From Planococcus donghaensis (lineage in GTDB: Bacteria > Bacillota > Bacilli > Bacillales_A > Planococcaceae), in the NCBI RefSeq assembly GCF_001687665.2, contig NZ_CP016543.2, positions 434,001-498,000 of the forward strand: DNA of 64,000 nucleotides, read 5' to 3'. The notes under the pieces are model-generated. The model had not been told where the DNA came from and made no database searches. It was given only the letters and a program-made list of their open reading frames with translations. Numbering within the stretch: position 1 is the stretch's first letter; every line of letters starts with the position of its first letter. Shown here piece after piece: positions 1-64,000 of the stretch. Both the position numbers and the translations under genes were made by a program.

Positions 1-71
1 GCACTAGAAAAGTCGATGACAAATAGCCGTTTATGCGGTTTGTAATACTGAAAAAACTGTTTTAATCTCAA
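1..71 (-). CDS. ABC transporter ATP-binding/permease protein, N-terminal fragment
   Basis: Only the first 23 codons are in the window; the gene runs off the left edge. Reading the minus strand, a GAGGTG ribosome site at 83-78 precedes a TTG start at 71-69. The peptide begins LRLKQFFQYYKPHKRLFVID, the typical cytoplasmic lead-in of half-size ABC exporters (permease fused to ATPase). It is transcribed divergently from the lipoprotein gene at 245. The family call rests on this short N-terminus only, so substrate and even subfamily are open. Confidence 0.55.
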   Translation of the reverse strand, partial: MRLKQFFQYYKPHKRLFVIDFSS

Positions 72-244
72 AGCTTTCACCTCGTTTTATACTCGCACTG
101 AAAAGTATAATCGAAGTTAATGAAATAAACGACCAGAATCGGGTAAACAAAGAATATGAAACTATGAAACGATTTCCAGTGCGCTCCGTATATATAGGTC
201 ATTTAAAAAGGAAATTCAATCTGAGTAAAAGGAGGATCACTAAC

Positions 245-1108
245 ATGAAGAAATGGTTACTGCTTATGAGCGCGACGACTTTAACGATTGGACTTTCAGC
301 TTGTGGTGAAACAGCGGAACCGGCATCTGGTGATGAGTCGACAAAAGGGGAAGACAGTGAGTTAACCGTTCAAGAATTGTATGCGAAATCAGTAAGAGCA
401 TCTGAAGCTATTACGAGCTTGCACGCTGATATTGTAACTGATCAAGTAATGGAGATGCAGCCGGATGGCATGGTGATGAATATGAAAATGGACGCAGCGA
501 TGGATATGGTCACTGAACCGCTAGCATTTCATCAAACGGCAGAAACAGTTATTGTGTCGGAGGATATAGACAATACCAATCCAATGAATATGGAAATGTA
601 TTTCACCGATCAAGGCATGTATATGTATGAAAGCACAATGGCGATGTGGTTGAAAATGCCTGATGAAAGTATTGCAGGTTTAAAAGAATTGGCTGACCAA
701 CAAACTGCGGATCCTGCGCAACAATTAGAAGAGTTAAATGAGTTTCAAGATGATTTCACTTTTGAGCAAACTGCAGAGGAGTATATTTTGACACTTGATG
801 CCTCTGGAGAGAAATTTCAAGAATTGATGGATCAGCAGCTAGAAAAAACGTTAGGACAAATGGAAATCGAAGCTCAAATGGCACTTGAAGACATGACCAT
901 TCATTCGGTAAACTACACCATCTATATCGATAAAGACACCTTTTTAACAAACAAGATGAATATGATAATGGACATGGATATGAATATTGAAGGAGAAGTC
1001 ATGAACATTCAATCAGATGTGCAAGCTGAATACAGCAAGTACAATGAGATTGATGCCATTACTGTACCGGATGAAGTACTAGAAGAAGCACTAGAAATGA
1101 ATGGTTGA
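245..1108 (+). CDS. DUF6612-type lipoprotein
   Basis: Predicted 287-residue extracytoplasmic lipoprotein. A Lys-rich N-terminus and hydrophobic stretch end in the lipobox LSAC, placing the lipidated Cys at residue 20. An acidic Ser/Thr/Glu linker follows, then a Met-rich beta domain of the LppX/LolA-like DUF6612 kind seen in Bacillales lipoproteins. The start is the ATG at 245, behind AAAGGAGG; the same frame is open back to 164, but that extension has no ribosome site and would bury the signal peptide. Function is unknown. It stands alone, with element A downstream and no hairpin terminator directly after it. Confidence 0.8.
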   Translation: MKKWLLLMSATTLTIGLSACGETAEPASGDESTKGEDSELTVQELYAKSVRASEAITSLHADIVTDQVMEMQPDGMVMNMKMDAAMDMVTEPLAFHQTAETVIVSEDIDNTNPMNMEMYFTDQGMYMYESTMAMWLKMPDESIAGLKELADQQTADPAQQLEELNEFQDDFTFEQTAEEYILTLDASGEKFQELMDQQLEKTLGQMEIEAQMALEDMTIHSVNYTIYIDKDTFLTNKMNMIMDMDMNIEGEVMNIQSDVQAEYSKYNEIDAITVPDEVLEEALEMNG

Positions 1109-1193
1109 GGATGACTAGATGCTTAAAAGTGGACCTGAAAATAAAACAGAATGAAGAAAGTTTTATTAAACTGAATAGTAATGCATAATTTTC

Positions 1194-1711
1194 AACTAGG
1201 CTGACCACTTCGCTTTCCGTGGGCTCAGCTTCAGCCTCCTCGTCACTGAAAACCCATGCTCCTGCATCGCTGCGCTAGCTTCGTCGCAAAAGCTTGTCCT
1301 CGCAGGCTTCGGCCAATGCTATTCCTGCGGGGTCTTCAGCTTTCGCTGTCCCACAGGAGTCTTCGTGGACCAGCCCAGTTGAAGGCTTCTTGCTACAAAA
1401 AAAGTGAGATTCTTTACTGTGCTTCACCGTATAAATAACGTGTCAAAAGATTTTTTCCTACTCACTCCAGGATTCGGAGCACCTAGTGGCGAAGGGCAAA
1501 GATATGCTCCTGCATCGCTGCGCTAGCTTCGTCGCAAAGCCACTGCCCGAACTCCCTTCGGTCACTGACTTTCCAGCGGAAAAACGAAGTGGTGAGACCC
1601 CGCAGGAGCTTGCGACGAGGAGGCTCAGCGCGGAGTCCGCGGAAAGCGTCCACTAGGTGTGGAGAATCCCACATGCATACAAAAAAATGAGTAACTATTC
1701 TTTTGTCTACA
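1194..1711 (+). repeat. Composite hairpin repeat, element A
   Basis: First of three related elements in the window (B 53495-54058, C 63000-63492). Module 1 spans 1194-1380 and is bounded by an imperfect inverted repeat (AACTAGGCTGACCAC / GTGGACCAGCCCAGTT). A linker follows to 1469. Module 2 spans 1470-1669 and is bounded by GGATTC..CACCTAGTGG and its complement. The right end CTTTTGTCTACA (1700-1711) matches the ends of B and C and abuts a terminator. The left TGTAGACAAAG end seen in C is not recognisable here. Open frames in it are not genes. The 1109-1193 stretch before it shows nothing I recognise. Confidence 0.8.
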
Positions 1712-1715
1712 AGCA

Positions 1716-1747
1716 GAGAGCCTACCATTTGGTAGGCTCTCTTTTTT
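1716..1747 (+). terminator. Rho-independent terminator at right edge of element A
   Basis: Perfect stem GAGAGCCTACC / GGTAGGCTCTC followed by a T run. It sits 4 nt from the right end of element A, as terminators do beside elements B and C. No matching second copy was found on the left side of A. Confidence 0.8.
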
Positions 1748-1823
1748 CTAGTAATAATAATGTTATAAATTTGACGAATTGGTACGAATTTTTATCCAAA
1801 TGAAAATTATTCTCATTTAATCA

Positions 1824-1851
1824 TTGACTGGGTTTTAGCAAGTGTTATACT
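1824..1851 (+). promoter_or_regulatory. Sigma-A promoter of the yclNOPQ operon
   Basis: TTGACT (1824-1829) and TATACT (1846-1851) with a 16-nt spacer. The predicted start lies just upstream of the Fur box at 1868. A second, weaker Fur-like sequence (TGAAAATTATTCTCA, 1801-1815) overlaps the region upstream of the -35. Confidence 0.7.
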
Positions 1852-1867
1852 GAAATAGGTAAGTAAG

Positions 1868-1882
1868 TGATAATGATTATCA
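1868..1882 (+). promoter_or_regulatory. Fur box
   Basis: TGATAATGATTATCA is a perfect 7-1-7 inverted repeat identical to the Bacillus Fur consensus core. Its position just after the predicted transcription start suggests iron-dependent repression of yclNOPQ. Confidence 0.9.
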
Positions 1883-1929
1883 CTATCAACTAACCAATAA
1901 CCGTTATTTGAGACAGATGAGGGGCAGCT

Positions 1930-2880
1930 ATGAAAAAACGCTATTTAATACCAACATTAATCATACTGTCGATCATTTCCTTGTTTGTCGGAGTGAGTAG
2001 TATCAGCATAGTTGATTTGTTTGACTTCCAATCGGAAGAGACACAAATATTCTTAATCAGTCGTCTGCCGCGGCTGGTTGCGATTTTACTAGCAGGTGCA
2101 GGAATGAGTATGGCAGGACTCATTATGCAGCAGTTAAGTCGCAATAAATTCGTGTCTCCAACAACAGCAGGTACATTAGATGCTACTCGGCTTGGGATTC
2201 TCGTATCCATGCTTTTGTTCGCGAATGCATCGATGCTAGAAAAAATGACAGTAGCTTTTGCTTTTGCACTTGCTGGGACATTTCTTTTTATGCAAATTCT
2301 TAACCGCATCAAATTTAAAGATGCGATATTTATTCCTTTAGTTGGGTTGATGTTTGGGAATATCTTGTCGTCCATTACAACATTTTTCGCTTATCGAGCA
2401 GATGTTATTCAAAACATGTCTGCTTGGTTACAAGGTGACTTTTCCATGGTTATGAAAGGAAGTTATGAACTTCTTTACATCAGTGTTCCGGTATTTGTTA
2501 TCGCCTATCTCTACGCGAATCGATTTACGGTAGCGGGTATGGGGGAAGACTTCTCAAAGAATTTGGGGATGAAGTACCGCAGTGTTGTAAACATCGGATT
2601 GACACTCGTAGCTTTGATTACGGCGACAGTTGTTTTGACGGTAGGGGTTATCCCGTTTCTTGGGTTGATCATCCCAAATATCGTCTCAATTTTCAAAGGA
2701 GATCATCTTCAAAAAACATTGCCGCATACCGCGATGCTTGGCGCGATTTTCTTATTAGTGTGCGATATTTTAGGAAGAGTGCTGATTTACCCGTACGAAA
2801 TTTCCATCAGTTTGATGGTAGGCGTGATCGGCAGCTTTATTTTCCTCTTCTTGTTGTTTAGGAGGAAAGCATATGCGTGA
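1930..2880 (+). CDS. yclN: Petrobactin-type ferric siderophore ABC permease YclN
   Basis: FecCD-family permease of 316 residues with hydrophobic helices throughout, closely resembling remembered Bacillus subtilis YclN (FpbN), including the stretches SRNKFVSPTTAG and WLQGDFS. Together with YclO it should form the membrane channel that moves the ferric petrobactin-type siderophore into the cytoplasm. It is the first gene of a tight four-gene operon: its end overlaps yclO by 8 nt. The ribosome site GAGGGGCAG precedes the ATG. A Fur box and promoter lie just upstream. Substrate identity is inferred from family resemblance. Confidence 0.9.
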   Translation: MKKRYLIPTLIILSIISLFVGVSSISIVDLFDFQSEETQIFLISRLPRLVAILLAGAGMSMAGLIMQQLSRNKFVSPTTAGTLDATRLGILVSMLLFANASMLEKMTVAFAFALAGTFLFMQILNRIKFKDAIFIPLVGLMFGNILSSITTFFAYRADVIQNMSAWLQGDFSMVMKGSYELLYISVPVFVIAYLYANRFTVAGMGEDFSKNLGMKYRSVVNIGLTLVALITATVVLTVGVIPFLGLIIPNIVSIFKGDHLQKTLPHTAMLGAIFLLVCDILGRVLIYPYEISISLMVGVIGSFIFLFLLFRRKAYA

Positions 2881-3823
2881 TTTACATAAAATGCTCATCC
2901 TAATTGGCCTAGCTTTAGCGGCTTGTGCTGTGTATTTGTTTCAAGATTTAAACGGAAGTTTTGATTATGCGCTGCCAAGACGCGGCGTGAAAGTGTTTGC
3001 GATGGTGTTAACGGGTGTAGCTATTGCTTATGCAACAGTCGTTTTTCAAACCATTACTCATAACCGGATATTAACACCAAGCATTATGGGCTTGGATTCA
3101 CTTTATATGTTGCTTCAAACCTTGCTGGTCTTCTTCTTGGGATCAAGCCACGTGACAATTGTGAACAAGCAAGTGAACTTCATGTTGTCGATTGCCGTCA
3201 TGGTCATCTTTGCCTTGTTGTTTTACCGTTTGCTGTTTAAAAAGAACGATCGCCCCATTTACTTTCTCTTGTTAGTGGGAATTATTTGTGGAACTTTCTT
3301 TGGAAGCATTACAACATTCTTGCAAGTGCTCATCGACCCAAACGAGTTTTCGATTATTCAAGATCGTATGTTTGCGAGCTTTAACAATGTTAACGCCGAT
3401 TTGGTTTGGACGTCGCTTGTCGTCATCACCTTATTGATCGCTTTTGCTTGGAAGCAAAATGCTTCTTTAGATGTTTTGACACTGGGTCGTGATACAGCGA
3501 TTAATCTAGGGGTCAATTACGATGCGTTAGTTAAACAAATGCTTGTATTATCAGCCGTGTTAATCGCCATTGCGACGGCACTTGTTGGACCCATTACTTT
3601 TTTTGGTTTGATTGTCGCGAATTTATCCTACCAGTTCTTTACGTCATATAAACATTCGGTGTTATTGACGGGAGCGATTATCATCAGTGTCATCGCTTTA
3701 GTTGGTGGTCAGTGGGTAGTAGAGCGGATTTTTACTTTTAATACGACATTGAGTGTCATCATCAATTTCATCGGTGGAATTTACTTTATCTACCTATTAC
3801 TAAAGGAGAGTCGATCTAAATGA
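2873..3823 (+). CDS. yclO: Petrobactin-type ferric siderophore ABC permease YclO
   Basis: Second FecCD-family permease, also 316 residues, with multiple membrane helices. It should form a heterodimer with YclN. The start ATG at 2873 lies inside the end of yclN behind GAGGAAAG, and its stop overlaps the yclP start, so the three genes are probably translationally coupled. Motifs such as ITHNRILTPSIMGLDS and the cytoplasmic TLGRDTAINLGVNY loop, which contacts the ATPase, are typical of the YclO branch. Confidence 0.9.
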   Translation: MRDLHKMLILIGLALAACAVYLFQDLNGSFDYALPRRGVKVFAMVLTGVAIAYATVVFQTITHNRILTPSIMGLDSLYMLLQTLLVFFLGSSHVTIVNKQVNFMLSIAVMVIFALLFYRLLFKKNDRPIYFLLLVGIICGTFFGSITTFLQVLIDPNEFSIIQDRMFASFNNVNADLVWTSLVVITLLIAFAWKQNASLDVLTLGRDTAINLGVNYDALVKQMLVLSAVLIAIATALVGPITFFGLIVANLSYQFFTSYKHSVLLTGAIIISVIALVGGQWVVERIFTFNTTLSVIINFIGGIYFIYLLLKESRSK

Positions 3824-4581
3824 TTCAAGTTCGCGAATTGACAAAGCTGTACGGAAAAAAACAAGTTGTCGAAAATGTCTCTGTTGATATCCAGCGCGGT
3901 CAAATTACATCGTTCATTGGCCCAAATGGCGCGGGAAAGTCTACATTGTTATCGATGGTCAGTCGTTTGTTAGATGCAGATACCGGCGAAGTGCTTATTG
4001 ATTCAACCAACACCAAAAAGTTGAAATCCAATGAGTTTTCAAAACGCGTATCCATATTAAAACAGTCGAACTACATGAATGTCCGCTTGACGATTCGTGA
4101 GCTTGTCTCTTTTGGTCGCTTTCCCTATTCAAAAGGCCGCCTAAATGACGAAGACGAGAAAATGGTCGATCAATCAATTGATTATATGGATTTAAAGGAC
4201 ATGGAAAACGCTTATCTTGATGAATTGTCGGGTGGACAACGCCAACGTGCATTTATCGCCATGGTGATTGCCCAAGACACCGATTATATCTTGCTGGATG
4301 AACCGTTAAATAATTTGGACATGAAGCATTCTGTTCAAATTATGAAAATTTTACGCCGCTTGGTTGATGATTTGGGCAAAACAGTGGTGATTGTTTTACA
4401 TGATATTAACTTTGCTTCTGTTTACTCAGATCGTATCGTGGCGTTAAAAAATGGTCGCGTCGTAAAAGATGGACCAACTGAAGAGATTATTCAAAGTGCT
4501 GCATTAAAAGAAATTTACGATATGGATATCCCCATTCAACAAATGAATAACTGCAGAATTTGTGTGTATTTTAATTCTTAG
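3820..4581 (+). CDS. yclP: Siderophore ABC transporter ATPase YclP
   Basis: ATP-binding subunit of 253 residues of the FecE/FepC type. The Walker A GPNGAGKST lies near residues 34-42, the signature LSGGQRQR near 136-143, and the Walker B is YILLDEPLNNLD, with a switch His in VLHDINFA. It should power import through YclN-YclO. The ATG overlaps the yclO stop by 4 nt behind a GGAGAG ribosome site, and the binding-protein gene follows after 20 nt. Confidence 0.92.
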   Translation: MIQVRELTKLYGKKQVVENVSVDIQRGQITSFIGPNGAGKSTLLSMVSRLLDADTGEVLIDSTNTKKLKSNEFSKRVSILKQSNYMNVRLTIRELVSFGRFPYSKGRLNDEDEKMVDQSIDYMDLKDMENAYLDELSGGQRQRAFIAMVIAQDTDYILLDEPLNNLDMKHSVQIMKILRRLVDDLGKTVVIVLHDINFASVYSDRIVALKNGRVVKDGPTEEIIQSAALKEIYDMDIPIQQMNNCRICVYFNS

Positions 4582-4601
4582 AAAAAGGAGCTCAAAACAA
4601 T

Positions 4602-5552
4602 ATGAAAAAATGGATATTGGTCGCATTTACGTTAATGATGGTAACAATTTTAGCTGCTTGTGGGTCAACCGAAGAAACAACTGAATCTGCTACAGCAAAT
4701 GCAGAAGCGGAAGAAATAACAGTAACGCATGAACTAGGTGAAACAACTTTTACCAAGAATCCAGAAAAAGTGGTGGTTTTTGATTATGGAGTTCTTGATT
4801 CATTAGACAAACTTGGAGTTGAATCAGTTACTGGAGTGCCACAAGAATCTTTACCAGCTTACTTAGAAAAATATGAGGATGCGGAAAAATACGAGAATGT
4901 TGGGACGCTGAAAGAAGCTGATTTTGAAGCAATCCATGTTATGGACCCAGATTTGATTATTATTTCTGGACGTCAAGCAGATATGTACGAAGAGTTTGCT
5001 GAAATTGCGCCTACGATGTATATGGCTGTAGATACAGAAAATTACATGGAATCATTTGAAGAAAATATGACAACACTTGGTGAAATTTTCGGGAAAGAAG
5101 ATCAAGTAGGCGAAGAACTTGCAACGATTGATGCACAAATTGAAAGAGTGAAAGCGATGGTAAGTGAGTCGGACGAAAAAGCATTAATTACGCTTGCGAA
5201 TGAAGGGAAAGTAAGTGCGTACGGTGCAGCTTCTCGTTTTGGTTTGATCCATGATGTGTTTGGTGTCAAACAGGCCGACGAAGGCATTGAAGCGTCGACT
5301 CATGGACAAAGCATTTCATATGAATATATTTTGGAAACAAACCCAGACATGATGTTTGTGGTTGACCGAAATGCGGTAGTGGGCAATGGGACAAACGCAG
5401 CTGAATCGCTTGAAAATGAATTGGTTCAAAAAACAAACGCTTATAAAAACGATAAAATTATCTACTTAGATCCAGATTACTGGTACCTCTCAGGGGGCGG
5501 ATTGCAGTCTGTCGCTCAAATGGTAACAGACGTTCAATCTGCATTTGAATAA
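4602..5552 (+). CDS. yclQ: Petrobactin-type siderophore-binding lipoprotein YclQ
   Basis: Substrate-binding protein of 316 residues. The signal peptide ends in the lipobox LAAC (lipidated Cys20), followed by an acidic linker and a class III periplasmic-binding-protein fold (TroA/FepB type). VVFDYGVLDSLDKLGV and PDLIIISGRQ are characteristic strands. It would capture the ferric siderophore outside the membrane and hand it to YclNO. It is last in the operon, with a strong terminator after it. Confidence 0.9.
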   Translation: MKKWILVAFTLMMVTILAACGSTEETTESATANAEAEEITVTHELGETTFTKNPEKVVVFDYGVLDSLDKLGVESVTGVPQESLPAYLEKYEDAEKYENVGTLKEADFEAIHVMDPDLIIISGRQADMYEEFAEIAPTMYMAVDTENYMESFEENMTTLGEIFGKEDQVGEELATIDAQIERVKAMVSESDEKALITLANEGKVSAYGAASRFGLIHDVFGVKQADEGIEASTHGQSISYEYILETNPDMMFVVDRNAVVGNGTNAAESLENELVQKTNAYKNDKIIYLDPDYWYLSGGGLQSVAQMVTDVQSAFE

Positions 5553-5563
5553 AAATCACAAAA

Positions 5564-5602
5564 AAGAAGTTCCTGAATTATCTCAGGAACTTCTTTTTTT
5601 GC
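5564..5602. terminator. Bidirectional terminator between yclQ and amt
   Basis: AAGAAGTTCCTGA / TCAGGAACTTCTT stem with A and T runs on either side. It sits between convergent genes and can serve both strands. Confidence 0.9.
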
Positions 5603-5606
5603 TGTA

Positions 5607-6902
5607 TTAAGAGATTGATTTTTTAGGAGTAGGAGTAGGTACTTCGCCAAGCTGGTTTAATCGATGTGCAAATGAATTGTTGTGTCCGACAGGTGAACCG
5701 TGCAAAACATCTTGCATCGAGTAAGCTTGTGACCCGTGTTCTGAAAAGTCCAAGCCAGCTTCTTCATCTTCAGCAGTAACTCGAAGTGGAACGATGCTGC
5801 CGATAGCCAATAACACCAATCCCGTTGATATAGAAGCCCATGCAACAACAGCGAAAACGCCGACAGCTTGTATACCGAGAATTTCAACTCCGCCTCCATA
5901 TAGTAATCCACCAGTCGTATCAAACAATCCGATGGCAAGTGTTCCCCAAATACCGGCAATCCCGTGAACGGAAATAGCGCCGACTGGATCGTCAATACGA
6001 ATTTTTGAATCGAGTAAACGAATTGCTTCCGTCATGATTACGCCTGCCAATAAACCAATAACAATCGCACCCACAAAAGAAACGTTTGCAGCGCCAGCAG
6101 TAATGCCGACAAGTCCGGCAAGAGCACCGTTCATGGTTAACGAAGCGTCAATGCGTCCATAGCGTAGTCGAGTATAGCTGGCAGTGGCGATAATCCCAGC
6201 AGAAGCAGCTAATAGTGTATTGGCAATGACGATTGGCACAAGTGCAGGATCAGCTGCTAATGTGCTCCCGCCATTAAAGCCAAACCAACCAAGCCATAGG
6301 ATGAAAACGCCTAAAGCCCCGAGTGGTAAACTGTGTCCTGGAATGGTATTCACGGATTTCCCGCTATATTTCCCAATGCGAGGTCCGATTTTCCAAGCTG
6401 CAACCAAAGCAGCTACAGCACCTGTTAAGTGGACGACTGTCGAACCGGCGAAATCGATAAAACCGATCTGTGCTAACCAACCGCCACCCCATACCCAGTG
6501 ACCAACAATTGGGTAGATAACAGCAGTCATCGCGATAGTTAACAAAATATAGGCGGATAAATTCATCCGTTCTGCTACAGCACCTGAAATGATGGTAGCA
6601 CAAGTAGCCGCAAAAACAGCTTGGAAGACAAAGAATCCGATATCTTCAACACCTGATAGTGCAAACCCTTGAGTACCGATTAATCCAAAAGAAGAAGGAC
6701 CAAACATCAGTGCATATCCAACGATAAAGTAAAGAATAGAGCCTAGTGAAACAGTAATCATATTTTTCATTAATATATTTAATGTGTTTTTAGAACGAGT
6801 GAAACCTGATTCCACCATCGCAAATCCTGCGTGCATAAAAAATACCAACATAGCCCCGAGCATCACCCATATCATATCTACTGAACTTTGAACTGCTTCC
6901 AT
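5607..6902 (-). CDS. amt: Ammonium transporter Amt
   Basis: Ammonium channel of 431 residues in the Amt/Rh family, with about eleven membrane helices. The signature region DFAGSTVVHLTGA, with a pore histidine, and the HAGFAMVESGFTR N-terminal helix are clear. A hydrophilic tail follows the last helix. It lies 12 nt downstream of the PII gene, which normally encodes its cytoplasmic regulator. The start ATG follows GGAGGAG. It is B. subtilis NrgA-like in order and content. Expression is probably controlled by the nitrogen boxes at 7273 and 7336. Confidence 0.95.
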   Translation of the reverse strand: MEAVQSSVDMIWVMLGAMLVFFMHAGFAMVESGFTRSKNTLNILMKNMITVSLGSILYFIVGYALMFGPSSFGLIGTQGFALSGVEDIGFFVFQAVFAATCATIISGAVAERMNLSAYILLTIAMTAVIYPIVGHWVWGGGWLAQIGFIDFAGSTVVHLTGAVAALVAAWKIGPRIGKYSGKSVNTIPGHSLPLGALGVFILWLGWFGFNGGSTLAADPALVPIVIANTLLAASAGIIATASYTRLRYGRIDASLTMNGALAGLVGITAGAANVSFVGAIVIGLLAGVIMTEAIRLLDSKIRIDDPVGAISVHGIAGIWGTLAIGLFDTTGGLLYGGGVEILGIQAVGVFAVVAWASISTGLVLLAIGSIVPLRVTAEDEEAGLDFSEHGSQAYSMQDVLHGSPVGHNNSFAHRLNQLGEVPTPTPKKSIS

Positions 6903-6914
6903 CCAATCTCCTCC

Positions 6915-7256
6915 TTATCCAATCGCGACAGCGCCGCGTTCTTTTGTTCTAATTCTGATTGCTTCTTCAACCGGATAAATGAAAATCTTGCCATCTCCCA
7001 CTTGTCCTGTAGATGCATATTCCAGTAAAGCTTGGATGATATCTTCGACTTTATGGTCATCCACCACCATTTCTAACTTTAGTTTTGGAGAAAATTCCAT
7101 CTTATAGGCATTTCCGCGGAATAAGCCTACTCGACCTTCTTGCTTTCCGATTCCTGCAATTTCCGTTACACTCAATCCGTCTATTCCTTCAAGTGCTAAA
7201 GCTTGGCGAACATCTCCAAACACGGATGGACGAATAATAGTTTCGATTTTTTTCAT
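6915..7256 (-). CDS. glnK: PII nitrogen regulatory protein (GlnK/NrgB type)
   Basis: PII signal protein of 113 residues. The N-terminus MKKIETIIRPSVFGDVRQAL, the T-loop with Tyr51 in RGNAYKMEF, and the B-loop TGQVGDGKIF with IRIRTKERG near the C-terminus are family marks. It should bind ATP/ADP and 2-oxoglutarate and gate the Amt channel encoded next to it. Whether Tyr51 is modified cannot be told. It is first in a two-gene operon. Confidence 0.95.
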   Translation of the reverse strand: MKKIETIIRPSVFGDVRQALALEGIDGLSVTEIAGIGKQEGRVGLFRGNAYKMEFSPKLKLEMVVDDHKVEDIIQALLEYASTGQVGDGKIFIYPVEEAIRIRTKERGAVAIG

Positions 7257-7272
7257 GGTTCCCTCTCCTTCA

Positions 7273-7289
7273 TGTTAGGTTTGTTAACA
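7273..7289. promoter_or_regulatory. GlnR/TnrA-type nitrogen box 1
   Basis: TGTTAGGTTTGTTAACA matches TGTNA-N7-TNACA exactly. It lies upstream of glnK-amt, as expected for nitrogen control. Confidence 0.85.
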
Positions 7290-7335
7290 TATTAGTTTAT
7301 ATTTTCTGACAATGCAAGTGTTTTTTGAAATTAAA

Positions 7336-7352
7336 TGTTAGGTTTTCTAACA
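7336..7352. promoter_or_regulatory. GlnR/TnrA-type nitrogen box 2
   Basis: TGTTAGGTTTTCTAACA is a second full match to TGTNA-N7-TNACA, 63 bp from the first (six helical turns). It lies just before the divergent DNA glycosylase gene, so it could affect either direction. Confidence 0.8.
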
Positions 7353-7376
7353 TTGATGAAAATTAGGGGTGATTTC

Positions 7377-8021
7377 GTGTATAAAATTCCAGAAGAATTA
7401 GTTGCGCTTGGTAAAGAAAGAATTGATGGATATCCGGTTGAGGGATTTGTGTGGGGAAGTGGTCCGGAAAATCCGGCGATTATGCTAGTAGGAGAGGCTC
7501 CAGGAGAAAACGAAATCGAAACAGGAATTCCTTTTACAGGGCGGGCAGGAAAAGAATTAATGGCTTCTTTGCAAGGTGTCGGTTTGGCGAGAGAAGATGT
7601 TTATATTACAAGTGCGGTCCGCAGCAGACCGTATAAATGGGGAACTAAAAAGAAGCGCAATGGTGAAATGGTCGAACGGAAATACAACCGTGCACCAACA
7701 AAAAAAGAAATTATTGCTCATGCACCGATATTGGATAAGGAAATTCAAGACATTCACCCGCCGCTAATTGTGACGTTAGGAAATGTTGGTTTACAAAGGT
7801 TAATTGGACCGAAAGCAAAAGTTACAGAACTCCATGGGGTGCTGATCGAAACGCCAATACTATATTGGGATGATGCAAATAACTGCTTTAAAGAAACCGA
7901 TGAGGTGTATCATATTTTTCCTACATTCCATCCAGCTAGCGTTTTTTATAATCCGCCTGTGCGTGAATTGAAAGATGAAGATTGGCGTAGGTTAAAAGAA
8001 CTTTTAGGGAAAGTAGAATAA
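7377..8021 (+). CDS. Uracil-DNA glycosylase family 4-type protein
   Basis: Uracil-DNA glycosylase superfamily enzyme of 214 residues. Motif 1 GEAPGENEIETGIPFTGRAG and the C-terminal FHPAS motif are typical of the family 4/5 branch, which removes uracil from DNA. The four cysteines of iron-sulfur members are not apparent, so it may be a cluster-free relative. The start is GTG at 7377 with AGGGGTGA in front; the frame is open further upstream, but that would run through the nitrogen box. It is divergent from glnK. Confidence 0.75.
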   Translation: MYKIPEELVALGKERIDGYPVEGFVWGSGPENPAIMLVGEAPGENEIETGIPFTGRAGKELMASLQGVGLAREDVYITSAVRSRPYKWGTKKKRNGEMVERKYNRAPTKKEIIAHAPILDKEIQDIHPPLIVTLGNVGLQRLIGPKAKVTELHGVLIETPILYWDDANNCFKETDEVYHIFPTFHPASVFYNPPVRELKDEDWRRLKELLGKVE

Positions 8022-8111
8022 TTATAGAAATTTGGCGCTAAAAAAGTTTTGAAGAAAACCTTTTTGACGTATACTATTTTTATTCACTAGAGTTAGAAAA
8101 GAGGCGCGTGT

Positions 8112-8921
8112 ATGGATAGTAATGTATTATTTGCACTCGGTTTAACTCTGTTTGCTGGACTTGCTACGGGAATCGGCAGTTTAATCGCATTTTTTGCCTC
8201 GCGCACGAATACGAAATTTTTATCGATTTCATTGGGTTTTTCAGCTGGAGTTATGATTTACGTTTCAATGATTGAAATTTTCTTTAAAGCAAAAGATGCT
8301 TTGACGAATGCACAAGGAGAAGTTGTGGGGTATTGGTTAACGCTTGCGGGTTTTTTTGGCGGAATGATTTTCATGGCAATGGTCGATCGCATTTTGCCGA
8401 AGTTGGGGAATCCGCATGAAGTAAAAAAGGTCGAGGATATGGATGATGGCCCAACAAATGATGAATATGCCCGATTACGAAAAATGGGTATTTTTACAGC
8501 GTTAGCGATCGGGATTCATAATTTCCCTGAAGGCATTGCTACATTTATGTCGGCTATACAAGATCCGGCTCTTGGTATTGCGATTGCAATCGCCGTAGCA
8601 ATACACAATATTCCTGAAGGTATTGCGGTTTCGGTACCAATTTACTACGCAACGGGAAGTCGGTTAAAAGCTTTGCAGTACAGTTTTTTATCGGGTATTT
8701 CGGAGCCAGTTGGAGCGATTGCGGCATGGTTGTTTTTAATGCCGTTTTTAAGCGACACGTTGTTCGGCGTTATTTTTGCAGGTGTTGCGGGGATTATGGT
8801 CTTTATCTCACTTGACGAGCTATTGCCTGCTGCAAAACGATACGATGAAGCCCATTTGTCTATTTATGGATTAGTAGCCGGTATGGCTGTTATGGCTGTT
8901 AGCTTAGTGTTGATTGTTTAA
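8112..8921 (+). CDS. zupT: ZIP-family zinc transporter ZupT
   Basis: ZIP metal importer of 269 residues with about eight membrane helices. The metal-site helices carry HNFPEGIATF and HNIPEGIAVSVP, the two paired motifs of ZupT. A short charged loop separates helices three and four. It probably imports zinc and perhaps other divalent metals. A candidate promoter TTGACG (8064) with TAGAGT (8088), 18-nt spacer, precedes it; no Zur site was recognised. Monocistronic, with a hairpin after it. Confidence 0.92.
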   Translation: MDSNVLFALGLTLFAGLATGIGSLIAFFASRTNTKFLSISLGFSAGVMIYVSMIEIFFKAKDALTNAQGEVVGYWLTLAGFFGGMIFMAMVDRILPKLGNPHEVKKVEDMDDGPTNDEYARLRKMGIFTALAIGIHNFPEGIATFMSAIQDPALGIAIAIAVAIHNIPEGIAVSVPIYYATGSRLKALQYSFLSGISEPVGAIAAWLFLMPFLSDTLFGVIFAGVAGIMVFISLDELLPAAKRYDEAHLSIYGLVAGMAVMAVSLVLIV

Positions 8922-8932
8922 TAGTGAAACTT

Positions 8933-8975
8933 AACGCCTCCCTTTCTCGTAATAAAGAAAAAAGGAGGCGTTTTT
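8933..8975 (+). terminator. Terminator-like hairpin that hides the next ribosome site
   Basis: AACGCCTCC (8933-8941) pairs with GGAGGCGTT (8964-8972) and is followed by TTTTT. The right arm contains the GGAGG ribosome site of the CDS starting at 8977. It can act both as zupT terminator and as a fold that masks translation of the next gene. Confidence 0.8.
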
Positions 8976-8976
8976 A

Positions 8977-9924
8977 ATGGATCGTAAGCACATTAAACAA
9001 ACTTTCTCAGAAGTGTCAAAAACAACTGGTTGGGCAGTAGACAAGCGAATATCATTAGCTGTCACCAATATATACTTAGGGCGTGGGCGAAATTTTGATG
9101 CCGGATTGCATGAGGAAGCCGTCAATATTATTAAAAAAAATGAAGGATGGACTTCTCCGTTGCGATCTCACTTACTCCATGTTGCAGCTGCTTTTATGGT
9201 GTTAAAAGAAGAAAGTATAGAAAGCTCGTTAAAATTGGTGAATCAAAATCAACAAGCACTTAACGATGCAGGATTTTGGAAAACATCGTATACGTATTTA
9301 GCGGCGTTATTGATGAAAAGTCCTGAAGAAGCAGAACGTGCAAGAGCCTTATACGAAGAAATGAAGAAACATCATAAATTTCTAACATCGAATGAAGATA
9401 TTCCTTACGCAGCCTTATTGGGGAGCAGAGAAGGAACTGTTGAAGAACGAGCGGCGACTATGAATATGTATTACAAAGACTTACGGGAACAAGGGTTTTC
9501 GATGGGGAATGACCTGCAATGGTTGTCTCAAATTATGACGTTTGAATCTCCAGTTTATAATCCGGAAATGGTCGGAAAAGTAGTGGCGATTCAGCAATTC
9601 CTTAAAGATGAAAAAGTCAAAATTAAGTATGCGCAATATCCTATTCTTGGTTTTTTGGCAGTAACAGGAGTAGGTGGCAATGCGCTAAACGAAATTGTGT
9701 CGAACACCCGTGAACTCGAAAGTGAAAAAATGTTTCGTTGGTATAAAGATATGGCATTTTCAACGGCAGTCCAACAGACAATGGCTGATAATATAGAAGT
9801 TCAAAATATTGCCGATATGGCTTTTTCTACATCATTGGAAGCGTTGATGCAAGCTCAACAAGCAGCAATGATGGTCAGTATTAATGCCGCGATTATTTCA
9901 TCAACTAATAATTCCTCCACTTAA
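8977..9924 (+). CDS. DUF4003 family protein
   Basis: Soluble, largely helical protein of 315 residues with no signal peptide. The N-terminus and the LAALLMKSPEEAERARALYEE segment resemble DUF4003 proteins of Bacillales, whose role is unknown. The C-terminal 60 residues are rich in Ala, Gln and Ser. The only reasonable ribosome site, GGAGGCG, lies in the right arm of the upstream hairpin, so expression may depend on transcription or folding there. Standing alone between zupT and the NiaP-like gene. Confidence 0.75.
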   Translation: MDRKHIKQTFSEVSKTTGWAVDKRISLAVTNIYLGRGRNFDAGLHEEAVNIIKKNEGWTSPLRSHLLHVAAAFMVLKEESIESSLKLVNQNQQALNDAGFWKTSYTYLAALLMKSPEEAERARALYEEMKKHHKFLTSNEDIPYAALLGSREGTVEERAATMNMYYKDLREQGFSMGNDLQWLSQIMTFESPVYNPEMVGKVVAIQQFLKDEKVKIKYAQYPILGFLAVTGVGGNALNEIVSNTRELESEKMFRWYKDMAFSTAVQQTMADNIEVQNIADMAFSTSLEALMQAQQAAMMVSINAAIISSTNNSST

Positions 9925-9992
9925 TAAAAGATGTTTGAAAAAACAGACTTTCGATCGTGACTTGTCACTAATCTTTCATCAGCGTATAGTGG

Positions 9993-10023
9993 TGTAAAGA
10001 CACTGTTTACATCTGTAAAGACA
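9993..10023 (+). promoter_or_regulatory. Paired direct-repeat operator upstream of the NiaP-like gene
   Basis: TGTAAAGACA occurs at 9993-10002 and again at 10014-10023, exactly 21 bp apart (two helical turns), just upstream of the ribosome site. The spacing suggests a repressor bound on one DNA face. NiaR, the niacin repressor of Bacillales, is the natural candidate given the gene, but this is inference. Confidence 0.55.
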
Positions 10024-10035
10024 AGGAGAATGATG

Positions 10036-11253
10036 ATGTCAACTTCAGTTGAAAAAAAACCAGGTACGATATCAAGAAACAAATTATTAGGCATTGCTGG
10101 GCTCGGATGGCTCTTTGACGCAATGGATGTTGGTATTTTAGCTTTTATAATTGCGGCACTTCATGCAGATTGGGGATTAACTTCTAATCAAATGGGTTGG
10201 ATTGGAAGTGTAAACTCCATCGGGATGGCGGTTGGGGCGTTTGTTTTTGGGATTTATGCTGACCGTGTAGGTAGAAAGAAAATATTTATCATTACACTTT
10301 TGTTGTTTTCAATTGCTAGTGGTATTTCTGCATTTACTACAACACTTGCAGCATTTATGATTTTACGATTTTTTGTAGGAATGGGATTGGGTGGAGAACT
10401 TCCGGTAGCTTCTACTTTGGTAGCAGAAAGTGTACCGGCAAGAGAACGAGGTCGCGTGATTGTGTTGCTGGAAAGTTTCTGGGCGGCTGGCTGGTTAGTA
10501 GCTGCGATAATTTCGTATTTTATCATTCCGTCTTTCGGCTGGCGCGTAGCCCTATTGTTAACGGCGTTACCAGCGTTTTACGCCATATATTTGCGCATCA
10601 ATTTACCAGATTCTCCACAGTTTTCTGCCAAAAAAGATGTGTTACGCTCGGTTTCTATGAATATTAAAGACGTGTGGTCAAAGAAATACAGACGCCCTAC
10701 ATTGATGTTGTGGATTGTGTGGTTTATGGTAGTCTTTTCATACTACGGAATGTTCTTATGGTTGCCGAGTGTAATGGTATTAAAAGGCTTCACGCTTATT
10801 AAAAGTTTTCAATACGTATTGATCATGACACTTGCGCAGTTACCAGGGTATTTTACAGCAGCGTGGCTGATCGAACGTGTTGGGCGGAAATTTGTATTGG
10901 TTACGTATTTGATCGGAACGGCAGCCAGTGCTTTAGCTTTCGGAAATGCTGATTCTATTACAGGTTTGATTGTGGCGGGTGCCTTCTTATCCTTCTTTAA
11001 CCTAGGGGCTTGGGGTGCGTTGTACGCCTATTCGCCAGAGCAATATCCAACGGTTATTCGTGGAACGGGAACGGGGATGGCTGCAGCATTTGGTCGTATT
11101 GGTGGTATTCTTGGACCTCTACTAGTGGGTACGCTTTTAACTGCTGAAATCGGTATTAACGTGATTTTTGCGATTTTCTGTGGAGCTATTCTTATTGCAG
11201 CTATGGCTGTAGCATTTCTTGGAACCGAAACAAAACAAATGGAATTAGAATAA
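10036..11253 (+). CDS. niaP: MFS transporter, NiaP (nicotinate)-like
   Basis: Major facilitator of 405 residues with twelve predicted helices. The loop 2-3 motif GIYADRVGRKK and the sugar-porter-like RFFVGMGLGGELPVASTLVAE are clear. The N-terminus LGWLFDAMDVGILAFIIAAL closely resembles B. subtilis NiaP (YceI), a nicotinate importer. Three ATGs occur in tandem; the third (10036) has the best spacing from AAGGAG. Niacin as substrate is supported by resemblance and by the operator-like repeats upstream. Confidence 0.8.
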   Translation: MSTSVEKKPGTISRNKLLGIAGLGWLFDAMDVGILAFIIAALHADWGLTSNQMGWIGSVNSIGMAVGAFVFGIYADRVGRKKIFIITLLLFSIASGISAFTTTLAAFMILRFFVGMGLGGELPVASTLVAESVPARERGRVIVLLESFWAAGWLVAAIISYFIIPSFGWRVALLLTALPAFYAIYLRINLPDSPQFSAKKDVLRSVSMNIKDVWSKKYRRPTLMLWIVWFMVVFSYYGMFLWLPSVMVLKGFTLIKSFQYVLIMTLAQLPGYFTAAWLIERVGRKFVLVTYLIGTAASALAFGNADSITGLIVAGAFLSFFNLGAWGALYAYSPEQYPTVIRGTGTGMAAAFGRIGGILGPLLVGTLLTAEIGINVIFAIFCGAILIAAMAVAFLGTETKQMELE

Positions 11254-11259
11254 ATTAGA

Positions 11260-11304
11260 AAAGCAACGTCTTCAGGTACAAACTGGAAGGGCGTTGCTTT
11301 TTTT
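11260..11304 (+). terminator. Terminator after niaP-like gene
   Basis: AAAAGCAACG(C) stem with an inner CTTCAG/CTGGAAG pairing, followed by a seven-T run. Confidence 0.85.
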
Positions 11305-11388
11305 CTCCAAAATAAAAAAGGGTATTGTTCGTAGTTTAGCTAATACATTTATATAGGGCTAAAACATGGTAGGAATGGACGTGGATAT

Positions 11389-12237
11389 ATGGAATTGATC
11401 ATTTACTCGGATTCATCGGTTTTTGAGGAGCGTGTATCACCTTTATTAAATCGGAACGAAGATAGCAATAGTTTATTTTTAGGGATACTTGGGCAGATTC
11501 AAGCTAATAGATATGACGATTACTTTCTAGCGTTGGCCGAAACAGACGAGGAGGTTGTTGCGGCATGCTTAATGACGCCCCCGCATGCCTTGCAATTAGT
11601 GGTATTTCGTCAGTTTCCTGAAATTGAAAAAGAAATTGCGGTTCACTTACAAAATCTTGGCATTAAAGTCAGTGGGATTGTCGGTGAACAAGAAACATCC
11701 CGCCTTTTTGCAGAAGCCTGGACAAGTCATACTGGCGAACAAGTAAAAGTATTAATGGATCAAGGTTTGTACCGCATCGATGCGGTCAATAAAGGTCTGC
11801 AAAAAAGTGAAGGATCTTGGCGAGTTGCGAGCAATAAAGACGCAAAGCTGTTGATAGAGTGGTATAAACTGTTTGAAGAAGAAACGGGAATTGATCGTCG
11901 TTCTACGCAAGAACAAGCTACCCAACGGATTGAGGAATTTTTAGAGAGGAAAGAAGTTTACGTATGGGAAGTGGGTGGAATGGTTGTCTCATGTATGAAA
12001 AAAGGACGCCCTTCAAAAAACGGCATAACAGTTTCTTTTGTTTTCACACCCGTGGCTTATAGAAAGAAAGGATATGCTAGGACGTTAGTGGCGGAAGTTA
12101 CAGACGAATTGTTGCTAGAGTATGATTTTGTTATGCTTTATACAGACCTTTCAAACCCAACATCCAATAAAATTTATAGAGAAATCGGTTATGAACAAAT
12201 TGCAAATCCCGTTCACCTTATATTTGAAGAAGAATAA
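11389..12237 (+). CDS. GNAT family N-acetyltransferase
   Basis: Protein of 282 residues. The C-terminal half carries a GNAT fold: VSFVFTPVAYRKKGYARTLV is the acetyl-CoA binding motif A, followed by LYTDLSNPTSNKIYREIGY. The N-terminal 140 residues form a separate alpha/beta domain of the type found before FR47-like acetyltransferase domains. The acceptor substrate is unknown. Monocistronic; ATG at 11389 with a weak ribosome site (GACGTGG). Confidence 0.78.
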   Translation: MELIIYSDSSVFEERVSPLLNRNEDSNSLFLGILGQIQANRYDDYFLALAETDEEVVAACLMTPPHALQLVVFRQFPEIEKEIAVHLQNLGIKVSGIVGEQETSRLFAEAWTSHTGEQVKVLMDQGLYRIDAVNKGLQKSEGSWRVASNKDAKLLIEWYKLFEEETGIDRRSTQEQATQRIEEFLERKEVYVWEVGGMVVSCMKKGRPSKNGITVSFVFTPVAYRKKGYARTLVAEVTDELLLEYDFVMLYTDLSNPTSNKIYREIGYEQIANPVHLIFEEE

Positions 12238-12325
12238 ATTTCCCTTAAGTAATTTTCAGGAGTAAAAAGGTACTTTATAGGGTATAAAAAAGCTAGGCTG
12301 AAAGAAGCAGAAGGGAGTGAGGGTT

Positions 12326-13294
12326 ATGATTCGTTTTGAAAATATTACAAAGCGTTTTCCAGACGGCACGGAAGCGTTAAAAGACATTTCGCTTGTGTTA
12401 CCGACACATCAGTTGACGGCTATCATCGGTCCTAGTGGCTGTGGGAAAACTACTATGATGAAAATGATCAACAAACTAGAGAAGCCAACTGAAGGAAGTA
12501 TCTATATTGATGAAAAACCTATAAATGATATGGATGAAGTACAGTTGAGGCGTTCAATTGGCTATGTTATTCAACGCATTGGCTTGTTCCCACATATGAC
12601 CATTTCAGACAATGTGGCGTTAGTACCAAAGTTGCTTGAGTGGTCCAAAGAAAAAAAGGAAGAACGCGTACGTGAATTGCTTCAACTGGTTGGCTTGGAT
12701 CCTGAAGTTTATATGGACCGTTACCCCCTCGAATTAAGTGGAGGGCAGCAGCAACGTGTAGGTGTAGTCCGAGCGCTTGCTGGAGATCCTAACATTGTGT
12801 TAATGGATGAGCCCTTCTCAGCACTTGACCCCATCAGTAGGGAACAACTGCAAGATGAACTTCGAAACCTTCAACAAACCATCAATAAAACCATTGTTTT
12901 TGTAACGCATGATATGGATGAGGCATTAAAAATTGCCGATACGATTGTTGTCATGCGAGCTGGAAAAGTTGAGCAGGTGGGGACCCCGCAACAACTAATC
13001 GATAATCCGGCTAACGATTTTGTACGGAACTTTATTGGGATAGAACGCATCAATCAGAAACGAACATTTGGCGAGAGAAAATTAGTTGAGTTCCTAAGTT
13101 TGTTCACGGCCAATTGGTCAGGAGAGTTTGAAGAAATCTCTGCAGAATCTACTTTTGAACAAGCATTTGCCAAATTGGATGATAGCGAACATGATTATTT
13201 GGCTATTATTAGTAACGATCAAATTGTGGCATATGCTAACGACCGTGACTTATTGAAAGCAGCCCTTGCTAAAGAAACGGGGGTATTGACGTGA
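12326..13294 (+). CDS. Osmoprotectant ABC transporter ATPase (OpuCA/OpuBA-like)
   Basis: ATPase of 322 residues of the quaternary-amine transporter group. Walker A GPSGCGKTT, signature LSGGQQQR, Walker B IVLMDEPFSALD, and the RRSIGYVIQ Q-loop are present. OpuCA and OpuBA normally carry two C-terminal CBS repeats; here the tail is short and holds about one CBS-like unit. The ATG at 12326 is preferred over the GTG at 12317 because AGGGAG sits at proper distance. The stop overlaps the permease start. Confidence 0.85.
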   Translation: MIRFENITKRFPDGTEALKDISLVLPTHQLTAIIGPSGCGKTTMMKMINKLEKPTEGSIYIDEKPINDMDEVQLRRSIGYVIQRIGLFPHMTISDNVALVPKLLEWSKEKKEERVRELLQLVGLDPEVYMDRYPLELSGGQQQRVGVVRALAGDPNIVLMDEPFSALDPISREQLQDELRNLQQTINKTIVFVTHDMDEALKIADTIVVMRAGKVEQVGTPQQLIDNPANDFVRNFIGIERINQKRTFGERKLVEFLSLFTANWSGEFEEISAESTFEQAFAKLDDSEHDYLAIISNDQIVAYANDRDLLKAALAKETGVLT

Positions 13295-13929
13295 ATAATT
13301 TTTTTGACACACTTGTTAGTCGCCAAGATATGATTATTAGCGCGCTTGTAGAACATATGTATTTGTCTTTTGTAGCCGTAGCAGTAGGTATTGCAATTGC
13401 ACTTCCATTAGGTATATTAATAACGCGCTACCGCCGCTATGCTGAATCGATAATTGGGGTAACAGCTGTATTTCAGACGATTCCAAGTCTAGCTTTATTT
13501 GGCTTTTTAGTTCCTATATTAGGAATTGGTTCACCTACTGCTTTAATCGCACTTATCATCTATGCCTTATTACCGATTTTGCGAAATACTTATGCAGGAA
13601 TTGCAGGGGTTGACGGATCTACAATTGAAGCAGGACGTGGTATGGGCATGACGCGTACGCAAATTCTTCGCCAAATTGAATTGCCGTTAGCATTGCCATT
13701 TATCATGGCTGGAATACGCACAGCCACTGTATTAACTGTAGGAATTGCAACACTGGCAACCTTTGTTGGAGCAGGCGGTTTAGGAGACATCATCTATCGT
13801 GGGTTGCAATCATATAATAATTCGCTAGTATTGGCGGGGGCGCTTCCGGTTGCGCTGTTAGCAATCGGTTTTGACCAAATTTTAAAGTGGATTGAAAAAC
13901 GAGCAACGCCAAAAGGGTTAAAAATTTAG
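13291..13929 (+). CDS. Osmoprotectant ABC transporter permease (OpuCB-like)
   Basis: Integral membrane permease of 212 residues with about six helices and the binding-protein-dependent transport loop EAGRGMGMTRTQILRQIELP that docks on the ATPase. GTG start overlaps the preceding stop by 4 nt. Only one permease gene is present, whereas opuB and opuC cassettes encode two, so this one may work as a homodimer. Confidence 0.85.
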   Translation: MNNFFDTLVSRQDMIISALVEHMYLSFVAVAVGIAIALPLGILITRYRRYAESIIGVTAVFQTIPSLALFGFLVPILGIGSPTALIALIIYALLPILRNTYAGIAGVDGSTIEAGRGMGMTRTQILRQIELPLALPFIMAGIRTATVLTVGIATLATFVGAGGLGDIIYRGLQSYNNSLVLAGALPVALLAIGFDQILKWIEKRATPKGLKI

Positions 13930-13941
13930 GGGGAAATTAAA

Positions 13942-14844
13942 ATGAAAAAAACAACATTAGGAATTTTTTTAGCAACAACAACAGTTATTGCAGGGTGTGG
14001 TTCAGGTGGAGATGAATTAGATCCACTTGTGATTGGCGGTAAGCCATGGACTGAGCAATATATTTTACCTTATATTCTTGGAGAATATATTGAAGCTAAC
14101 TCAGACTACACTGTAGAATACAAAGACGGATTAGGGGAAGTATCAATTTTAACGCCTGCTTTAGAAAAGGGTGATATTGATATGTATGTGGAATATACCG
14201 GTACGGGAATGAAAGATGTGTTGAAAGAAGAATCTGTTCCTGGTCAAACTTCGGAAGAAGTATTAGAAATTGTTCGAGCAGGTTATGAAGAGGAATTAGG
14301 TGCAACATGGTTAGAACCGCTTGGATTTGAGAATGGATATACACTTGCTTACTCGAAAGATAGTGGCTACAATGCAGAAACTTATTCAGACTTAGCCGAA
14401 ATTTCGAAATCAGAAGCGATGAGTTTTGGGGCACCCCACCCATTTTACGAACGTAAAGGTGATGGCTTTGATGATTTAGTTGCAACTTATCCATTCGAGT
14501 TCGCGGAAACAGACAGTTTTGATCCTGCTATTATGTATGAAGCTGTTCAAAGTGGAGAAGTAGATGTCATTCCAGCTTTTACTACAGATAGCAGAATCGG
14601 ATTGTTTGATTTAGCAACTACAAAAGATGATCTTTCATTTTTCCCGAAATACGATGCAGCTCCCGTTGTTCGATTAGAGACGCTTGAGGAGTATCCAGAG
14701 CTTGAGGAAGTATTAAACGAGTTAGCTGGAAAAATTTCAGAAGAAGAAATGCTCAAGATGAACTCTCGTGTAGATGTAGATCAAGAAGTAGCTAGCGATG
14801 TAGCTCGTGAGTTCTTGATTGAAAAAGGATTAATCGATGAATGA
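13942..14844 (+). CDS. Osmoprotectant-binding lipoprotein (OpuAC/ProX family)
   Basis: Lipoprotein of 300 residues, lipobox IAGC with Cys19, followed by a ProX/OpuCC type binding fold: VIGGKPWTEQYILPYILGEY and the VEYTGTGMKDVL segment. Ligand is probably choline, betaine, carnitine or a relative; the sequence alone does not decide. It closes the three-gene cassette, 12 nt after the permease, and is followed by a terminator. Salt-dependent induction would fit but no operator was recognised. Confidence 0.85.
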   Translation: MKKTTLGIFLATTTVIAGCGSGGDELDPLVIGGKPWTEQYILPYILGEYIEANSDYTVEYKDGLGEVSILTPALEKGDIDMYVEYTGTGMKDVLKEESVPGQTSEEVLEIVRAGYEEELGATWLEPLGFENGYTLAYSKDSGYNAETYSDLAEISKSEAMSFGAPHPFYERKGDGFDDLVATYPFEFAETDSFDPAIMYEAVQSGEVDVIPAFTTDSRIGLFDLATTKDDLSFFPKYDAAPVVRLETLEEYPELEEVLNELAGKISEEEMLKMNSRVDVDQEVASDVAREFLIEKGLIDE

Positions 14845-14849
14845 TGACA

Positions 14850-14881
14850 AATTCCGTAGCTGAGGCTACGGAATTTTTTTG
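14850..14881 (+). terminator. Terminator after the osmoprotectant cassette
   Basis: AATTCCGTAGC / GCTACGGAATT stem with short loop and seven T. Confidence 0.9.
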
Positions 14882-14962
14882 TGAATAGGGTTCAAGTTTC
14901 ACGCCTAACTTACGCGTTTTTCTTATAGCATTTAAGAAAAGGTTCTTGTACAATAGAACAAA

Positions 14963-14980
14963 TGAGTGAATAGTCATTCA
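14963..14980 (+). promoter_or_regulatory. FadR (TetR-type) operator
   Basis: TGAGTGAATAGTCATTCA fits the Bacillus FadR consensus TGAATGAnTAnTCATTCA with one mismatch. It lies 48 bp ahead of the thiolase start, predicting repression of the beta-oxidation operon that is lifted by long-chain acyl-CoA. Confidence 0.8.
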
Positions 14981-15027
14981 ATTCAGTGAAATGTAAGCGA
15001 TTCCAATAAAATGATGAGGTGAATAGA

Positions 15028-16176
15028 TTGAGAGAAGTTGTAATCGTAGAAGGAGTACGTTCACCAGTAGGAAGAAGAAAAGGTGGTTTTGCTAACACAC
15101 GCCCCGATGAGTTGGCGGCCGCCGTATTAGATGAGTTAGTGAAGCGTGCTGGAGTTGATAAAGGTGACGTAGAAGATGTTATTTTAGGGTGCGTTTCGCA
15201 AGCGGGGGAACAAGGCGGCAATATTGCGCGAACGGCTGCATTAATTGCAGGTTTCCCAGATTATGTGCCCGGCGTCACGATTGATCGTCAATGTGGATCA
15301 AGTCAGCAAGCTGTCCATTTTGGTGCCCAAGCAATTTTGGCAGGAGATATGGATATTGTCATCGCAGGTGGCGTCGAAAGTATGACGCGTGTGCCGATGT
15401 TTTCAAATATGCAAGGAGCAAAACCAAGCAAGAAATTAACGGATCAATACGAAATTATTAATCAGGGATTATCAGCAGAACGTATTGCCGAAAAGTGGGG
15501 ATTCACTCGAGAACAACTTGACGCTTTCTCAGTGCAAAGTCATGAACGGGCCCAACGTGCGATTAAAGAAGGGCGTTATGAGCGTGAGATTGTGCCAATA
15601 CGAACTCAGGGACAAACCGGTGAAACGATAACAGTAACCGAAGACGAAGGTCCGCGTCCTGGAACAACACAAGAAGTTTTGGGAAGTTTGAAAACAGTGT
15701 TTGATGAAAATGGTGTCGTTACTGCAGGAAATGCGAGTCAAATGAGTGACGGTGCATCTGCTGTTTTATTGATGTCAGCCGATAAAGCAAACGAACTTGG
15801 TTTAAAGCCAAAAGCACGAATCATTGCGCGTTCGGTAGTCGGTTCAGATCCGACGTTAATGTTAACAGGACCTATTGCTGCGACAAGAAAAGTTCTCGCA
15901 AAAGCAGGTCTGGAAATTGGGGATATGGATCGTTACGAAGTAAATGAAGCCTTTGCGCCAGTTCCACTAGCGTGGTTGCACGATATTGGAGGAGATCCCG
16001 AAAAATTAAATGTTAATGGTGGGGCTGTCGCATTAGGACATCCGCTCGGTGCAACTGGCACCAAATTACTTGTGTCGCTATTACACGAATTAGAGCGGAC
16101 AAATGGACGCTATGGATTATTGGCCATTTGTGAAGGAATGGGTATGGCGAACGCTACGATTATTGAGAAATTATAA
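15028..16176 (+). CDS. Acetyl-CoA C-acyltransferase (thiolase)
   Basis: Thiolase of 382 residues that would cleave 3-ketoacyl-CoA with CoA in the last beta-oxidation step. The nucleophilic Cys89 sits in QCGSSQQAV, the His of NEAFAPV and GHPLGATG are present, and the second cysteine is in CEGMG, where most thiolases have CxGGG. TTG at 15028 is chosen because GAGGTG lies 6 nt before it; a GTG at 15019 overlaps that ribosome site. First gene of an operon with a FadR-type box. Confidence 0.88.
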   Translation: MREVVIVEGVRSPVGRRKGGFANTRPDELAAAVLDELVKRAGVDKGDVEDVILGCVSQAGEQGGNIARTAALIAGFPDYVPGVTIDRQCGSSQQAVHFGAQAILAGDMDIVIAGGVESMTRVPMFSNMQGAKPSKKLTDQYEIINQGLSAERIAEKWGFTREQLDAFSVQSHERAQRAIKEGRYEREIVPIRTQGQTGETITVTEDEGPRPGTTQEVLGSLKTVFDENGVVTAGNASQMSDGASAVLLMSADKANELGLKPKARIIARSVVGSDPTLMLTGPIAATRKVLAKAGLEIGDMDRYEVNEAFAPVPLAWLHDIGGDPEKLNVNGGAVALGHPLGATGTKLLVSLLHELERTNGRYGLLAICEGMGMANATIIEKL

Positions 16177-16202
16177 GTGCTAAAAAATAAGGGGGGAATA
16201 CA

Positions 16203-16973
16203 GTGGATTTATCAAAAGTTAAAGCGATAGTTACAGGCGGGGCATCTGGACTTGGGGAAGCGACCGTGCGGCGAATTGTGAAAAACGGAGGGAAAGCAGC
16301 TATTTTTGATTTGAATGCTGAGCGTGCGAAAAGCTTAATCGAAGAATTAGGGGAAGCGTCCGTCATCTACATCGAAACAGATGTAACGGATGGATTGCAA
16401 GTTGAACAAAATATTGATGACACAGTGGAACAACTTGGCGATATCAATTTGGTTGTGAATTGTGCAGGTATCGGAACTCCTGGAAAAGTTCTGTCTAAAG
16501 GGACCCCAATCGCGCTAGATCAATTTGAAAAAGTCATTAAAGTCAATTTGGTCGGCAGCTTTAATGTGATTCGAGTGGCAGCGGCAGCGATGCAAAAAAA
16601 TGAGCCGAACGAAGATGGCGAACGTGGTGTTATTGTTTCAACAGCGTCTGTGGCAGCATACGAGGGACAAATCGGCCAAGCCGCTTATAGCGCATCAAAA
16701 GGTGGCGTTGTAGCTATGACGTTACCGATTGCTAGAGAACTAGCGAGAGATGGGATTCGTGTCATGGCCATTGCCCCTGGATTGATGGAAACACCAATGG
16801 TCGAAGGTTTACCGGCTGCGGCAATTGCGTCATTGTCGGCAGCAGTGCCGTTTCCGCAACGACTTGGAAAACCGGATGAATTCGCTCGATTGGTCGAAAG
16901 TATTGTTGCAAATCCGATGTTAAATGGTGAAACAATTCGTCTAGACGGAGCAATCCGTATGCAACCAAAATGA
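16203..16973 (+). CDS. SDR family 3-hydroxyacyl-CoA dehydrogenase
   Basis: Short-chain dehydrogenase of 256 residues. TGGASGLG is the NAD-binding glycine motif, NCAG the structural motif, and the catalytic triad is Ser in STASVAAY with YSASKGG. The sequence IFDLN after beta-strand two points to NAD rather than NADP. It resembles HSD10-type 3-hydroxyacyl-CoA dehydrogenases, which fits the gap between acyl-CoA dehydrogenase and thiolase genes. GTG start behind AAGGGGGG. Confidence 0.82.
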
Positions 16974-16986
16974 GGAGGGTGAAAAG

Positions 16987-18135
16987 ATGGCGAAATACCG
17001 TTTTGAAGAAGAAGAACATGTTATGTTCCGTAAATCGTTACGCAAATTTTTAGAAAAAGAGGCGATTCCGAACTACGATCAATGGGAAAAAGATCGCCTT
17101 ATTCCAAAATCCTTTTGGAAAAAGCTTGGAGACATGGGATTTCTCTGCCCGCAAGTAGAAGAGCAGTACGGGGGACTTGGGTTGGATTTTCGTTATGCGG
17201 TGGTGATTGGTGAAGAAATGGAACGTGTGGGTGCGAGTTTAACAGGGGTAGGCTTACATAATGACATCACCGTTCCTTATATTGAAGCGTACGGAAACGA
17301 TGAGCAAAAACGACGTTGGTTACCAGGTTGTATTTCGGGTGAACATATTACAGCTATCGCTATGACGGAACCTGGAGCAGGGTCTGATTTAGCCAATATC
17401 TCTACCACAGCTGTTCGAGATGGTGACAACTACATTGTAAATGGACAAAAGACCTTTATCACCAATGGCATTAATTCGACATTGGTGTTGGTGGTTGTGA
17501 AAACCGATCCGAAAGCGGAACCAAAGCACCGCGGAATTTCATTATTAATGGTTGAAGAAGGAACGCCAGGGTTTGAGAAAGGTCGGAAGCTCGATAAAGT
17601 CGGACTGCATGCTCAAGATACGTCTGAACTGTATTTTGAGGATTGCGTTGTACCGGCGGCGAATTTAATCGGAGAAGAAAACAAAGGATTTACGTATTTA
17701 ATGGAAAAATTACAACAAGAGCGTTTAGTGGTTGCCTTAGCAGCGCAGATTGCGTCAGAAGACATGCTTGATATGACCTTAGAATACGTAAAATCGAGAA
17801 AAGCCTTTGGAAAGCCGATTGGTTCGTTTCAGAACTCTCAATTCAAATTAGTAGAAATGGCTACAGAAATTGAATTGGGTCATTCGTTTTTAGAATCGTT
17901 AATTGAAGAGCATATGGCTGGAAAAGACATTGTGTCGAAAGTGTCGATGGCGAAATATTGGCTAACCGATACAGCTAAGAAAATTTCTGGGGAATGCATG
18001 CAGCTGCACGGAGGATATGGCTATATGGAAGAATACAAAATTGCACGCCGTTACCGCGACATTCCAGTGGCTGCGATTTACGCGGGGTCTAATGAAATAA
18101 TGAAAACCATTATTGCAAAACGGATGGGTCTTTAA
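16987..18135 (+). CDS. Acyl-CoA dehydrogenase, long-chain/isovaleryl type
   Basis: FAD enzyme of 382 residues that oxidises acyl-CoA to the enoyl-CoA. AMTEPGAGSDLA and FITNG line the flavin site. The usual C-terminal catalytic Glu is replaced (IYAGSNEIMK), as in long-chain and isovaleryl enzymes, and Glu258 in the helix before YVKSRKAFG is placed to serve as base. Third gene of the FadR-boxed operon, 13 nt after the SDR gene. No enoyl-CoA hydratase is in the cluster. Confidence 0.9.
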   Translation: MAKYRFEEEEHVMFRKSLRKFLEKEAIPNYDQWEKDRLIPKSFWKKLGDMGFLCPQVEEQYGGLGLDFRYAVVIGEEMERVGASLTGVGLHNDITVPYIEAYGNDEQKRRWLPGCISGEHITAIAMTEPGAGSDLANISTTAVRDGDNYIVNGQKTFITNGINSTLVLVVVKTDPKAEPKHRGISLLMVEEGTPGFEKGRKLDKVGLHAQDTSELYFEDCVVPAANLIGEENKGFTYLMEKLQQERLVVALAAQIASEDMLDMTLEYVKSRKAFGKPIGSFQNSQFKLVEMATEIELGHSFLESLIEEHMAGKDIVSKVSMAKYWLTDTAKKISGECMQLHGGYGYMEEYKIARRYRDIPVAAIYAGSNEIMKTIIAKRMGL

Positions 18136-18181
18136 ATGAAGCTACTTTAAGAAGGTATAATCCTTACCTATTATCTGTTAG

Positions 18182-18295
18182 GTTCGTCTGCAAATATGCG
18201 TAGGGGCGGAAGTCATTAAAGTTGGACCTTCGGAGATTGCAGCGACTCGTTGTATAAGTGTATACATGTTGGAATTAGTTAAAAGAGCACCACTC
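18182..18295 (+). pseudogene. Possible remnant of a CaiB/BaiF (family III) CoA-transferase
   Basis: In the frame starting at 18182 the DNA reads VRLQICVGAEVIKVGPSEIA and continues open for about 20 codons. GAEVIKV is the conserved strand near the N-terminus of family III CoA-transferases, which often sit beside acyl-CoA dehydrogenases. No start, ribosome site or downstream homology was seen. It may be a decayed last gene of the upstream operon. Confidence 0.3.
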
Positions 18296-18328
18296 AGCTG
18301 GTCTGTCTTATGCCCGTCGAATCTACAC

Positions 18329-18469
18329 GGGCGCTTCCGCTTTTCAGTGTCCAGGCTCCAGCAGCCAGCCCCTCGAGTCGCTTCAGCCTAGTCAGCAATG
18401 GCAAACCCCGCCATTACCGCCTAGGCTTCCAGCGCTTGTCGGGGCTAAACGGCTGCTTACGCTTTTCTT
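18329..18469. repeat. Second dispersed repeat family (GCGCTTCCGCTTTTC type)
   Basis: GC-rich block in AT-rich surroundings, framed by near-direct repeats GCGCTTCCGCTTTTC (18329) and CTGCTTACGCTTTTC (18455). Inside, AGCCCCTCGAG and TTGTCGGGGCT, and CCTAG and CTAGG, can pair into a long hairpin. Repeats with this wording are familiar from several Bacillales genomes; only one copy is in this window. It ends a few bases before the trp promoter. Confidence 0.6.
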
Positions 18470-18474
18470 TATAC

Positions 18475-18503
18475 TTGACAGAATATACGAAACCTTTTAG
18501 TAT
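18475..18503 (+). promoter_or_regulatory. Sigma-A promoter of the trp operon
   Basis: TTGACA (18475-18480), 17-nt spacer, TAGTAT (18498-18503). It opens the long T-box leader that follows. Confidence 0.8.
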
Positions 18504-18509
18504 AAGGGA

Positions 18510-18842
18510 CAACTTGTTGAACGGAAACAAGTCTGTTTGAGAGTAGAGCCTAGAGAAGATGAGAATAGAAGAGTGTATAAATCGAGGATTGAGACGAGTA
18601 GGCAGGGACATCTATTTAGAGAGTCAGCGGTTGGTGAAAGCTGATTAGATAAACTGCGCGAATGGACTTAGGAGAGCTGACCTGAAAGCGGAAGCGAGTA
18701 AGGGAGACGTAAGCCCTGCGTTAAAGGGAAAGGTGAAGAGCCTGTTTAAGTGAATGTAGAATTATTCTGCATTAATGCGTGGTGGTACCGCGGTTATAAC
18801 CCGTCCCCGCAATCAGATTGTTATCTGATTGCGGGGATTTTT
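18510..18842 (+). promoter_or_regulatory. Trp-specific T-box riboswitch leader
   Basis: The leader carries the hallmarks of a T-box that senses uncharged tRNA. An AGAGAGTCAGCGGTTGGTG stretch lies in stem I, and GAATGGACT carries a UGG (Trp) specifier at 18663-18665. The T-box sequence TGGTGGTACCGCGG is at 18780-18793, followed by a terminator from 18805. Uncharged tRNA-Trp should stabilise the antiterminator and let transcription enter trpD. Confidence 0.92.
18805..18842 (+). terminator. T-box regulated terminator
   Basis: Stem CCCCGCAATCAGAT / ATCTGATTGCGGGG followed by ATTTTT. It is the competing structure of the Trp T-box leader. Confidence 0.9.
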
Positions 18843-18873
18843 GTATTCAAAAACGAGATGAGGAGAGATTAGC

Positions 18874-19866
18874 ATGAGTAGAGTAGAGAACATGAGTGAG
18901 CAAATGATGTATGAAAAATCATTGGAAATATTGAACGGTGATATAAATGAGCAACAAGTAAAAAGCTTTCTATCGGGTTTGCACGAAAAAGGTGAAACAG
19001 CAGACGAGTTAGTCGGATTGGTTAAAGCAATGCGTAAAAAAGCCGTGACTCTTCCAAAAGTGGAAGGAGAACTTGTGGATGTTTGTGGTACCGGGGGCGA
19101 TCGTTCGAACAGTTTTAACATCAGCACATTGACGGCTTTTGTTATAGCTGGATGCGGCTTGACTGTAGCGAAGCATGGCAACCGCAGTGTTTCGAGCAAG
19201 ACAGGCAGTTCGGATGTGTTAGAAGCACTAGGGATTTCAACTGAAACAGATATTGCGTCAATCCCAACGATGCTTGATCAAACTGGAATTGCGCTTCTTT
19301 TCGCCCCCGCGATTCATCCGGCACTTGGCGGGTTACGTCAAGTTCGTAAAGAAATTGGCACACCAACAATTTTTAACTTAGTGGGTCCTTTAGCCAACCC
19401 ATTACCAATTACAATTCAAATGACCGGTGTTTACCGAAGAGACATGTTAGAACCAATGGCAGATGCTTTAATTCGATTGGGTCGAAAAAAAGGTGCTTTG
19501 GTTCACGGAGCAGGCGGATTAGATGAATTATCTCTTGCAGGAACGAATGAGCTGATCATCTTTGATGAGTCTGGGAAACGGAAAATAACGATTCATCCAC
19601 ATGACGTTGGGTTAGAAGTTGCGCCAGTAGAAGCGATTCGTGGAGGCGACCCGAAACGCAACGCAGAAATTTTTATGGATGTATTATCAGGTGCTGACAG
19701 TCCATATTTAGACACGGTGGCATTAAATGCTGGTGTTGTATTGTACGTTAGTGGCAAAGCGGAAACAGTAGCTGAAGGTGTTAAAAAAGCAAGAACTTCA
19801 ATTCAATCAGGCGAAACCGCGCGTGTCTTTGACTTGCACCGGTTAGCAGCGGAGGTATATGTATGA
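18874..19866 (+). CDS. trpD: Anthranilate phosphoribosyltransferase TrpD
   Basis: Enzyme of 330 residues that joins anthranilate to phosphoribosyl pyrophosphate. The PRPP-binding CGTGGDRSNSFNIST motif, KHGNRSVSSKTGS and GPLANP are all present. The start is the ATG at 18874 behind GAGGAGAG. It is the first structural gene after the T-box leader; trpE, usually ahead of it, is absent. Its stop overlaps the trpC start by 4 nt. Confidence 0.95.
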   Translation: MSRVENMSEQMMYEKSLEILNGDINEQQVKSFLSGLHEKGETADELVGLVKAMRKKAVTLPKVEGELVDVCGTGGDRSNSFNISTLTAFVIAGCGLTVAKHGNRSVSSKTGSSDVLEALGISTETDIASIPTMLDQTGIALLFAPAIHPALGGLRQVRKEIGTPTIFNLVGPLANPLPITIQMTGVYRRDMLEPMADALIRLGRKKGALVHGAGGLDELSLAGTNELIIFDESGKRKITIHPHDVGLEVAPVEAIRGGDPKRNAEIFMDVLSGADSPYLDTVALNAGVVLYVSGKAETVAEGVKKARTSIQSGETARVFDLHRLAAEVYV

Positions 19867-20636
19867 CAATATTAGATAAAATCATTGCGACAAAATATGA
19901 AGAAATTAAAAACTATGTACCGCTTACATTTGATGGGCATGATTTTCCGGAAAAATCAACGTTGCTACAACGTCTATTAAATGGAAATGGTGTCATCTCT
20001 GAAATCAAACGTGCCTCTCCTTCTAAAGGAGATATCCGTACAGAAGTAGATATTGTGGCACAAGCGAAAAAGTACGAAGAAGCGGGGGCTGCAGCTATTT
20101 CAGTGTTGACCGATGAAACGTATTTTAAAGGATCTATTCATGATTTGTACGAAGTGACACAAGTTGTCTCGATCCCTGTTCTTTGTAAAGATTTTATGGT
20201 GAGCGAAATTCAAATCGATCGCGCTAAACAAGCAGGAGCTACAATTATTTTATTGATTGTAGCAGCGTTAGAAAACCAACAGCTCAAAAGCTTAAATAAT
20301 TATGCTCTTTCTATAGGTCTGGAAGTATTGGTAGAAGTTCACGATGAGGAAGAGCTACATAGAGCATTAGAGTTGGATGCCAAACTAATCGGTGTTAATA
20401 ATCGGAATTTAAAGACCTTTGAAGTGTCGGTTGAACGTACCGCACAATTGGCTAAGCAATTCCCGTTTGACGAAGGTCGCGTATTAATTAGTGAAAGTGG
20501 CATGAATACAAAAGAAGATGCACAATTTGCATACGCCAAAGGAGCTTCTGGTATTTTGGTGGGTGAAGCCTTAATGCGATCTGAAGATCCAGGTAAATGG
20601 ATTCGGGAAGCGACGACTGAGGAGGCACTGAAATGA
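19863..20636 (+). CDS. trpC: Indole-3-glycerol phosphate synthase TrpC
   Basis: TIM-barrel enzyme of 257 residues. The motifs [24 protein letters not shown] and VLCKDFMV carry the catalytic Lys and Glu residues, and [13 protein letters not shown] [10 protein letters not shown] and [10 protein letters not shown] complete the phosphate site. It converts the rearranged anthranilate riboside to indole-glycerol phosphate. Overlaps both neighbours by 4 nt, so translation is probably coupled through trpD-trpC-trpF. Confidence 0.95.
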
Positions 20637-22429
20637 CTAAAGTAAAGATTTGTGGTTTAAAAGAAGTGCAACATGTCCAAGCGGCAAGTCGTGCAGATGC
20701 CATTGGGTTTGTATTTGCGCCGAGTAAGCGTCAAGTGACAATTGAACAAGCAGCGGAGCTAGCAAAACATGTTCCGGTAGATGCTGATAAGATCGGTGTA
20801 TTCGTAAATCCCTCGTTAAAAGAAATTGAAGACACAGTAGCAGGTGTTCCGCTGACAATGGTTCAACTTCACGGGGACGAACCGGACGAGTTAGTTAAAG
20901 CTATTCAAGTTCCAGTCATTCAAGCTTTCTCGATTCGTACAAAAGAAGATGTGGTGAAATTGAAACAGTCATTAGCTGATTATGTATTAGTAGATGCGCC
21001 GGGTACCGATTACCGTGGAGGTAGTGGCAATGTATTCGATTGGTCATTACTTGACGGAGCGGATATCGATCCTGCTCGATTGATTGTAGCGGGTGGCTTG
21101 AATCCTGAGAATGTTCATGCGGCGATTGAACAAACAACTCCATATATGGTGGACGTTTCAAGTGGCGTTGAAACAGATAACCGTAAAGATACAGTGAAAA
21201 TACAAGAGTTTATTAAAAGCGTAAAGGGTGATTTTGTGGAACAGACAATGGAGAAAGTTGGCTTTTTCGGTAAATATGGAGGTCAGTTTGTGCCTGAAAC
21301 TTTGATGAAAGCAGTTAAAGAATTAGAAGATGCATATAACGAGGCGAAAGACGATCCGGAATTTCATAAAGAATACCATCATTACTTATCGGAGTATGTA
21401 GGGCGTGAACAGCCTTTAACATATGCGAAGCGAATGACAGAAGCATATGGAGGACCGAAAATTTATTTGAAACGAGAAGATTTAAATCATACAGGTGCTC
21501 ATAAAGTAAACAACGCTATTGGACAAGCGCTACTTGCGATGCGTATGGGCAAACGGAAAATTGTAGCAGAAACTGGAGCGGGGCAACACGGTGTTGCAAC
21601 AGCGACAATTTGTGCACTGTTCGATTTGGATTGCGTTATTTTTATGGGGGAAGAAGACATTAAACGTCAGCAACTAAACGTATTCCGTATGAAATTATTA
21701 GGAGCCCGCGTTGAAAGTGTCACAAAAGGAAGTGCTACGTTAAAAGATGCGGTCAATGAAGCTTTGCGTTACTGGGTGACGAACGTCGAAGATACGCATT
21801 ATTTAATTGGGTCGGCATTAGGACCTCATCCGTTTCCAACGATGGTTCGTGATTTCCAAAGTGTTATTGGGGAAGAAACAAAACGTCAAATATTAGAGAA
21901 GGAAGGACGTTTGCCGGATACGATTTTAGCTTGTATTGGCGGCGGTAGTAATGCGATTGGAATGTTCTATCCGTTTATTCAAGATAAAGAAGTTGAGTTG
22001 ATTGGTGTTGAAGCGGCAGGACAAGGCGTCGATACGGATAAACACGCGGCAACCTTAACCAAAGGAACTGATGGAGTTCTTCATGGTGCGCTGATGAAAT
22101 TATTGCAAGATGACGCGGGTCAAGTACAAGAAGCGCATTCGATTTCAGCGGGGCTTGACTACCCGGGAATTGGTCCGGAGCATGCTTATTTAGCAGACAT
22201 TGGGCGGGTGGAATACCGTTCAATTACAGATGATGAAGCGTTAGCGGCCGTCATTAGCATGTCGCGTCTCGAAGGCATTATTCCGGCGCTTGAATCGGCT
22301 CATGCTATTGCAGAAGCTGAGAAACAAGCGAAACAAATGACAGCTGATCAAATTCTCGTTATTTGTGTATCCGGACGTGGCGACAAAGACATGGCGACAT
22401 ATGCGGAAAAACTGGAGGGGCTGGCATGA
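20633..22429 (+). CDS. trpFB: Fused phosphoribosylanthranilate isomerase / tryptophan synthase beta chain (TrpF-TrpB)
   Basis: One 598-codon frame holds two enzymes. Residues 1-201 are TrpF: KICGLK with catalytic Cys7 and the general acid Asp in [13 protein letters not shown]. From about residue 206 it is TrpB ([12 protein letters not shown]), with the pyridoxal phosphate Lys291 in [10 protein letters not shown] and [10 protein letters not shown]. No stop separates them. A GTG at 21236 (residue 202), behind AAAGGGTGA, could let TrpB also start independently. The fusion may be real, or a one-base indel could have joined normally separate genes. Ends by overlapping trpA. Confidence 0.88.
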
Positions 22430-23187
22430 ATCGATTAGAGCAACTGAAAAATTCAGGAAATAAAGCATTCGTCGCTTATGTGATGGCGGGAGATGGCGGT
22501 CTTCATCGCTTGAAAGAACAAGTTCAGTACTTGCAAGGAGCGGGTGTATCAGCTATTGAAATTGGCATTCCATTTTCAGATCCAGTAGCGGACGGTCCGA
22601 CCATTGAAGCGGCAGGAAATCGTGCCTTGAAACAAGGCGTAACACTCCAGAAAGTTTTAGAAGAACTGCAAAGTTGGACATTTGATATTAAAATTCCGTT
22701 GCTAGTCATGACATATTTGAATCCTGTCCTGAAATTTGGCATTGAGCGTTTTACAACCGAATGCAGAAAAGCTGGAGTTTCGGGTGTGATTATTCCAGAC
22801 CTTCCGTATGAACATAAACAATTGGTTCAGCCGTATATGGATAAAGAAAATATCAAATTAATTCAATTAGTAACGTTAACCACAACGGATATACGTTTAG
22901 ATGAGATTCTGCGTGAGGCAGAAGGTTTTGTTTATGCGGTAACCATTAAAGGGATTACAGGATCACGCGATGAATTATCGCAAGATGTAAAAACGTTTAT
23001 GCAAAAAATTCGCAAGAAAAGTCCGGTTCCGGTATATGCGGGATTCGGGATTTCAAAAAGTAGTCACGTGGATATGCTGCGTGATGATGTGGATGGTTTT
23101 ATTGTAGGGAGTGCGATTGTAGAAGCATTCAATGCTGGTAAAATCGAAGAAATTGAGCCTCTTATCCGTGCAGTGACTACCGCTTAA
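22426..23187 (+). CDS. trpA: Tryptophan synthase alpha chain TrpA
   Basis: TIM-barrel subunit of 253 residues that cleaves indole-glycerol phosphate and passes indole to TrpB. The catalytic Glu is in [18 protein letters not shown] and the Asp in [15 protein letters not shown] [21 protein letters not shown] and [11 protein letters not shown] bind phosphate. ATG at 22426 overlaps the trpB stop (ATGA) behind GGAGGGG. The frame is open further upstream, but inside trpB. Last gene of the trp operon. Confidence 0.95.
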
Positions 23188-23216
23188 TCGGTATAATACC
23201 GATAGGAGGGGATTTG

Positions 23217-23807
23217 ATGTTTACACCAGTAGCCGCGGACTTCTTTGATGCTCCGACATTAGAGTTATCTCGTCGTTTGCTTGGCCAAATTCTTGTTCAC
23301 GAGTTACCGGAAGGAATAGTTGCGGGACGTATTGTGGAAACGGAAGCTTATATGGGGGCAGAGGATCGAGCGGCTCATAGTTTTGGTAACCGTCGGACAA
23401 AACGTACAGAAATTATGTTTGGCAAACCCGGACTTGTTTATACGTATCAAATGCATACTCATACATTAATAAATGTTGTTGCAGAAGCTGAAGGTACTCC
23501 GCGAGCGATTTTGATTCGTGCAGTTGAACCGGTAGGCGGTATTGAACTGATGGAAGAACTGCGAGGTAGTCATATGCCGGTCAAGCAGTGGACAAGTGGG
23601 CCGGGGAAATTGACCAAGGCAATGGCTATCACGATGGAGTATTACGGGCATTGTTTTACAGAAAAACCACTGTATATTGCTCAAGGAAGTCCGGTTCAAG
23701 ATATATCAGTTGGTCCGCGTGTGGGTATTGGGAATTCGTTAGAAGCGGTGCATTATCCTTATCGCTTTTGGGAAACCGAAAATCCATTTGTCTCGAAATT
23801 CCGGTGA
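23217..23807 (+). CDS. 3-methyladenine DNA glycosylase (AAG/Mpg type)
   Basis: Base-excision repair glycosylase of 196 residues. GRIVETEAYMGAEDRAAHS contains the catalytic Glu, GLVYTYQMHTHTLINVV the nucleotide-flipping strand, and GPGKLTKAM the DNA-binding loop; in this last motif the canonical human YGMYFCMN is replaced by TYQMHTHTL. ATG at 23217 has the best spacing to AGGAGG; a TTG lies directly before it. A palindrome with an internal TATAAT separates it from trpA. Confidence 0.9.
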   Translation: MFTPVAADFFDAPTLELSRRLLGQILVHELPEGIVAGRIVETEAYMGAEDRAAHSFGNRRTKRTEIMFGKPGLVYTYQMHTHTLINVVAEAEGTPRAILIRAVEPVGGIELMEELRGSHMPVKQWTSGPGKLTKAMAITMEYYGHCFTEKPLYIAQGSPVQDISVGPRVGIGNSLEAVHYPYRFWETENPFVSKFR

Positions 23808-23812
23808 ATTTT

Positions 23813-23838
23813 GTTTAAGTTCATTCTTTCGTGGAATA
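23813..23838 (+). promoter_or_regulatory. Candidate SigB promoter
   Basis: GTTTAA, 14-nt spacer, GGAATA: a fair match to the general-stress consensus GTTTAA-N12-15-GGGTAT. The gene it serves resembles YfkM, a general-stress protein in B. subtilis. Confidence 0.5.
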
Positions 23839-23876
23839 CTGAAAGAGAATAAACAAAACAGAAGGAGTGGAAGATA

Positions 23877-24401
23877 GTGGCAAAAATTGCAACATTAATT
23901 ACCGATATGTTTGAAGATGTGGAATATACAGATCCGTCAAAATCATTTAATGAAGCGGGTCACGAAGTTTTCACGATCGAAAAAGAAGCAGGCAAAGAAG
24001 TACAGGGTAAACAAGGCGAAGCTGTTGTAACAATTGATAAAAGCATTGACGATGTCAGCCCAGAAGATTTTGATGCATTGTTTTTACCGGGCGGATTTTC
24101 ACCAGATTTACTACGGGAAGATGAGCGGTTTGTGAAATTTGCAAAAGCATTTATGGACGCAAAAAAACCGGTCTTTGCCATTTGTCATGGACCTCAATTA
24201 TTGATTACAGCCAAAGCATTAGAAGGCCGTAAAGCCACAGGTTATAAATCGATTCAAGTTGATATGGAATATGCAGGTGCTACGGTAGTCGATGAAGAAG
24301 TCGTTGTATGCCAAGATCAGTTAGTGACAAGTCGTCAACCTGATGATATTCCAGCATTTAGCAAAGAATCGCTACGTATTCTTGAACAGTTAAACAACTA
24401 A
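23877..24401 (+). CDS. yfkM: DJ-1/PfpI family protein, YfkM-like
   Basis: Protein of 174 residues in the DJ-1/PfpI superfamily. The nucleophile Cys103 sits in the elbow AICHGPQLL, the acidic partner in an early strand (FEDVEYTDP), and His follows the Cys. Members are annotated as proteases, deglycases or glyoxalases; the true activity is disputed. GTG start behind AAGGAGTGG. A SigB-type promoter and a terminator frame it as a single-gene stress unit. Confidence 0.88.
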   Translation: MAKIATLITDMFEDVEYTDPSKSFNEAGHEVFTIEKEAGKEVQGKQGEAVVTIDKSIDDVSPEDFDALFLPGGFSPDLLREDERFVKFAKAFMDAKKPVFAICHGPQLLITAKALEGRKATGYKSIQVDMEYAGATVVDEEVVVCQDQLVTSRQPDDIPAFSKESLRILEQLNN

Positions 24402-24413
24402 GCGTTCAAGCTC

Positions 24414-24447
24414 AAACCCGAACCAGCAGGACTGGTTCGGGTTTTTT
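24414..24447 (+). terminator. Terminator after yfkM
   Basis: AAACCCGAACCAG / CTGGTTCGGGTTT stem with a 5-nt loop and T run. Confidence 0.92.
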
Positions 24448-24652
24448 ATGAGCAATGAAAGTTAAGGAAATTCGATTATCTCTTGAATACATAAGTGACT
24501 GCTTATATAATGGGAGAAGTGTTGCGGTGGGACCAGGAATTTTGGTTTGCGATTTAGATCAAGGAAAATCATAAAAAGCATTTTTCGATATCAGTATAAA
24601 CTCATCTAGAGAGTTGTTGATTAGAAAAGAGAGAATAGGGAGTTGTGTACAA

Positions 24653-25948
24653 GTGGATGTATGGTTAGCAAGTTTTATTTTTATTGTGACATTGATCTTT
24701 GTCATTTGGCAGCCAAGGGGTTTGTCAATTGGTTGGTCGGCAATTGCTGGGGCAATTGTGGCGTTGTTGTTTGGAGTAGTTGATTTTGGTGATGTGTGGG
24801 ATGTGACGGGCATTGTTTGGAATGCAACATTAACATTTGTTGCTTTAATAATAATTTCGTTAATTCTTGATGAAATTGGTTTTTTTGAATGGGCAGCATT
24901 ACATATGGCGCGTTTCGCAAAAGGAAGCGGCTTGCGAATGTTTTTCCTCGTAACGATGTTGGGGGCATTTGTGGCAGCGTTATTTGCGAATGACGGAGCA
25001 GCGCTAATTTTAACGCCTATCGTTTTAGCAATGGTGCGCGCATTGAAATTTAAAGATGCGATGATTTTGCCGTTTATTATGGCTAGTGGATTTATTGCCG
25101 ATACGGCCTCGCTTCCTTTTGTGGTAAGTAATTTGGTTAATATTGTATCCGCCGACTTTTTTGATATTGGTTTTACTGAATATGCTATTAAGATGGTTGT
25201 GCCAAACTTGTTCAGTATTGCTGCAAGTATGCTTGTACTGTATTTGTATTTTAGAAAAGATATACCAAAACATTTTGACGACAGCATTTTAAAAACACCA
25301 GCTTCTGCTATAAAAGACATTCGTATTTTCCGTATCGCGTGGGTAGTACTTGCGATCTTGCTAATTGGCTATTTCAGCAGTGAAGCTTTAGGGATTCCGG
25401 TATCCTTTATTGCGGGATCTATCGCGATTATTTTCTTAGCAATTGCTCGGAACAGTAAATCGGTAGAAACCATGACTGTTTTAAAAGGAGCGCCTTGGGC
25501 AGTTGTCTTTTTCTCTATTGGGATGTATGTGGTTGTCTATGGTTTAAGAAACGTAGGACTTACGTCGGTATTGGCAACAGCGATTGAATGGACATCAAGT
25601 CATGGCTTGTACGCTGCGACTATCGGCATGGGCTTTATCGCGGCACTTCTTTCTTCTGTTATGAATAATATGCCAACGGTTATGATTGATGCGTTAGCAA
25701 TTGCTGAAACCAATACGACAGGGGTTGTTAGAGAAGCATTGATCTACGCCAACGTAATTGGTTCAGATTTAGGTCCGAAAATTACGCCAATTGGTTCGTT
25801 AGCGACGTTGTTGTGGCTTCACGTTTTGAAAACAAAAGGTGTAGAGATTTCGTGGGGATACTATTTTAAAATAGGGATTATCTTGACGATACCAACCTTG
25901 TTTATTACATTAACAGGACTATATTTGTGGTTAACAATTTTAAGTTAA
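24653..25948 (+). CDS. arsB: Arsenite efflux pump ArsB
   Basis: Membrane transporter of 431 residues in the ArsB/NhaD superfamily, about eleven helices. [17 protein letters not shown] at the N-terminus, [18 protein letters not shown] and [17 protein letters not shown], plus [20 protein letters not shown], are ArsB marks. It exports arsenite or antimonite. The GTG at 24653 is chosen from the family N-terminus (VDVWLAS); the frame is open further back. No arsR or arsC is adjacent, so it is an orphan in this segment. Confidence 0.9.
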
Positions 25949-25956
25949 TAGCATAG

Positions 25957-25988
25957 AAAAAGGAGCGTGCCAAGGGCACGCTCCTTTT
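25957..25988. terminator. Bidirectional terminator between arsB and a GNAT gene
   Basis: AAAAGGAGCGTGCC / GGCACGCTCCTTTT with a 3-nt loop, between convergent genes. Confidence 0.9.
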
Positions 25989-25990
25989 AA

Positions 25991-26800
25991 TTAGTCCAAA
26001 AACTTGGCTAAATACAACTCGTTATGTGGTTTGCCGTCAATCATCATCGATTTTTCTCGAATACCTTCTGATTTAAACCCGGCTTTTTCGTATAGATTAC
26101 GTGCCGGTTCGTTTTCTTCGACAATTGATACTTCGAGTCGAGAGATGCCTTTTTCTTTAGACCATTCCTCAGCTTTTTTCAGAAGTGCTTTAGCAATGCC
26201 TTTGCCTTGTGCATCTTTTTGCAGGCCAAGTTCAATCGTGGCACGGTGCGCAGCGCGTTTTGCATCATTGCCAATAATCATCAAAAAGCCTACATGTTGA
26301 CCGTTAAGTATGGCAAGAATGATAGTGGAATGACCACTTTGCTTCCATTCGATAATTTGTTTACGTACTTTTTGTGTGGATTGTGTACGTTCGTCTTTAG
26401 CGTAGAGCATATAATCAGACTCAGACTCGACTGCTTTTTGCAAAGCTGCAAGAGAACGGGCATCGCCATGCTCTGCTGTTCGAATCAATAAAATGTCTTG
26501 ATCTTCTTCGTCTGTACCTGTGCCTGTGCCATTCGTGGAATCGATTCTTTCAAATACGACAAATCGATCTGGTTCTACAGTCGTGACAAAATAGCCTGCG
26601 TCTACCCAGGCGTGGAAATGTTTGGCGGGTGCTTTTACTTTTTTCCACCAACTTTTGTTTAAATAAGCGGCATTGGGCAAGTTCTGGCCCATAATTTGTT
26701 CGATTTCAGAAAATGTTAATTTTATTGAGGCATTAGTCGCTCCAGAAAAATAATTTGCTAGAGGAATGTATTTCTTTTCCAGTAAAATAGTCACAGGCAT
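25991..26800 (-). CDS. DUF7662-GNAT two-domain acetyltransferase
   Basis: Protein of about 269 residues. Residues 8-80 resemble the DUF7662 domain (YIPLANYFSG, LTFSEIEQIMG, LNKSWW), a small fold linked with nucleic-acid or regulatory proteins. The C-terminal 170 residues are a GNAT acetyltransferase (ELGLQKDAQGKGIAKALL, NEPARNLYEKAGF). A Thr-Gly repeat TNGTGTGTDEE joins the two. Start is uncertain among ATG 26815, ATG 26800 and GTG 26794; 26800 or 26794 fit the GGAAGG ribosome site. The acceptor is unknown. Confidence 0.75.
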   Translation of the reverse strand: MPVTILLEKKYIPLANYFSGATNASIKLTFSEIEQIMGQNLPNAAYLNKSWWKKVKAPAKHFHAWVDAGYFVTTVEPDRFVVFERIDSTNGTGTGTDEEDQDILLIRTAEHGDARSLAALQKAVESESDYMLYAKDERTQSTQKVRKQIIEWKQSGHSTIILAILNGQHVGFLMIIGNDAKRAAHRATIELGLQKDAQGKGIAKALLKKAEEWSKEKGISRLEVSIVEENEPARNLYEKAGFKSEGIREKSMMIDGKPHNELYLAKFLD

Positions 26801-27008
26801 CTCTTCCTTCCACATAACTTAGAATTAGTTAGTCATATTATACCATTGAACTATGCTAAAGTACACAATAAATTTTAAATATACAGATAATTCTATAAAC
26901 TTAGCCCTTTTTTATATTTGTTAACAATTTATAGGGTGTAATTTTTTCAAATGCTTATATTATGATAGAATAAGCACAGAAACTAAGTTTTTCAGGAGGC
27001 TATTATTC

Positions 27009-27935
27009 ATGTCAAAAGTTTTAGTATTAGGTCATAAAAATCCGGACACCGATTCTATTTGTTCGGCTATTTCATACGCATATTTAAAAAATGAAATGGG
27101 CATGGTCGCGGAACCAATCCGTTTAGGGGAAGTTAATAACGAAACTTTATTTGCGTTAGATACTTTTAAATTCGATCAACCGAGACTTGTGACACAAGTT
27201 GCAAAAGAAGCGACTCAAGTAATTTTAGTAGATCACAACGAGCGCCAGCAAAGTGCTGACGATATTGAAGAAGTTCAAGTGATTGAAGTAGTAGACCACC
27301 ACCGTATTGCAAATTTTGAAACGACCGATCCGTTGTATTTCCGTGCTGAGCCGGTGGGTTGCACGACGACAATCCTTCTTAAACTATTTAAAGAAAACGG
27401 TGTAGAAGTTCCCTCTAATATTGCCGGCTTAATGTTATCAGCAATTATTTCAGATTCACTTCTTTTTAAATCACCGACATGCACGCAGCAAGATATTGAT
27501 GCTGCAGCTGAACTAGCAAAAATTGCGAATGTGGATGCAGATAGTTATGGTTTGGACTTATTAAAAGCTGGAGCTGATTTAAGCAACAAAACATTAGTAG
27601 ACTTAATTTCATTAGATGCAAAAGAATTCGAAGCAGGCGATCATCGATTTGAAGTGGCGCAAGTAAATGCGATTGATGTCGAAGAAGTTATGGCTCGCCA
27701 AAAAGAACTTGAAGTTTTAATGGCTAATGCCATTTCAACTAAAGGATTAGGTCTCTTTATGTTTGTGGTTACAGATATACTTAATAACAATTCAGTGGCT
27801 ATCGTGCTTGGGGAAAAAGCAAGCATTGTAGAAGCTGCCTTTAATTCAAGTGTGCTTGATAACCGTGTTTTGTTACCAGGCGTTGTATCACGGAAAAAAC
27901 AAATCGTCCCTGTTATTACAGAAGCATTAAGCTGA
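27009..27935 (+). CDS. ppaC: Manganese-dependent inorganic pyrophosphatase PpaC
   Basis: Family II pyrophosphatase of 308 residues in the DHH superfamily. [13 protein letters not shown] and VVDHHRI supply the manganese ligands; the C-terminal DHHA2 domain ends [15 protein letters not shown], the substrate-clamping RKKQ motif. It removes pyrophosphate released by biosynthesis. ATG at 27009 behind CAGGAGGC. Monocistronic with a strong terminator. Confidence 0.95.
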
Positions 27936-27967
27936 TTCCCTTTTGGGAGTCAGTTTTTTTTTTTTTG
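27931..27967 (+). terminator. Terminator after ppaC
   Basis: CTGATTCCC / GGGAGTCAG stem with a TTTT loop and a run of more than twelve T. Confidence 0.85.
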
Positions 27968-28115
27968 TGCAATAGAGCCGGAGGGTATAATATTCCCTTG
28001 TTGGAGTTTTGTAAACCCGCTGTATATAGGGATGTCGTTATAGGTTTCTTTTTTATAGGCAAAAAAATTGAGCGCTGTTGTTTTCGTTGCTATAGTTAAT
28101 GGCGAGGTGGAATAT

Positions 28116-28823
28116 ATGAAAATTGAAGTTTGGTCAGATTACGTGTGCCCATTCTGTTATATAGGCAAGCGAACATTAGAAAAAGCATTAGTCCAAGCTG
28201 GATTTGCCAGTCAGGCAGAAGTGTCTTTCAAGGCATATCAGTTAAATCCGAATACGCCTGTCGATTCAGCTGTGCCAACATATGAAAGCTTAGCGAAAAA
28301 ATTTGGGCAGACTGTTGAACAAGCAAAAGAAATGACCAGAGGCGTAGCAGATCATGCTCGCACGGTCGGTTTAGAATATAATTTTGATAATATGGTAGAA
28401 GCGAATACATTAGCAGCTCATCGTTTAGTAAAGTGGGCGGAAACGCATGGCAAAGACGGAGAACTTACAGAAAAGCTGATGGATGAATACTTTATCCAGG
28501 CGAAAAATATAGGCAATCATGAAGTCTTGGCTTTGATTGCGGAATCGGTTGGCTTATCAAAAGATGAAGCGATAAATGTACTTGAATCCGATCAGTTTAT
28601 GGCTCAAGTTCAAGTAGACATTGCTGAAGCGGGTCAAATGGGTGTTCAAGGTGTACCATTTTTTGTGGTTAATCGAAAATACGCGATTTCAGGTGCTCAG
28701 CCGGTAGAGGCTTTTGTGGAAGCATTAGAGCAGATTGCCGAAGAAGAAGGCATTCGTCCGAAATTAAAACCGATGGGCAAGAAAACGAGCTTTTGCACAG
28801 GTGATTCATGTGATGGGATTTAA
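28116..28823 (+). CDS. DsbA family (FrnE-like) oxidoreductase
   Basis: Cytoplasmic thioredoxin-fold protein of 235 residues without signal peptide. The CPFC active site is at Cys11-Cys14 (WSDYVCPFCYIGKR), with the helical insertion of FrnE-type proteins and the cis-Pro strand GVQGVPFFVVN. Two further Cys lie in the C-terminal tail (SFCTGDSCDG). It may act on disulfides or isomerise thiol-linked compounds. ATG at 28116 behind GAGGTGG; the upstream open frame lacks a ribosome site. Confidence 0.88.
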   Translation: MKIEVWSDYVCPFCYIGKRTLEKALVQAGFASQAEVSFKAYQLNPNTPVDSAVPTYESLAKKFGQTVEQAKEMTRGVADHARTVGLEYNFDNMVEANTLAAHRLVKWAETHGKDGELTEKLMDEYFIQAKNIGNHEVLALIAESVGLSKDEAINVLESDQFMAQVQVDIAEAGQMGVQGVPFFVVNRKYAISGAQPVEAFVEALEQIAEEEGIRPKLKPMGKKTSFCTGDSCDGI

Positions 28824-28829
28824 AGGTTC

Positions 28830-28862
28830 AAAGCAGAGTAATTGACTTTTACTCTGCTTTTT
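28830..28862 (+). terminator. Terminator after the DsbA-like gene
   Basis: AAAGCAGAGTAA / TTACTCTGCTTT stem with T run. Confidence 0.85.
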
Positions 28863-28933
28863 CTTATGATAAGGAAGTGCTTTTAATTCGAGATAAATAG
28901 TTTTAGTGCAAATTCGAAAGGGGTTTTATAATA

Positions 28934-29572
28934 ATGACAAATGTTTTAGTAGTAAAAGCAAATAACCGTCCAGCGTCTGAAGGAGTTTCAAGTAAAATGT
29001 ACGAAGTGTTCATGGATGCAATCGGGTCGGGAACAGAACTGAACGTCAATACGTTCGATGTTTTCAAAGAAGACATGCCGTATTTTGGTCAAGATTTCTT
29101 TGACGCTATGCAAAAATCAGCACAGGCTGAACCGTTGAATGAGCTTGAGCAACGCATTTTGACTGCAGCAAACAAAGCGATGGATGCATTTATGGAAGCG
29201 GATGTTGTGGTTTTTGCATTCCCATTATGGAATAAAACAATTCCAGCGCCATTGCAAACATTTATTGATTATGTTTACCGTGCAGGTGTAACATTCAAAT
29301 ACACAGCAGAAGGCCCAGTTGGTCTTGTGCCAGAGAAAAAAGTCATCATTTTAAATGCACGCGGTGGCGTCTATTCAACACCTGAAATGGCACCAGCTGA
29401 AATGAGCGTTAACTATATTCGGTTGATTATGGATTTCTTCGGAATTACCGATATGGAAGAAGTCATCATTGAAGGGCATAATATGTACCCAGATCGTGCT
29501 GAAGAAATTAAAGCTGAAGGCATGAAACGTGTAGAACAAGCAGCAAGCTCGTTAGTTAAAGTGTACGCTTAA
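28934..29572 (+). CDS. azoR: FMN-dependent NADH azoreductase
   Basis: Flavodoxin-like quinone/azo reductase of 212 residues. VVKANNRPASEGVSSKM binds FMN phosphate, PLWNKTIPAPLQTFIDYV is the second flavin loop and LNARGGVYS the third. It should reduce quinones and azo bonds by two-electron transfer, protecting against thiol-reactive compounds. ATG behind AAAGGGG. A terminator lies right after, and then the unusual GGACAGTA array. Confidence 0.92.
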   Translation: MTNVLVVKANNRPASEGVSSKMYEVFMDAIGSGTELNVNTFDVFKEDMPYFGQDFFDAMQKSAQAEPLNELEQRILTAANKAMDAFMEADVVVFAFPLWNKTIPAPLQTFIDYVYRAGVTFKYTAEGPVGLVPEKKVIILNARGGVYSTPEMAPAEMSVNYIRLIMDFFGITDMEEVIIEGHNMYPDRAEEIKAEGMKRVEQAASSLVKVYA

Positions 29573-29583
29573 TGACTGCGTGG

Positions 29584-29613
29584 AAGGACAACCTTAATTG
29601 GTTGTCCTTTTTT
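29584..29613 (+). terminator. Terminator after azoR
   Basis: AAGGACAACC / GGTTGTCCTT stem, 6-nt loop, T run. It ends 5 nt before the first unit of the repeat array. Confidence 0.9.
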
Positions 29614-29616
29614 CGT

Positions 29617-29901
29617 TTGGACAGTAAATGTGGTGAATTGGCTAGTATTTCGTGGATTTGGACAGTATTTGAGTCGAATCGGACAGTATTCAACTCAAAC
29701 TGGACAGTATGTACAATTTTTTCCTATCTAATCAACCGCCCTTTAATGCCCAAGACCGGGAAAGCGCGAAGTCGCGCTTTCCGCTAAACCTATGTGAATT
29801 TTTGATTTGGACAGTATTTTGTGTGATTTGGACAGTAAACCATCTGAAACGGACAGTATTTCAGAAATTTGGACAGTATTCAGCCTCAACTCGACAGTAA
29901 G
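29617..29901 (+). repeat. 21-bp phased GGACAGTA repeat array
   Basis: Ten motif copies start at 29619, 29640, 29660, 29681, 29702, then 29809, 29830, 29851, 29871 and 29892. Eight are exact GGACAGTA; 29640 reads GGCTAGTA and 29892 CGACAGTA. Steps are 20 or 21 bp within each block of five. The extended consensus is about TTGGACAGTATT with variable sequence between. The 99-bp centre holds a strong hairpin. No convincing gene lies in 29573-29991; the open frames there run through the repeats. Confidence 0.88.
29759..29782. other. Central hairpin of the GGACAGTA array
   Basis: GGAAAGCGCGA and its exact complement TCGCGCTTTCC, separated by 2 nt, form an 11-bp stem between the two blocks of five repeats. 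No T run follows, so it is not a usual terminator. Confidence 0.75.
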
Positions 29902-29991
29902 TCCAAATAACTGGAAAAATCACCGGCTTTGGATTAGGAAATCCCAATCGGGGTAGATAGGTGATAAAAGCAATTGAGGAGGAATGATGAG

Positions 29992-31542
29992 GTGCAAAAA
30001 GAACGCGAGAGCCAAATTCCACAGGAACAGAAATCGTATTGGAGAGAATATAAGGACATTCCGAGCTACCCTGCTCTACAGGCAAACGAGTCGACTGATA
30101 TCGCCGTGGTTGGTGGAGGAATGGTCGGTGTCATTAGTGCTTACTTATTAGCGAAAGCTGGCAAAAAAGTAACCTTAATTGAAGCAGGAAAGTTAGTGGA
30201 TGGGGTAACGGGACGAACCACTGCAAAAATAACGGCGCAGCATGGCTTGTATTATGATTCTTTAATTCAAATAGCAGGAGAAGAACAAGCGAAACTGTAC
30301 TACCAAGCCAATATGGATGGGTTGAAATTTATTGAAGACACCGCTAAAGAACTGTCAATCGATTGTGATTTTTCTCATCACAATGCGTTTGTTTATGCCA
30401 ATACAGCTGCTGGAGCTAAGCAAATTGAAAAAGAAGCTGAAGCTTATAGGAAGTTAGGCATTGACGGTGAATTGGCAAAAGATGAAGTAGAATTGCCGTT
30501 TGCTGTGGAAGAAGCCATTGTCATGCGCAATCAAGCGCAATTTCACCCAGTGAAGTTTTTAGCAGGCTTAGTAAAAGAAATTGAACGGCTCGGCGGGAAG
30601 ATTTATGAACAAACGCGAGCGATGAAAATTTTAAGCAAAAATGATCCGGTCATTCAAACGGAAAACCTGTCTCATTTATCGTGCAATAAAGTTATTGTCG
30701 CCAGTCATTATCCTTTTAATGATTTTGATGGCATGTACTTTTCGCGTTTAACGGTCAATCGTTCGTATGCGATTGCGGCTAAAGTGAGTGGGAAAGTTCC
30801 AAATGACATGTACATTAGTGGAGACATGCCTTCTCGATCTTTGCGTTACGCACCAGGTGAAAATGGCGAAAAGTTATTGTTAATTGGTGGCGATGGTCAC
30901 GCTACGGGTAAAAGTTCGAGCGAAACGATCGAGCATTATTACAATCTTGAAAAATTCGGCCACGAACATTTTGGAATTGAGGAAATTCCATATCGCTGGT
31001 CATCACAAGATATGACCACACTTGATACAATTCCTTATATCGGGACGATTACAGCTGGATACAACAATATTTTAGTGGCTACTGGATTTCACAAATGGGG
31101 AATGTCAAACGGTGCATTAGCTGGAATGCTGCTGAGTGATCAAGTGCTTGGCAATGAAAATCGATACGCACCGGTGTTTGATCCGACGCGCACAAAAGTG
31201 AAAACCAAAGATGCGATGAGTTTTGCAAAAGACAATGCTTCAGTTGCGAAGTCATTAGTTACAGGGAAGCTAAAAAGGCCATCCAAAACAGTGGAAGACT
31301 TGGCTAAAGACGAGGGCTCGCTCGTTAAAGTTGGTAAGAAAAAAGCAGGAGGTTACCGCGATGAATACGGGCAAGTTCATCTAGTGGATACGGCGTGTAC
31401 GCATATGGGGTGTGACGTTAAGTGGAATGATGCCGAACGTTCGTGGGATTGTCCTTGCCACGGCTCGCGTTTTTCGTATACAGGAGATGTGTTAAATGGA
31501 CCAGCTGTAAAACCTCTTAAAAAAATAGAAACAGAACTATAG
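29992..31542 (+). CDS. FAD-dependent oxidoreductase with C-terminal Rieske domain
   Basis: Protein of 516 residues. The N-terminal 400 residues are a DAO-type flavoprotein: VVGGGMVGVISAYLLAKAG binds FAD, and ATGFHKWGMSNGALAG is the C-terminal flavin motif. The last 100 residues form a Rieske 2Fe-2S domain with ligands CTHMGC and CPCHGSRF. Similar two-domain proteins are widespread in Bacillales without a firm substrate. GTG at 29992 follows GAGGAGG; a TTG at 29974 would overlap that site. Terminator follows. Confidence 0.87.
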   Translation: MQKERESQIPQEQKSYWREYKDIPSYPALQANESTDIAVVGGGMVGVISAYLLAKAGKKVTLIEAGKLVDGVTGRTTAKITAQHGLYYDSLIQIAGEEQAKLYYQANMDGLKFIEDTAKELSIDCDFSHHNAFVYANTAAGAKQIEKEAEAYRKLGIDGELAKDEVELPFAVEEAIVMRNQAQFHPVKFLAGLVKEIERLGGKIYEQTRAMKILSKNDPVIQTENLSHLSCNKVIVASHYPFNDFDGMYFSRLTVNRSYAIAAKVSGKVPNDMYISGDMPSRSLRYAPGENGEKLLLIGGDGHATGKSSSETIEHYYNLEKFGHEHFGIEEIPYRWSSQDMTTLDTIPYIGTITAGYNNILVATGFHKWGMSNGALAGMLLSDQVLGNENRYAPVFDPTRTKVKTKDAMSFAKDNASVAKSLVTGKLKRPSKTVEDLAKDEGSLVKVGKKKAGGYRDEYGQVHLVDTACTHMGCDVKWNDAERSWDCPCHGSRFSYTGDVLNGPAVKPLKKIETEL

Positions 31543-31581
31543 AAAAAAGGCAGTGAGGAAAAATTTCCTCACTGCCTTTTT
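31543..31581. terminator. Bidirectional terminator
   Basis: AAAAAGGCAGTGAGGAAA / TTTCCTCACTGCCTTTTT, between the convergent Rieske oxidoreductase and YceI-family genes. Confidence 0.92.
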
Positions 31582-31586
31582 AAAAT

Positions 31587-32111
31587 TTATTCAGCTGGGT
31601 TAGCTTGAATTTCTAAATGAATTTTAATGTCTTCGCCCACCATTACGCCGCCTGTTTCAAGCGCTTGGTTCCATGTAAGGCCGAAATCTTTGCGGTTTAC
31701 TTTCCCATCTACATTGTATGCAACAACTTCAACGCCCCATGGGTTCGTGCCTTTCCCGTTATATTCTACATCGAAAGTTACTGGATGAGTTACACCTTTC
31801 ATCGTAAGGTCGCCAGTCATTGTATATTCGTCGCCTTTTTTAACGATTTCATTTGCGTGAAACGTAATATACGGAAATTGCTCTGCATCAAAGAAATCTG
31901 CAGAACGCAAGTGAGCGTCACGATCTTTGTTTTTCGTGCTGATGCTTGCTACCTCGATTTTAAAATCGATCAATGCGCCTTGCAAATCTTCTGCGTCTGC
32001 TTCAATTGTTGCTTCGTAAGATGTAAAAGTACCTCTTACTTTTGAAATCATCATATGTTTTACTGAAAACCCAATTTCTGAGTGTGCTGTGTCTACTGTC
32101 CATTTTTTCAT
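31587..32111 (-). CDS. YceI family lipid/isoprenoid-binding protein
   Basis: Beta-barrel protein of 174 residues with no signal peptide, so probably cytoplasmic, unlike the periplasmic E. coli YceI. WTVDTAHSEIGFSVKHMMIS, DAHLRSADFFDAEQFP and GVTHPVTFDVEY are typical. Members bind long isoprenoid or polyketide chains and are often stress-induced. ATG behind AGGAGG. The 200-bp gap upstream (32112-32311) is very AT-rich and shared with murB; no operator was recognised. Confidence 0.9.
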   Translation of the reverse strand: MKKWTVDTAHSEIGFSVKHMMISKVRGTFTSYEATIEADAEDLQGALIDFKIEVASISTKNKDRDAHLRSADFFDAEQFPYITFHANEIVKKGDEYTMTGDLTMKGVTHPVTFDVEYNGKGTNPWGVEVVAYNVDGKVNRKDFGLTWNQALETGGVMVGEDIKIHLEIQANPAE

Positions 32112-32311
32112 GTTGCATTCCTCCTAATTTTATTATCTAACGTAAATATAGCAAGTATATATCTTGAAGTCAATACTCTTTAATTAATAAATCTTTAATT
32201 TGAGATTAAATTAACTAGTCTTTTGTACTGAACTTTACTTTATTGCTTGTCAAATCAAGATGAAAATTAGATACTAATAGAAGCTATAAGTTAAGAAGGG
32301 ATTTGCATTAA

Positions 32312-33223
32312 ATGACGAAACAACAATGGTTGACGGATTTACGCAGTTTTTTAACAGACGATCACGTCAAAGTGGATGAGCCGCTACACCTTCATACACT
32401 AACTAAAATGGGTGGTCCTGCTGATATTTTTGTGGCACCAACAACTGAAGAAGAAACTGCTTTCACTGTAAAGTATGCATATAAAAATAACATACCTCTA
32501 TTACTTCTTGGGAATGGCTCGAATATGGTCGTCCGAGATGGAGGGTTTCGTGGAATTGTTCTAACTTTAAAAGGGTTACAGACAATCCTTATAGAAGGTA
32601 CGAAAGTGTACGCTCAAGGCGGAGCAAACATTAAAAAAGTATCAAAAGCCGCTGCAGCAAAACAATTAACGGGATTCGAGTTTGCTTGTGGAATTCCAGG
32701 TTCGATTGGTGGAGCGATGGCAATGAATGCCGGTGCTTACGGCGGAGAAATTAAAGACGTCATTAAACAAGCGACGGTGCTTTCCAAAGAAGGAGACTTG
32801 GTCGTTTTATCTAAGGAAGATTTAGGGCTTGGTTACCGGAAAAGTATTATTACTAAAAAAGGCTTTTATGTATTATCTGCCGAGTTCGACTTAGAAGTTG
32901 GCAATCCAATGGTCATTGATGCCAAAATGAGTGAATTGACGTATCAGCGAGAATCAAAACAACCATTGGAATTTCCTTCTGCAGGAAGTGTCTTTAAACG
33001 ACCACCAGGTAATTTTGCTGGAAAGTTGATACAAGATAGTGGCTTGCAAGGAAAAGGATATGGCGGTGCAGAAGTTTCTACAAAACACGCTGGATTTATC
33101 GTGAATAAAAACAATGCGACAGCTAACGATTATATTAAGACGATTGAAATGGTCAAAGAAACGGTATTCAAAAATTTCGGTATTGATTTAGAGCTTGAAG
33201 TGAAGATCGTCGGAGAAGATTGA
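32312..33223 (+). CDS. murB: UDP-N-acetylenolpyruvoylglucosamine reductase MurB
   Basis: Peptidoglycan precursor enzyme of 303 residues that reduces enolpyruvyl-UDP-GlcNAc to UDP-MurNAc with FAD and NADPH. LLGNGSNMVVRDGGF binds FAD, FACGIPGSIGGAMAMNAGAYGG (positions 118-139) is the second motif, and the catalytic Ser is in SAGSVFKRP. It lacks the Tyr loop of type I, so is type II. Here it is isolated rather than within a division cluster. ATG behind GAAGGG. Confidence 0.95.
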   Translation: MTKQQWLTDLRSFLTDDHVKVDEPLHLHTLTKMGGPADIFVAPTTEEETAFTVKYAYKNNIPLLLLGNGSNMVVRDGGFRGIVLTLKGLQTILIEGTKVYAQGGANIKKVSKAAAAKQLTGFEFACGIPGSIGGAMAMNAGAYGGEIKDVIKQATVLSKEGDLVVLSKEDLGLGYRKSIITKKGFYVLSAEFDLEVGNPMVIDAKMSELTYQRESKQPLEFPSAGSVFKRPPGNFAGKLIQDSGLQGKGYGGAEVSTKHAGFIVNKNNATANDYIKTIEMVKETVFKNFGIDLELEVKIVGED

Positions 33224-33232
33224 AATTGAGTG

Positions 33233-33266
33233 AAAAAGATGTCCTTTAATGGGGCATCTTTTTTTG
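33233..33266 (+). terminator. Terminator after murB
   Basis: AAAAAGATGtCC / GGggCATCTTTTT hairpin with a T run. Confidence 0.75.
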
Positions 33267-33364
33267 TGGAAAAATAGGGGCTTTTGGGTGGGCTATCCTT
33301 TTTTATTAAAAGGGATTTATCCTTCGGTAGTCGAATAAAGCACTAAAGAAAAGGGGGAAGATTC

Positions 33365-35731
33365 ATGAGGGGGAAAGTGAAAAACAAAAGATGGCTTAAA
33401 TGGTTATTTGGCGCGTTAGGAGTACTTGTCATTATAATAGTAGCGCTACTAATTTTTATAAACGTCTTCCTAAACAAGTCGAAGCCACTTATTGAAGGAG
33501 AAGTAGCAGTGGAGATTTTAGATAAGGATGCAACAGTTATTCGCGATGATATAGGAGTTCCACATATTAAGGCGGACACGGATGCTGATTTATACCGTGC
33601 ACAAGGATACGTACAAGCACAAGATCGCATGTTCCAAATGGATCTTTCCCGTAGACAAGCAAGCGGTCAATTAGCAGAAGTTATTGGAGCAGATGCGGTC
33701 GATACCGATAAGTTTTTTAGAACCTTTAGTTTACGTGATGCAGCTGAAAAATCTTGGGACGGATATGATGATGAAGCACAGGAAGTATTGGAATGGTATG
33801 CAGAAGGCGTTAATGCTTATATGGAGGAAGCAAAAGCAAACAACAGTTTAAGCTTTGAATTTTCTATTCTTGGATACGAACCAACTGAATGGACACCCGT
33901 TGACTCGCTGACAATTGGCAAGTTTATGGCTTATGACCTTGGCGGACATTGGAATACACTCGCCGTTCGTCATTGGGCGTTGAACGAGTTTCCAGAAGAC
34001 AAGGCGCGTGAATTGTTTATAGAATATCCTGAAGATGCACCTGCAATTTTAGCGGCAAACAAACAGCAACAAGTTCAAGTAGCTGGTGAGTTTGATGCGT
34101 CGGTGATTCCGCCAGAATTTAACGGCAGCAATAACTGGGTGGTATCTGGTGATAAAACAGCAAGTGGCAAGCCTTTACTGGCGGACGATCCGCATCTTGG
34201 TCTGAGCACACCATCTATTTGGTACCAAATGCATTTAGAGTCGCCTGAACAAAACGTCAGTGGCGTTATTTTTGCTGGAATCCCGGGAATTATTTTAGGT
34301 CACAATGAAGAAATTGCTTGGGGAGTAACAAATGTTGGCCCCGATGTTCAAGACCTTTACATTGAAACGCCAAACCCCGAAGACCCTACACAATTCGAAT
34401 ACGAAGGACAGTGGGAGCAAGCAGAAGTACGAAAAGAACCTATTAAAATAAAAGACGGAGAAACAGAAGATTTCGAAGTGCTAGTCACAAGGCATGGACC
34501 TGTTGTTTCGAATATTCTTTATGATAAAGAACAACCAGGCGCGGTATTTTCAATGCAATGGACAGCATTAGAGCCGACGCTCGAACTGCAAGCAGTGTTG
34601 AATTTCAATAAAGCATCTAATTGGAAAGAGTTTGAACTAGCGCTCGAGGATTTTCAAGCGCCTGCGCAAAACTTTGTTTTTGCATCTACAGATGGCACCA
34701 TTGCCTATAAAGCGAATGGACGCATTCCAATTCGCAAAACGGGAGATGGTCAATTGCCGGTTCCGGGAAATTCGGCAGACTATGGATGGGAAGGCTATGT
34801 GCCTTTTGATGAATTGCCGCGATCAGTAAATCCGGAAAATGGGTTTATTGCAACAGCAAACAATGAAGTCATTGATGATTCATATCCTTACCACATTACG
34901 GATTTTTGGGCACAACCTTATCGCTATGAACGAATTGCTGAGGTATTAGAAGCATCAGATAATCTGACGGCACAAGATATGATGAATTTGCAAATGGACC
35001 AAAAGAATTTATATGCAGCTGAATTTTTAGAAGATATGATCGCTGCTGTACGTGACAGTACAAAAGATTATGATGAAGTTCTGTCGATGCTAGAAGATTG
35101 GGATCAAATAGATAGCAAAGATCAAGGCGCGCCACTAATCTTCCATAAATGGATAAAGCAATTGCCTGAAACTTTACTAGCAGATGAATTTCCAAAAGAC
35201 GTTTATAAAATGCTAGATGGAAAAAATCATATTACAGATGAAATGATGCGAGATGCTTTTGCTGGAAACGAAGGAGTATGGGTAAGTGAATACGGAGGCA
35301 CAGCAAAATGGCTGGTGGATTCATTGGAAACAGTTGTCGCTGAAATTGAAGAAGAGCAAGGGAACGACTTGGCTGACTGGAGTTGGGGAGAACACCATCA
35401 ATTAACCTTCCCGCATCCACTAGCAGGCGCATCTCCAATTTTCGCGGAGTTTCTAAATCCAGAGCCGGTACCAATCGGAGGTTCGAATATCACCGTTCAA
35501 GCAGCGGCTTTCACGCCAGATGGCGACGTCGACCACGGGGCATCTTGGCGATTTGTTGCAGACCTTTCTGATTTATCTAGCGCTTATCATATTGTAGGAC
35601 CTGGATTAAGCGGTCATATGAAATCGGATTACTTCCATAACCAAGTAGACGATTGGGCGCAAGGTGATTTTCATAAAACAGAAATAGAAGACGACGTTAA
35701 AGGTTCGACATTAATATTAACTGCCGAATAA
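33365..35731 (+). CDS. Penicillin acylase family protein (Ntn hydrolase)
   Basis: Precursor of 788 residues. A basic stretch and one hydrophobic helix (about residues 12-34) anchor or export it. The alpha-chain region VIRDDIGVPHIKA and AQDRMFQMDL come first. Ser255 in GSNNWVVSG would become the N-terminal nucleophile after self-cleavage, and WGVTNVGPDVQDLY and a late HHQLTFPHPL segment belong to the beta chain. The family hydrolyses amide-linked acyl groups: beta-lactams, acyl-homoserine lactones or lipopeptides. The real substrate is not visible. ATG behind AAAGGGGG. Confidence 0.9.
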   Translation: MRGKVKNKRWLKWLFGALGVLVIIIVALLIFINVFLNKSKPLIEGEVAVEILDKDATVIRDDIGVPHIKADTDADLYRAQGYVQAQDRMFQMDLSRRQASGQLAEVIGADAVDTDKFFRTFSLRDAAEKSWDGYDDEAQEVLEWYAEGVNAYMEEAKANNSLSFEFSILGYEPTEWTPVDSLTIGKFMAYDLGGHWNTLAVRHWALNEFPEDKARELFIEYPEDAPAILAANKQQQVQVAGEFDASVIPPEFNGSNNWVVSGDKTASGKPLLADDPHLGLSTPSIWYQMHLESPEQNVSGVIFAGIPGIILGHNEEIAWGVTNVGPDVQDLYIETPNPEDPTQFEYEGQWEQAEVRKEPIKIKDGETEDFEVLVTRHGPVVSNILYDKEQPGAVFSMQWTALEPTLELQAVLNFNKASNWKEFELALEDFQAPAQNFVFASTDGTIAYKANGRIPIRKTGDGQLPVPGNSADYGWEGYVPFDELPRSVNPENGFIATANNEVIDDSYPYHITDFWAQPYRYERIAEVLEASDNLTAQDMMNLQMDQKNLYAAEFLEDMIAAVRDSTKDYDEVLSMLEDWDQIDSKDQGAPLIFHKWIKQLPETLLADEFPKDVYKMLDGKNHITDEMMRDAFAGNEGVWVSEYGGTAKWLVDSLETVVAEIEEEQGNDLADWSWGEHHQLTFPHPLAGASPIFAEFLNPEPVPIGGSNITVQAAAFTPDGDVDHGASWRFVADLSDLSSAYHIVGPGLSGHMKSDYFHNQVDDWAQGDFHKTEIEDDVKGSTLILTAE

Positions 35732-35767
35732 GTTATACTGGGGAAAAACGGATGTGAGGAATAACCA

Positions 35768-36118
35768 ATGAAACAGATACTAGCGGTAGGACTTGGTGGA
35801 ATGATCGGAGCGCTTTTGCGTTCTGGAATATACATGGTAGCTGCCGACGGTCTGGGGCTTTGGCTGGTGAACATGATCGGCAGTTTTTTAATCGGCGTGG
35901 CAGCCATTCGTTTGTCCCATAAATCGGGGGAACTGCGATTGTTGATTTCGACAGGTCTGCTAGGATCTTTCACAACGTTTTCAGCATTTTCTTCTGCGTG
36001 GTTCCATTACCTTGAATCTTCTATTTGGCTAGGTATCGCATTTGCTTTCAGCATGACACTGGCGTGCATTGCGGCAGCAGGTGCAGGGTTATGGGTAGAT
36101 AGAAAAGAGGTGTCATGA
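35768..36118 (+). CDS. crcB: Fluoride channel CrcB/Fluc, first subunit
   Basis: Small four-helix membrane protein of 116 residues. GGMIGALLRSGIY and NMIGSFLIGVAA, with the Asn before the conserved Gly-Ser, and GLLGSFTTFSAFS with the pore Phe and Thr residues, mark a Fluc fluoride channel. It overlaps the next crcB by 4 nt; paired genes usually encode a heterodimer. No fluoride riboswitch was recognised upstream. Confidence 0.93.
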   Translation: MKQILAVGLGGMIGALLRSGIYMVAADGLGLWLVNMIGSFLIGVAAIRLSHKSGELRLLISTGLLGSFTTFSAFSSAWFHYLESSIWLGIAFAFSMTLACIAAAGAGLWVDRKEVS

Positions 36119-36450
36119 TGATTAGCATCGCACTCGGTGGATTTTTAGGAGCGATTACCCGTTATTTATTTTATGTATTTGTTGAAAGTCGTGCATGGCA
36201 ACCAAAAGTTGCGACTTGGCTGGTGAACAGCTTGGGTTCGTTTGTGCTAGGTTTATTAATCGGAAGTGGAAGCTTATCGGTTTTCTGGATCACTGGATTT
36301 TTAGGTGCATTTACAACGTTCTCAACGATGGCTTTGGATGTTGTAAAAGATATTGAAGACAGCAAATGGCTAAAGGGTGGCTTCTATATTACGGCTACTT
36401 TAGTTTCCGGAATTGCGTTGTTCAGCTTAGGTTATATTTTATTGCAGTAA
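36115..36450 (+). CDS. crcB: Fluoride channel CrcB/Fluc, second subunit
   Basis: Partner of the preceding CrcB, 111 residues and four helices. GGFLGAITRYLFY, NSLGSFVLGLLIG and GFLGAFTTFSTMA are the matching Fluc motifs. The ATG overlaps the upstream stop, so equal amounts of both subunits are likely. Together they should form the antiparallel dual-topology channel that lets fluoride out of the cytoplasm. Confidence 0.93.
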   Translation: MMISIALGGFLGAITRYLFYVFVESRAWQPKVATWLVNSLGSFVLGLLIGSGSLSVFWITGFLGAFTTFSTMALDVVKDIEDSKWLKGGFYITATLVSGIALFSLGYILLQ

Positions 36451-36586
36451 AAAACCTCATTATAATTGATGAGGGGCTAGGCAGACACTTCACTTAACTA
36501 CTTAGTCAATTTGGATATTTATAATGAAGCGGAACGCGTCTGCCTGAAGCGAAATGGGAATTTGGATATTTCTTCGAAAACGTTAA

Positions 36587-36619
36587 AAGAGCCCTTTGCG
36601 AAAATCGCAAAGGGCTCTT
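36587..36619. terminator. Terminator downstream of usp
   Basis: AAGAGCCCTTTGCGA / TCGCAAAGGGCTCTT with a 3-nt loop. It is bidirectional between crcB and the minus-strand usp gene. Before it, GGCAGAC (36480) and GTCTGCC (36538) could form a weaker hairpin. Confidence 0.9.
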
Positions 36620-36626
36620 CTTTAAC

Positions 36627-37046
36627 TTATTTAACGATAATAACAGGCGATTGTACACGTTTCGCGACTTTATGGCTAACGCTACCAAGCACCATTTCTT
36701 GCAGTGAGTTTAATCCGCGGCTGCCGATTAGTACAACATCATAGCCAACTTCATTGGCATGCTTGACGATCGTAGGTCCTGGAATGCCGTGAAGTGTTTT
36801 GGTTTCAAAATTAATACCAGCTGAGCGGAAAATTTCTTCGAGCGGAACTAAATGCTTGCGACGTTCCAAATGAACTTCGTCGCTGCTTTGGCCATGAAGA
36901 ATCTCAGTACGAGCTTTTTCATAATCAATCACATAAAGCAAAGTGACGAATGCTTGTGGATTGGCTTTTGCCATTCTTACTGCTTCATGAGCAGCGCGTT
37001 TAGAATGGTCAGAGCCATCTGCTGCAACTAAAATTTTCTCATACAT
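36627..37046 (-). CDS. Universal stress protein (UspA family)
   Basis: UspA-fold protein of 139 residues. ILVAADGSDHSKRA is the first strand with the nucleotide-contacting Asp, and GSRGLNSLQEMVLGSVS fits the ATP-binding G-x2-G-x9-G-S pattern, so it is probably the ATP-binding type. It follows the sulP-type gene by 12 nt, and the pair is likely co-transcribed, as is common for SulP permeases. Confidence 0.9.
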   Translation of the reverse strand: MYEKILVAADGSDHSKRAAHEAVRMAKANPQAFVTLLYVIDYEKARTEILHGQSSDEVHLERRKHLVPLEEIFRSAGINFETKTLHGIPGPTIVKHANEVGYDVVLIGSRGLNSLQEMVLGSVSHKVAKRVQSPVIIVK

Positions 37047-37058
37047 AGAGCATCCTCC

Positions 37059-38525
37059 TTATGATGTACCTTTACCCGCATTGCTGTAAGTAGCTAACTT
37101 ATCAACAAGCTTTTGGCTTGAAGAGTTCAACCCGACAATTGTAACAGTTTGCCCTTGAGCTTGTAGTTTGTTCATAACTCGGTCGATCGCACCGACACCA
37201 GAGTCGTCCCAAACAGTAGCATCTGTAAAGTCTAAAACAACTTCTTTCGAAACTTCTACGTTGTCGAATTCAGAGACAAAGTCTTGGGAAGAGGCGAAAA
37301 ATAATTGTCCATGTATCGTATATCTATTCGACACATTGCTTTCCAATCCTTCTTTGCGCACTTCGACTTTGGAAATTTTAGCAGCAAACAGTACTGCACT
37401 TAAAATAACACCAGCGAATACACCTTTAGATAAATCATGTGTATAAACAACAACAACAACCGTTAACAACATAACAATTGCATCAGCTTTTGGAGCCGTC
37501 GCTAAATACTTGAAAGAACCCCAGTCAAAAGTACCGATACACACCATTACCATAATACCGGCTAAAACTGGCATTGGAATTTGAATAACCCAGTTGCCCA
37601 AAACAATAATTAAGAACATCAAAAACACACCTGCAACAAAACTCGACAATCGTCCACGGCCACCAGAACGAACATTAATGCCCGATTGTCCAATCATCGC
37701 ACAACCTGCCATTCCGCCGAAGAATCCAGTGATGATGTTCGCGATCCCTTGTCCACGTGCTTCTTGGTTTTTATCTGATCCGGTTTCTGTTGCATCATCA
37801 ATGATTGATGCTGTTAATAAAGACTCTAGTAAACCGATTACAGAAAGTGCCAATGCAGTCGGGAAAATGATTTGCAAAGTTTCAAAGTTAAACGGCACGC
37901 TTGGAATGAAGAAGCTTGGCAATGTTTGTGAAATCGTGCCAAGACTGCCGACATTTTGCATATCAATACCCGTGTAAATAACAACACCTGTTAATACGAG
38001 GATAGCAATTAATGGAGCCGGAATAGCAGTGAAAAAGCGAGGCAAAATATAAACAATCGCCAACGTAACACCGACAAAAACATAAGTAATCGTATTAATG
38101 CCGAAAATAAACGGCACTTGAGCCATGAAAATTAAAATCGCTAATGAGTTAACAAAACCAATCATAACTGCTCTAGGGATAAATTTCATAAAACGCGCAA
38201 CCTTTAAAAGGCCGAAAATCAATTGCAGCACACCTGTTAAAACAGTAGCTGCGAGTAAATAATCCAATCCGTGATCGCGGACCAATAGCACCATTGCAAG
38301 TGCCATAGCACCTGTTGCGGCAGAAATCATACCCGGTCGACCACCGACAAAGGCGATAATCACAGAGATGGAAAACGATGCATACAAGCCAACCATCGGG
38401 TCAACCCCAGCGATGATAGAGAAAGCAATCGCTTCTGGTATAAGCGCAAGTGCGACAACAATTCCGGCTAAAATGTCTCCGCGAATGTTACCGAACCATT
38501 GCTCTTTGTAAGATAAAGTATTCAA
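37059..38525 (-). CDS. SulP family anion transporter with STAS domain
   Basis: Permease of 488 residues with ten or more helices, then a C-terminal STAS domain (about 395-480, [20 protein letters not shown]). [30 protein letters not shown] and [19 protein letters not shown] are SulP marks. Members carry sulfate, bicarbonate or dicarboxylates; the sequence does not decide. First gene of a two-gene unit with usp. Start ATG behind AGAAGGAAG. Confidence 0.9.
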
Positions 38526-38711
38526 AAATTCCCACTTCCTTCTATATTAATTTGTATTAATACCGTATCCAGTAAATCAGTATGCAGTTTGTTGAAAGTA
38601 GGCAATAAGAAAAATTTCTTCTTTTTTCCTTTTCCACAAGCGGAAAATGTTTTTTCAATTATAGGCTATAAAACTGTATCACCTTTTTTTTCAGATGTAA
38701 ATACAATTCAT

Positions 38712-38727
38712 TCAAACGCAGGTTTGA
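38712..38727. promoter_or_regulatory. Operator 1 of cadC-cadA
   Basis: TCAAAC-GCAG-GTTTGA inverted repeat with 6-4-6 geometry. It overlaps the -35 box of the cad promoter. Confidence 0.55.
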
Positions 38728-38752
38728 CTGTGGAGGTTTGAGCGAATATACT
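38724..38752 (+). promoter_or_regulatory. Sigma-A promoter of cadC-cadA
   Basis: TTGACT (38724-38729), 17-nt spacer, TATACT (38747-38752). It lies between two like-shaped inverted repeats. Confidence 0.8.
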
Positions 38753-38763
38753 GAAGAAAACAA

Positions 38764-38779
38764 TCAAATTCTTATTTGA
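38764..38779. promoter_or_regulatory. Operator 2 of cadC-cadA
   Basis: TCAAAT-TCTT-ATTTGA inverted repeat just after the predicted start point, extended by ATGA; it resembles ArsR/SmtB operators of the CadC group. Same 6-4-6 geometry as operator 1, 52 bp away. Confidence 0.7.
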
Positions 38780-38795
38780 ATGAAAGAGGTGTCCC

Positions 38796-39152
38796 ATGAA
38801 AGAGTTATGTGAAGTGACCAACGTCAATTCTGAGCTTGTCGACCGAGTGAAAGAGAATATGGTTGATCTTGTGGATGTAGCAAATTTATTTAAGGCATTG
38901 GCGGATGAAACAAGACTAAAGATTGCTTATGCTTTAACAATAGAAGAAGAAATGTGTGTGTGTGACATTGCGGCCGTAATTGGCTCGTCCAATGCCACAG
39001 CTTCTCATCACCTGCGTTATTTACGTGACCGTGCATTAGCGAAATCAGAACGTAAAGGAAAGCAAATCTTTTACTCTTTATCAGATAACCATGTCCGCGA
39101 ATTGGTAATGATTGCTCATGAACATACGAAAGAAGGTGTGGAAATTGGTTAA
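38796..39152 (+). CDS. cadC: ArsR-family metal-responsive repressor CadC
   Basis: Winged-helix repressor of 118 residues. Cys5 near the N-terminus and Cys54/Cys56 in EEMCVCDIAAVIG match the type-1 (alpha3N) thiolate metal site of CadC, which senses Cd, Pb or Zn. The recognition helix is in NATASHHLRYLRDRAL. It should release the two inverted repeats upstream when metal binds. The stop overlaps the cadA start by 8 nt. Confidence 0.92.
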   Translation: MKELCEVTNVNSELVDRVKENMVDLVDVANLFKALADETRLKIAYALTIEEEMCVCDIAAVIGSSNATASHHLRYLRDRALAKSERKGKQIFYSLSDNHVRELVMIAHEHTKEGVEIG

Positions 39153-41214
39153 AACTTACCGGCTAGAAAATTTATCGTGTACAAGTTGTGCGGCCAAATT
39201 CGAAAAAAATGTTCGAGGGTTGCCTAATATAAAAAATGTCAATTTAAATTTTGGCGCTTCTAAACTAACAATTGATGGCGATGTATCAATTGAAGCACTT
39301 GAAAAGGCGGGGGCTTTTGATCATATTCGTGTTTATCCGGAAAAAGAAAAAATTAAGGTGGTTCCATTTTATCAACGAAGACAAACAGTAGAGACAGCTT
39401 TTTCTTTACTATTGTTAATCGCGGGGATTATTGTTTCGTTTCAAGCGAGTGAAACAAACCCTTGGGCCATCACATTATTTGCAGGTTCCATGGCAATTGG
39501 TGGGTACCATATGTTCTGGACTGGCTTAAAAAACTTACGTGAGTTTCAGTTTGATATGAAAACGTTAATGACTATCGCCATTATTGGTGCGGTCATTATT
39601 GGTGAATGGCGAGAAGGAGCAGTTGTTGTTTTTCTTTTTGCTGTTAGTGAAGCATTAGAGTCATTTTCGATGAACAAAGCGCGTCAGTCGATTCGCAGTT
39701 TAATGGATTTAGCACCAGCACGAGCGTTAATCCAACGTGCGGGTAAATTGATCGAGTTGGATACAGAAGATATTCGCATCGGAGACGTTTTAATCGTCAA
39801 GCCCGGACAGAAAATTGCGATGGACGGCACAGTTCTTCGCGGAGAGTCTGCTGTTAACCAAGCAGCGATTACTGGGGAATCGCTTCCCGCGGTTAAATCT
39901 GTGGGAGATGAAGTATTTGCCGGCACCATGAACGAAGAAGGTGCGTTAGAAGTCACTGTTACGAAACGAGTTGAAGATACGACAATTGCTAAAATTATTC
40001 ATTTAGTCGAAGAAGCGCAAGCTGAAAAAGCACCAACTCAAAAGTTTATCGATCAATTTGCTAAATATTATACGCCTGCAATTATTGTCATTGCTTTTTT
40101 AGTAGCGCTAGTACCTGGCTTTATAACGGGTAACTGGGAGTTGTGGGTTTATCAAGGATTAGCAGTACTTGTTGTTGGCTGTCCATGTGCTTTAGTTGTT
40201 TCAACACCAGTAGCGATTGTAACGGCGATTGGTAATGCGGCACGACAAGGTGTCCTCATTAAAGGGGGCATCCATTTAGAAGAAACAGGGCAGATTAAGG
40301 CGATTGCTTTTGATAAAACTGGGACATTAACAAAAGGTTATCCCGAAGTAACAGACGTAATCGCACAAGGCACTATTCTAGAAGAAGAAGTGTTAAAGCT
40401 AGCAGCATCTGTAGAAACCATGTCACAGCATCCGTTAGCAAAAGCGATTTCTAAAAAAGCGGCAAGCACGTATCCTTCTGAGAACTTTAAGTCGGTTACA
40501 GGAAAAGGCGCCTATGCCACAGTCAATGATGAAAGCATTTACGTTGGCAGTTTAAATTGGGCAGAAGAAAAGGGCTTACGTATTCCTGAAAAAGCGCGTA
40601 AACTTCAAGAGAGTGGAAAATCTGTTACTGCCGTGTTTTCTGAAACCGTACTATTGGGCATTATCGCAATAGCAGATGCTATTCGCTTAGAAAGTCCATC
40701 TATTATTAAGCAGTTAAAAGCAATGGGAATCGAGCAAACCATCATGCTGACAGGAGATCATCCAACAACGGCAACCGCCATTGGTTCAGAAATCGGGGTC
40801 ACAGATGTTCGAGCCGGTCTCATGCCAGAAGACAAATTAGCAGCGATAAAAGATCTTCAAAAACAATATGGGCGAGTCGCTATGGTTGGGGATGGCATTA
40901 ATGACGCCCCTGCGTTAGCTGCTTCAAGTATTGGAATTGCAATGGGCGGAGCAGGGACAGATGCAGCGTTAGAAACAGCAGATATTGCGCTAATGGCGGA
41001 TGATTTGGAAAAACTTCCATATACAATTCGACTCAGCCGAAAGACATTGCGTATAATAAAAGAAAACATCGTCTTTGCATTAGGGCTCAAGGTAATGGCA
41101 TTGCTCTTAATCATTCCTGGCTGGTTAACTTTATGGATCGCAATCTTTGCGGATATGGGTGCCACGCTATTGGTGATTTTAAATGCGTTACGTCTTGTGA
41201 AAGTTCAGAAGTGA
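39145..41214 (+). CDS. cadA: Cadmium/zinc-exporting P1B-type ATPase CadA
   Basis: Heavy-metal ATPase of 689 residues. One HMA domain with CTSC (Cys12, Cys15) comes first, then eight helices. The ion-site CPC is at 346-348, the phosphorylated Asp390 in DKTGTLTKG, the HP motif in SQHPLAKA, and GDGINDAPALAAS closes the P domain. TTG at 39145 behind AGAAGG is preferred because it gives the family N-terminus; the frame is open further back within cadC. It exports Cd, Zn and probably Pb. Confidence 0.93.
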   Translation: MVKTYRLENLSCTSCAAKFEKNVRGLPNIKNVNLNFGASKLTIDGDVSIEALEKAGAFDHIRVYPEKEKIKVVPFYQRRQTVETAFSLLLLIAGIIVSFQASETNPWAITLFAGSMAIGGYHMFWTGLKNLREFQFDMKTLMTIAIIGAVIIGEWREGAVVVFLFAVSEALESFSMNKARQSIRSLMDLAPARALIQRAGKLIELDTEDIRIGDVLIVKPGQKIAMDGTVLRGESAVNQAAITGESLPAVKSVGDEVFAGTMNEEGALEVTVTKRVEDTTIAKIIHLVEEAQAEKAPTQKFIDQFAKYYTPAIIVIAFLVALVPGFITGNWELWVYQGLAVLVVGCPCALVVSTPVAIVTAIGNAARQGVLIKGGIHLEETGQIKAIAFDKTGTLTKGYPEVTDVIAQGTILEEEVLKLAASVETMSQHPLAKAISKKAASTYPSENFKSVTGKGAYATVNDESIYVGSLNWAEEKGLRIPEKARKLQESGKSVTAVFSETVLLGIIAIADAIRLESPSIIKQLKAMGIEQTIMLTGDHPTTATAIGSEIGVTDVRAGLMPEDKLAAIKDLQKQYGRVAMVGDGINDAPALAASSIGIAMGGAGTDAALETADIALMADDLEKLPYTIRLSRKTLRIIKENIVFALGLKVMALLLIIPGWLTLWIAIFADMGATLLVILNALRLVKVQK

Positions 41215-41235
41215 GGTACGTTTGGAGGTTATGTA

Positions 41236-42357
41236 TTGAGATTAACAGAATGGACAATGGAAGAGCAGGAACAGCTAATTCATTTTATGACAACAAATTC
41301 TTGGCCTTTTCACGGGCATGAACACCCAGTCCGGGCTTTAATTGAGAAAACAATTGAAGAGGGCGGCTATAAATCAGACCAAGTCACAACGTTTTGGATT
41401 GAAAACGAAGATAAAAAACAAGTGGGCTTGGTACAAATATTTGATCTGCAAGACGACATTCCATTGTTTGACTTGAGAATTGCGGATCCTTATCGAAACA
41501 AAGGTTATGGACCTAAAGCTTTGAAAATGGTAGCGGATTATGTTTTTTCGCTACCAGAAAAGAAAATTCGTTTAGAAGGCAATACACGCCATGATAATTT
41601 TGCGATGCGTAAAGCGTTTGAACGAACGGGTTTTGTTAAAGAAGCTCATCTGCGACAAGCTTGGTTTTCGCCGCGAGAAAATCGGTATTACGATGCAGTA
41701 ATTTATGGCATGACGCGTGAAGACTGGCAAGCAGGGATTACTACGCCGGTTCTATGGGATGATGCTGTACTTGAAACGAAAGCACCGCCATTCAATCCGG
41801 TCTTACTCGATTTTCCGGAAGAATTTGAATCAGAACGACTGCTGATTCGGGCACCAAAAAGAGAAGATGCAAAGGCTAATTATGAAGCAGTTATGCATTC
41901 ACTAGAGTCGTTTCGACCTTGGTTACAGTTTGCGCAACAAAAGCCTGAACTTGCCAAAATTGAAGCAACATTAATTGAAGCAGAAGCAAATTTTAAATTG
42001 CGTAAAGATTTGCGTCTGCACTTTTTCTTAAAAGAAACCGGGCAATTTATCGGCTCTACGGGATTACATCGCATCGATTGGGAAGTGCGTAAATTTGAAA
42101 TTGGTTATTGGGTAGACAGTCGCTTTGAAGGCAAAGGATTTGTTTCAGAAGCGGTCGACCGAATTACACGTTTTGCTTTTGAAGAGTTAGGGGCAAACCG
42201 TGTCGAAATTCGCTGCGACCCAGACAATGTCCGAAGCCGTGCAGTGGCGAACCGCCTGAATTTTGAATTGGAAGGTGTTTTACGTAACGATTCGATATCT
42301 CGAGTAGATAACAAACTTCGTGATACATGCGTATATGCCAAAATTCGAGAAGAATAG
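41236..42357 (+). CDS. Tandem GNAT acetyltransferase
   Basis: Protein of 373 residues with two GNAT domains. The first (about 1-170) has RIADPYRNKGYGPKALKMV and FAMRKAFERTGF. The second (about 195-373) resembles RimJ/RimL ribosomal N-acetyltransferases: ESERLLIRAPKREDA, EIGYWVDSRFEGKGFVSEAV and NVRSRAVANRLNF. Substrates are unknown; domain two may acetylate protein N-termini or an amino sugar. TTG start behind GGAGGT. Its 3' side leads into a terminator. Confidence 0.85.
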   Translation: MRLTEWTMEEQEQLIHFMTTNSWPFHGHEHPVRALIEKTIEEGGYKSDQVTTFWIENEDKKQVGLVQIFDLQDDIPLFDLRIADPYRNKGYGPKALKMVADYVFSLPEKKIRLEGNTRHDNFAMRKAFERTGFVKEAHLRQAWFSPRENRYYDAVIYGMTREDWQAGITTPVLWDDAVLETKAPPFNPVLLDFPEEFESERLLIRAPKREDAKANYEAVMHSLESFRPWLQFAQQKPELAKIEATLIEAEANFKLRKDLRLHFFLKETGQFIGSTGLHRIDWEVRKFEIGYWVDSRFEGKGFVSEAVDRITRFAFEELGANRVEIRCDPDNVRSRAVANRLNFELEGVLRNDSISRVDNKLRDTCVYAKIREE

Positions 42358-42427
42358 CATTTTGCAAACGCAAGATCGGGAAGTATGAAATTTCCTTTCC
42401 TGCCTTTGCTTAGAAACTGACTCAACA

Positions 42428-42478
42428 AAAAAGGTTGACCCTGAAGCCGTTTATCACGACTCTTGGGTCAACCTTTTA
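42428..42478. terminator. Bidirectional terminator
   Basis: AAAGGTTGACCC / GGGTCAACCTTT stem with a long loop, between the GNAT gene and the minus-strand small membrane gene. Confidence 0.8.
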
Positions 42479-42497
42479 TGTGTTTTTCATGCTATGG

Positions 42498-42653
42498 TTA
42501 TAAACCTTTACGACCGGTAACCAAATTGATAACTAAAATGATTGCAGCAATAATTAATAAAATGTGTATTAGACCGCCTGCTACGTCCATTAAGAATCCG
42601 ATAAGCCATACTACAATAACAACTGCAAGAATAATCCAAAGAATACGTGCCAT
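42498..42653 (-). CDS. lmo0937-type small membrane protein (51 aa)
   Basis: Short gene on the minus strand with ribosome site AGGTGA 5 nt from the ATG. The product starts MARILWIILAVVIVVWLIGF and ends VINLVTGRKGL: two membrane helices around GFLMDVAGGLIH. This is the lmo0937 family pattern, present in many Bacillales and general-stress controlled in Listeria. A strong SigB-type promoter (42702-42727) lies upstream, agreeing with that. The function is unknown. Confidence 0.88.
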   Translation of the reverse strand: MARILWIILAVVIVVWLIGFLMDVAGGLIHILLIIAAIILVINLVTGRKGL

Positions 42654-42701
42654 GTTTTTCACCTAACCTTTCTGTAATCACTATTTTGATTATAGTAATA
42701 C

Positions 42702-42727
42702 GTACCCCAGAGATAATTACCTTAAAC
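42702..42727 (-). promoter_or_regulatory. SigB-type promoter of the lmo0937-type gene
   Basis: On the minus strand: GTTTAA, 14-nt spacer, GGGTAC, very close to the SigB consensus GTTTAA-N12-15-GGGTAT. Confidence 0.8.
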
Positions 42728-42827
42728 CTTTCTGAAAAAGTGAATTGTTTTAGCTGAACTCAGTCCAGTTGTTTCAATGATGGTGGTATAGTAAACTGAA
42801 CATAGCTAAGTGAGGGAGGAAAGAATT

Positions 42828-43250
42828 TTGCCTACTCCAAGTATGGAAGACCATATTGAAATCATCTATTCTTTAATTGAGCAAAAGGGCTATGCGCGTG
42901 TATCAGATATCGCGGAGGCCTTATCCGTGTTGCCTTCTTCTGTGACTAAAATGGTACAGAAGCTGGATAAAGACGGATACTTAATATACGAACGTTACAG
43001 AGGTCTCGTGTTGACGCCAAAAGGTCAAAAATTAGGCAAGCGGCTATTAGAACGACATGGCTTACTGGAACAGTTTCTACAGTTGATCGGTGTAGATGAA
43101 GAACGGATTTATGAAGATGTTGAAGGTATTGAACATCATTTGAGCTGGAATTCAATCGACCGGATTGCTGATTTGGTCCAACTACTGGAAGAAAGCCCGG
43201 ATTTTACGGAAAAACTTAAGCAAATGAAAGCAACAGGAAAAGAAAGTTAA
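42828..43250 (+). CDS. mntR: Manganese transport regulator MntR
   Basis: DtxR-family regulator of 140 residues. All six manganese ligands of B. subtilis MntR can be read at the same positions: Asp8, Glu11, His77, Glu99, Glu102 and His103. The winged-helix part has [20 protein letters not shown]. It represses Mn importers when Mn is plentiful. TTG at 42828 behind GGGAGGA gives the family N-terminus. No manganese transporter is in the window. Confidence 0.95.
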
Positions 43251-43271
43251 AGATAATAGGAGGAACTAATT

Positions 43272-44132
43272 ATGGCTTTACACCCAGGGTTAAAAGCAAC
43301 ATTACAAGTAAAAGATCGTTCAACGTCACAATGGATCTTATCAGATGGTTCAGGCGATGAAGTAATGATGAATGCATCAGAAATAGAAGAAGGTCAGGAG
43401 ATTGGAGAGGAAATTGAAGTTTTTCTTTACCGCAATCGCCAAGGGGGCGTTTCGGCAACACCAATGATTCCACATATTTTGCCAAGTGAATATGGCTGGG
43501 CAAAAGTCTTGAAAGTATCACAGCGTGAAGGAGCGGTAGTCGATATCGGTACAACACGCGAAGTTTATTTATTACCAGCAGATCTTCCGCAAATTTTGGA
43601 ATTGTGGCCAAAACAAGGTGACCATATCTTTATGACGCTTCGTACAGATCGCCACGGTGATTTATATGGACGTTTAGCTACAGAAGAAAAGGTGTTGGAA
43701 TTGATGGCGCCAGCTCCAGAAACTCTTTTCAACCAAAATGTACAAGCGCGTGCTTATCGTCTATTGCCGGTTGGGACATTTATGTTGTCAGTACCAGAGA
43801 TGCACCGAATCTTTGTCCATGAAACAGAGCGGAGTGAAGAACCACGCTTAGGAGAAGAAAAAACAGTACGCATTATCGGCGTAAAAGATGATGGTACATT
43901 GAACGGTTCGTTACTTCCTAGAAAACAAGAACGGTTAGCAGACGATGCCGAAGAAATTATGCGTTATTTAGAAGAGTCAGGCGGAAAAATGCCATTTACG
44001 GATAAATCTTCACCAGACGAAATCCAAGAAATTTTCGGTATGAGTAAAGCTGCTTTTAAACGAGCACTCGGTAAGTTGTACAAAAACCGTCAAATCATCC
44101 AAGAAGAAGGATGGACAAAGTCGACGAAGTAA
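43272..44132 (+). CDS. cvfB: CvfB-type S1 RNA-binding protein
   Basis: RNA-binding protein of 286 residues with S1-like barrels and a C-terminal winged-helix (SSPDEIQEIFGMSKAAFKRALGKLYK). It resembles B. subtilis YitL and Staphylococcus CvfB, which affects virulence and exoprotein expression. The barrels are visible in GWAKVLKVSQREGAVVDIG and VRIIGVKDDGTLNGSL. 21 nt after mntR, so probably co-transcribed. ATG behind AGGAGG. Confidence 0.9.
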   Translation: MALHPGLKATLQVKDRSTSQWILSDGSGDEVMMNASEIEEGQEIGEEIEVFLYRNRQGGVSATPMIPHILPSEYGWAKVLKVSQREGAVVDIGTTREVYLLPADLPQILELWPKQGDHIFMTLRTDRHGDLYGRLATEEKVLELMAPAPETLFNQNVQARAYRLLPVGTFMLSVPEMHRIFVHETERSEEPRLGEEKTVRIIGVKDDGTLNGSLLPRKQERLADDAEEIMRYLEESGGKMPFTDKSSPDEIQEIFGMSKAAFKRALGKLYKNRQIIQEEGWTKSTK

Positions 44133-44185
44133 AGGAACCTTTTCAAGTTAATTTCGTATTAATTTGAAGAAAGGGGCAAGTTCAA

Positions 44186-45073
44186 ATGAAAAAAATAATT
44201 ACTGTTATAGCATTACTGTTTACACTATCAGTTGTACTACCTTCCTATAGTTCGGCAAATGTCGGCATCAATGAGAAGTTTGGTTTGCCAATCGTCGTTT
44301 ACGGTGGCAATTTATCAGCTGATGAAAAAGCATCTGTAGCTGAGAGCTTAGATGTTGCAGGGGAAGTAGATGTAGAAGAAATTGAAGTAACGGGTCAAGA
44401 TTTGATCAAGTACATTAAAGACGGTGATTCTCGTGCCAATATGTATTCATCAGCCAAAATCACACGTAAAGATGAAGGTGCGGGCTTGGTCATTGAAATC
44501 GTAACACCTGATAATATTACACAAGTAACAACAGAAATGTATGCCAATGCCATGTTGACTGCTGGCATTGAAAACGCAACAGTAGAAGTAGCGGCACCAA
44601 AAGCCGTTACAGGGCATTCAGCTCTGGTCGGAATTTATAAAGCTTACGAAGTAAATGGAGAAGCACTAGATCCAGAACGTACTGACGTAGCTAACGATGA
44701 ATTGACAGTAGCTACGGAGCTTGTAGACGGTGGCGTTGGGGACGATGAAGTTAGCGAGTTGTTAACAGAAATTAAAAAGCAAATTGCTGAAAAAAATCCG
44801 GCTTCGCGTGAAGAAGTAGAACAAATTGTTGAAGAGCAATTAGATAAGCTTCAAATTGAGTTGAGTCCGGAGGATCGTCAGTTATTAGTGGATTTAATGG
44901 ATCGCATTCGTCAACTAGATATCGATTTCTCAAAATGGTCTACACAACTGGAAGATTTGAGCAAAACCATTGAAGATAAAATCACTACGATCGTTAATGA
45001 CGAAGGATTTTGGGCAAGTGTAAAAAAATTCTTTAAAAATATAGCGGATACAGTAAGTGGTTGGTTCAACTAA
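44186..45073 (+). CDS. Exported DUF1002 (YpuA-like) protein
   Basis: Protein of 295 residues with a clear Sec signal peptide (MKKIITVIALLFTLSVVLPS, cleavage after SSA). The DUF1002 domain covers about residues 30-215 (GLPIVVYGGNLSADEK, NATVEVAAPKAVTGHSAL). A Glu-rich, coiled-coil-like C-terminus follows. Related YpuA proteins of Bacillales have no settled function, probably envelope-associated. ATG behind AAAGGGG. Confidence 0.85.
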   Translation: MKKIITVIALLFTLSVVLPSYSSANVGINEKFGLPIVVYGGNLSADEKASVAESLDVAGEVDVEEIEVTGQDLIKYIKDGDSRANMYSSAKITRKDEGAGLVIEIVTPDNITQVTTEMYANAMLTAGIENATVEVAAPKAVTGHSALVGIYKAYEVNGEALDPERTDVANDELTVATELVDGGVGDDEVSELLTEIKKQIAEKNPASREEVEQIVEEQLDKLQIELSPEDRQLLVDLMDRIRQLDIDFSKWSTQLEDLSKTIEDKITTIVNDEGFWASVKKFFKNIADTVSGWFN

Positions 45074-45076
45074 ATG

Positions 45077-45116
45077 AAAACAGGCAAACCTTTAAAAAGG
45101 ATTGCCTGTTTTTTTG
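45077..45116 (+). terminator. Terminator after the DUF1002 gene
   Basis: AAAACAGGCAA / TTGCCTGTTTT stem with inner pairing and seven T. Confidence 0.85.
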
Positions 45117-45203
45117 TTAAAGCTCAATATCTTGAGGAGAACAAAAGTCAGTGATAGTATAAAGTTAATATCTTGAATTGGAGATAAATGGGGAGGGGTA
45201 TGA

Positions 45204-46169
45204 ATGAAGTTGGAAGGTATTCATCACGTTTCGGCGATAACAGCCAATGCTGTTGCCAACCATGATTTTTTTACTCGGATTCTTGGGTTGCGTTTAGTTA
45301 AAAAGACAGTCAATCAAGATAATCCTTCTTCTTATCACTTGTTTTATGCGGATGCTGTTGGGACGCCAGGTACGGATATGACGTATTTTGATATTCCTAT
45401 GGCAGGACGTACTCATCCTGGTGTATCGAGTATTAGCAATACGGCATTTCGTGTGAAAAACGTTGAGGCATTAGATTATTGGGTAGACCGATTTGATCGA
45501 TTTAACGTGCCTCACGGAAAAGTAGAGCAACGCTTCAATCGTTCGACTTTAACATTTCAAGATTTTGAAGGCTCTAGATTAATGTTAGTCGTTGACGATG
45601 GCAGTGGAATCGAATACGGCATTCCGTGGACAAAAAGTGGCGTGCCAGAAGAATTTGCGATTGTTGGATTAGGTCCTGTTCGATTAACGGTCCGAAAGGG
45701 CGATAAAACAGCAGCTGTCCTAACCACCATTATGGGATTTGAACAAATAGGAGAATATCCATCAACTGTAGAAGGTCAAAAAGATATTTTAGTCTTTTCA
45801 ACAGGAGATGGCGGTCCTGCTGGCGAAATACATTTAGAAGAACGGTCGGACCTTCCGCCGGAACGTCCCGGAAGAGGAAGTGTCCATCATGTTGCGTTTC
45901 GCATCAAAACGGATGAAGACTATCACAAATGGAATGAGCATTTGCGGTCAAATGGTTTGATGACTTCAGGAGAAATTGACCGTTATTACTTTAAGGCTAT
46001 ATATTTTAGGGAACCTAATGGGATTCTCTTCGAATTATCGACAGATGGTCCAGGATTTGCAACTGATGAATCGATTGACAGTTTAGGAAATGGGCTTGCG
46101 TTACCGCCATTTCTAGAAGTTAAGCGGAGTCAAATCGAAGCGTCCTTAAAACCACTGGACACCGAGTAG
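45204..46169 (+). CDS. Ring-cleaving dioxygenase (VOC fold, MhqA/MhqO-like)
   Basis: Two-repeat vicinal-oxygen-chelate protein of 321 residues. Metal ligands can be placed in GIHHVSAIT (first repeat), SVHHVAFRI and GILFELSTDGPGF (second repeat). It resembles hydroquinone-specific extradiol dioxygenases of B. subtilis that protect against quinones and are controlled by MhqR. No MhqR box was recognised. ATG at 45204 behind GGGGAGGGG, followed by a small acetyltransferase gene. Confidence 0.88.
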   Translation: MKLEGIHHVSAITANAVANHDFFTRILGLRLVKKTVNQDNPSSYHLFYADAVGTPGTDMTYFDIPMAGRTHPGVSSISNTAFRVKNVEALDYWVDRFDRFNVPHGKVEQRFNRSTLTFQDFEGSRLMLVVDDGSGIEYGIPWTKSGVPEEFAIVGLGPVRLTVRKGDKTAAVLTTIMGFEQIGEYPSTVEGQKDILVFSTGDGGPAGEIHLEERSDLPPERPGRGSVHHVAFRIKTDEDYHKWNEHLRSNGLMTSGEIDRYYFKAIYFREPNGILFELSTDGPGFATDESIDSLGNGLALPPFLEVKRSQIEASLKPLDTE

Positions 46170-46187
46170 AATAGGGGGAAAAAGGAA

Positions 46188-46469
46188 ATGGATTTTAAAT
46201 TAGTTGAATTAGGTAGTGATGAATTTGCTTATCGCCTTGAAGATGAAGGTGTAATGAAAGGTGAAATCGCTTGGACGCAATTGGCGGATGTGATGGTTAT
46301 TGAGCATACGTTTGTTGACGAATCGCTTCGCCATCAAGGATTGGCTAAAAAACTTTTAGACCAAACCGCAAGCTTTGCTCGTGAACATGATTATAAGGTA
46401 GAACCTGTTTGTTCTTACGCAGTATCTGCTTTTGATCGTTACAACGACTATGACGATATTAAAATATAA
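46188..46469 (+). CDS. Small YjdJ-type GNAT acetyltransferase
   Basis: Protein of 93 residues, a minimal GNAT fold. VMVIEHTFVDESLRHQGLAKKLLDQTASFARE supplies motif A (Q/R-x-x-G-x-A style, RHQGLAKKL); VEPVCSYAVSAFDRY is the strand after it. Such short enzymes are common and their acceptors unknown. It lies 18 nt after the dioxygenase gene, so probably in the same transcript. Confidence 0.85.
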   Translation: MDFKLVELGSDEFAYRLEDEGVMKGEIAWTQLADVMVIEHTFVDESLRHQGLAKKLLDQTASFAREHDYKVEPVCSYAVSAFDRYNDYDDIKI

Positions 46470-46480
46470 AATAGACACAC

Positions 46481-46517
46481 AAAAAGCAATCCGCTATCAA
46501 TTGAGTGGATTGCTTTT
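46481..46517. terminator. Bidirectional terminator
   Basis: AAAAAGCAATCC / GGATTGCTTTT with T and A runs; it closes the VOC-GNAT pair and, on the minus strand, the two tiny frames below. Confidence 0.85.
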
Positions 46518-46518
46518 G

Positions 46519-46545
46519 CTAATGCTCTACTATGTAGTTTTTCAT
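46519..46545 (-). CDS. Possible 8-residue leader-like peptide
   Basis: Minus strand: GGAGGA, 5-nt gap, then ATG, seven further codons (MKNYIVEH) and a stop. The ribosome site is too good to ignore, but eight residues cannot be judged by sequence. It lies between the 32-codon gene and the terminator, so it would be the last frame of that transcript. Confidence 0.25.
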   Translation of the reverse strand: MKNYIVEH

Positions 46546-46559
46546 TGGGTTCCTCCGTT

Positions 46560-46658
46560 TTAAATGCTTGTCATTAAGAAAACGATAGCTGTTAAAATTG
46601 AAGCTCCACCAACACCGTACATAAAATCAGCTTGACTAAAAATTAGATTTTTTTCCAT
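46560..46658 (-). CDS. Predicted 32-residue hydrophobic stress peptide
   Basis: Minus-strand frame with an AGGGGAG ribosome site ahead of an ATG. The product has a polar start (MEKNLIFSQADFMYG) and one membrane helix (GGASILTAIVFLMTSI). I do not recognise the family; a small membrane peptide or toxin-like peptide are options. A near-consensus SigB promoter at 46706-46730 points at it and a terminator follows. That layout supports a real transcript. Confidence 0.6.
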   Translation of the reverse strand: MEKNLIFSQADFMYGVGGASILTAIVFLMTSI

Positions 46659-46705
46659 TATTTAGCTCCCCTTTCAAATCTTTGTTATTCTTTGTTATTA
46701 GTAAA

Positions 46706-46730
46706 CTACCCGTTTAAGAGCTCGTTAAAC
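46706..46730 (-). promoter_or_regulatory. SigB-type promoter of the 32-residue peptide gene
   Basis: On the minus strand: GTTTAA, 13-nt spacer, GGGTAG, one base off consensus. The predicted start is about 40 nt before the ATG. Confidence 0.8.
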
Positions 46731-46820
46731 AGGTTTTATTAACTTTATTAAGGGAAAAGAAGACGAAAGGCATTAATTTTTGTTTTGTGAGTACAAAGCT
46801 AATTAGAAGGGGTGAAGAGA

Positions 46821-47375
46821 ATGGTTCAGGAGACCGTAAATAGAGCAGGGGAAAAAGTTCTTGGTATTATCGGAATCGTATTTAATATTTTAGCAATGGC
46901 ATTAATTGGGTTTGCGATGGCAAGTTACTCCAGTACACCAGAATTCCGACAATCTATCGAAGATGCAATGAGAGCAGATCCAACTATGACAAACCCTGAA
47001 GAAGTAGAAATGATGATGGACATGATGTCTTCAGGTTTTAATGTTATGGGGTGGGTTATGATCGCAGCGTTAGCACTCAGCACAGTACTAGCAATTATTG
47101 CTATTGTAAATCTTCGTAAAAAAGGGAACGCATCTGCAGCAGGTGTTTTATTTATCTTGGCAGGTTTGTTTGCAGGGTTGTTATCATTAACGTCTATTCT
47201 ATTTTATATAGCAGCTATTATGTGCTTTGTTCGCAAACCGCGAGTGCAAAGTAAACAGAACTTGCGTGATGATGATTTCAAGTATCAAGAAGATGAGTTC
47301 CACCGTAAAGAAGATTCGTTTCATAACGAACATACAACGCATAAAGACGATGACACACCTTATCGTCCGTTATAA
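46821..47375 (+). CDS. DUF4064-type membrane protein
   Basis: Protein of 184 residues with four predicted helices: one before and three after a Met/Glu-rich loop (EEVEMMMDMMSSG). A hydrophilic tail follows, rich in His, Asp and Lys (residues about 140-184), which could bind metal. DUF4064 proteins have no known role. ATG at 46821, spaced properly from AAGGGG; a GTG at 46812 overlaps that site. Confidence 0.78.
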   Translation: MVQETVNRAGEKVLGIIGIVFNILAMALIGFAMASYSSTPEFRQSIEDAMRADPTMTNPEEVEMMMDMMSSGFNVMGWVMIAALALSTVLAIIAIVNLRKKGNASAAGVLFILAGLFAGLLSLTSILFYIAAIMCFVRKPRVQSKQNLRDDDFKYQEDEFHRKEDSFHNEHTTHKDDDTPYRPL

Positions 47376-47377
47376 AG

Positions 47378-47427
47378 TTACGATTTAAAAGCCGCTACCT
47401 ATAAGGTAGCGGCTTTTAAATCGTAAA
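47378..47427. terminator. Unusually perfect bidirectional terminator
   Basis: A perfect 23-bp stem, from TTACGATTTAAAAGCCGC to its complement, with a 2-4 nt loop. The right arm encodes the last codons and stop of the minus-strand GNAT gene, so the left arm looks like an inverted copy of that gene's 3' end. Confidence 0.9.
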
Positions 47428-47890
47428 CATATTTAGCAGTTTGCAAAGGATGTCCTTCGAATAATTCTTCGAATTCTTCTAAAAACTGAAAGCCGTTTGC
47501 TTCATAGAAGTTACGGCCTTTCTTATTTTCGCTTTCAACATAAACGAATAGCTGGTTGCCATTAAGTAAATGGCTTAAGCCAGTCGTGAACAATTGTTTG
47601 CCATAACCAGAACGTTGAAATTCAGGTTTCATGTAAATAGCAATCAGTTCAGCATCGCCGTCTTCATCGACTTTCGTGAAATTGGCGAACCCGACAGGCT
47701 CTCCTTCGTGTTCTGCAAGTAATATAATGGTTCTCTTTAAACGCATCTCCATCATAGGAGTAGAATATGATTTATCTAGAAAACTTTCTTGGACTGTTGA
47801 GGGAATGATTCCAGCGTATGTGTCATTCCAACTAACTTTGGCAATTTCCTGAACAGATGTGATATCTGCGGATGTACCGGTGCGAATCAT
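47399..47890 (-). CDS. GNAT family N-acetyltransferase
   Basis: Enzyme of 163 residues. IRTGTSADITSVQEIAKVSW is the usual GNAT start, ELIAIYMKPEFQRSGYGKQLF is motif A, and NKKGRNFYEANGF motif B. Acceptor unknown. ATG at 47890 behind AGAGGTGA is chosen; the frame is open for 19 codons further upstream without ribosome site. Its stop lies within the 23-bp hairpin. Confidence 0.88.
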   Translation of the reverse strand: MIRTGTSADITSVQEIAKVSWNDTYAGIIPSTVQESFLDKSYSTPMMEMRLKRTIILLAEHEGEPVGFANFTKVDEDGDAELIAIYMKPEFQRSGYGKQLFTTGLSHLLNGNQLFVYVESENKKGRNFYEANGFQFLEEFEELFEGHPLQTAKYVYDLKAATL

Positions 47891-47984
47891 GCAATCACCT
47901 CTAAAATTCTTTATGCAATCATACCAAAAAAAGAGGGGAATAGCCACTAATGTAGAATAAGTAAAAACAAAGGGAGGGTGTTTT

Positions 47985-48437
47985 ATGGAGTGGAAGATTT
48001 GTCAATTTGACGATTTAAGCGCAAGACAATTATACGACGTGCTTAAGTTGCGTGTTGATGTGTTTGTAGTGGAGCAAAACTGCCCCTACCCAGAGTTGGA
48101 TGGTTTGGATCAGCAGTCGGTTCACCTTGTGTGTAGAGAAAAGGAAGATGTGTTAGCCTATGCTCGTTTAGTGCCAGCTGGTGCCAAATATGAAGTACCT
48201 TCTATAGGTCGCGTTATTGTACATAAAGATGCCAGAGGACGTGGTTTGGCAAAAGAGTTGCTAGAGCGCAGCATTGAATACATTTCAACTGAATGGCATG
48301 CTGAGGCGATTAAACTGCAAGGGCAAGTTTATTTGCAGGAGTTCTACGAATCTTTTGGATTCCAGCCAATATCAGAAAGCTATGACGAAGACGGCATTCC
48401 TCACGTAGACATGAAACGAACTCGTGTGGAAATGTAA
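47985..48437 (+). CDS. elaA: ElaA family acetyltransferase
   Basis: Protein of 150 residues, an ElaA-type GNAT. LYDVLKLRVDVFVVEQNCPYPELDG is the family signature, and VPSIGRVIVHKDARGRGLAKELL the acetyl-CoA loop, with YESFGF later. The substrate is unknown. ATG behind GGGAGGG; single gene. Confidence 0.92.
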   Translation: MEWKICQFDDLSARQLYDVLKLRVDVFVVEQNCPYPELDGLDQQSVHLVCREKEDVLAYARLVPAGAKYEVPSIGRVIVHKDARGRGLAKELLERSIEYISTEWHAEAIKLQGQVYLQEFYESFGFQPISESYDEDGIPHVDMKRTRVEM

Positions 48438-48459
48438 TGTTTTTGACATATAAAAAAGG

Positions 48460-48484
48460 GTTAACAGCATAAATATTAGGGTAA
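48460..48484 (+). promoter_or_regulatory. Candidate SigB promoter
   Basis: GTTAAC, 13-nt spacer, GGGTAA; one mismatch in each box. It lies 48 bp before the YtxH-like gene. Confidence 0.55.
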
Positions 48485-48531
48485 ACATTGGTATTAGACA
48501 AATACGAAAAGAGAAAAAGGAGTGCTGCAAA

Positions 48532-48924
48532 ATGGCAAGAGGAAGAGGTCTCCTAATGGCAGGTTTAGCTGCTGGAGCATATGCATATTTTAAAAATCCT
48601 GAAAACCGTGAAAAAGCCACAAAGGCTTTCAATGATGCGAAAGTGAAGGTGAACTCTTATATGGAATCACAAAACCTAGATAAGTCAGGAAACACAAATC
48701 CAAATCCCGATGAACCATCCGACACTTTAGAGGATCCACAAGAGGATATGGTTGCAGAAGGTGGAGCAACAACGACTATTCAGTATTATAATGAGCAACA
48801 ACAAAAGAAAGAAGAAACAGATTCAGAAGATGTAAAGCTATCATCAAATGACGTAAGCGAAGAAAAGGCTGAAAATACAGATTCTGCTACTCCTGAAAAC
48901 AAAGTAAATACGGATAACTTATAA
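48532..48924 (+). CDS. Hypothetical acidic protein, possibly YtxH-like
   Basis: Protein of 130 residues. A glycine-rich hydrophobic start (GLLMAGLAAGAYAYFKNPENREKA), followed by a short amphipathic helix (KAFNDAKVKVNSYME), is reminiscent of the YtxH stress family. From residue about 45 it is a low-complexity acidic tail rich in Glu, Asp, Asn and Ser. I do not assign a function. A SigB-type promoter precedes it and a terminator follows. Confidence 0.6.
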   Translation: MARGRGLLMAGLAAGAYAYFKNPENREKATKAFNDAKVKVNSYMESQNLDKSGNTNPNPDEPSDTLEDPQEDMVAEGGATTTIQYYNEQQQKKEETDSEDVKLSSNDVSEEKAENTDSATPENKVNTDNL

Positions 48925-48956
48925 AAAAAGGATGGTCTCTGACCATCCTTTTTTTA
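48923..48956. terminator. Bidirectional terminator
   Basis: AAAAAAAGGATGGTC / GACCATCCTTTTTTT with a 3-nt loop, between convergent genes. Confidence 0.93.
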
Positions 48957-48962
48957 TACTAA

Positions 48963-50090
48963 TTATTTTTTGAAAGTCAGTCCATTTGTAATAGCGGCCA
49001 TAAGCAATAAGGAACCACTAACAATAAATCCTTGATTTGGATTTAATGCTAGAGCGCCAGTGATACCAGAACCAACCACCACACCTGCAGAGAAAAACGC
49101 ATAAAAATAACCGTAAGATCGTCCGCGGGAAGTGATATTAGTCGAATCAATCAAAATAGAATTGATAGAAGGGAATAATAAAGCAAAGCCTATGCCATAG
49201 GTACACATGCCGATATAGAGTAAAGGTTCAGTTGATACGGAGCTTATGTAAAACAAGGAAGTGCCCATGACCGTAAATCCTGCGATTAATGTGTAAATCG
49301 GTTTAACAAGGTCAAAAATTCGATTAACAGGAAGTAAGAATACCAATATAGCAGAAATTCCAAAGGCACTTAACAATAAACCACTGAGTTGAGAGTCTAA
49401 ATCGAGCGCATTAACTTTAAGAGGAAGCATGTAAGCCAAAACCCCTTGTGAGAACATCAAGAAAAAAGCACCTGAAAAAGAACGGAGTAAGCCAGTATTT
49501 TTCAAAATATCTAATAGAGAAGAGGGATGTTTAGGTGTGTTTCCCTTTTTTATAAGCGTTTGACGCAATAATAAGAATGCAGCGATACCAATAGAGAAAA
49601 GTAGGATTCCGGTTAACAACATGGTATCTGGAACACTATTACGGCTTGTATAAATGGCGCCATACGCAGGACCGAGAATGGCTGCTAAACCAATAAATGC
49701 GCCGGATACTGCAGATTCTTTCCCACGCTTGTCCGAACTTGTTCGGTTAGCTAAGTAGGTGAAAGCGGCCGGAACTGTTAATCCAGCTGCAAGGCCGTGA
49801 AGAAATCGCACCGCTAACAAACTATAGGGATCATCGATTAACGAATAGCTAAATAGCGTAACACTTGTGGACAATAAGCCAATTACTAAAATGGCAAATG
49901 GTCCTTTGCGATCTGAGAAAATTCCAGAAATAATATTTCCGAAAGTATTAGATAACGAATACATGCCGACTGCTAATCCAGCGATAAAAGGACTTGCGCC
50001 TAACGATACCGCGTAAGGACTTATGATGGGAAGTTGAGCAAACAAGTCGAAGAAAGAAAAAAAGATAATAAGGTAAATAAAAATACGCAA
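48963..50090 (-). CDS. MFS efflux-type transporter
   Basis: Major facilitator of about 375 residues with twelve helices. GMYSLSNTFGNIISGIFSDRKGP is the loop 2-3 motif, RFLHGLAAGLTVPAAFTYLA the fourth helix, and AFIGLAAILGPAYGAI resembles the antiporter motif C (G-P in helix five), typical of drug/H+ antiporters. The substrate is unknown. TTG at 50090 is favoured (TAGGA in front); a TTG at 50114 has no ribosome site. Confidence 0.83.
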   Translation of the reverse strand: MRIFIYLIIFFSFFDLFAQLPIISPYAVSLGASPFIAGLAVGMYSLSNTFGNIISGIFSDRKGPFAILVIGLLSTSVTLFSYSLIDDPYSLLAVRFLHGLAAGLTVPAAFTYLANRTSSDKRGKESAVSGAFIGLAAILGPAYGAIYTSRNSVPDTMLLTGILLFSIGIAAFLLLRQTLIKKGNTPKHPSSLLDILKNTGLLRSFSGAFFLMFSQGVLAYMLPLKVNALDLDSQLSGLLLSAFGISAILVFLLPVNRIFDLVKPIYTLIAGFTVMGTSLFYISSVSTEPLLYIGMCTYGIGFALLFPSINSILIDSTNITSRGRSYGYFYAFFSAGVVVGSGITGALALNPNQGFIVSGSLLLMAAITNGLTFKK

Positions 50091-50198
50091 GGCAGTTCCT
50101 ACTTTCCTAAACAAATTGCAGTTATTTTGGTTTGTGCATCTTGATGTAAGGGGAAAGACAGCTATAGTTGCTTATATTATACCATCGGAGGTCATATG

Positions 50199-51095
50199 AT
50201 GAAAAAAGCCATGTTTATATTAAATCCATCGTCGGGAAAAGAACGTGCTTCTGAGTACCGTGGACAAGTAGAAGAAACGCTTGCCTCAATGGGATACGAA
50301 GTAGATACAAGAGAAACAGAAAAAGAAAAAGATGCTACGAATTTCGCAAGAGAAGCTTGCGAAAAGGAATATGATTTCATCGTAGCAATGGGCGGCGATG
50401 GTACCATTAACGAAGCTGTCTCGGGAATAGCGGAACAGCCACATGAACCTTTGTTTTCATTAATCCCGCTGGGCACCGTTAATGATTTTGCGCGTGCTTT
50501 AGGAATTTCCTTAGATCCACCCGAAGCAATTGAAGCACTCAAAACAGGTCATGAGAAAAGAGTAGATATTGCTAAAGTTGGCGATCACTACTTTATGAAT
50601 ATATTAGCAATCGGAGATGTAGCAGAATCTACATACGACGTAGATCCTGAGAAAAAAACTAAATTAGGGGCGCTAGCTTACTTTATCGAAGGAGTAAAAG
50701 CAATCTCCGCTGATACGGAAACTTATTTTGAAGTCGAACATGATCATGGAACGTGGTCTGGTGAAGCAAAATTAATACTAGTTGCATTGACTAATTCAGT
50801 AGGCGGATTTGAAAAACTCGCACCAGAAGCTTTGACAGATGACGGGCTACTGCACCTTTATATCGTGAAAAATGCTGCGTTACCTGGATTTGTTCGTATT
50901 GCCACTTCTGTAATCAGGGGGAAATTGGAAGAGGACCCAGCTGTTGAAGTAGTTCAAACGACAAAGGTAGCTATTAAAACGAATGAACCGTTATCTAGTA
51001 ACATTGATGGAGATGAAGGTTGTACAACTCCGTTTGTGATAGATATTTTACCCCGTCATATCCGTGCGCTCATTCCACCGGATAAAGACGAATAA
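50199..51095 (+). CDS. Diacylglycerol kinase-like lipid kinase (DagK/YegS family)
   Basis: Lipid kinase of 298 residues. FILNPSSGKERASEY begins the fold, AMGGDGTINEAVSGI is the GGDGT nucleotide site, and LGTVNDFARALGIS the second conserved loop; the C-terminal beta domain ends with the DGDEG-like NIDGDEGC. It could phosphorylate diacylglycerol or another lipid, as B. subtilis DgkB and YerQ-type enzymes do. ATG 50199 has better spacing from GGAGGT than ATG 50196. Confidence 0.87.
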   Translation: MKKAMFILNPSSGKERASEYRGQVEETLASMGYEVDTRETEKEKDATNFAREACEKEYDFIVAMGGDGTINEAVSGIAEQPHEPLFSLIPLGTVNDFARALGISLDPPEAIEALKTGHEKRVDIAKVGDHYFMNILAIGDVAESTYDVDPEKKTKLGALAYFIEGVKAISADTETYFEVEHDHGTWSGEAKLILVALTNSVGGFEKLAPEALTDDGLLHLYIVKNAALPGFVRIATSVIRGKLEEDPAVEVVQTTKVAIKTNEPLSSNIDGDEGCTTPFVIDILPRHIRALIPPDKDE

Positions 51096-51414
51096 CTCTA
51101 TTTCTTCACTATGTTTCTTTTAAAGCTTAATAAGAAGGCGTCACAAGCAAGCTATTTACTAGGGTTTGCTTTGTTTTCCTGTTAAAATTAAGTTTTGTAA
51201 AGTAATAATGAAACTTTTTTCCATTAAAAACGTTTTATATAGTATAAATTTTGTATTAAAACATTACTGAAGACATATGGTAAAAAATGATTGCATAGAG
51301 CAAATGACACAAAAAAAATACAAAAATAGCAGTTTTACTCTATTATTTTGACTTATTTCAGTATATAGTTGAGATAATGTCGGAAAAACTTGTACAAAGA
51401 AAGACGGGGAAACC
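51096..51414. other. AT-rich intergenic region with a probable promoter
   Basis: No gene or hairpin terminator was recognised in this 319-bp gap. Near its end TTGACT (51348) and GATAAT (51373) with a 19-nt spacer may form the promoter of the AraC-type gene. Several AAAAA and TTTTT tracts make the region probably bent. Confidence 0.5.
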
Positions 51415-52200
51415 ATGAATATTATCACTGCACCAACTATTCAAGAAACTATTTCAAAAATTTTCATGAATGAAACAGAAAATTTAAACCAAATTGATGG
51501 GTTGGATAAATTTTTTGAAGTTGAGACACAATTAATGTATGAAATTCATCACTTGGAAAAAGAGCGTGCGAAAGAAACATTGAGAGAGTTAATCGATATG
51601 CTTTCACTTCGTTCAGAAAAAAACATTATCCGATCAATCCGTAACTATTACATCATCTTGTCTTCTGTTATGGCGAGAAAACTTTACGAAATGCGTGTGC
51701 CGCCTAAAAAAGCGTTTGCTTTTAATGCAGCCTGTGTAGAGTTAGTGGATAAGCATATGAATGATTCGGAATTCATGTTTGTTGCAGACGAGTTGATAGA
51801 GTTTTTCGTATCGATTATTTCCGAACGCAAGCAACCTTCTTTTGGTCACCAAACGGTCAATAAAGTTGTTATTTACATCAATGATGAAGTAGAGCGTGAT
51901 TTGTCGGTCGAAGAAATTGCTAAACATTTCAATATCTCGACAAGTCATTTATCACGTATCTTTAGAGAACACGCTGGTATTACACTTGTTGAATACTTAA
52001 ATGTTCGCCGCGTAGAAGAATCCCAATACTACCTTCGTCACTCAGACAAAGGGATTTCAGAAATTTCCAAGCAATTTCATTTCTGTAACCAAAGTTACTT
52101 TACGCGAATCTTTAAAAAATATACGGAAGTTACACCAAAGCAATTCCGTGATAGTCAGCATATTCCGTATTTCCGTTATACATTACCGAACGCTAAGTAA
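51415..52200 (+). CDS. AraC family transcriptional regulator
   Basis: Regulator of 261 residues. The C-terminal 100 residues carry the paired helix-turn-helix of AraC (LSVEEIAKHFNISTSHLSR, ISEISKQFHFCNQSYFTR, then FKKYTEVTPKQFR). The N-terminal 150 residues are helical, with no sugar-cupin; the sensed signal is unknown. Its ribosome site is weak (GACGGGG). It stands alone before a terminator. Confidence 0.88.
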   Translation: MNIITAPTIQETISKIFMNETENLNQIDGLDKFFEVETQLMYEIHHLEKERAKETLRELIDMLSLRSEKNIIRSIRNYYIILSSVMARKLYEMRVPPKKAFAFNAACVELVDKHMNDSEFMFVADELIEFFVSIISERKQPSFGHQTVNKVVIYINDEVERDLSVEEIAKHFNISTSHLSRIFREHAGITLVEYLNVRRVEESQYYLRHSDKGISEISKQFHFCNQSYFTRIFKKYTEVTPKQFRDSQHIPYFRYTLPNAK

Positions 52201-52225
52201 GGAGAAGAAATTCTCCTTTTTTTTT
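52201..52225 (+). terminator. Terminator after the AraC-type gene
   Basis: GGAGAAgaaaTTCTCC hairpin with nine T. Confidence 0.85.
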
Positions 52226-52371
52226 CGGCTTTTTTTAATACAGTCTCGTTTTGAAGTGCCGTAATTCTGTCACAAAAATGAAAAACTTTAATCGTGTTCT
52301 TTCCATGGATTGAATTTTGTTCGGCTTATCGTTATACTTCATAGTAGCTAAAAAAGGTGAAGGTGACTAAA

Positions 52372-53154
52372 TTGAAAAAGAAAATTACATTATTAATGAT
52401 GATGGCATTCGCTGTTGTTTTGTTGAGTGGCTGTTCGGCAGTAGAAAACAAAGAGGGTATGTTTTATACTGTTTTTGTTAAGCCGTTTGACGTGTCATTG
52501 AATTATTTGGGTGACTTGTTTGGCGGTAGTTATGGTTTGGCTATTGTAGTTATTACCATTATTATTCGTTTAGTATTAATGCCGTTTATGCTACGTACAT
52601 ATAAACGTCAACAAGGGATGAAAGTCAAAATGGATGCGATGCGTCCTGAAATGGAAGACATCCAAAAGCGTTTGAAAGAAACAAAAGACAAAGAAGAACA
52701 AATGAAATTGCAACAAGAGATGATGGGTCTTTACAAAAAACATGAAGTAAACCCATTGAACATGGGATGCTTGCCTGTTGTTATCCAAATGCCGATTATT
52801 ATGGGTCTGTATTTTGCCATTCTGCATTCACCGGATGTTCAAGCACACGAATTCTTGTGGTTTAGCTTAGGTTCACCGGATATCATTATGACTTTGATTG
52901 CAGGTGCGGTTTATTTCTTCCAGGCAAAAGTATCGTTATGGACGATGCCAGAACAGCAGCAAAAGCAGATGAAGTTGTTTATTTACATTTCACCGATTAT
53001 GATTATGTTCATTTCATTTACATCAATGGCGGCTTTACCAGTTTACTGGACAGTCGGAGGGATTTTGTTGATCATCCAAACCTTTATCGGTCGTAAATTC
53101 TATTCGAATCATCCAGAAAAAGCACTTGAGTCAGTAGAAGAGAAAAAAGAATAA
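52372..53154 (+). CDS. yidC: Membrane protein insertase YidC/OxaA (lipoprotein type)
   Basis: Insertase of 260 residues. The signal peptide ends in LLSGC (lipidated Cys21), then five helices. The conserved Arg in the first core helix (IIIRLVLMPFMLRTYKRQQ, within it) and the helical hairpin MRPEMEDIQKRLKETKDKEEQ are family marks. It is isolated, not beside rnpA-rpmH, so it is probably the second paralogue (YqjG-like). No MifM-type regulatory frame was seen upstream. TTG at 52372 follows AAGGTG; GTGs at 52357 and 52363 are alternatives. Confidence 0.92.
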   Translation: MKKKITLLMMMAFAVVLLSGCSAVENKEGMFYTVFVKPFDVSLNYLGDLFGGSYGLAIVVITIIIRLVLMPFMLRTYKRQQGMKVKMDAMRPEMEDIQKRLKETKDKEEQMKLQQEMMGLYKKHEVNPLNMGCLPVVIQMPIIMGLYFAILHSPDVQAHEFLWFSLGSPDIIMTLIAGAVYFFQAKVSLWTMPEQQQKQMKLFIYISPIMIMFISFTSMAALPVYWTVGGILLIIQTFIGRKFYSNHPEKALESVEEKKE

Positions 53155-53157
53155 CAG

Positions 53158-53186
53158 GAAGCCGGCAATGATTGCCGGCTTTCTTT
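53158..53186 (+). terminator. Terminator after yidC
   Basis: GAAGCCGGCAAT / ATTGCCGGCTTTC with 1-nt centre, followed by TTTT. Confidence 0.85.
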
Positions 53187-53202
53187 TATGGGGGATGCTT
53201 AT

Positions 53203-53448
53203 ATGAATATGAAATTAGTGCAAGGTGTAATAATCGCTCTTTTGAGCGTGACGTCACTTACTTTTTTAATATTTGGCTATTTAGAAGTGGCTGTACTGTT
53301 TATGACTGTGCTTTTCGCTATGACAAATAGCTTTCGTTATCGTCAGATGAAAGCGCAAGGAATGCATAGAGAAGCTAAATGGATGCTTGGGATGTCCGTC
53401 ACTTTTGGCGTATTGTTTTTCGTTGTATTAGCAACTATTTTATTTTAA
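53203..53448 (+). CDS. Small two-to-three-helix membrane protein
   Basis: Product of 81 residues: two hydrophobic helices near the start (LVQGVIIALLSVTSLTFLIF and an Ala/Val/Leu stretch), a basic loop (SFRYRQMKAQGMHREAKW) and a last helix. It loosely recalls DUF3953/YczI-type proteins but I do not claim the family. ATG at 53203 is spaced properly from GGGGGA. Its terminator (53457-53489) is one of the two copies flanking element B. Confidence 0.7.
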   Translation: MNMKLVQGVIIALLSVTSLTFLIFGYLEVAVLFMTVLFAMTNSFRYRQMKAQGMHREAKWMLGMSVTFGVLFFVVLATILF

Positions 53449-53456
53449 AAAGAACA

Positions 53457-53489
53457 AAAGCACGATCTCTTTTATAGAGATCGTGCTTT
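53457..53489. terminator. Terminator copy 1 flanking element B
   Basis: A 33-nt palindrome (stem AAAGCACGATCTC / GAGATCGTGCTTT) after the small membrane gene. An identical 33-nt copy lies at 54064-54096, across element B. Confidence 0.9.
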
Positions 53490-53494
53490 CAGGT

Positions 53495-54058
53495 CGCAGA
53501 CAAAAGAATTGTTATGTTTGTTAACGAATAAATATTCATCTTATCCTATATACTGGATCCTTCGCTCCATGCGGACGCTTTCCGCGGACGAAGTGCTGAG
53601 CCTCCTCGTCGCAAGCTCCTGCGGGGTCTCATCACTCCGTTTTTCCGCAGGAAAGTCAGTGACCAAAGGGACTTCGGGCAATGGCTTTGCGACGAAGCTA
53701 GCGCAGCGATGCAGGAGCATATCTTTGCCCTTCGCCGCATTGCGCTTCGGATCCTTGTATGATTACTCATTAATTCTCTTGAAAAGTGGAATCACTGGTT
53801 ACTCTCTCTAATTAGAGCTATATGCTAACAACCGTTCTGGCCACGAAGACTCCTATGGGACAGCGAAAGCTGAAGACCCCGCAGGAATAGCATTGGCCGA
53901 AGCCTGCGAGGACAAGCTTTTGCGACGAAGCTAGCGCAGCGATGCAGGAGCATGGGTTTTCAGTGACGAGGAGGCTGAAGCTGAGCCCATGGAAAGCGCA
54001 GTGGCCAGAACGGTTGTGGTTATACACAACTATACATTTTCAATAGACTTTGTCTACA
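53495..54058 (-). repeat. Composite hairpin repeat, element B (inverted)
   Basis: Element of 564 bp in the opposite orientation to A and C. Ends are CGCAGACAAAAG (53495-53506) and CTTTGTCTACA (54048-54058). The 200-bp module (53555-53754, GGATCC at both borders) differs from that of C at only a few positions. The 188-bp module (53829-54016) has a perfect 16-bp border CAACCGTTCTGGCCAC / GTGGCCAGAACGGTTG. It is flanked by two identical terminator palindromes. Open frames inside are artefacts of repeat composition. Confidence 0.88.
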
Positions 54059-54063
54059 GTCTG

Positions 54064-54096
54064 AAAGCACGATCTCTTTTATAGAGATCGTGCTTT
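54064..54096. terminator. Terminator copy 2 flanking element B
   Basis: Identical 33-nt palindrome to 53457-53489. On the minus strand it contains the last codons and stop of the 37-residue frame below, which suggests this is the ancestral copy for that gene. Confidence 0.88.
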
Positions 54097-54192
54097 TTGT
54101 GTATATTCATATTTTTCTTTCATGCGCTCTTCAAGTAAGGTATCCAATTGATTCATTAATGTTTGAATATCATTTTCTGATATTTGGTTCAC
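54079..54192 (-). CDS. Predicted 37-residue acidic/basic small protein
   Basis: Minus-strand frame with AAGGAG ahead of a GTG start. It begins MNQISENDIQTLMNQLDTLL and continues as one amphipathic, probably coiled-coil helix (LLEERMKEKYEYTQKARSL). The stop lies in the terminator palindrome. I do not recognise the family. Good ribosome site, charge pattern and terminator overlap argue for a real gene. Confidence 0.6.
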   Translation of the reverse strand: MNQISENDIQTLMNQLDTLLEERMKEKYEYTQKARSL

Positions 54193-54460
54193 TATCGACA
54201 GCTCCTTAGGTGTTTATACATAGTTATTCGTAGAAAAAATGCATTTATGGGGGTATATAGTTGAGGTAACGAAATTTTATTTTTGTGCAGTTTATAGGAT
54301 TAAAAATCCATTTTAAATATATGTTTTCTAAGTTAAATGATTTTCTACAAATACTTAGATAGTTGTCGTAACTATTACAGGAAAATGCTATAGGTTAACA
54401 AAGAATTTCGTCGAAATAAATGGTAGAATAAGAAAGATATCGATAGAAGGAAGGCTTATT

Positions 54461-55312
54461 ATGAAGTTTTTAGATCAATTAAAACAAAAGAATAAAAAGT
54501 TTTATATAAAATGGACGATGATTGGTGTATCAGCAATTATGGCGGCGTTAGCGGCAATGTGGTTATATATCCATAATTGGGATGCTCAACAAAGCATGAA
54601 TGCATTAATGGATGTCGTAACAATTGAGGAGCCGGCTACACCAGCGACACAAGAGCAAATTGTAGAGGTTCCCGAAATAGAAGAACCAGTAGAAGAAGAA
54701 CCTGTAGAAGAAAAACCAGTAATAGAAGAGCCTAAAGAAGAAACAGTGACGGATGCTACTGTCTATTCGGAAAACAATGCATTGCCAAAAGAGCCAACGA
54801 TTATTAACGGTATATTGTTAGTGAACAAACAACATCCGCTACCCGAAAATTATGCTCCTGGAGAAGTACCGGAAGCGCGAGCAGCTTTTGAAACCATGAA
54901 AGCAGCAGCTGCTGAAGCAGGGATTAACTTGCATGCATTTAGTACGTATCGCAATTTCACGCGGCAAAAGCAATTATACGAACAGTATGTAGCGAAAGAC
55001 GGTCAAAAAGCGGCTGATCGCTATAGCGCGCGACCTGGTTATTCTGAGCATCAAACAGGACTGACGTTTGATATTGGCGAAGCTGGAAAAGAGCAGCATT
55101 GGGCGGCTGCTTCATTTGGTGATACTGAAGGTGGTAAGTGGTTAGCGGCGAATGCTCATAAATATGGATTTATCCTTCGATATCTTGAGGGGAAAGAAAA
55201 AGTTACAGGGTATATGTACGAATCTTGGCATTTCCGTTATGTCGGAAATGATGTTGCGACCGAAATTTATGAAAAAGGGATTACCCTAGAAGAGTATTTA
55301 GAGGTAAATTAA
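54461..55312 (+). CDS. VanY/DacB-type M15 D-alanyl-D-alanine carboxypeptidase
   Basis: Cell-wall peptidase of 283 residues. One N-terminal membrane helix (about 19-37), then a Glu/Pro-rich spacer (EEPVEEEPVEEKPVIEEPK) through the wall, then the M15 domain. Zinc ligands are in YSEHQTGLTFDIGE (His and Asp) and ESWHFRYVG (His); a catalytic Glu precedes the last His. It would trim the terminal D-Ala from peptidoglycan stems. ATG behind GAAGGAAGG. Strong terminator follows. Confidence 0.9.
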   Translation: MKFLDQLKQKNKKFYIKWTMIGVSAIMAALAAMWLYIHNWDAQQSMNALMDVVTIEEPATPATQEQIVEVPEIEEPVEEEPVEEKPVIEEPKEETVTDATVYSENNALPKEPTIINGILLVNKQHPLPENYAPGEVPEARAAFETMKAAAAEAGINLHAFSTYRNFTRQKQLYEQYVAKDGQKAADRYSARPGYSEHQTGLTFDIGEAGKEQHWAAASFGDTEGGKWLAANAHKYGFILRYLEGKEKVTGYMYESWHFRYVGNDVATEIYEKGITLEEYLEVN

Positions 55313-55352
55313 AAAAGCGTCTTCGTGAATTTTACGAAGACGCTTTTTTTTT
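55311..55352. terminator. Bidirectional terminator
   Basis: AAAAAAGCGTCTTCGT / ACGAAGACGCTTTTTT with long A and T runs, between convergent genes. Confidence 0.93.
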
Positions 55353-55361
55353 TAGAGAAAA

Positions 55362-56816
55362 CTATAAAATCGGTGCCAATAAGCGAGCAATAGACTCTTT
55401 TGTTTTAATCATACTTGTACGATTCAAATACATTTCATATGTTAATTCAGTTGAAAGTTTCATGTCTTGATGGAAAAGTTCTGCAAGGTCAGTAGATACC
55501 TTCTCGTCGTAAATAAATGCATTTACTTCAAAGTTTAATTTGAAACTTCTTACATCGATATTAGCGGTACCAACAGTAGATGCTTTATTGTCTGTAACAA
55601 TCATCTTTGTATGCAAAAAGCCGTTTTCGTAAGTAAATACACGTGCTCCCGCTCTTAACATTTGACCAATATAAGAATAAGTTGCCCAATAAACAAACGG
55701 GTGATCTGGTTTATTTGGGATCATAATTCGAACATCAATACCCGACAAAGCAGCGATGCGGATGGCATCATAAAAAGTGGCATCCGGAATAAAATAAGGT
55801 GTCTGAATATAAATATAATCTTTTGCTGAGTTGATGAGTTTTACATATCCGTCTTTGATTTGTTCCCAATCTTCATCAGGGCCGCTAGAAACGATTTGCA
55901 TGGAAGTGTTTCCTTTAGCTTGTTTGGCTGGGAAGAAAAATTCATCATGTTCGATATCGTGGCGGGTGGACGCCTGATTCCAGTCACGGATAAAGCGAGT
56001 CTGCAAAGGGTGGAGAGCTCCCCCTTCAATGCGTAAGTGAGTATCTCGCCAATACCCAAACTTTCGACTTAACCCAATATATTCATCGCCGACATTAAAG
56101 CCGCCGATATAGCCAACATCTCCATCAATTACAACGATTTTACGGTGATTCCGATAATTTAGCCGGGGGTTGATAATCGGTAAAATAGAAGGGAAGAACG
56201 TTTCGACTTCTCCGCCTGCCGCTATTAACTCTTTAAAATGTCGCTTTCTCAAACTACGCGAACCCATATCATCATAAAGTAAACGGACTCTGACACCTTC
56301 TTTAGCTTTAGCAGTTAAAGCATCCACAATGCGAGTGCCGAGTTCATCCAAGCGGAAAATATAATATTGTACATGAATATGGTTGGTTGCATTTTCAATA
56401 TCCGCAAGTAGAGCATCGAATTTCTTTCGCCCATCATTGAATATTTGAATACTATTATCTTCAGTGAGTAAAGCACCATTATTCCGCAAATGAAGATACA
56501 CCAAATCGGCGTAGTCTTTCGTATTGGGATTCATAAATTCGAAGTTTTCATCATGCAATTCGTTCATTTGATGAGCAATCAAACTCTCAATCCCAACTCG
56601 TTTTGTCCCTTCCCATTTGAAAAGCGTTTTTTTACGCAATCTTCTACCTAGAAATAAGTAAATGAAGAAACCGAAAATAGGGATAAAGAATAACACCAAT
56701 AGCCAAGCCCACGTGCTTGAAGCATCGCGTCTTTCAAGGAATACGAGAGCGGCAGCAAGAAGAACGTTTAAGATGAAAATCAATGCAGTAAAGACACTGA
56801 GAATAGTTACGGTCAT
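55362..56816 (-). CDS. cls: Cardiolipin synthase
   Basis: Phospholipase-D-type enzyme of 484 residues. Two N-terminal helices anchor it, then two HKD motifs: HRKIVVID (first) and HTKMIVTD (second), each followed by the Gly/Asn motif (GGFNVGDEY, GTANIDVRS). It condenses two phosphatidylglycerols into cardiolipin. Length is typical. It lies downstream of the phytoene-synthase-like gene, with terminator hairpins in between, so the two are separate units. Confidence 0.94.
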   Translation of the reverse strand: MTVTILSVFTALIFILNVLLAAALVFLERRDASSTWAWLLVLFFIPIFGFFIYLFLGRRLRKKTLFKWEGTKRVGIESLIAHQMNELHDENFEFMNPNTKDYADLVYLHLRNNGALLTEDNSIQIFNDGRKKFDALLADIENATNHIHVQYYIFRLDELGTRIVDALTAKAKEGVRVRLLYDDMGSRSLRKRHFKELIAAGGEVETFFPSILPIINPRLNYRNHRKIVVIDGDVGYIGGFNVGDEYIGLSRKFGYWRDTHLRIEGGALHPLQTRFIRDWNQASTRHDIEHDEFFFPAKQAKGNTSMQIVSSGPDEDWEQIKDGYVKLINSAKDYIYIQTPYFIPDATFYDAIRIAALSGIDVRIMIPNKPDHPFVYWATYSYIGQMLRAGARVFTYENGFLHTKMIVTDNKASTVGTANIDVRSFKLNFEVNAFIYDEKVSTDLAELFHQDMKLSTELTYEMYLNRTSMIKTKESIARLLAPIL

Positions 56817-56917
56817 TAGAATTCTCCTAACTTGAAATTCATGTATAAAAAAACTGGCTTTTGGTTTGTTTCGAACCAGTGGAAACTAGCTGTTCACGAA
56901 TCATAATCAAACGATTC

Positions 56918-56949
56918 AAAAAAACCAGCCTTTCAAAAGATAAGGCTGG
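56918..56949 (-). terminator. Terminator after the YisP-like gene
   Basis: On the minus strand CCAGCCTTA..AAGGCTGG followed by seven T. A second, weaker hairpin (ACTGG/CCAGT with T run) lies at 56846-56875. Confidence 0.85.
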
Positions 56950-56955
56950 AGACAG

Positions 56956-57786
56956 TTAGCTTAATCGTTCTTCTTGTTTTAATTGCTCCACAATGCCTTC
57001 AACTTCTACACGACTCATCTTTTCTTTGCCTGATTTTAATGCTTTGAGCGTACTATGAGCCAATGCTAAAGGAACTTTACAAAACATTAAAATTCGCTTG
57101 TTTTTAATAGGTTGTACATAAAGATCCGCTTTTGCCAAATTATTTTTCGCGTAGTTGAACATGTCTTCACGTGTCCAACCTTCAGGTACAAAAGTGACGC
57201 CGCGCTCAAAATCTTCATCGTAATTGCGTAGCATATTGACTGCTTGCAATCCACGGCCAAAAGCAATCGCATGGTCGGGGTCTGTGACCGTTCCGTCATG
57301 CCAATGCCAAATGTCTGACAGCATGGTGCCAACAAGACCAGCTACGTAATACGTATATTCATCTAAATCATCTTGTGTTTGAATAACCCAATTCTTTTCT
57401 ACCCACTTGGACATTCCGCCGGCCATAATTGCCGTGGATTCCATTACTTTCCCTCTAATTTCTTCAGGACAAACATGGAGCCAGTCCGCTAAACGCATAG
57501 TAACAGGTGGTAGAAACTCTTTATAAGGAGTAACGAGTTCCAAGTAAGCATGCTCATTAAAATCCGTTTCCAGCATTTGTTGAATCGTACTCAACAGTTT
57601 AATCTTAGCTTGGTCTTCCAGTTCTGGATGGTCTTCAATTTCATCAATCGCTCGCATACAAAGATAAGCCGAGCCGACAGTTTTCTTTAAAGTAGAGTCT
57701 AAAAAGCTGATTGGGATGAAAAAGGTCCGGCTAGTTTCTTTTAGCATGATTAAGGACTCTTTTTGTAGATTCGAAACTTTGCTCAT
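56956..57786 (-). CDS. Squalene/phytoene synthase family protein, YisP-like
   Basis: All-helical prenyl enzyme of 276 residues. The first Asp-rich motif is DEIED (residue about 48). The second, NMLRNYDEDFERG, has Asn where true squalene/phytoene synthases have Asp (NILRD). The FARM-like TSRTFFIP start is typical. The altered motif matches the YisP branch of Bacillus, reported as a farnesyl-diphosphate phosphatase rather than a condensing enzyme. Carotenoid genes are not adjacent. ATG behind AGGAGG. Confidence 0.85.
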   Translation of the reverse strand: MSKVSNLQKESLIMLKETSRTFFIPISFLDSTLKKTVGSAYLCMRAIDEIEDHPELEDQAKIKLLSTIQQMLETDFNEHAYLELVTPYKEFLPPVTMRLADWLHVCPEEIRGKVMESTAIMAGGMSKWVEKNWVIQTQDDLDEYTYYVAGLVGTMLSDIWHWHDGTVTDPDHAIAFGRGLQAVNMLRNYDEDFERGVTFVPEGWTREDMFNYAKNNLAKADLYVQPIKNKRILMFCKVPLALAHSTLKALKSGKEKMSRVEVEGIVEQLKQEERLS

Positions 57787-57930
57787 CTCAATTTCCTCCT
57801 GTTAAGTGTATTGATAGTACATAAATTTATGTATGATAAAGCATCTGATTACAAAATGGCTTCCTACTAAATATAAACCATCTAGGTGAAAAAACAAACA
57901 AATACCCCGTAAGCTAGTACTTTATACAAG

Positions 57931-57967
57931 AAAAGCCCCTTTAAACAAACTTTATTGCTTAAAGGGG
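57931..57967 (-). terminator. Terminator after the HAD phosphatase gene
   Basis: Minus strand: CCCCTTTAA / TTAAAGGGGCTTTTCTT. Confidence 0.8.
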
Positions 57968-57972
57968 AAGGG

Positions 57973-58692
57973 TTATTTTGTATAAAAGTAGCGCCACGCT
58001 TCATGGATTCCACCGGCATAGCTATTTGTAGCTCGGTATATGGAAGGGTGCTTTTGTTGTTCTAGCAGTTCAGGTTGTGCATTTCCAACAATAACGGATG
58101 GAAAGCCCAACGTTAACATTTCTGTATCATTTCCAGAATCACCAGCTACCAGAAGTTTAGCTTCATCCAGCTGGTATTTATTTAATATATATTGAAGCGC
58201 TTGTCCTTTCCCGCTACCAGCTGGGAGTATATCGACATCACGTCCACCGCTATAAATCAATTTATACGAAATCTCCGCTTGATCAAGTGCTGTACGGAAA
58301 GCTTCTACAACAGTTTCATCAGTCGCATAATACGAACAGCGATTTGTAATCGGAAGCTCTTGAGAAACCAATCCTGGAATTTGACGAGCGACAGTATCTA
58401 TTTTTTGAGGCAGCCACGATTGTTCCAAGTGCTGCGACCATGCTAAGTCTTGTTCCAATGAATCGCCAATATAAATAGCGGTTCCTACGTCTGTAATAAG
58501 GACGTCAGGAACCGGTAAATTTTCTTCGGTAATAAGTGACAAAGCAGATTGATAATGCCTTCCTGTAATATAAATCAGTGACACTTCGTATGTTTGGTTA
58601 TCATAAAAATTGAACAGTGCCTGCAAACTATACTTATCCCCGACGAGCGTCCCGTCCAGGTCGGTTGCTAACAAATGCGTTGCTGCGTCCAT
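57973..58692 (-). CDS. HAD-IIB phosphatase, sucrose-phosphatase-like
   Basis: HAD hydrolase of 239 residues with a type-IIB cap. ATDLDGTLVG is motif I with the nucleophilic Asp, YITGR motif II, Lys in GSGKGQAL motif III, and GDSGNDTEML motif IV. The order and DLDGTLVG start resemble sucrose-phosphate phosphatase. Its ATG lies 59 nt inside the end of the glycosyltransferase gene, in another frame, so the two are likely coupled. Together they would make and dephosphorylate a sugar-phosphate disaccharide. Confidence 0.82.
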   Translation of the reverse strand: MDAATHLLATDLDGTLVGDKYSLQALFNFYDNQTYEVSLIYITGRHYQSALSLITEENLPVPDVLITDVGTAIYIGDSLEQDLAWSQHLEQSWLPQKIDTVARQIPGLVSQELPITNRCSYYATDETVVEAFRTALDQAEISYKLIYSGGRDVDILPAGSGKGQALQYILNKYQLDEAKLLVAGDSGNDTEMLTLGFPSVIVGNAQPELLEQQKHPSIYRATNSYAGGIHEAWRYFYTK

Positions 58693-59899
58693 GAATAATC
58701 ACCTCATATAATGAATTGATGCGAGAAGAAATAGAATCCCAATTGAAATCTTTGCGAGCGATCTTATCAGCTTGACGACTTAATCGCTCTGTCAGTAATG
58801 CATTGGCAGATAAAATGTCCATTGCGATGGCTAGGTCGATATGGTTTTTCGTCTCAACTAACAATCCAGAAATGCCATCTTGAACGACATTTTTTAACCC
58901 TCCTACATTCGAAGCGATAACGGGACTTCCGCAAGCTTGGGCTTCTGCTGCAACCATTCCGAAAGATTCATAAAAACTTGGCACGATTGTAGCGGTAGCG
59001 GAATTGAATAATAGCGCCAATTCTTCCTGCGTTTGAGGACCTAAAAACGTTACTTGATTTTCAATGCCTTTAATGGCTTTACGAAGTTTTTTATCTTTCG
59101 GCAATCCAGTTTTCAAATCGAAATCTTCCGTATCTCCGCCTGCAATTACCAAGTGAGGAAGTTCTATGGATTTATTTTTTTCAACTAACAATTGAAAAGC
59201 TTTTAATAAAGTGAAGATTCCTTTTGTTACTTCTAATCTGCCGGCAAAAACAAAGAGTGGGCTGCTATAACCGAGTTTCTTCCGTAAGTGTGTGCGGTTA
59301 CCTCGCACTTTAAATGCTTCATCAACTCCAATTGGTACAACTTGAATAGGTGAAGGTGAATTTATGTGAGATTTAATCAATTGTTTTTCATTTTGAGTAG
59401 TAGCTACTACTAAGTCTGTATTCTTTAAAATTGCTTTTTCCGCGTTCGTCCGACGCTGGTCGTGAATGCCTGTTGCCCGTTCTTTTGCCCAGGCAAGTGA
59501 ATGTGTTGTGTGAACATAAGGTAAGCCGAATTCTTTTTTTAATTTTTTTCCGATCAATCCCGATAACCAATAGTGGGTATGGACAATATCGTAAGATGCT
59601 AAATTTAAGGTAGTTTTCAGCTCTTTATAAAATGCTGGGAGCATAGAATACATTTCGTTTTTTGAAACAAACCCTTTATGTCCAGCTTCTAATCTTATTA
59701 CGCGGCACATCGCTCCGAATGTTTCTATTTGAGGTGCTGAAGCATCGCACCAATGAGTAACGACATCAACTTGCCACCCTTTATTTTCTAATGCGAGTGC
59801 TAATTGTTTAACATAATTGTTTTGGCCGCCCGATTGTTTACCACCGAGCTTAGCTAAAGGATCGCCATGATCCGAAATAAATAATGCTTTCTTGTTCAT
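58634..59899 (-). CDS. GT4 glycosyltransferase, sucrose-phosphate-synthase-like
   Basis: Retaining GT-B enzyme of 421 residues. FISDHGDPLAKLG and GGQNNYVKQLALAL resemble the acceptor-side start of sucrose-phosphate synthases; FAGRLEVTKGI and the E-x7-E motif ESFGMVAAE bind the sugar nucleotide. Product could be sucrose-phosphate, mannosylfructose-phosphate or glucosylglycerate-type compounds; the paired phosphatase supports a compatible solute route. ATG at 59899 or the TTG just before it, behind AAGGAG. Confidence 0.8.
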   Translation of the reverse strand: MNKKALFISDHGDPLAKLGGKQSGGQNNYVKQLALALENKGWQVDVVTHWCDASAPQIETFGAMCRVIRLEAGHKGFVSKNEMYSMLPAFYKELKTTLNLASYDIVHTHYWLSGLIGKKLKKEFGLPYVHTTHSLAWAKERATGIHDQRRTNAEKAILKNTDLVVATTQNEKQLIKSHINSPSPIQVVPIGVDEAFKVRGNRTHLRKKLGYSSPLFVFAGRLEVTKGIFTLLKAFQLLVEKNKSIELPHLVIAGGDTEDFDLKTGLPKDKKLRKAIKGIENQVTFLGPQTQEELALLFNSATATIVPSFYESFGMVAAEAQACGSPVIASNVGGLKNVVQDGISGLLVETKNHIDLAIAMDILSANALLTERLSRQADKIARKDFNWDSISSRINSLYEVIIHGRSNAFVSNRPGRDARRG

Positions 59900-60160
59900 C
59901 AAAGCTCAGCTCCTTTTTACTTTTTAAAAGAGGTCATCACGAATATTTACCCGCATTTCAGAATTTTTAAGCGGATATTTCGAAATTGGTGCTTTTTTAC
60001 TGCTGTGAAGTTTTAGTTGGAGAAAAAACAGTAATATAGCTTTACCCCATTTATATGAAAAATAATCCACAATTTTCCACTTTATGCAAAAGTGAATTTG
60101 TGTCTATTGGCGAGCTGGATTAGAATGTAAACACAAGACTTTTGGAAACTGGGTGTTAAT

Positions 60161-61276
60161 ATGAAATCATTAATAATTATTGGTTCAGGAATTTTAGGGG
60201 CTTCTGCTGCATATCATGCAGCGAAAGCTGGAGCTGCAGTCGTTTTAATAGACCGTAGCGATAAAGGGCAAGCAACAGGAGCTGCAGCTGGGATCGTCTG
60301 TCCGTGGATCTCTCAACGCCGAAACAAAGCTTGGTATAACTTGGCAAAAAATGGAGCGAAATATTATCCAGAGTTGATTGGCGAGCTTGAAGCTTTGGGT
60401 GAAGAGGATACGGGCTACAAACAAGTAGGGATTGTCAGCATTCATGAAGCTAGTAAATTAGATAAAATGGAACAGAAAGCCTATGAGCGAAGAGTAGAAG
60501 CACCCGAAATGGGAGATATTAAAAGACTGTCTTCAGAAGAGACAAGAGAAATTTTTCCTTATGCAACTGAAGAGTATGGGGCGCTTTGGGTAAGTGGAGC
60601 GGCTCGAGTTGATGGGAGAGCTATCCGCGATGCGTTAATTTCAGGTGCGATGAAACTTGGAGCAGAGCGCATCATTGGGGATGCCAAGTTATTGGTTGAA
60701 GAAGAGCAAGTAGCAGGAGTTACGATAGACGGAAAAGAACTTATCGCAGACGTCGTTATTTCAACAGGAGGCGCATGGGCAGCGGAGTTGTTCAAACCAT
60801 TAGGATTAGACTTGGATATTGTGCCTCAAAAAGCTCAAATTCTTCACTTGCATGCGGAATCCCGGAAGACAGAAGACTGGCCAGTTGCGATGGTTCCATA
60901 CGGTCAATACATTGTTCCGTTTGCAGATGGCAAAATTGTTGCCGGTGCCACGCATGAAAATGGAGTAGGTTTTGATGATAAGCTGACTGCGGCTGGAATA
61001 CACCACATTTTGGATAAAACTTTGGAAGCGGCACCGGGTCTCGGAGAAACAGCAGTTTCAGGAGCTGCAACTGGTTTTCGTCCTGCTACAACCAGTGCTT
61101 TGCCATTTATCGGTCAAGTTCCAGGCTATCCGACCTTTTTTGCGGCTAACGGACTTGGTGCTTCAGGTTTGACTGCTGGCCCGTATTTGGGTGGCCAATT
61201 AGCCAAACTTGCACTCGGGGAACTTGTTGATATCGATTTGAGTCTTTATCAGGTAGAAGATGCATTTAGAAGTTGA
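60161..61276 (+). CDS. DAO-type FAD-dependent amino-acid oxidoreductase
   Basis: Flavoprotein of 371 residues. IIGSGILGASAAYHAAKAG binds FAD; the C-terminal GASGLTAGPYLGGQLA motif completes the site. It belongs to the glycine oxidase / D-amino-acid dehydrogenase group. The substrate is unknown. It is 16 nt upstream of the fusion gene that follows, so the pair is an operon, perhaps deaminating an amino acid that the partner also handles. The ribosome site is weak (TGGGTG). Confidence 0.85.
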   Translation: MKSLIIIGSGILGASAAYHAAKAGAAVVLIDRSDKGQATGAAAGIVCPWISQRRNKAWYNLAKNGAKYYPELIGELEALGEEDTGYKQVGIVSIHEASKLDKMEQKAYERRVEAPEMGDIKRLSSEETREIFPYATEEYGALWVSGAARVDGRAIRDALISGAMKLGAERIIGDAKLLVEEEQVAGVTIDGKELIADVVISTGGAWAAELFKPLGLDLDIVPQKAQILHLHAESRKTEDWPVAMVPYGQYIVPFADGKIVAGATHENGVGFDDKLTAAGIHHILDKTLEAAPGLGETAVSGAATGFRPATTSALPFIGQVPGYPTFFAANGLGASGLTAGPYLGGQLAKLALGELVDIDLSLYQVEDAFRS

Positions 61277-61292
61277 GAGGAGGCGAGCAAGT

Positions 61293-62849
61293 ATGTATTG
61301 GTGCAAAATCGCCCGGACACCAGCTGAGTTTGAAGCAATTGCCCGTTTAAATTATGACACGTTTGTAGAAGAAATCCCTCAACACCAAGCAGATGACAGT
61401 GGGATGCGCATCGATCCATTTCATGAACAAAATACGTATTTAATTGTATTATCAGGAATGGAAGTGGTTGGAATGATTGCGTTGCGTTCTGAACGTCCAT
61501 TTTCCTTGGATTTAAAGATAGGGAAAATCGAAGCGTTGTTGCCGGATGCCGGTAAAGTGTGTGAAATTCGTTTGTTGGCGATTCGTAAAGCGCATCGCAA
61601 CGGACGTGTATTTTTTCTTCTAGCACGTGCACTATCGGATTTTTGTTTAGAGCAAGGGTTTGATTCGGCGGTTATTTCTGGCACGACCCGTCAAATGAAG
61701 CTATATGGGCAGCTCGGGTTTCGTGCATTTGCAGAACCAATGGGCACAGGAGAAGCTGTTTTTGTTCCGATGGTTACGACGCGTCGCCAATACATGGACT
61801 CTGTTGCTGCGAGGTTACAAGCAAAACGCAAGCTGTTTGTCCCAGGACCGGTTGCTTTGACTGAACAACTCGCCGATCCTTTCAAAGAAGCACCTATTTC
61901 ACATCGATCAGCGGCTTTTCGCGAAGTGCGGCAAGAAGTAGATCGCTTACTTGAGGATATGACAGACATGACGCCTCATCTATTAGCAGGAAGTGGAACT
62001 TTAGCGAACGAAGCCATGCTCGCACAAATAAAGCGGCTAAATTTAAAAGGATTAATTTTAGTGAATGGTGAATTTGGTAGACGTTTAGTCCGACAAGCAG
62101 AGCGTGTGAACTTGGATTATGAAGTGGTGGAAGAAGCCTGGGGGAAAGCTTTCGATTTTGAAAAAGTAGTAGAGTGCCTAGAAACAGAAGACTTTCATTG
62201 GGTTCTTATGGTTCATGGCGAAACATCTACGGGGCAACTAAATAACTTTTATGAACTAACGGATATTTGTAAGGAGCGAAATATTAAGCTTTGCCTGGAT
62301 TGCATTAGTAGTTTTGGGGCTGTGCCATTTTCGCTCGAAGAGGTTTGGCTCGCTACAGCGACAAGTGGCAAGGCCATCGGAACTTTGAGTGGTGTCGCCA
62401 TCGTCTTTGCAAATCATAAAATAGAGCCAGACAAAACCGTGCCTAGCTATTTAGACCTCGGCCTTTATGCAACAGACATTCCGTTTACATTTTCTGCGAG
62501 TCTACTGGAAAGCTTACATCGTGCATTAAAGGCATATCCAGCTCGCTATGAACTATTAAATCAGCGATTCCATATGTTGCAAGAAGATACACAAGATTGG
62601 TCAACCTTAGCCACTGGTTACCCAACCGCTCGAACTTTCCAAACAGTAGAAGATATTCGTTTCCTTGTTGAAGATGCTCATCTTTCAGGTTTTGAATTGC
62701 ATTCAGCAAGTGGTTATTTAAAAACACGGGAATTGTTTCAAGTTTCCTGCATTCAACCAGAGTTTGAAAAAGACTGGGAGCACTTCTTAGAATTCTATGA
62801 AGTTTACCAGCGCTATCATGTAAAAGAAAAAGCCCGTCACTCAATGTGA
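61293..62849 (+). CDS. GNAT acyltransferase - class V aminotransferase fusion
   Basis: Product of 518 residues. Residues 1-165 are a GNAT-like domain (RLNYDTFVEEIPQHQ, EIRLLAIRKAHRNGRVFFLL, KLYGQLGFRAF), similar in its start to N-acyl amino acid or autoinducer synthases. Residues about 185-505 are a class V PLP aminotransferase (FVPGPVALTEQL, LAGSGTLANEAM, VHGETSTGQLNN, DCISSFGAVPF), with Lys360 in ATSGKAIGT as the likely PLP lysine. ATG at 61293 behind GAGGAGG. The last codons (KARHSM and stop) are the left arm of the ancestral terminator. Confidence 0.85.
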   Translation: MYWCKIARTPAEFEAIARLNYDTFVEEIPQHQADDSGMRIDPFHEQNTYLIVLSGMEVVGMIALRSERPFSLDLKIGKIEALLPDAGKVCEIRLLAIRKAHRNGRVFFLLARALSDFCLEQGFDSAVISGTTRQMKLYGQLGFRAFAEPMGTGEAVFVPMVTTRRQYMDSVAARLQAKRKLFVPGPVALTEQLADPFKEAPISHRSAAFREVRQEVDRLLEDMTDMTPHLLAGSGTLANEAMLAQIKRLNLKGLILVNGEFGRRLVRQAERVNLDYEVVEEAWGKAFDFEKVVECLETEDFHWVLMVHGETSTGQLNNFYELTDICKERNIKLCLDCISSFGAVPFSLEEVWLATATSGKAIGTLSGVAIVFANHKIEPDKTVPSYLDLGLYATDIPFTFSASLLESLHRALKAYPARYELLNQRFHMLQEDTQDWSTLATGYPTARTFQTVEDIRFLVEDAHLSGFELHSASGYLKTRELFQVSCIQPEFEKDWEHFLEFYEVYQRYHVKEKARHSM

Positions 62850-62966
62850 AGAGTTAAGAGTATAAAACAAATTTATTTCCCTTTTTGAAAAAGAGTACTT
62901 CACACTATCGAAGGTGTATCCGCGGGAGCCATCCCCAAAGCGACCGGAGCGACTTGTTGCTAATGC
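62850..62966. other. 117-bp insert between terminator copies
   Basis: Lies between the 3' end of the fusion gene, whose last 22 nt are half of a terminator, and a second near-copy of that terminator sequence. It holds a GC-rich part (TATCCGCGGGAGCCATCC, then GCGACCGGAGCGAC), unlike its surroundings, and no gene. Possibly the remainder of an older insertion. Confidence 0.5.
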
Positions 62967-62994
62967 AAAAGCCCGTCACTCAATGTCACGGGCT
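62967..62994. terminator. Terminator-like copy left of element C
   Basis: AAAAGCCCGTCACTCAAT then GTCACGGGCT: stem GCCCGT(G)AC / GTCACGGGC. It repeats the 3' end of the fusion gene (62827-62849) and is repeated again at 63497-63525. Confidence 0.75.
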
Positions 62995-62999
62995 CAGAC

Positions 63000-63492
63000 T
63001 GTAGACAAAGTCTATTGAAAATGTATAGTTGTGTATAACCACAACCGTTCTGGCCACTGCGCTTTCCATGGGCTCAGCTTCAGCCTCCTCGTCACTTGCG
63101 TTCCTGCGGGGTCTTCAGCTTTCGCTGTCCCATAGGAGTCTTCGTGGCCAGAACGGTTGTTAGCATATTGCCCCAATTAGAGAGAGTAACCAGCGAATTT
63201 ATTTTCAAGAGGATTAATGAGTAATCACACAAGGATCCGAAGCGCAATGCGGCGAAGGGCAAAGATATGCTCCTGCATCGCTGCGCTAGCTTCGTCGCAA
63301 AGCCACTGCCCGAAGTCCCTTCGGTCACTGACTTTCCTGCGGAAAAACGGAGTGATGAGACCCCGCAGGAGCTTGCGACGAGGAGGCTCAGCGCTTCGTC
63401 CGCGGAAAGCGTCCGCATGGAGCGAAGGATCCAGTATAGAGGATGAGATGAATACTCATTCGTTAACTAACATAATAATTCTTTTGTCTACA
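63000..63492 (+). repeat. Composite hairpin repeat, element C
   Basis: Element of 493 bp with ends TGTAGACAAAG (63000-63010) and CTTTTGTCTACA (63481-63492). Module 1 (63042-63159) has the same perfect 16-bp border as B but lacks about 70 bp of its interior. Module 2 (63233-63432) is 200 bp, GGATCC at both borders. Same order and orientation as A, opposite to B. The flanking sequence just outside the ends is also shared (CTCAG and CTGAG). No coding potential is believed. Confidence 0.88.
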
Positions 63493-63496
63493 AGCT

Positions 63497-63525
63497 GAGC
63501 CTGTCACTCAATGTGACGGGCTTTT
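63497..63525. terminator. Terminator right of element C
   Basis: GAGCCTGTCAC / GTGACGGGCTTTT with loop TCAAT. It ends the minus-strand TPR gene. Joined to the 3' end of the fusion gene it would make a perfect bidirectional terminator, presumably the state before insertion. Confidence 0.85.
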
Positions 63526-63526
63526 A

Positions 63527-64000
63527 TTATGCCATTACTTTTTTGTACACCGCTAATATAAATGTCTTATAAGGAAAGTCGGACATAGGTTTGATCAAGT
63601 CTTTCGCAATCGAAGCGTGTTTTATTGCGAGTTCTTTGTCACCAAGCTCTAAGTAAATGAGTGCCATATAGGCATCTTTTTCATAATGCAACGACAAATC
63701 GTAAGGGTGGTGGAGAAATTCCCAAAGCTCGTGCTTTTTCAGCCACACCAACGCTTCTTCAAATTGTCCGAGACCATATAAAGCTTTTCCTTTTTCCAAA
63801 GTAAACATAAAGACTTTGTCATCTGGATATTTTTCTAAGTTCTCCTCAATCAATGCAAGAGCCGCTTGGTAATCGTGAGCAAAAGAATTTAAATAATGCA
63901 CTTCAATCGCATCAGCGAATGCACTCACTTTGTCGTCCTCGGTAAAATTCGCAAACAAGTGAAGTTTGGAAATGTAATAATCTTTTCTTGTTGTATCCTC
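63527..64000 (-). CDS. TPR-like helical repeat protein, C-terminal part
   Basis: The frame is open from the stop at 63527 to the window edge, so the gene continues beyond it. At least 157 residues are visible. They contain helix-turn-helix repeats with TPR-like spacing (AALALIEENLEKYPDD, KGKALYGLGQFEEALVWLKK, ALIYLELGDKELAIKHASIA). The nearest internal start candidate, TTG at 63958, is probably not the true start. Likely a Rap- or tetratricopeptide-type scaffold; exact role unknown. Confidence 0.75.
   Translation of the reverse strand, partial: EDTTRKDYYISKLHLFANFTEDDKVSAFADAIEVHYLNSFAHDYQAALALIEENLEKYPDDKVFMFTLEKGKALYGLGQFEEALVWLKKHELWEFLHHPYDLSLHYEKDAYMALIYLELGDKELAIKHASIAKDLIKPMSDFPYKTFILAVYKKVMA

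Follow-up and report, generated by a model that had tools for sequence, protein, structure and literature searches.

The preference of IS1182 elements for terminators is already known, as is the family itself. The closest described systems are IS1272, TnSha1 and TnSha2 of staphylococci, members of the IS1182 family whose targets, in the accounts cited, are stem-loops that include proven terminators and have no sequence consensus (PMC5678879, PMC4923244). IS1272 reportedly removes the stem-loop on insertion and makes no target duplication, whole-hairpin duplication being drawn in the same source as a hypothetical pathway b (PMC5678879), and TnSha1 is likewise described as deleting the stem-loop without duplication (PMC4923244). 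In Clostridium, the IS1182 element ISCbo5/ISbma2 was surrounded by hairpins at gene ends at all sites but one, and the sections of that report drawn on here describe neither a relation between duplication length and hairpin nor miniature elements (PMC3098183). Terminators upstream of IS transposase genes, that of ISBma2 included, have been proposed to limit expression from outside promoters (PMC2965389). Pneumococcal BOX (which is modular), RUP and SPRITE (PMC3049150) and bacterial MITEs in general (PMC10969869) are, like the elements analysed here, small structured non-coding repeats with IS-like ends, but they belong to other transposase families, and the relevant sections of these two sources describe no insertion into terminators with hairpin duplication. 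A survey of SLSs in bacterial genomes gives repeat families of Bacillus halodurans (PMC2267715).

In this work, we have analysed a window of 64,000 nucleotides of the Planococcus donghaensis genome, the whole stretch of DNA studied, which carries three copies, A, B and C, of a repeat with two hairpin modules. In all likelihood, A, B and C are IS1182-derived MITEs, as indicated by their ends, their targeting of terminators, the hairpin-centred duplication of the whole terminator, the empty sites and the leader-related modules. The copies as first described are the interior of a larger element, whose full ends, common to the elements, are CAGACTGTAGACAAAGTC (alpha) and inverted CAGCTTGTAGACAAAAG (beta); the limits in the initial annotation were too narrow, A extending to about position 1716, B occupying 62995–63497 and C 53490–54063. 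B and C have CAGACTGTAGACAAAGTC at one end and the matching inverted end at the other, and each is flanked by direct repeats, every copy of which is a whole intrinsic-terminator hairpin; the hairpin changes from locus to locus, and the two flanks of any given element have the same one.

Element C, complete and 574 bp long, lies on the minus strand, with the alpha end at 54046–54063, the beta end at 53490–53506, module 1 (188 bp) at 53829–54016 and module 2 (200 bp) at 53555–53754, both also on the minus strand, and it sits between two identical 33-bp terminator copies (copy 1, 53457–53489; copy 2, 54064–54096). Element B, also complete (503 bp, plus strand), has its alpha end at 62995–63012, a short form of module 1 (118 bp) at 63042–63159, module 2 (200 bp) at 63233–63432, both plus strand, and the beta end at 63481–63497; the 25-bp terminator copies at 62970–62994 and 63498–63522 are identical at 23 of 25 positions. 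As in C, these copies are given without strand. Element A (1163–1716, plus strand, left border approximate) is truncated: the left (alpha) end and left terminator copy are missing, and the right end and right terminator are kept. Its interior matches the first description, with module 1 (188 bp, 1193–1380, plus strand, used in alignment A1), module 2 (200 bp, 1470–1669, plus strand, inverted with respect to module 1 and used in alignments A2 and A3) and the right terminal repeat CTTTTGTCTACAAGCAG, the beta end, at 1700–1716 on the plus strand. The terminator hairpin with T-tract that was the target of A follows directly (1716–1749, plus strand), as the right copy only. The linkers between modules 1 and 2 measure 89 bp in A, 74 bp in C and 73 bp in B, within the 73–89 bp noted initially, and module 2 is exactly 200 bp in all three elements, as had been stated; the length of about 188 bp assigned to module 1 applies to A and C and is not that of B. 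The closing arms quoted for the modules are present, differ between A and B/C, and pair inside each copy. Elsewhere in the window, diverged repeats are clustered around TTTGGACAGTA at 29615–29900, with spacings of 21, 41 and 149 bases.

BLAST gave 66 matches to A in the window's own genome, and among 40 relatives searched, matches were present in 24 of 24 genus genomes (own included) versus 2 of 16 outside the genus. The exact end motif TTTGTCTACANNCTGA was found in 22 of 46 genus genomes, with a single occurrence of the reversed control pattern in all of them, and the genus set of 60 loci was taken around its matches. In a genome collection from which records near the window were possibly excluded, all 42 stretches with the 21-base beta end were named Planococcus or Planomicrobium. 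The 49 MITEs measured are 170–601 bp long and contain no transposase gene. A core lies 55–72 nt from alpha in 43 of them and its mirror near beta in 41, so that module 2, judged from sequence, is an inverted relative of module 1. Four loci of the window's genome (L045, L047, L052, L055) hold solitary core-family modules without recognisable terminal repeats. Copies of 2.0–2.2 kb (L039, L053, L134, L174) were considered as autonomous partners and rejected, because IS4-type genes are inserted inside the element. These copies, in the own genome (L039, L053), G014 (L134) and G015 (L174), are interrupted by IS4-family ISs, those of L039 and L053 being IS4 family by NF033592, with ends like CATG..GTCAACTTAAG; two different IS4-family ISs, each in two genomes, picked these elements. 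We presume the ends of these ISs to resemble those of IS231.

Where do the ends of the MITEs come from? ISs of the IS1182 family with these ends were found in the same bacterial family as the window's host. The transposase ORF of one of them, L230, matches NF033551 (IS1182) with 474.5 bits against a cut-off of 270, and also PF05598 and PF13751; the protein of another, L194, is split in two pieces that score 206 and 246.6 bits, each below the same cut-off. The sequence CAGACTGTAGACAAA forms the alpha end of 33 of the 49 MITEs and occurs at 33 of 68 IS ends, and CAGCTTGTAGACAAA, the beta end in 9 of 49 MITEs, is present at 3 of 68 IS ends; a G-initial beta-end variant, GAGCTTGTAGACAAA, occurs in 16 of the 49. 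DUF772 transposases were detected in 12 of 46 genus genomes, and transposase relatives in 87 of the 250 genomes covered by a protein search of the bacterial family and, with a full-length protein query, in 56 of 299 genomes of the class. The first 26 DUF772 loci, tried as a source of matching ISs with an exact search for the MITE motif, gave only diverged ends, and the ISs with matching ends came from the family-wide protein search. At L194/L220 (G021), an IS1182 IS lies between identical terminator repeats of 36 bp, and another IS-like end, CAGGCTGTCGAGAAA, comes immediately after it, which is a second element beside the same terminator. Like these ISs, the window elements have the same ends, the same type of target and a related leader hairpin, and differ from them in carrying no transposase and in their reduced size. 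We infer that an IS1182-family enzyme moved the MITEs. The genus, family-wide and class-wide searches detected no DUF772/IS1182 transposase in the window's own genome, which no longer encodes one; this was counted against present mobility.

Our scoring of direct repeats, anchored to the element ends, accepted duplications at 16 of 26 loci of the own genome, at 37 of 60 genus loci and at 34 non-redundant loci among 53 IS loci. When left and right flanks were taken from different loci, an acceptable repeat was obtained in 1 of 200 trials. Of the 56 genus loci that have candidate paired ends, 19 gave no acceptable repeat, and neither did 7 IS loci, five of which have intact ends with hairpins that differ between the two sides. 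L031 failed the repeat score, yet a related hairpin can be seen in either flank. The duplications directly abut the CAG/CTG ends, and 32 of the 34 in the IS cases are perfect. In this respect the window family departs from IS1272, TnSha1 and TnSha2, which are described as deleting the stem-loop (PMC5678879, PMC4923244), and duplicates the whole stem-loop instead. A search blind to the element ends recovered palindromic direct repeats of 18–33 bp, at most 2 bases from the IS ends, at 14 of 30 class-wide loci; the 14 come from 10 families, one of them (L376) being already in the set, and the remaining loci either were partial copies or had nothing beyond short repeats attributable to chance.

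The duplications are firmly centred on the hairpin. For each of the 87 accepted insertions, the presumed empty site was built from the outer flanks and one repeat copy and the best dyad was sought: in 78 of 87 cases the centres of duplication and dyad are no more than 0.5 bp apart (67 coincide exactly), the other 9 duplications are off-centre, and controls displaced by 4–10 bp were centred in 98 of 696. At most five pairs of these loci have a terminator in common, and each such pair possibly represents one event. An A- or T-rich flank accompanies 86 of the 87 insertions by a loose test. In several ISs, L227, L249 and L261 among them, the repeat forms a perfect stem except for its outermost base, which has no partner; this places the cut one base outside the foot of the hairpin.

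Duplication size ranges from 16 to 52 bp over the 87 insertions. Its scaling with the stem is firm in one controlled series, that of genome G174, and weaker overall. In G174, eight IS copies that are at least 99.9% identical carry repeats of 26, 25, 29, 35, 24, 23, 28 and 24 bp, all eight with an offset of 0 from the dyad centre, and duplication length correlates with stem span at 0.90 (core stem) and 0.84 (full stem). Over all loci, the correlation is 0.58, 0.21 and 0.45 by three definitions of the stem; the first two measures are confounded by the A/T tracts beside terminators, the value of 0.21 was reached by permutations, and the third definition gives only 0.04 within the own-genome set. 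Since the duplications are centred, and since near-identical ISs in one genome produced duplications of 23–35 bp, the target hairpin probably sets the length of the duplication. It is also conceivable, and in our judgement unlikely, that the elements are IS1182 MITEs whose enzyme sets a preferred range of duplication lengths that is merely dyad-centred, the hairpin having no part in the length. The median duplication, 26–27 bp in all three sets, and the weakness of the overall correlation, or its dependence on the definition of the stem, speak in favour of this alternative, against which stand the variation that follows the stem for the same IS in the same genome and the 52-bp repeat that the IS of L236 shows on a long stem.

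The modules themselves probably go back to the ISs. In L230, an end hairpin, a T-run and then a long hairpin lie between the IS end and the start of the transposase gene, the long leader hairpin folding with a z of -5.9, and a core resembling GCTTTCCGCGG is found at most 200 nt from an end in 25 of 34 ISs. The best matches of the six window modules to the IS leader have 79–88% identity over 40–84 bp. The modules would thus be inherited IS1182 leader hairpins, with their paired arms presumably inherited from the hairpin of the leader, and the shared ends together with this related leader hairpin point to an origin of the elements as IS1182-derived MITEs. The part of the MITE interior that derives from the IS is the subterminal leader region only. 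As in the IS attenuators, a structured leader with terminators separates the transposase gene from the IS end; the relevant section of that account does not tie attenuators to miniature elements or repeat modules (PMC2965389).

The initial annotation had taken the compensating changes in the arms as a sign of selection for the fold, and proposed a conserved structured RNA, or extruded DNA, selected for a host function. The folds are stable: module 1 has a z of -4.8 on the plus and -5.5 on the minus strand, and module 2 of -3.4 on the plus strand, with none of 200 shuffles as good in each case. For module 1, alignment A1 joined element A to 34 of the 49 MITEs, leaving out 4 duplicates and 11 that lacked either the core or the 3' motif. 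In these 35 sequences with 24 pairs, 92.9% of cells are paired, 8 pairs show two-sided change (5.3 in shuffles, of which 4 of 500 had at least as many), and covariation scores 0.166 versus 0.068 +/- 0.007 in shuffles (0 of 500). For module 2, alignment A2 comprised element A and 24 of 34 available rows, the rows left out including L153, which has a poorly pairing arm; A3 added to A2 L153 and four near-duplicates, five rows with misplaced motifs being excluded, and the covariation score passed from 0.376 in A2 to 0.344 in A3, versus 0.138 +/- 0.013 in shuffles (0 of 500). In the 30 sequences and 17 pairs of A3, 87.8% of cells are paired and 11 pairs show two-sided change (0 of 500 shuffles as high). 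Sliding the partner by 1–3 columns reduced the paired cells to 22–45% in module 1 and 24–49% in module 2. The check by covariation on multi-copy alignments, as the initial annotation had suggested, was thus borne out in part: the scores exceed shuffles in both modules, and the further standard pair types do not (13 versus 13.6 in shuffles for module 1, 405 of 500 at least as high; 22 versus 19.5 for module 2, 53 of 500 at least as high). Because the structures were drawn from the same sequences and the copies are related, a shared ancestry that inflates the scores, covariation supports selection for the pairing and does not prove it.

The pairs also show a bias in wobbles, which was counted in raw cells and not in independent events. 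On the alpha-to-beta strand of module 1 (A1), there are 32 A.C cells, G.U on the other strand, versus 5 G.U, and in the inverted module 2 (A3) 6 A.C versus 16 G.U; as module 2 is inverted, both biases point to one strand, the antisense of the IS leader. No such bias is seen at loop positions (C to T in 19 of 840 cells, G to A in 16 of 525), and a hand count of about 22 versus 4 independent wobble events was excluded as evidence. A host function for the RNA or DNA fold would agree with the covariation in both modules, with the stable folds and with wobble cells strand-biased consistently across the modules. The copies, however, are insertions with duplications and empty sites, the interiors of the 49 MITEs vary in length from 170 to 601 bp, two of the five covariation measures fail to rise above shuffles or hardly do so, and no Rfam family reaches its gathering score for the modules; we regard this function as decidedly improbable. 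At gathering scores, the only Rfam match in the window is a T-box leader at 18576–18811 (RF00230, 113.3 bits), and relaxed matches in four loci, all below gathering scores, were treated as chance. What stands of the original argument is that the arms co-vary in both modules; the step to selection for the fold was too narrow for a mobile element, and covariation is no proof of a host RNA function. In the IS1182-derived MITEs, the module structure may have been retained in the role of an IS leader that controls the transposase, for use as a substrate in transposition, or through palindrome-correcting mutation.

Besides the target duplications, the family shows empty sites: sister genomes lack the element at the sites of two of the three, A and B. 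At the A site, L301 (G014) and L302 (G015) run from the same upstream gene into a single terminator, the element being absent. At the B site, L272 (G015) and L273 (G052) consist of one terminator with no element, and L271 (G014) is also without element B and has one intact terminator. L271 and the window have in common the remnant of an older insertion, in front of which stands a first copy, broken, of the B terminator; in the window, this broken copy and a remnant of about 120 bp lie to the left of B, at 62830–62970, and they are present in G014 and not in G015 or G052. The B-site terminator was apparently hit twice. Independent local duplication, envisaged initially as another origin of the arm differences, does not agree with copies that are insertions at sites empty in relatives. 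For the same sites, it could be argued that recombination or slippage doubled the terminators and that the elements are adjacent to them by chance or homology, and in five ISs (L196, L223, L232, L233, L253) the ends are indeed intact and the hairpins on the two sides differ, which is what inter-copy recombination would give; with duplications lying directly at the CAG/CTG ends and often perfect, a hairpin of its own at every site, and empty sites that keep a single intact terminator, we hold this to be very improbable. REP/REPIN-like repeats, which are also imperfect intergenic palindromes in many copies and depend for their movement on a RAYT (HUH) transposase, have a negligible probability here, since no Y1_Tnp (PF01797) was found in the own genome by a search that was positive in 5 of 14 controls, terminal inverted repeats with target duplications fit a DDE element, and the IS1182 ISs have the same ends.

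We propose, as a rather likely interpretation, that this DDE family gauges its target by structure and cuts at the feet of the hairpin, that the duplication has no fixed length and takes in the stem-loop with roughly one further base at either end, that the terminators stay functional, and that the MITEs carry two inverted copies of the leader hairpin. The transposase would recognise the extruded target hairpin, strand transfer would occur at the 5' feet of the hairpin, and gap repair would then copy the whole stem-loop to both sides, so that the hairpin would set the length of the duplication. With an intact terminator on both flanks, insertion should disturb the host little. In the open-licence literature, we did not find this MITE family or a duplication length that scales with the hairpin.

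Target-duplication length is usually taught as a fixed property of the transposase. Here it probably follows the secondary structure of the target, and structure-directed transposition becomes testable, engineered hairpins of differing length being expected to give duplications of matching length. If this is true, a family known above all for deleting hairpins would also supply, in nature, the counterpart of the pathway of hairpin duplication that was drawn as a hypothesis (PMC5678879). A mobile element could spread in this way while leaving terminators intact, and the hairpin repeats of the Planococcus/Planomicrobium genus would gain an origin.
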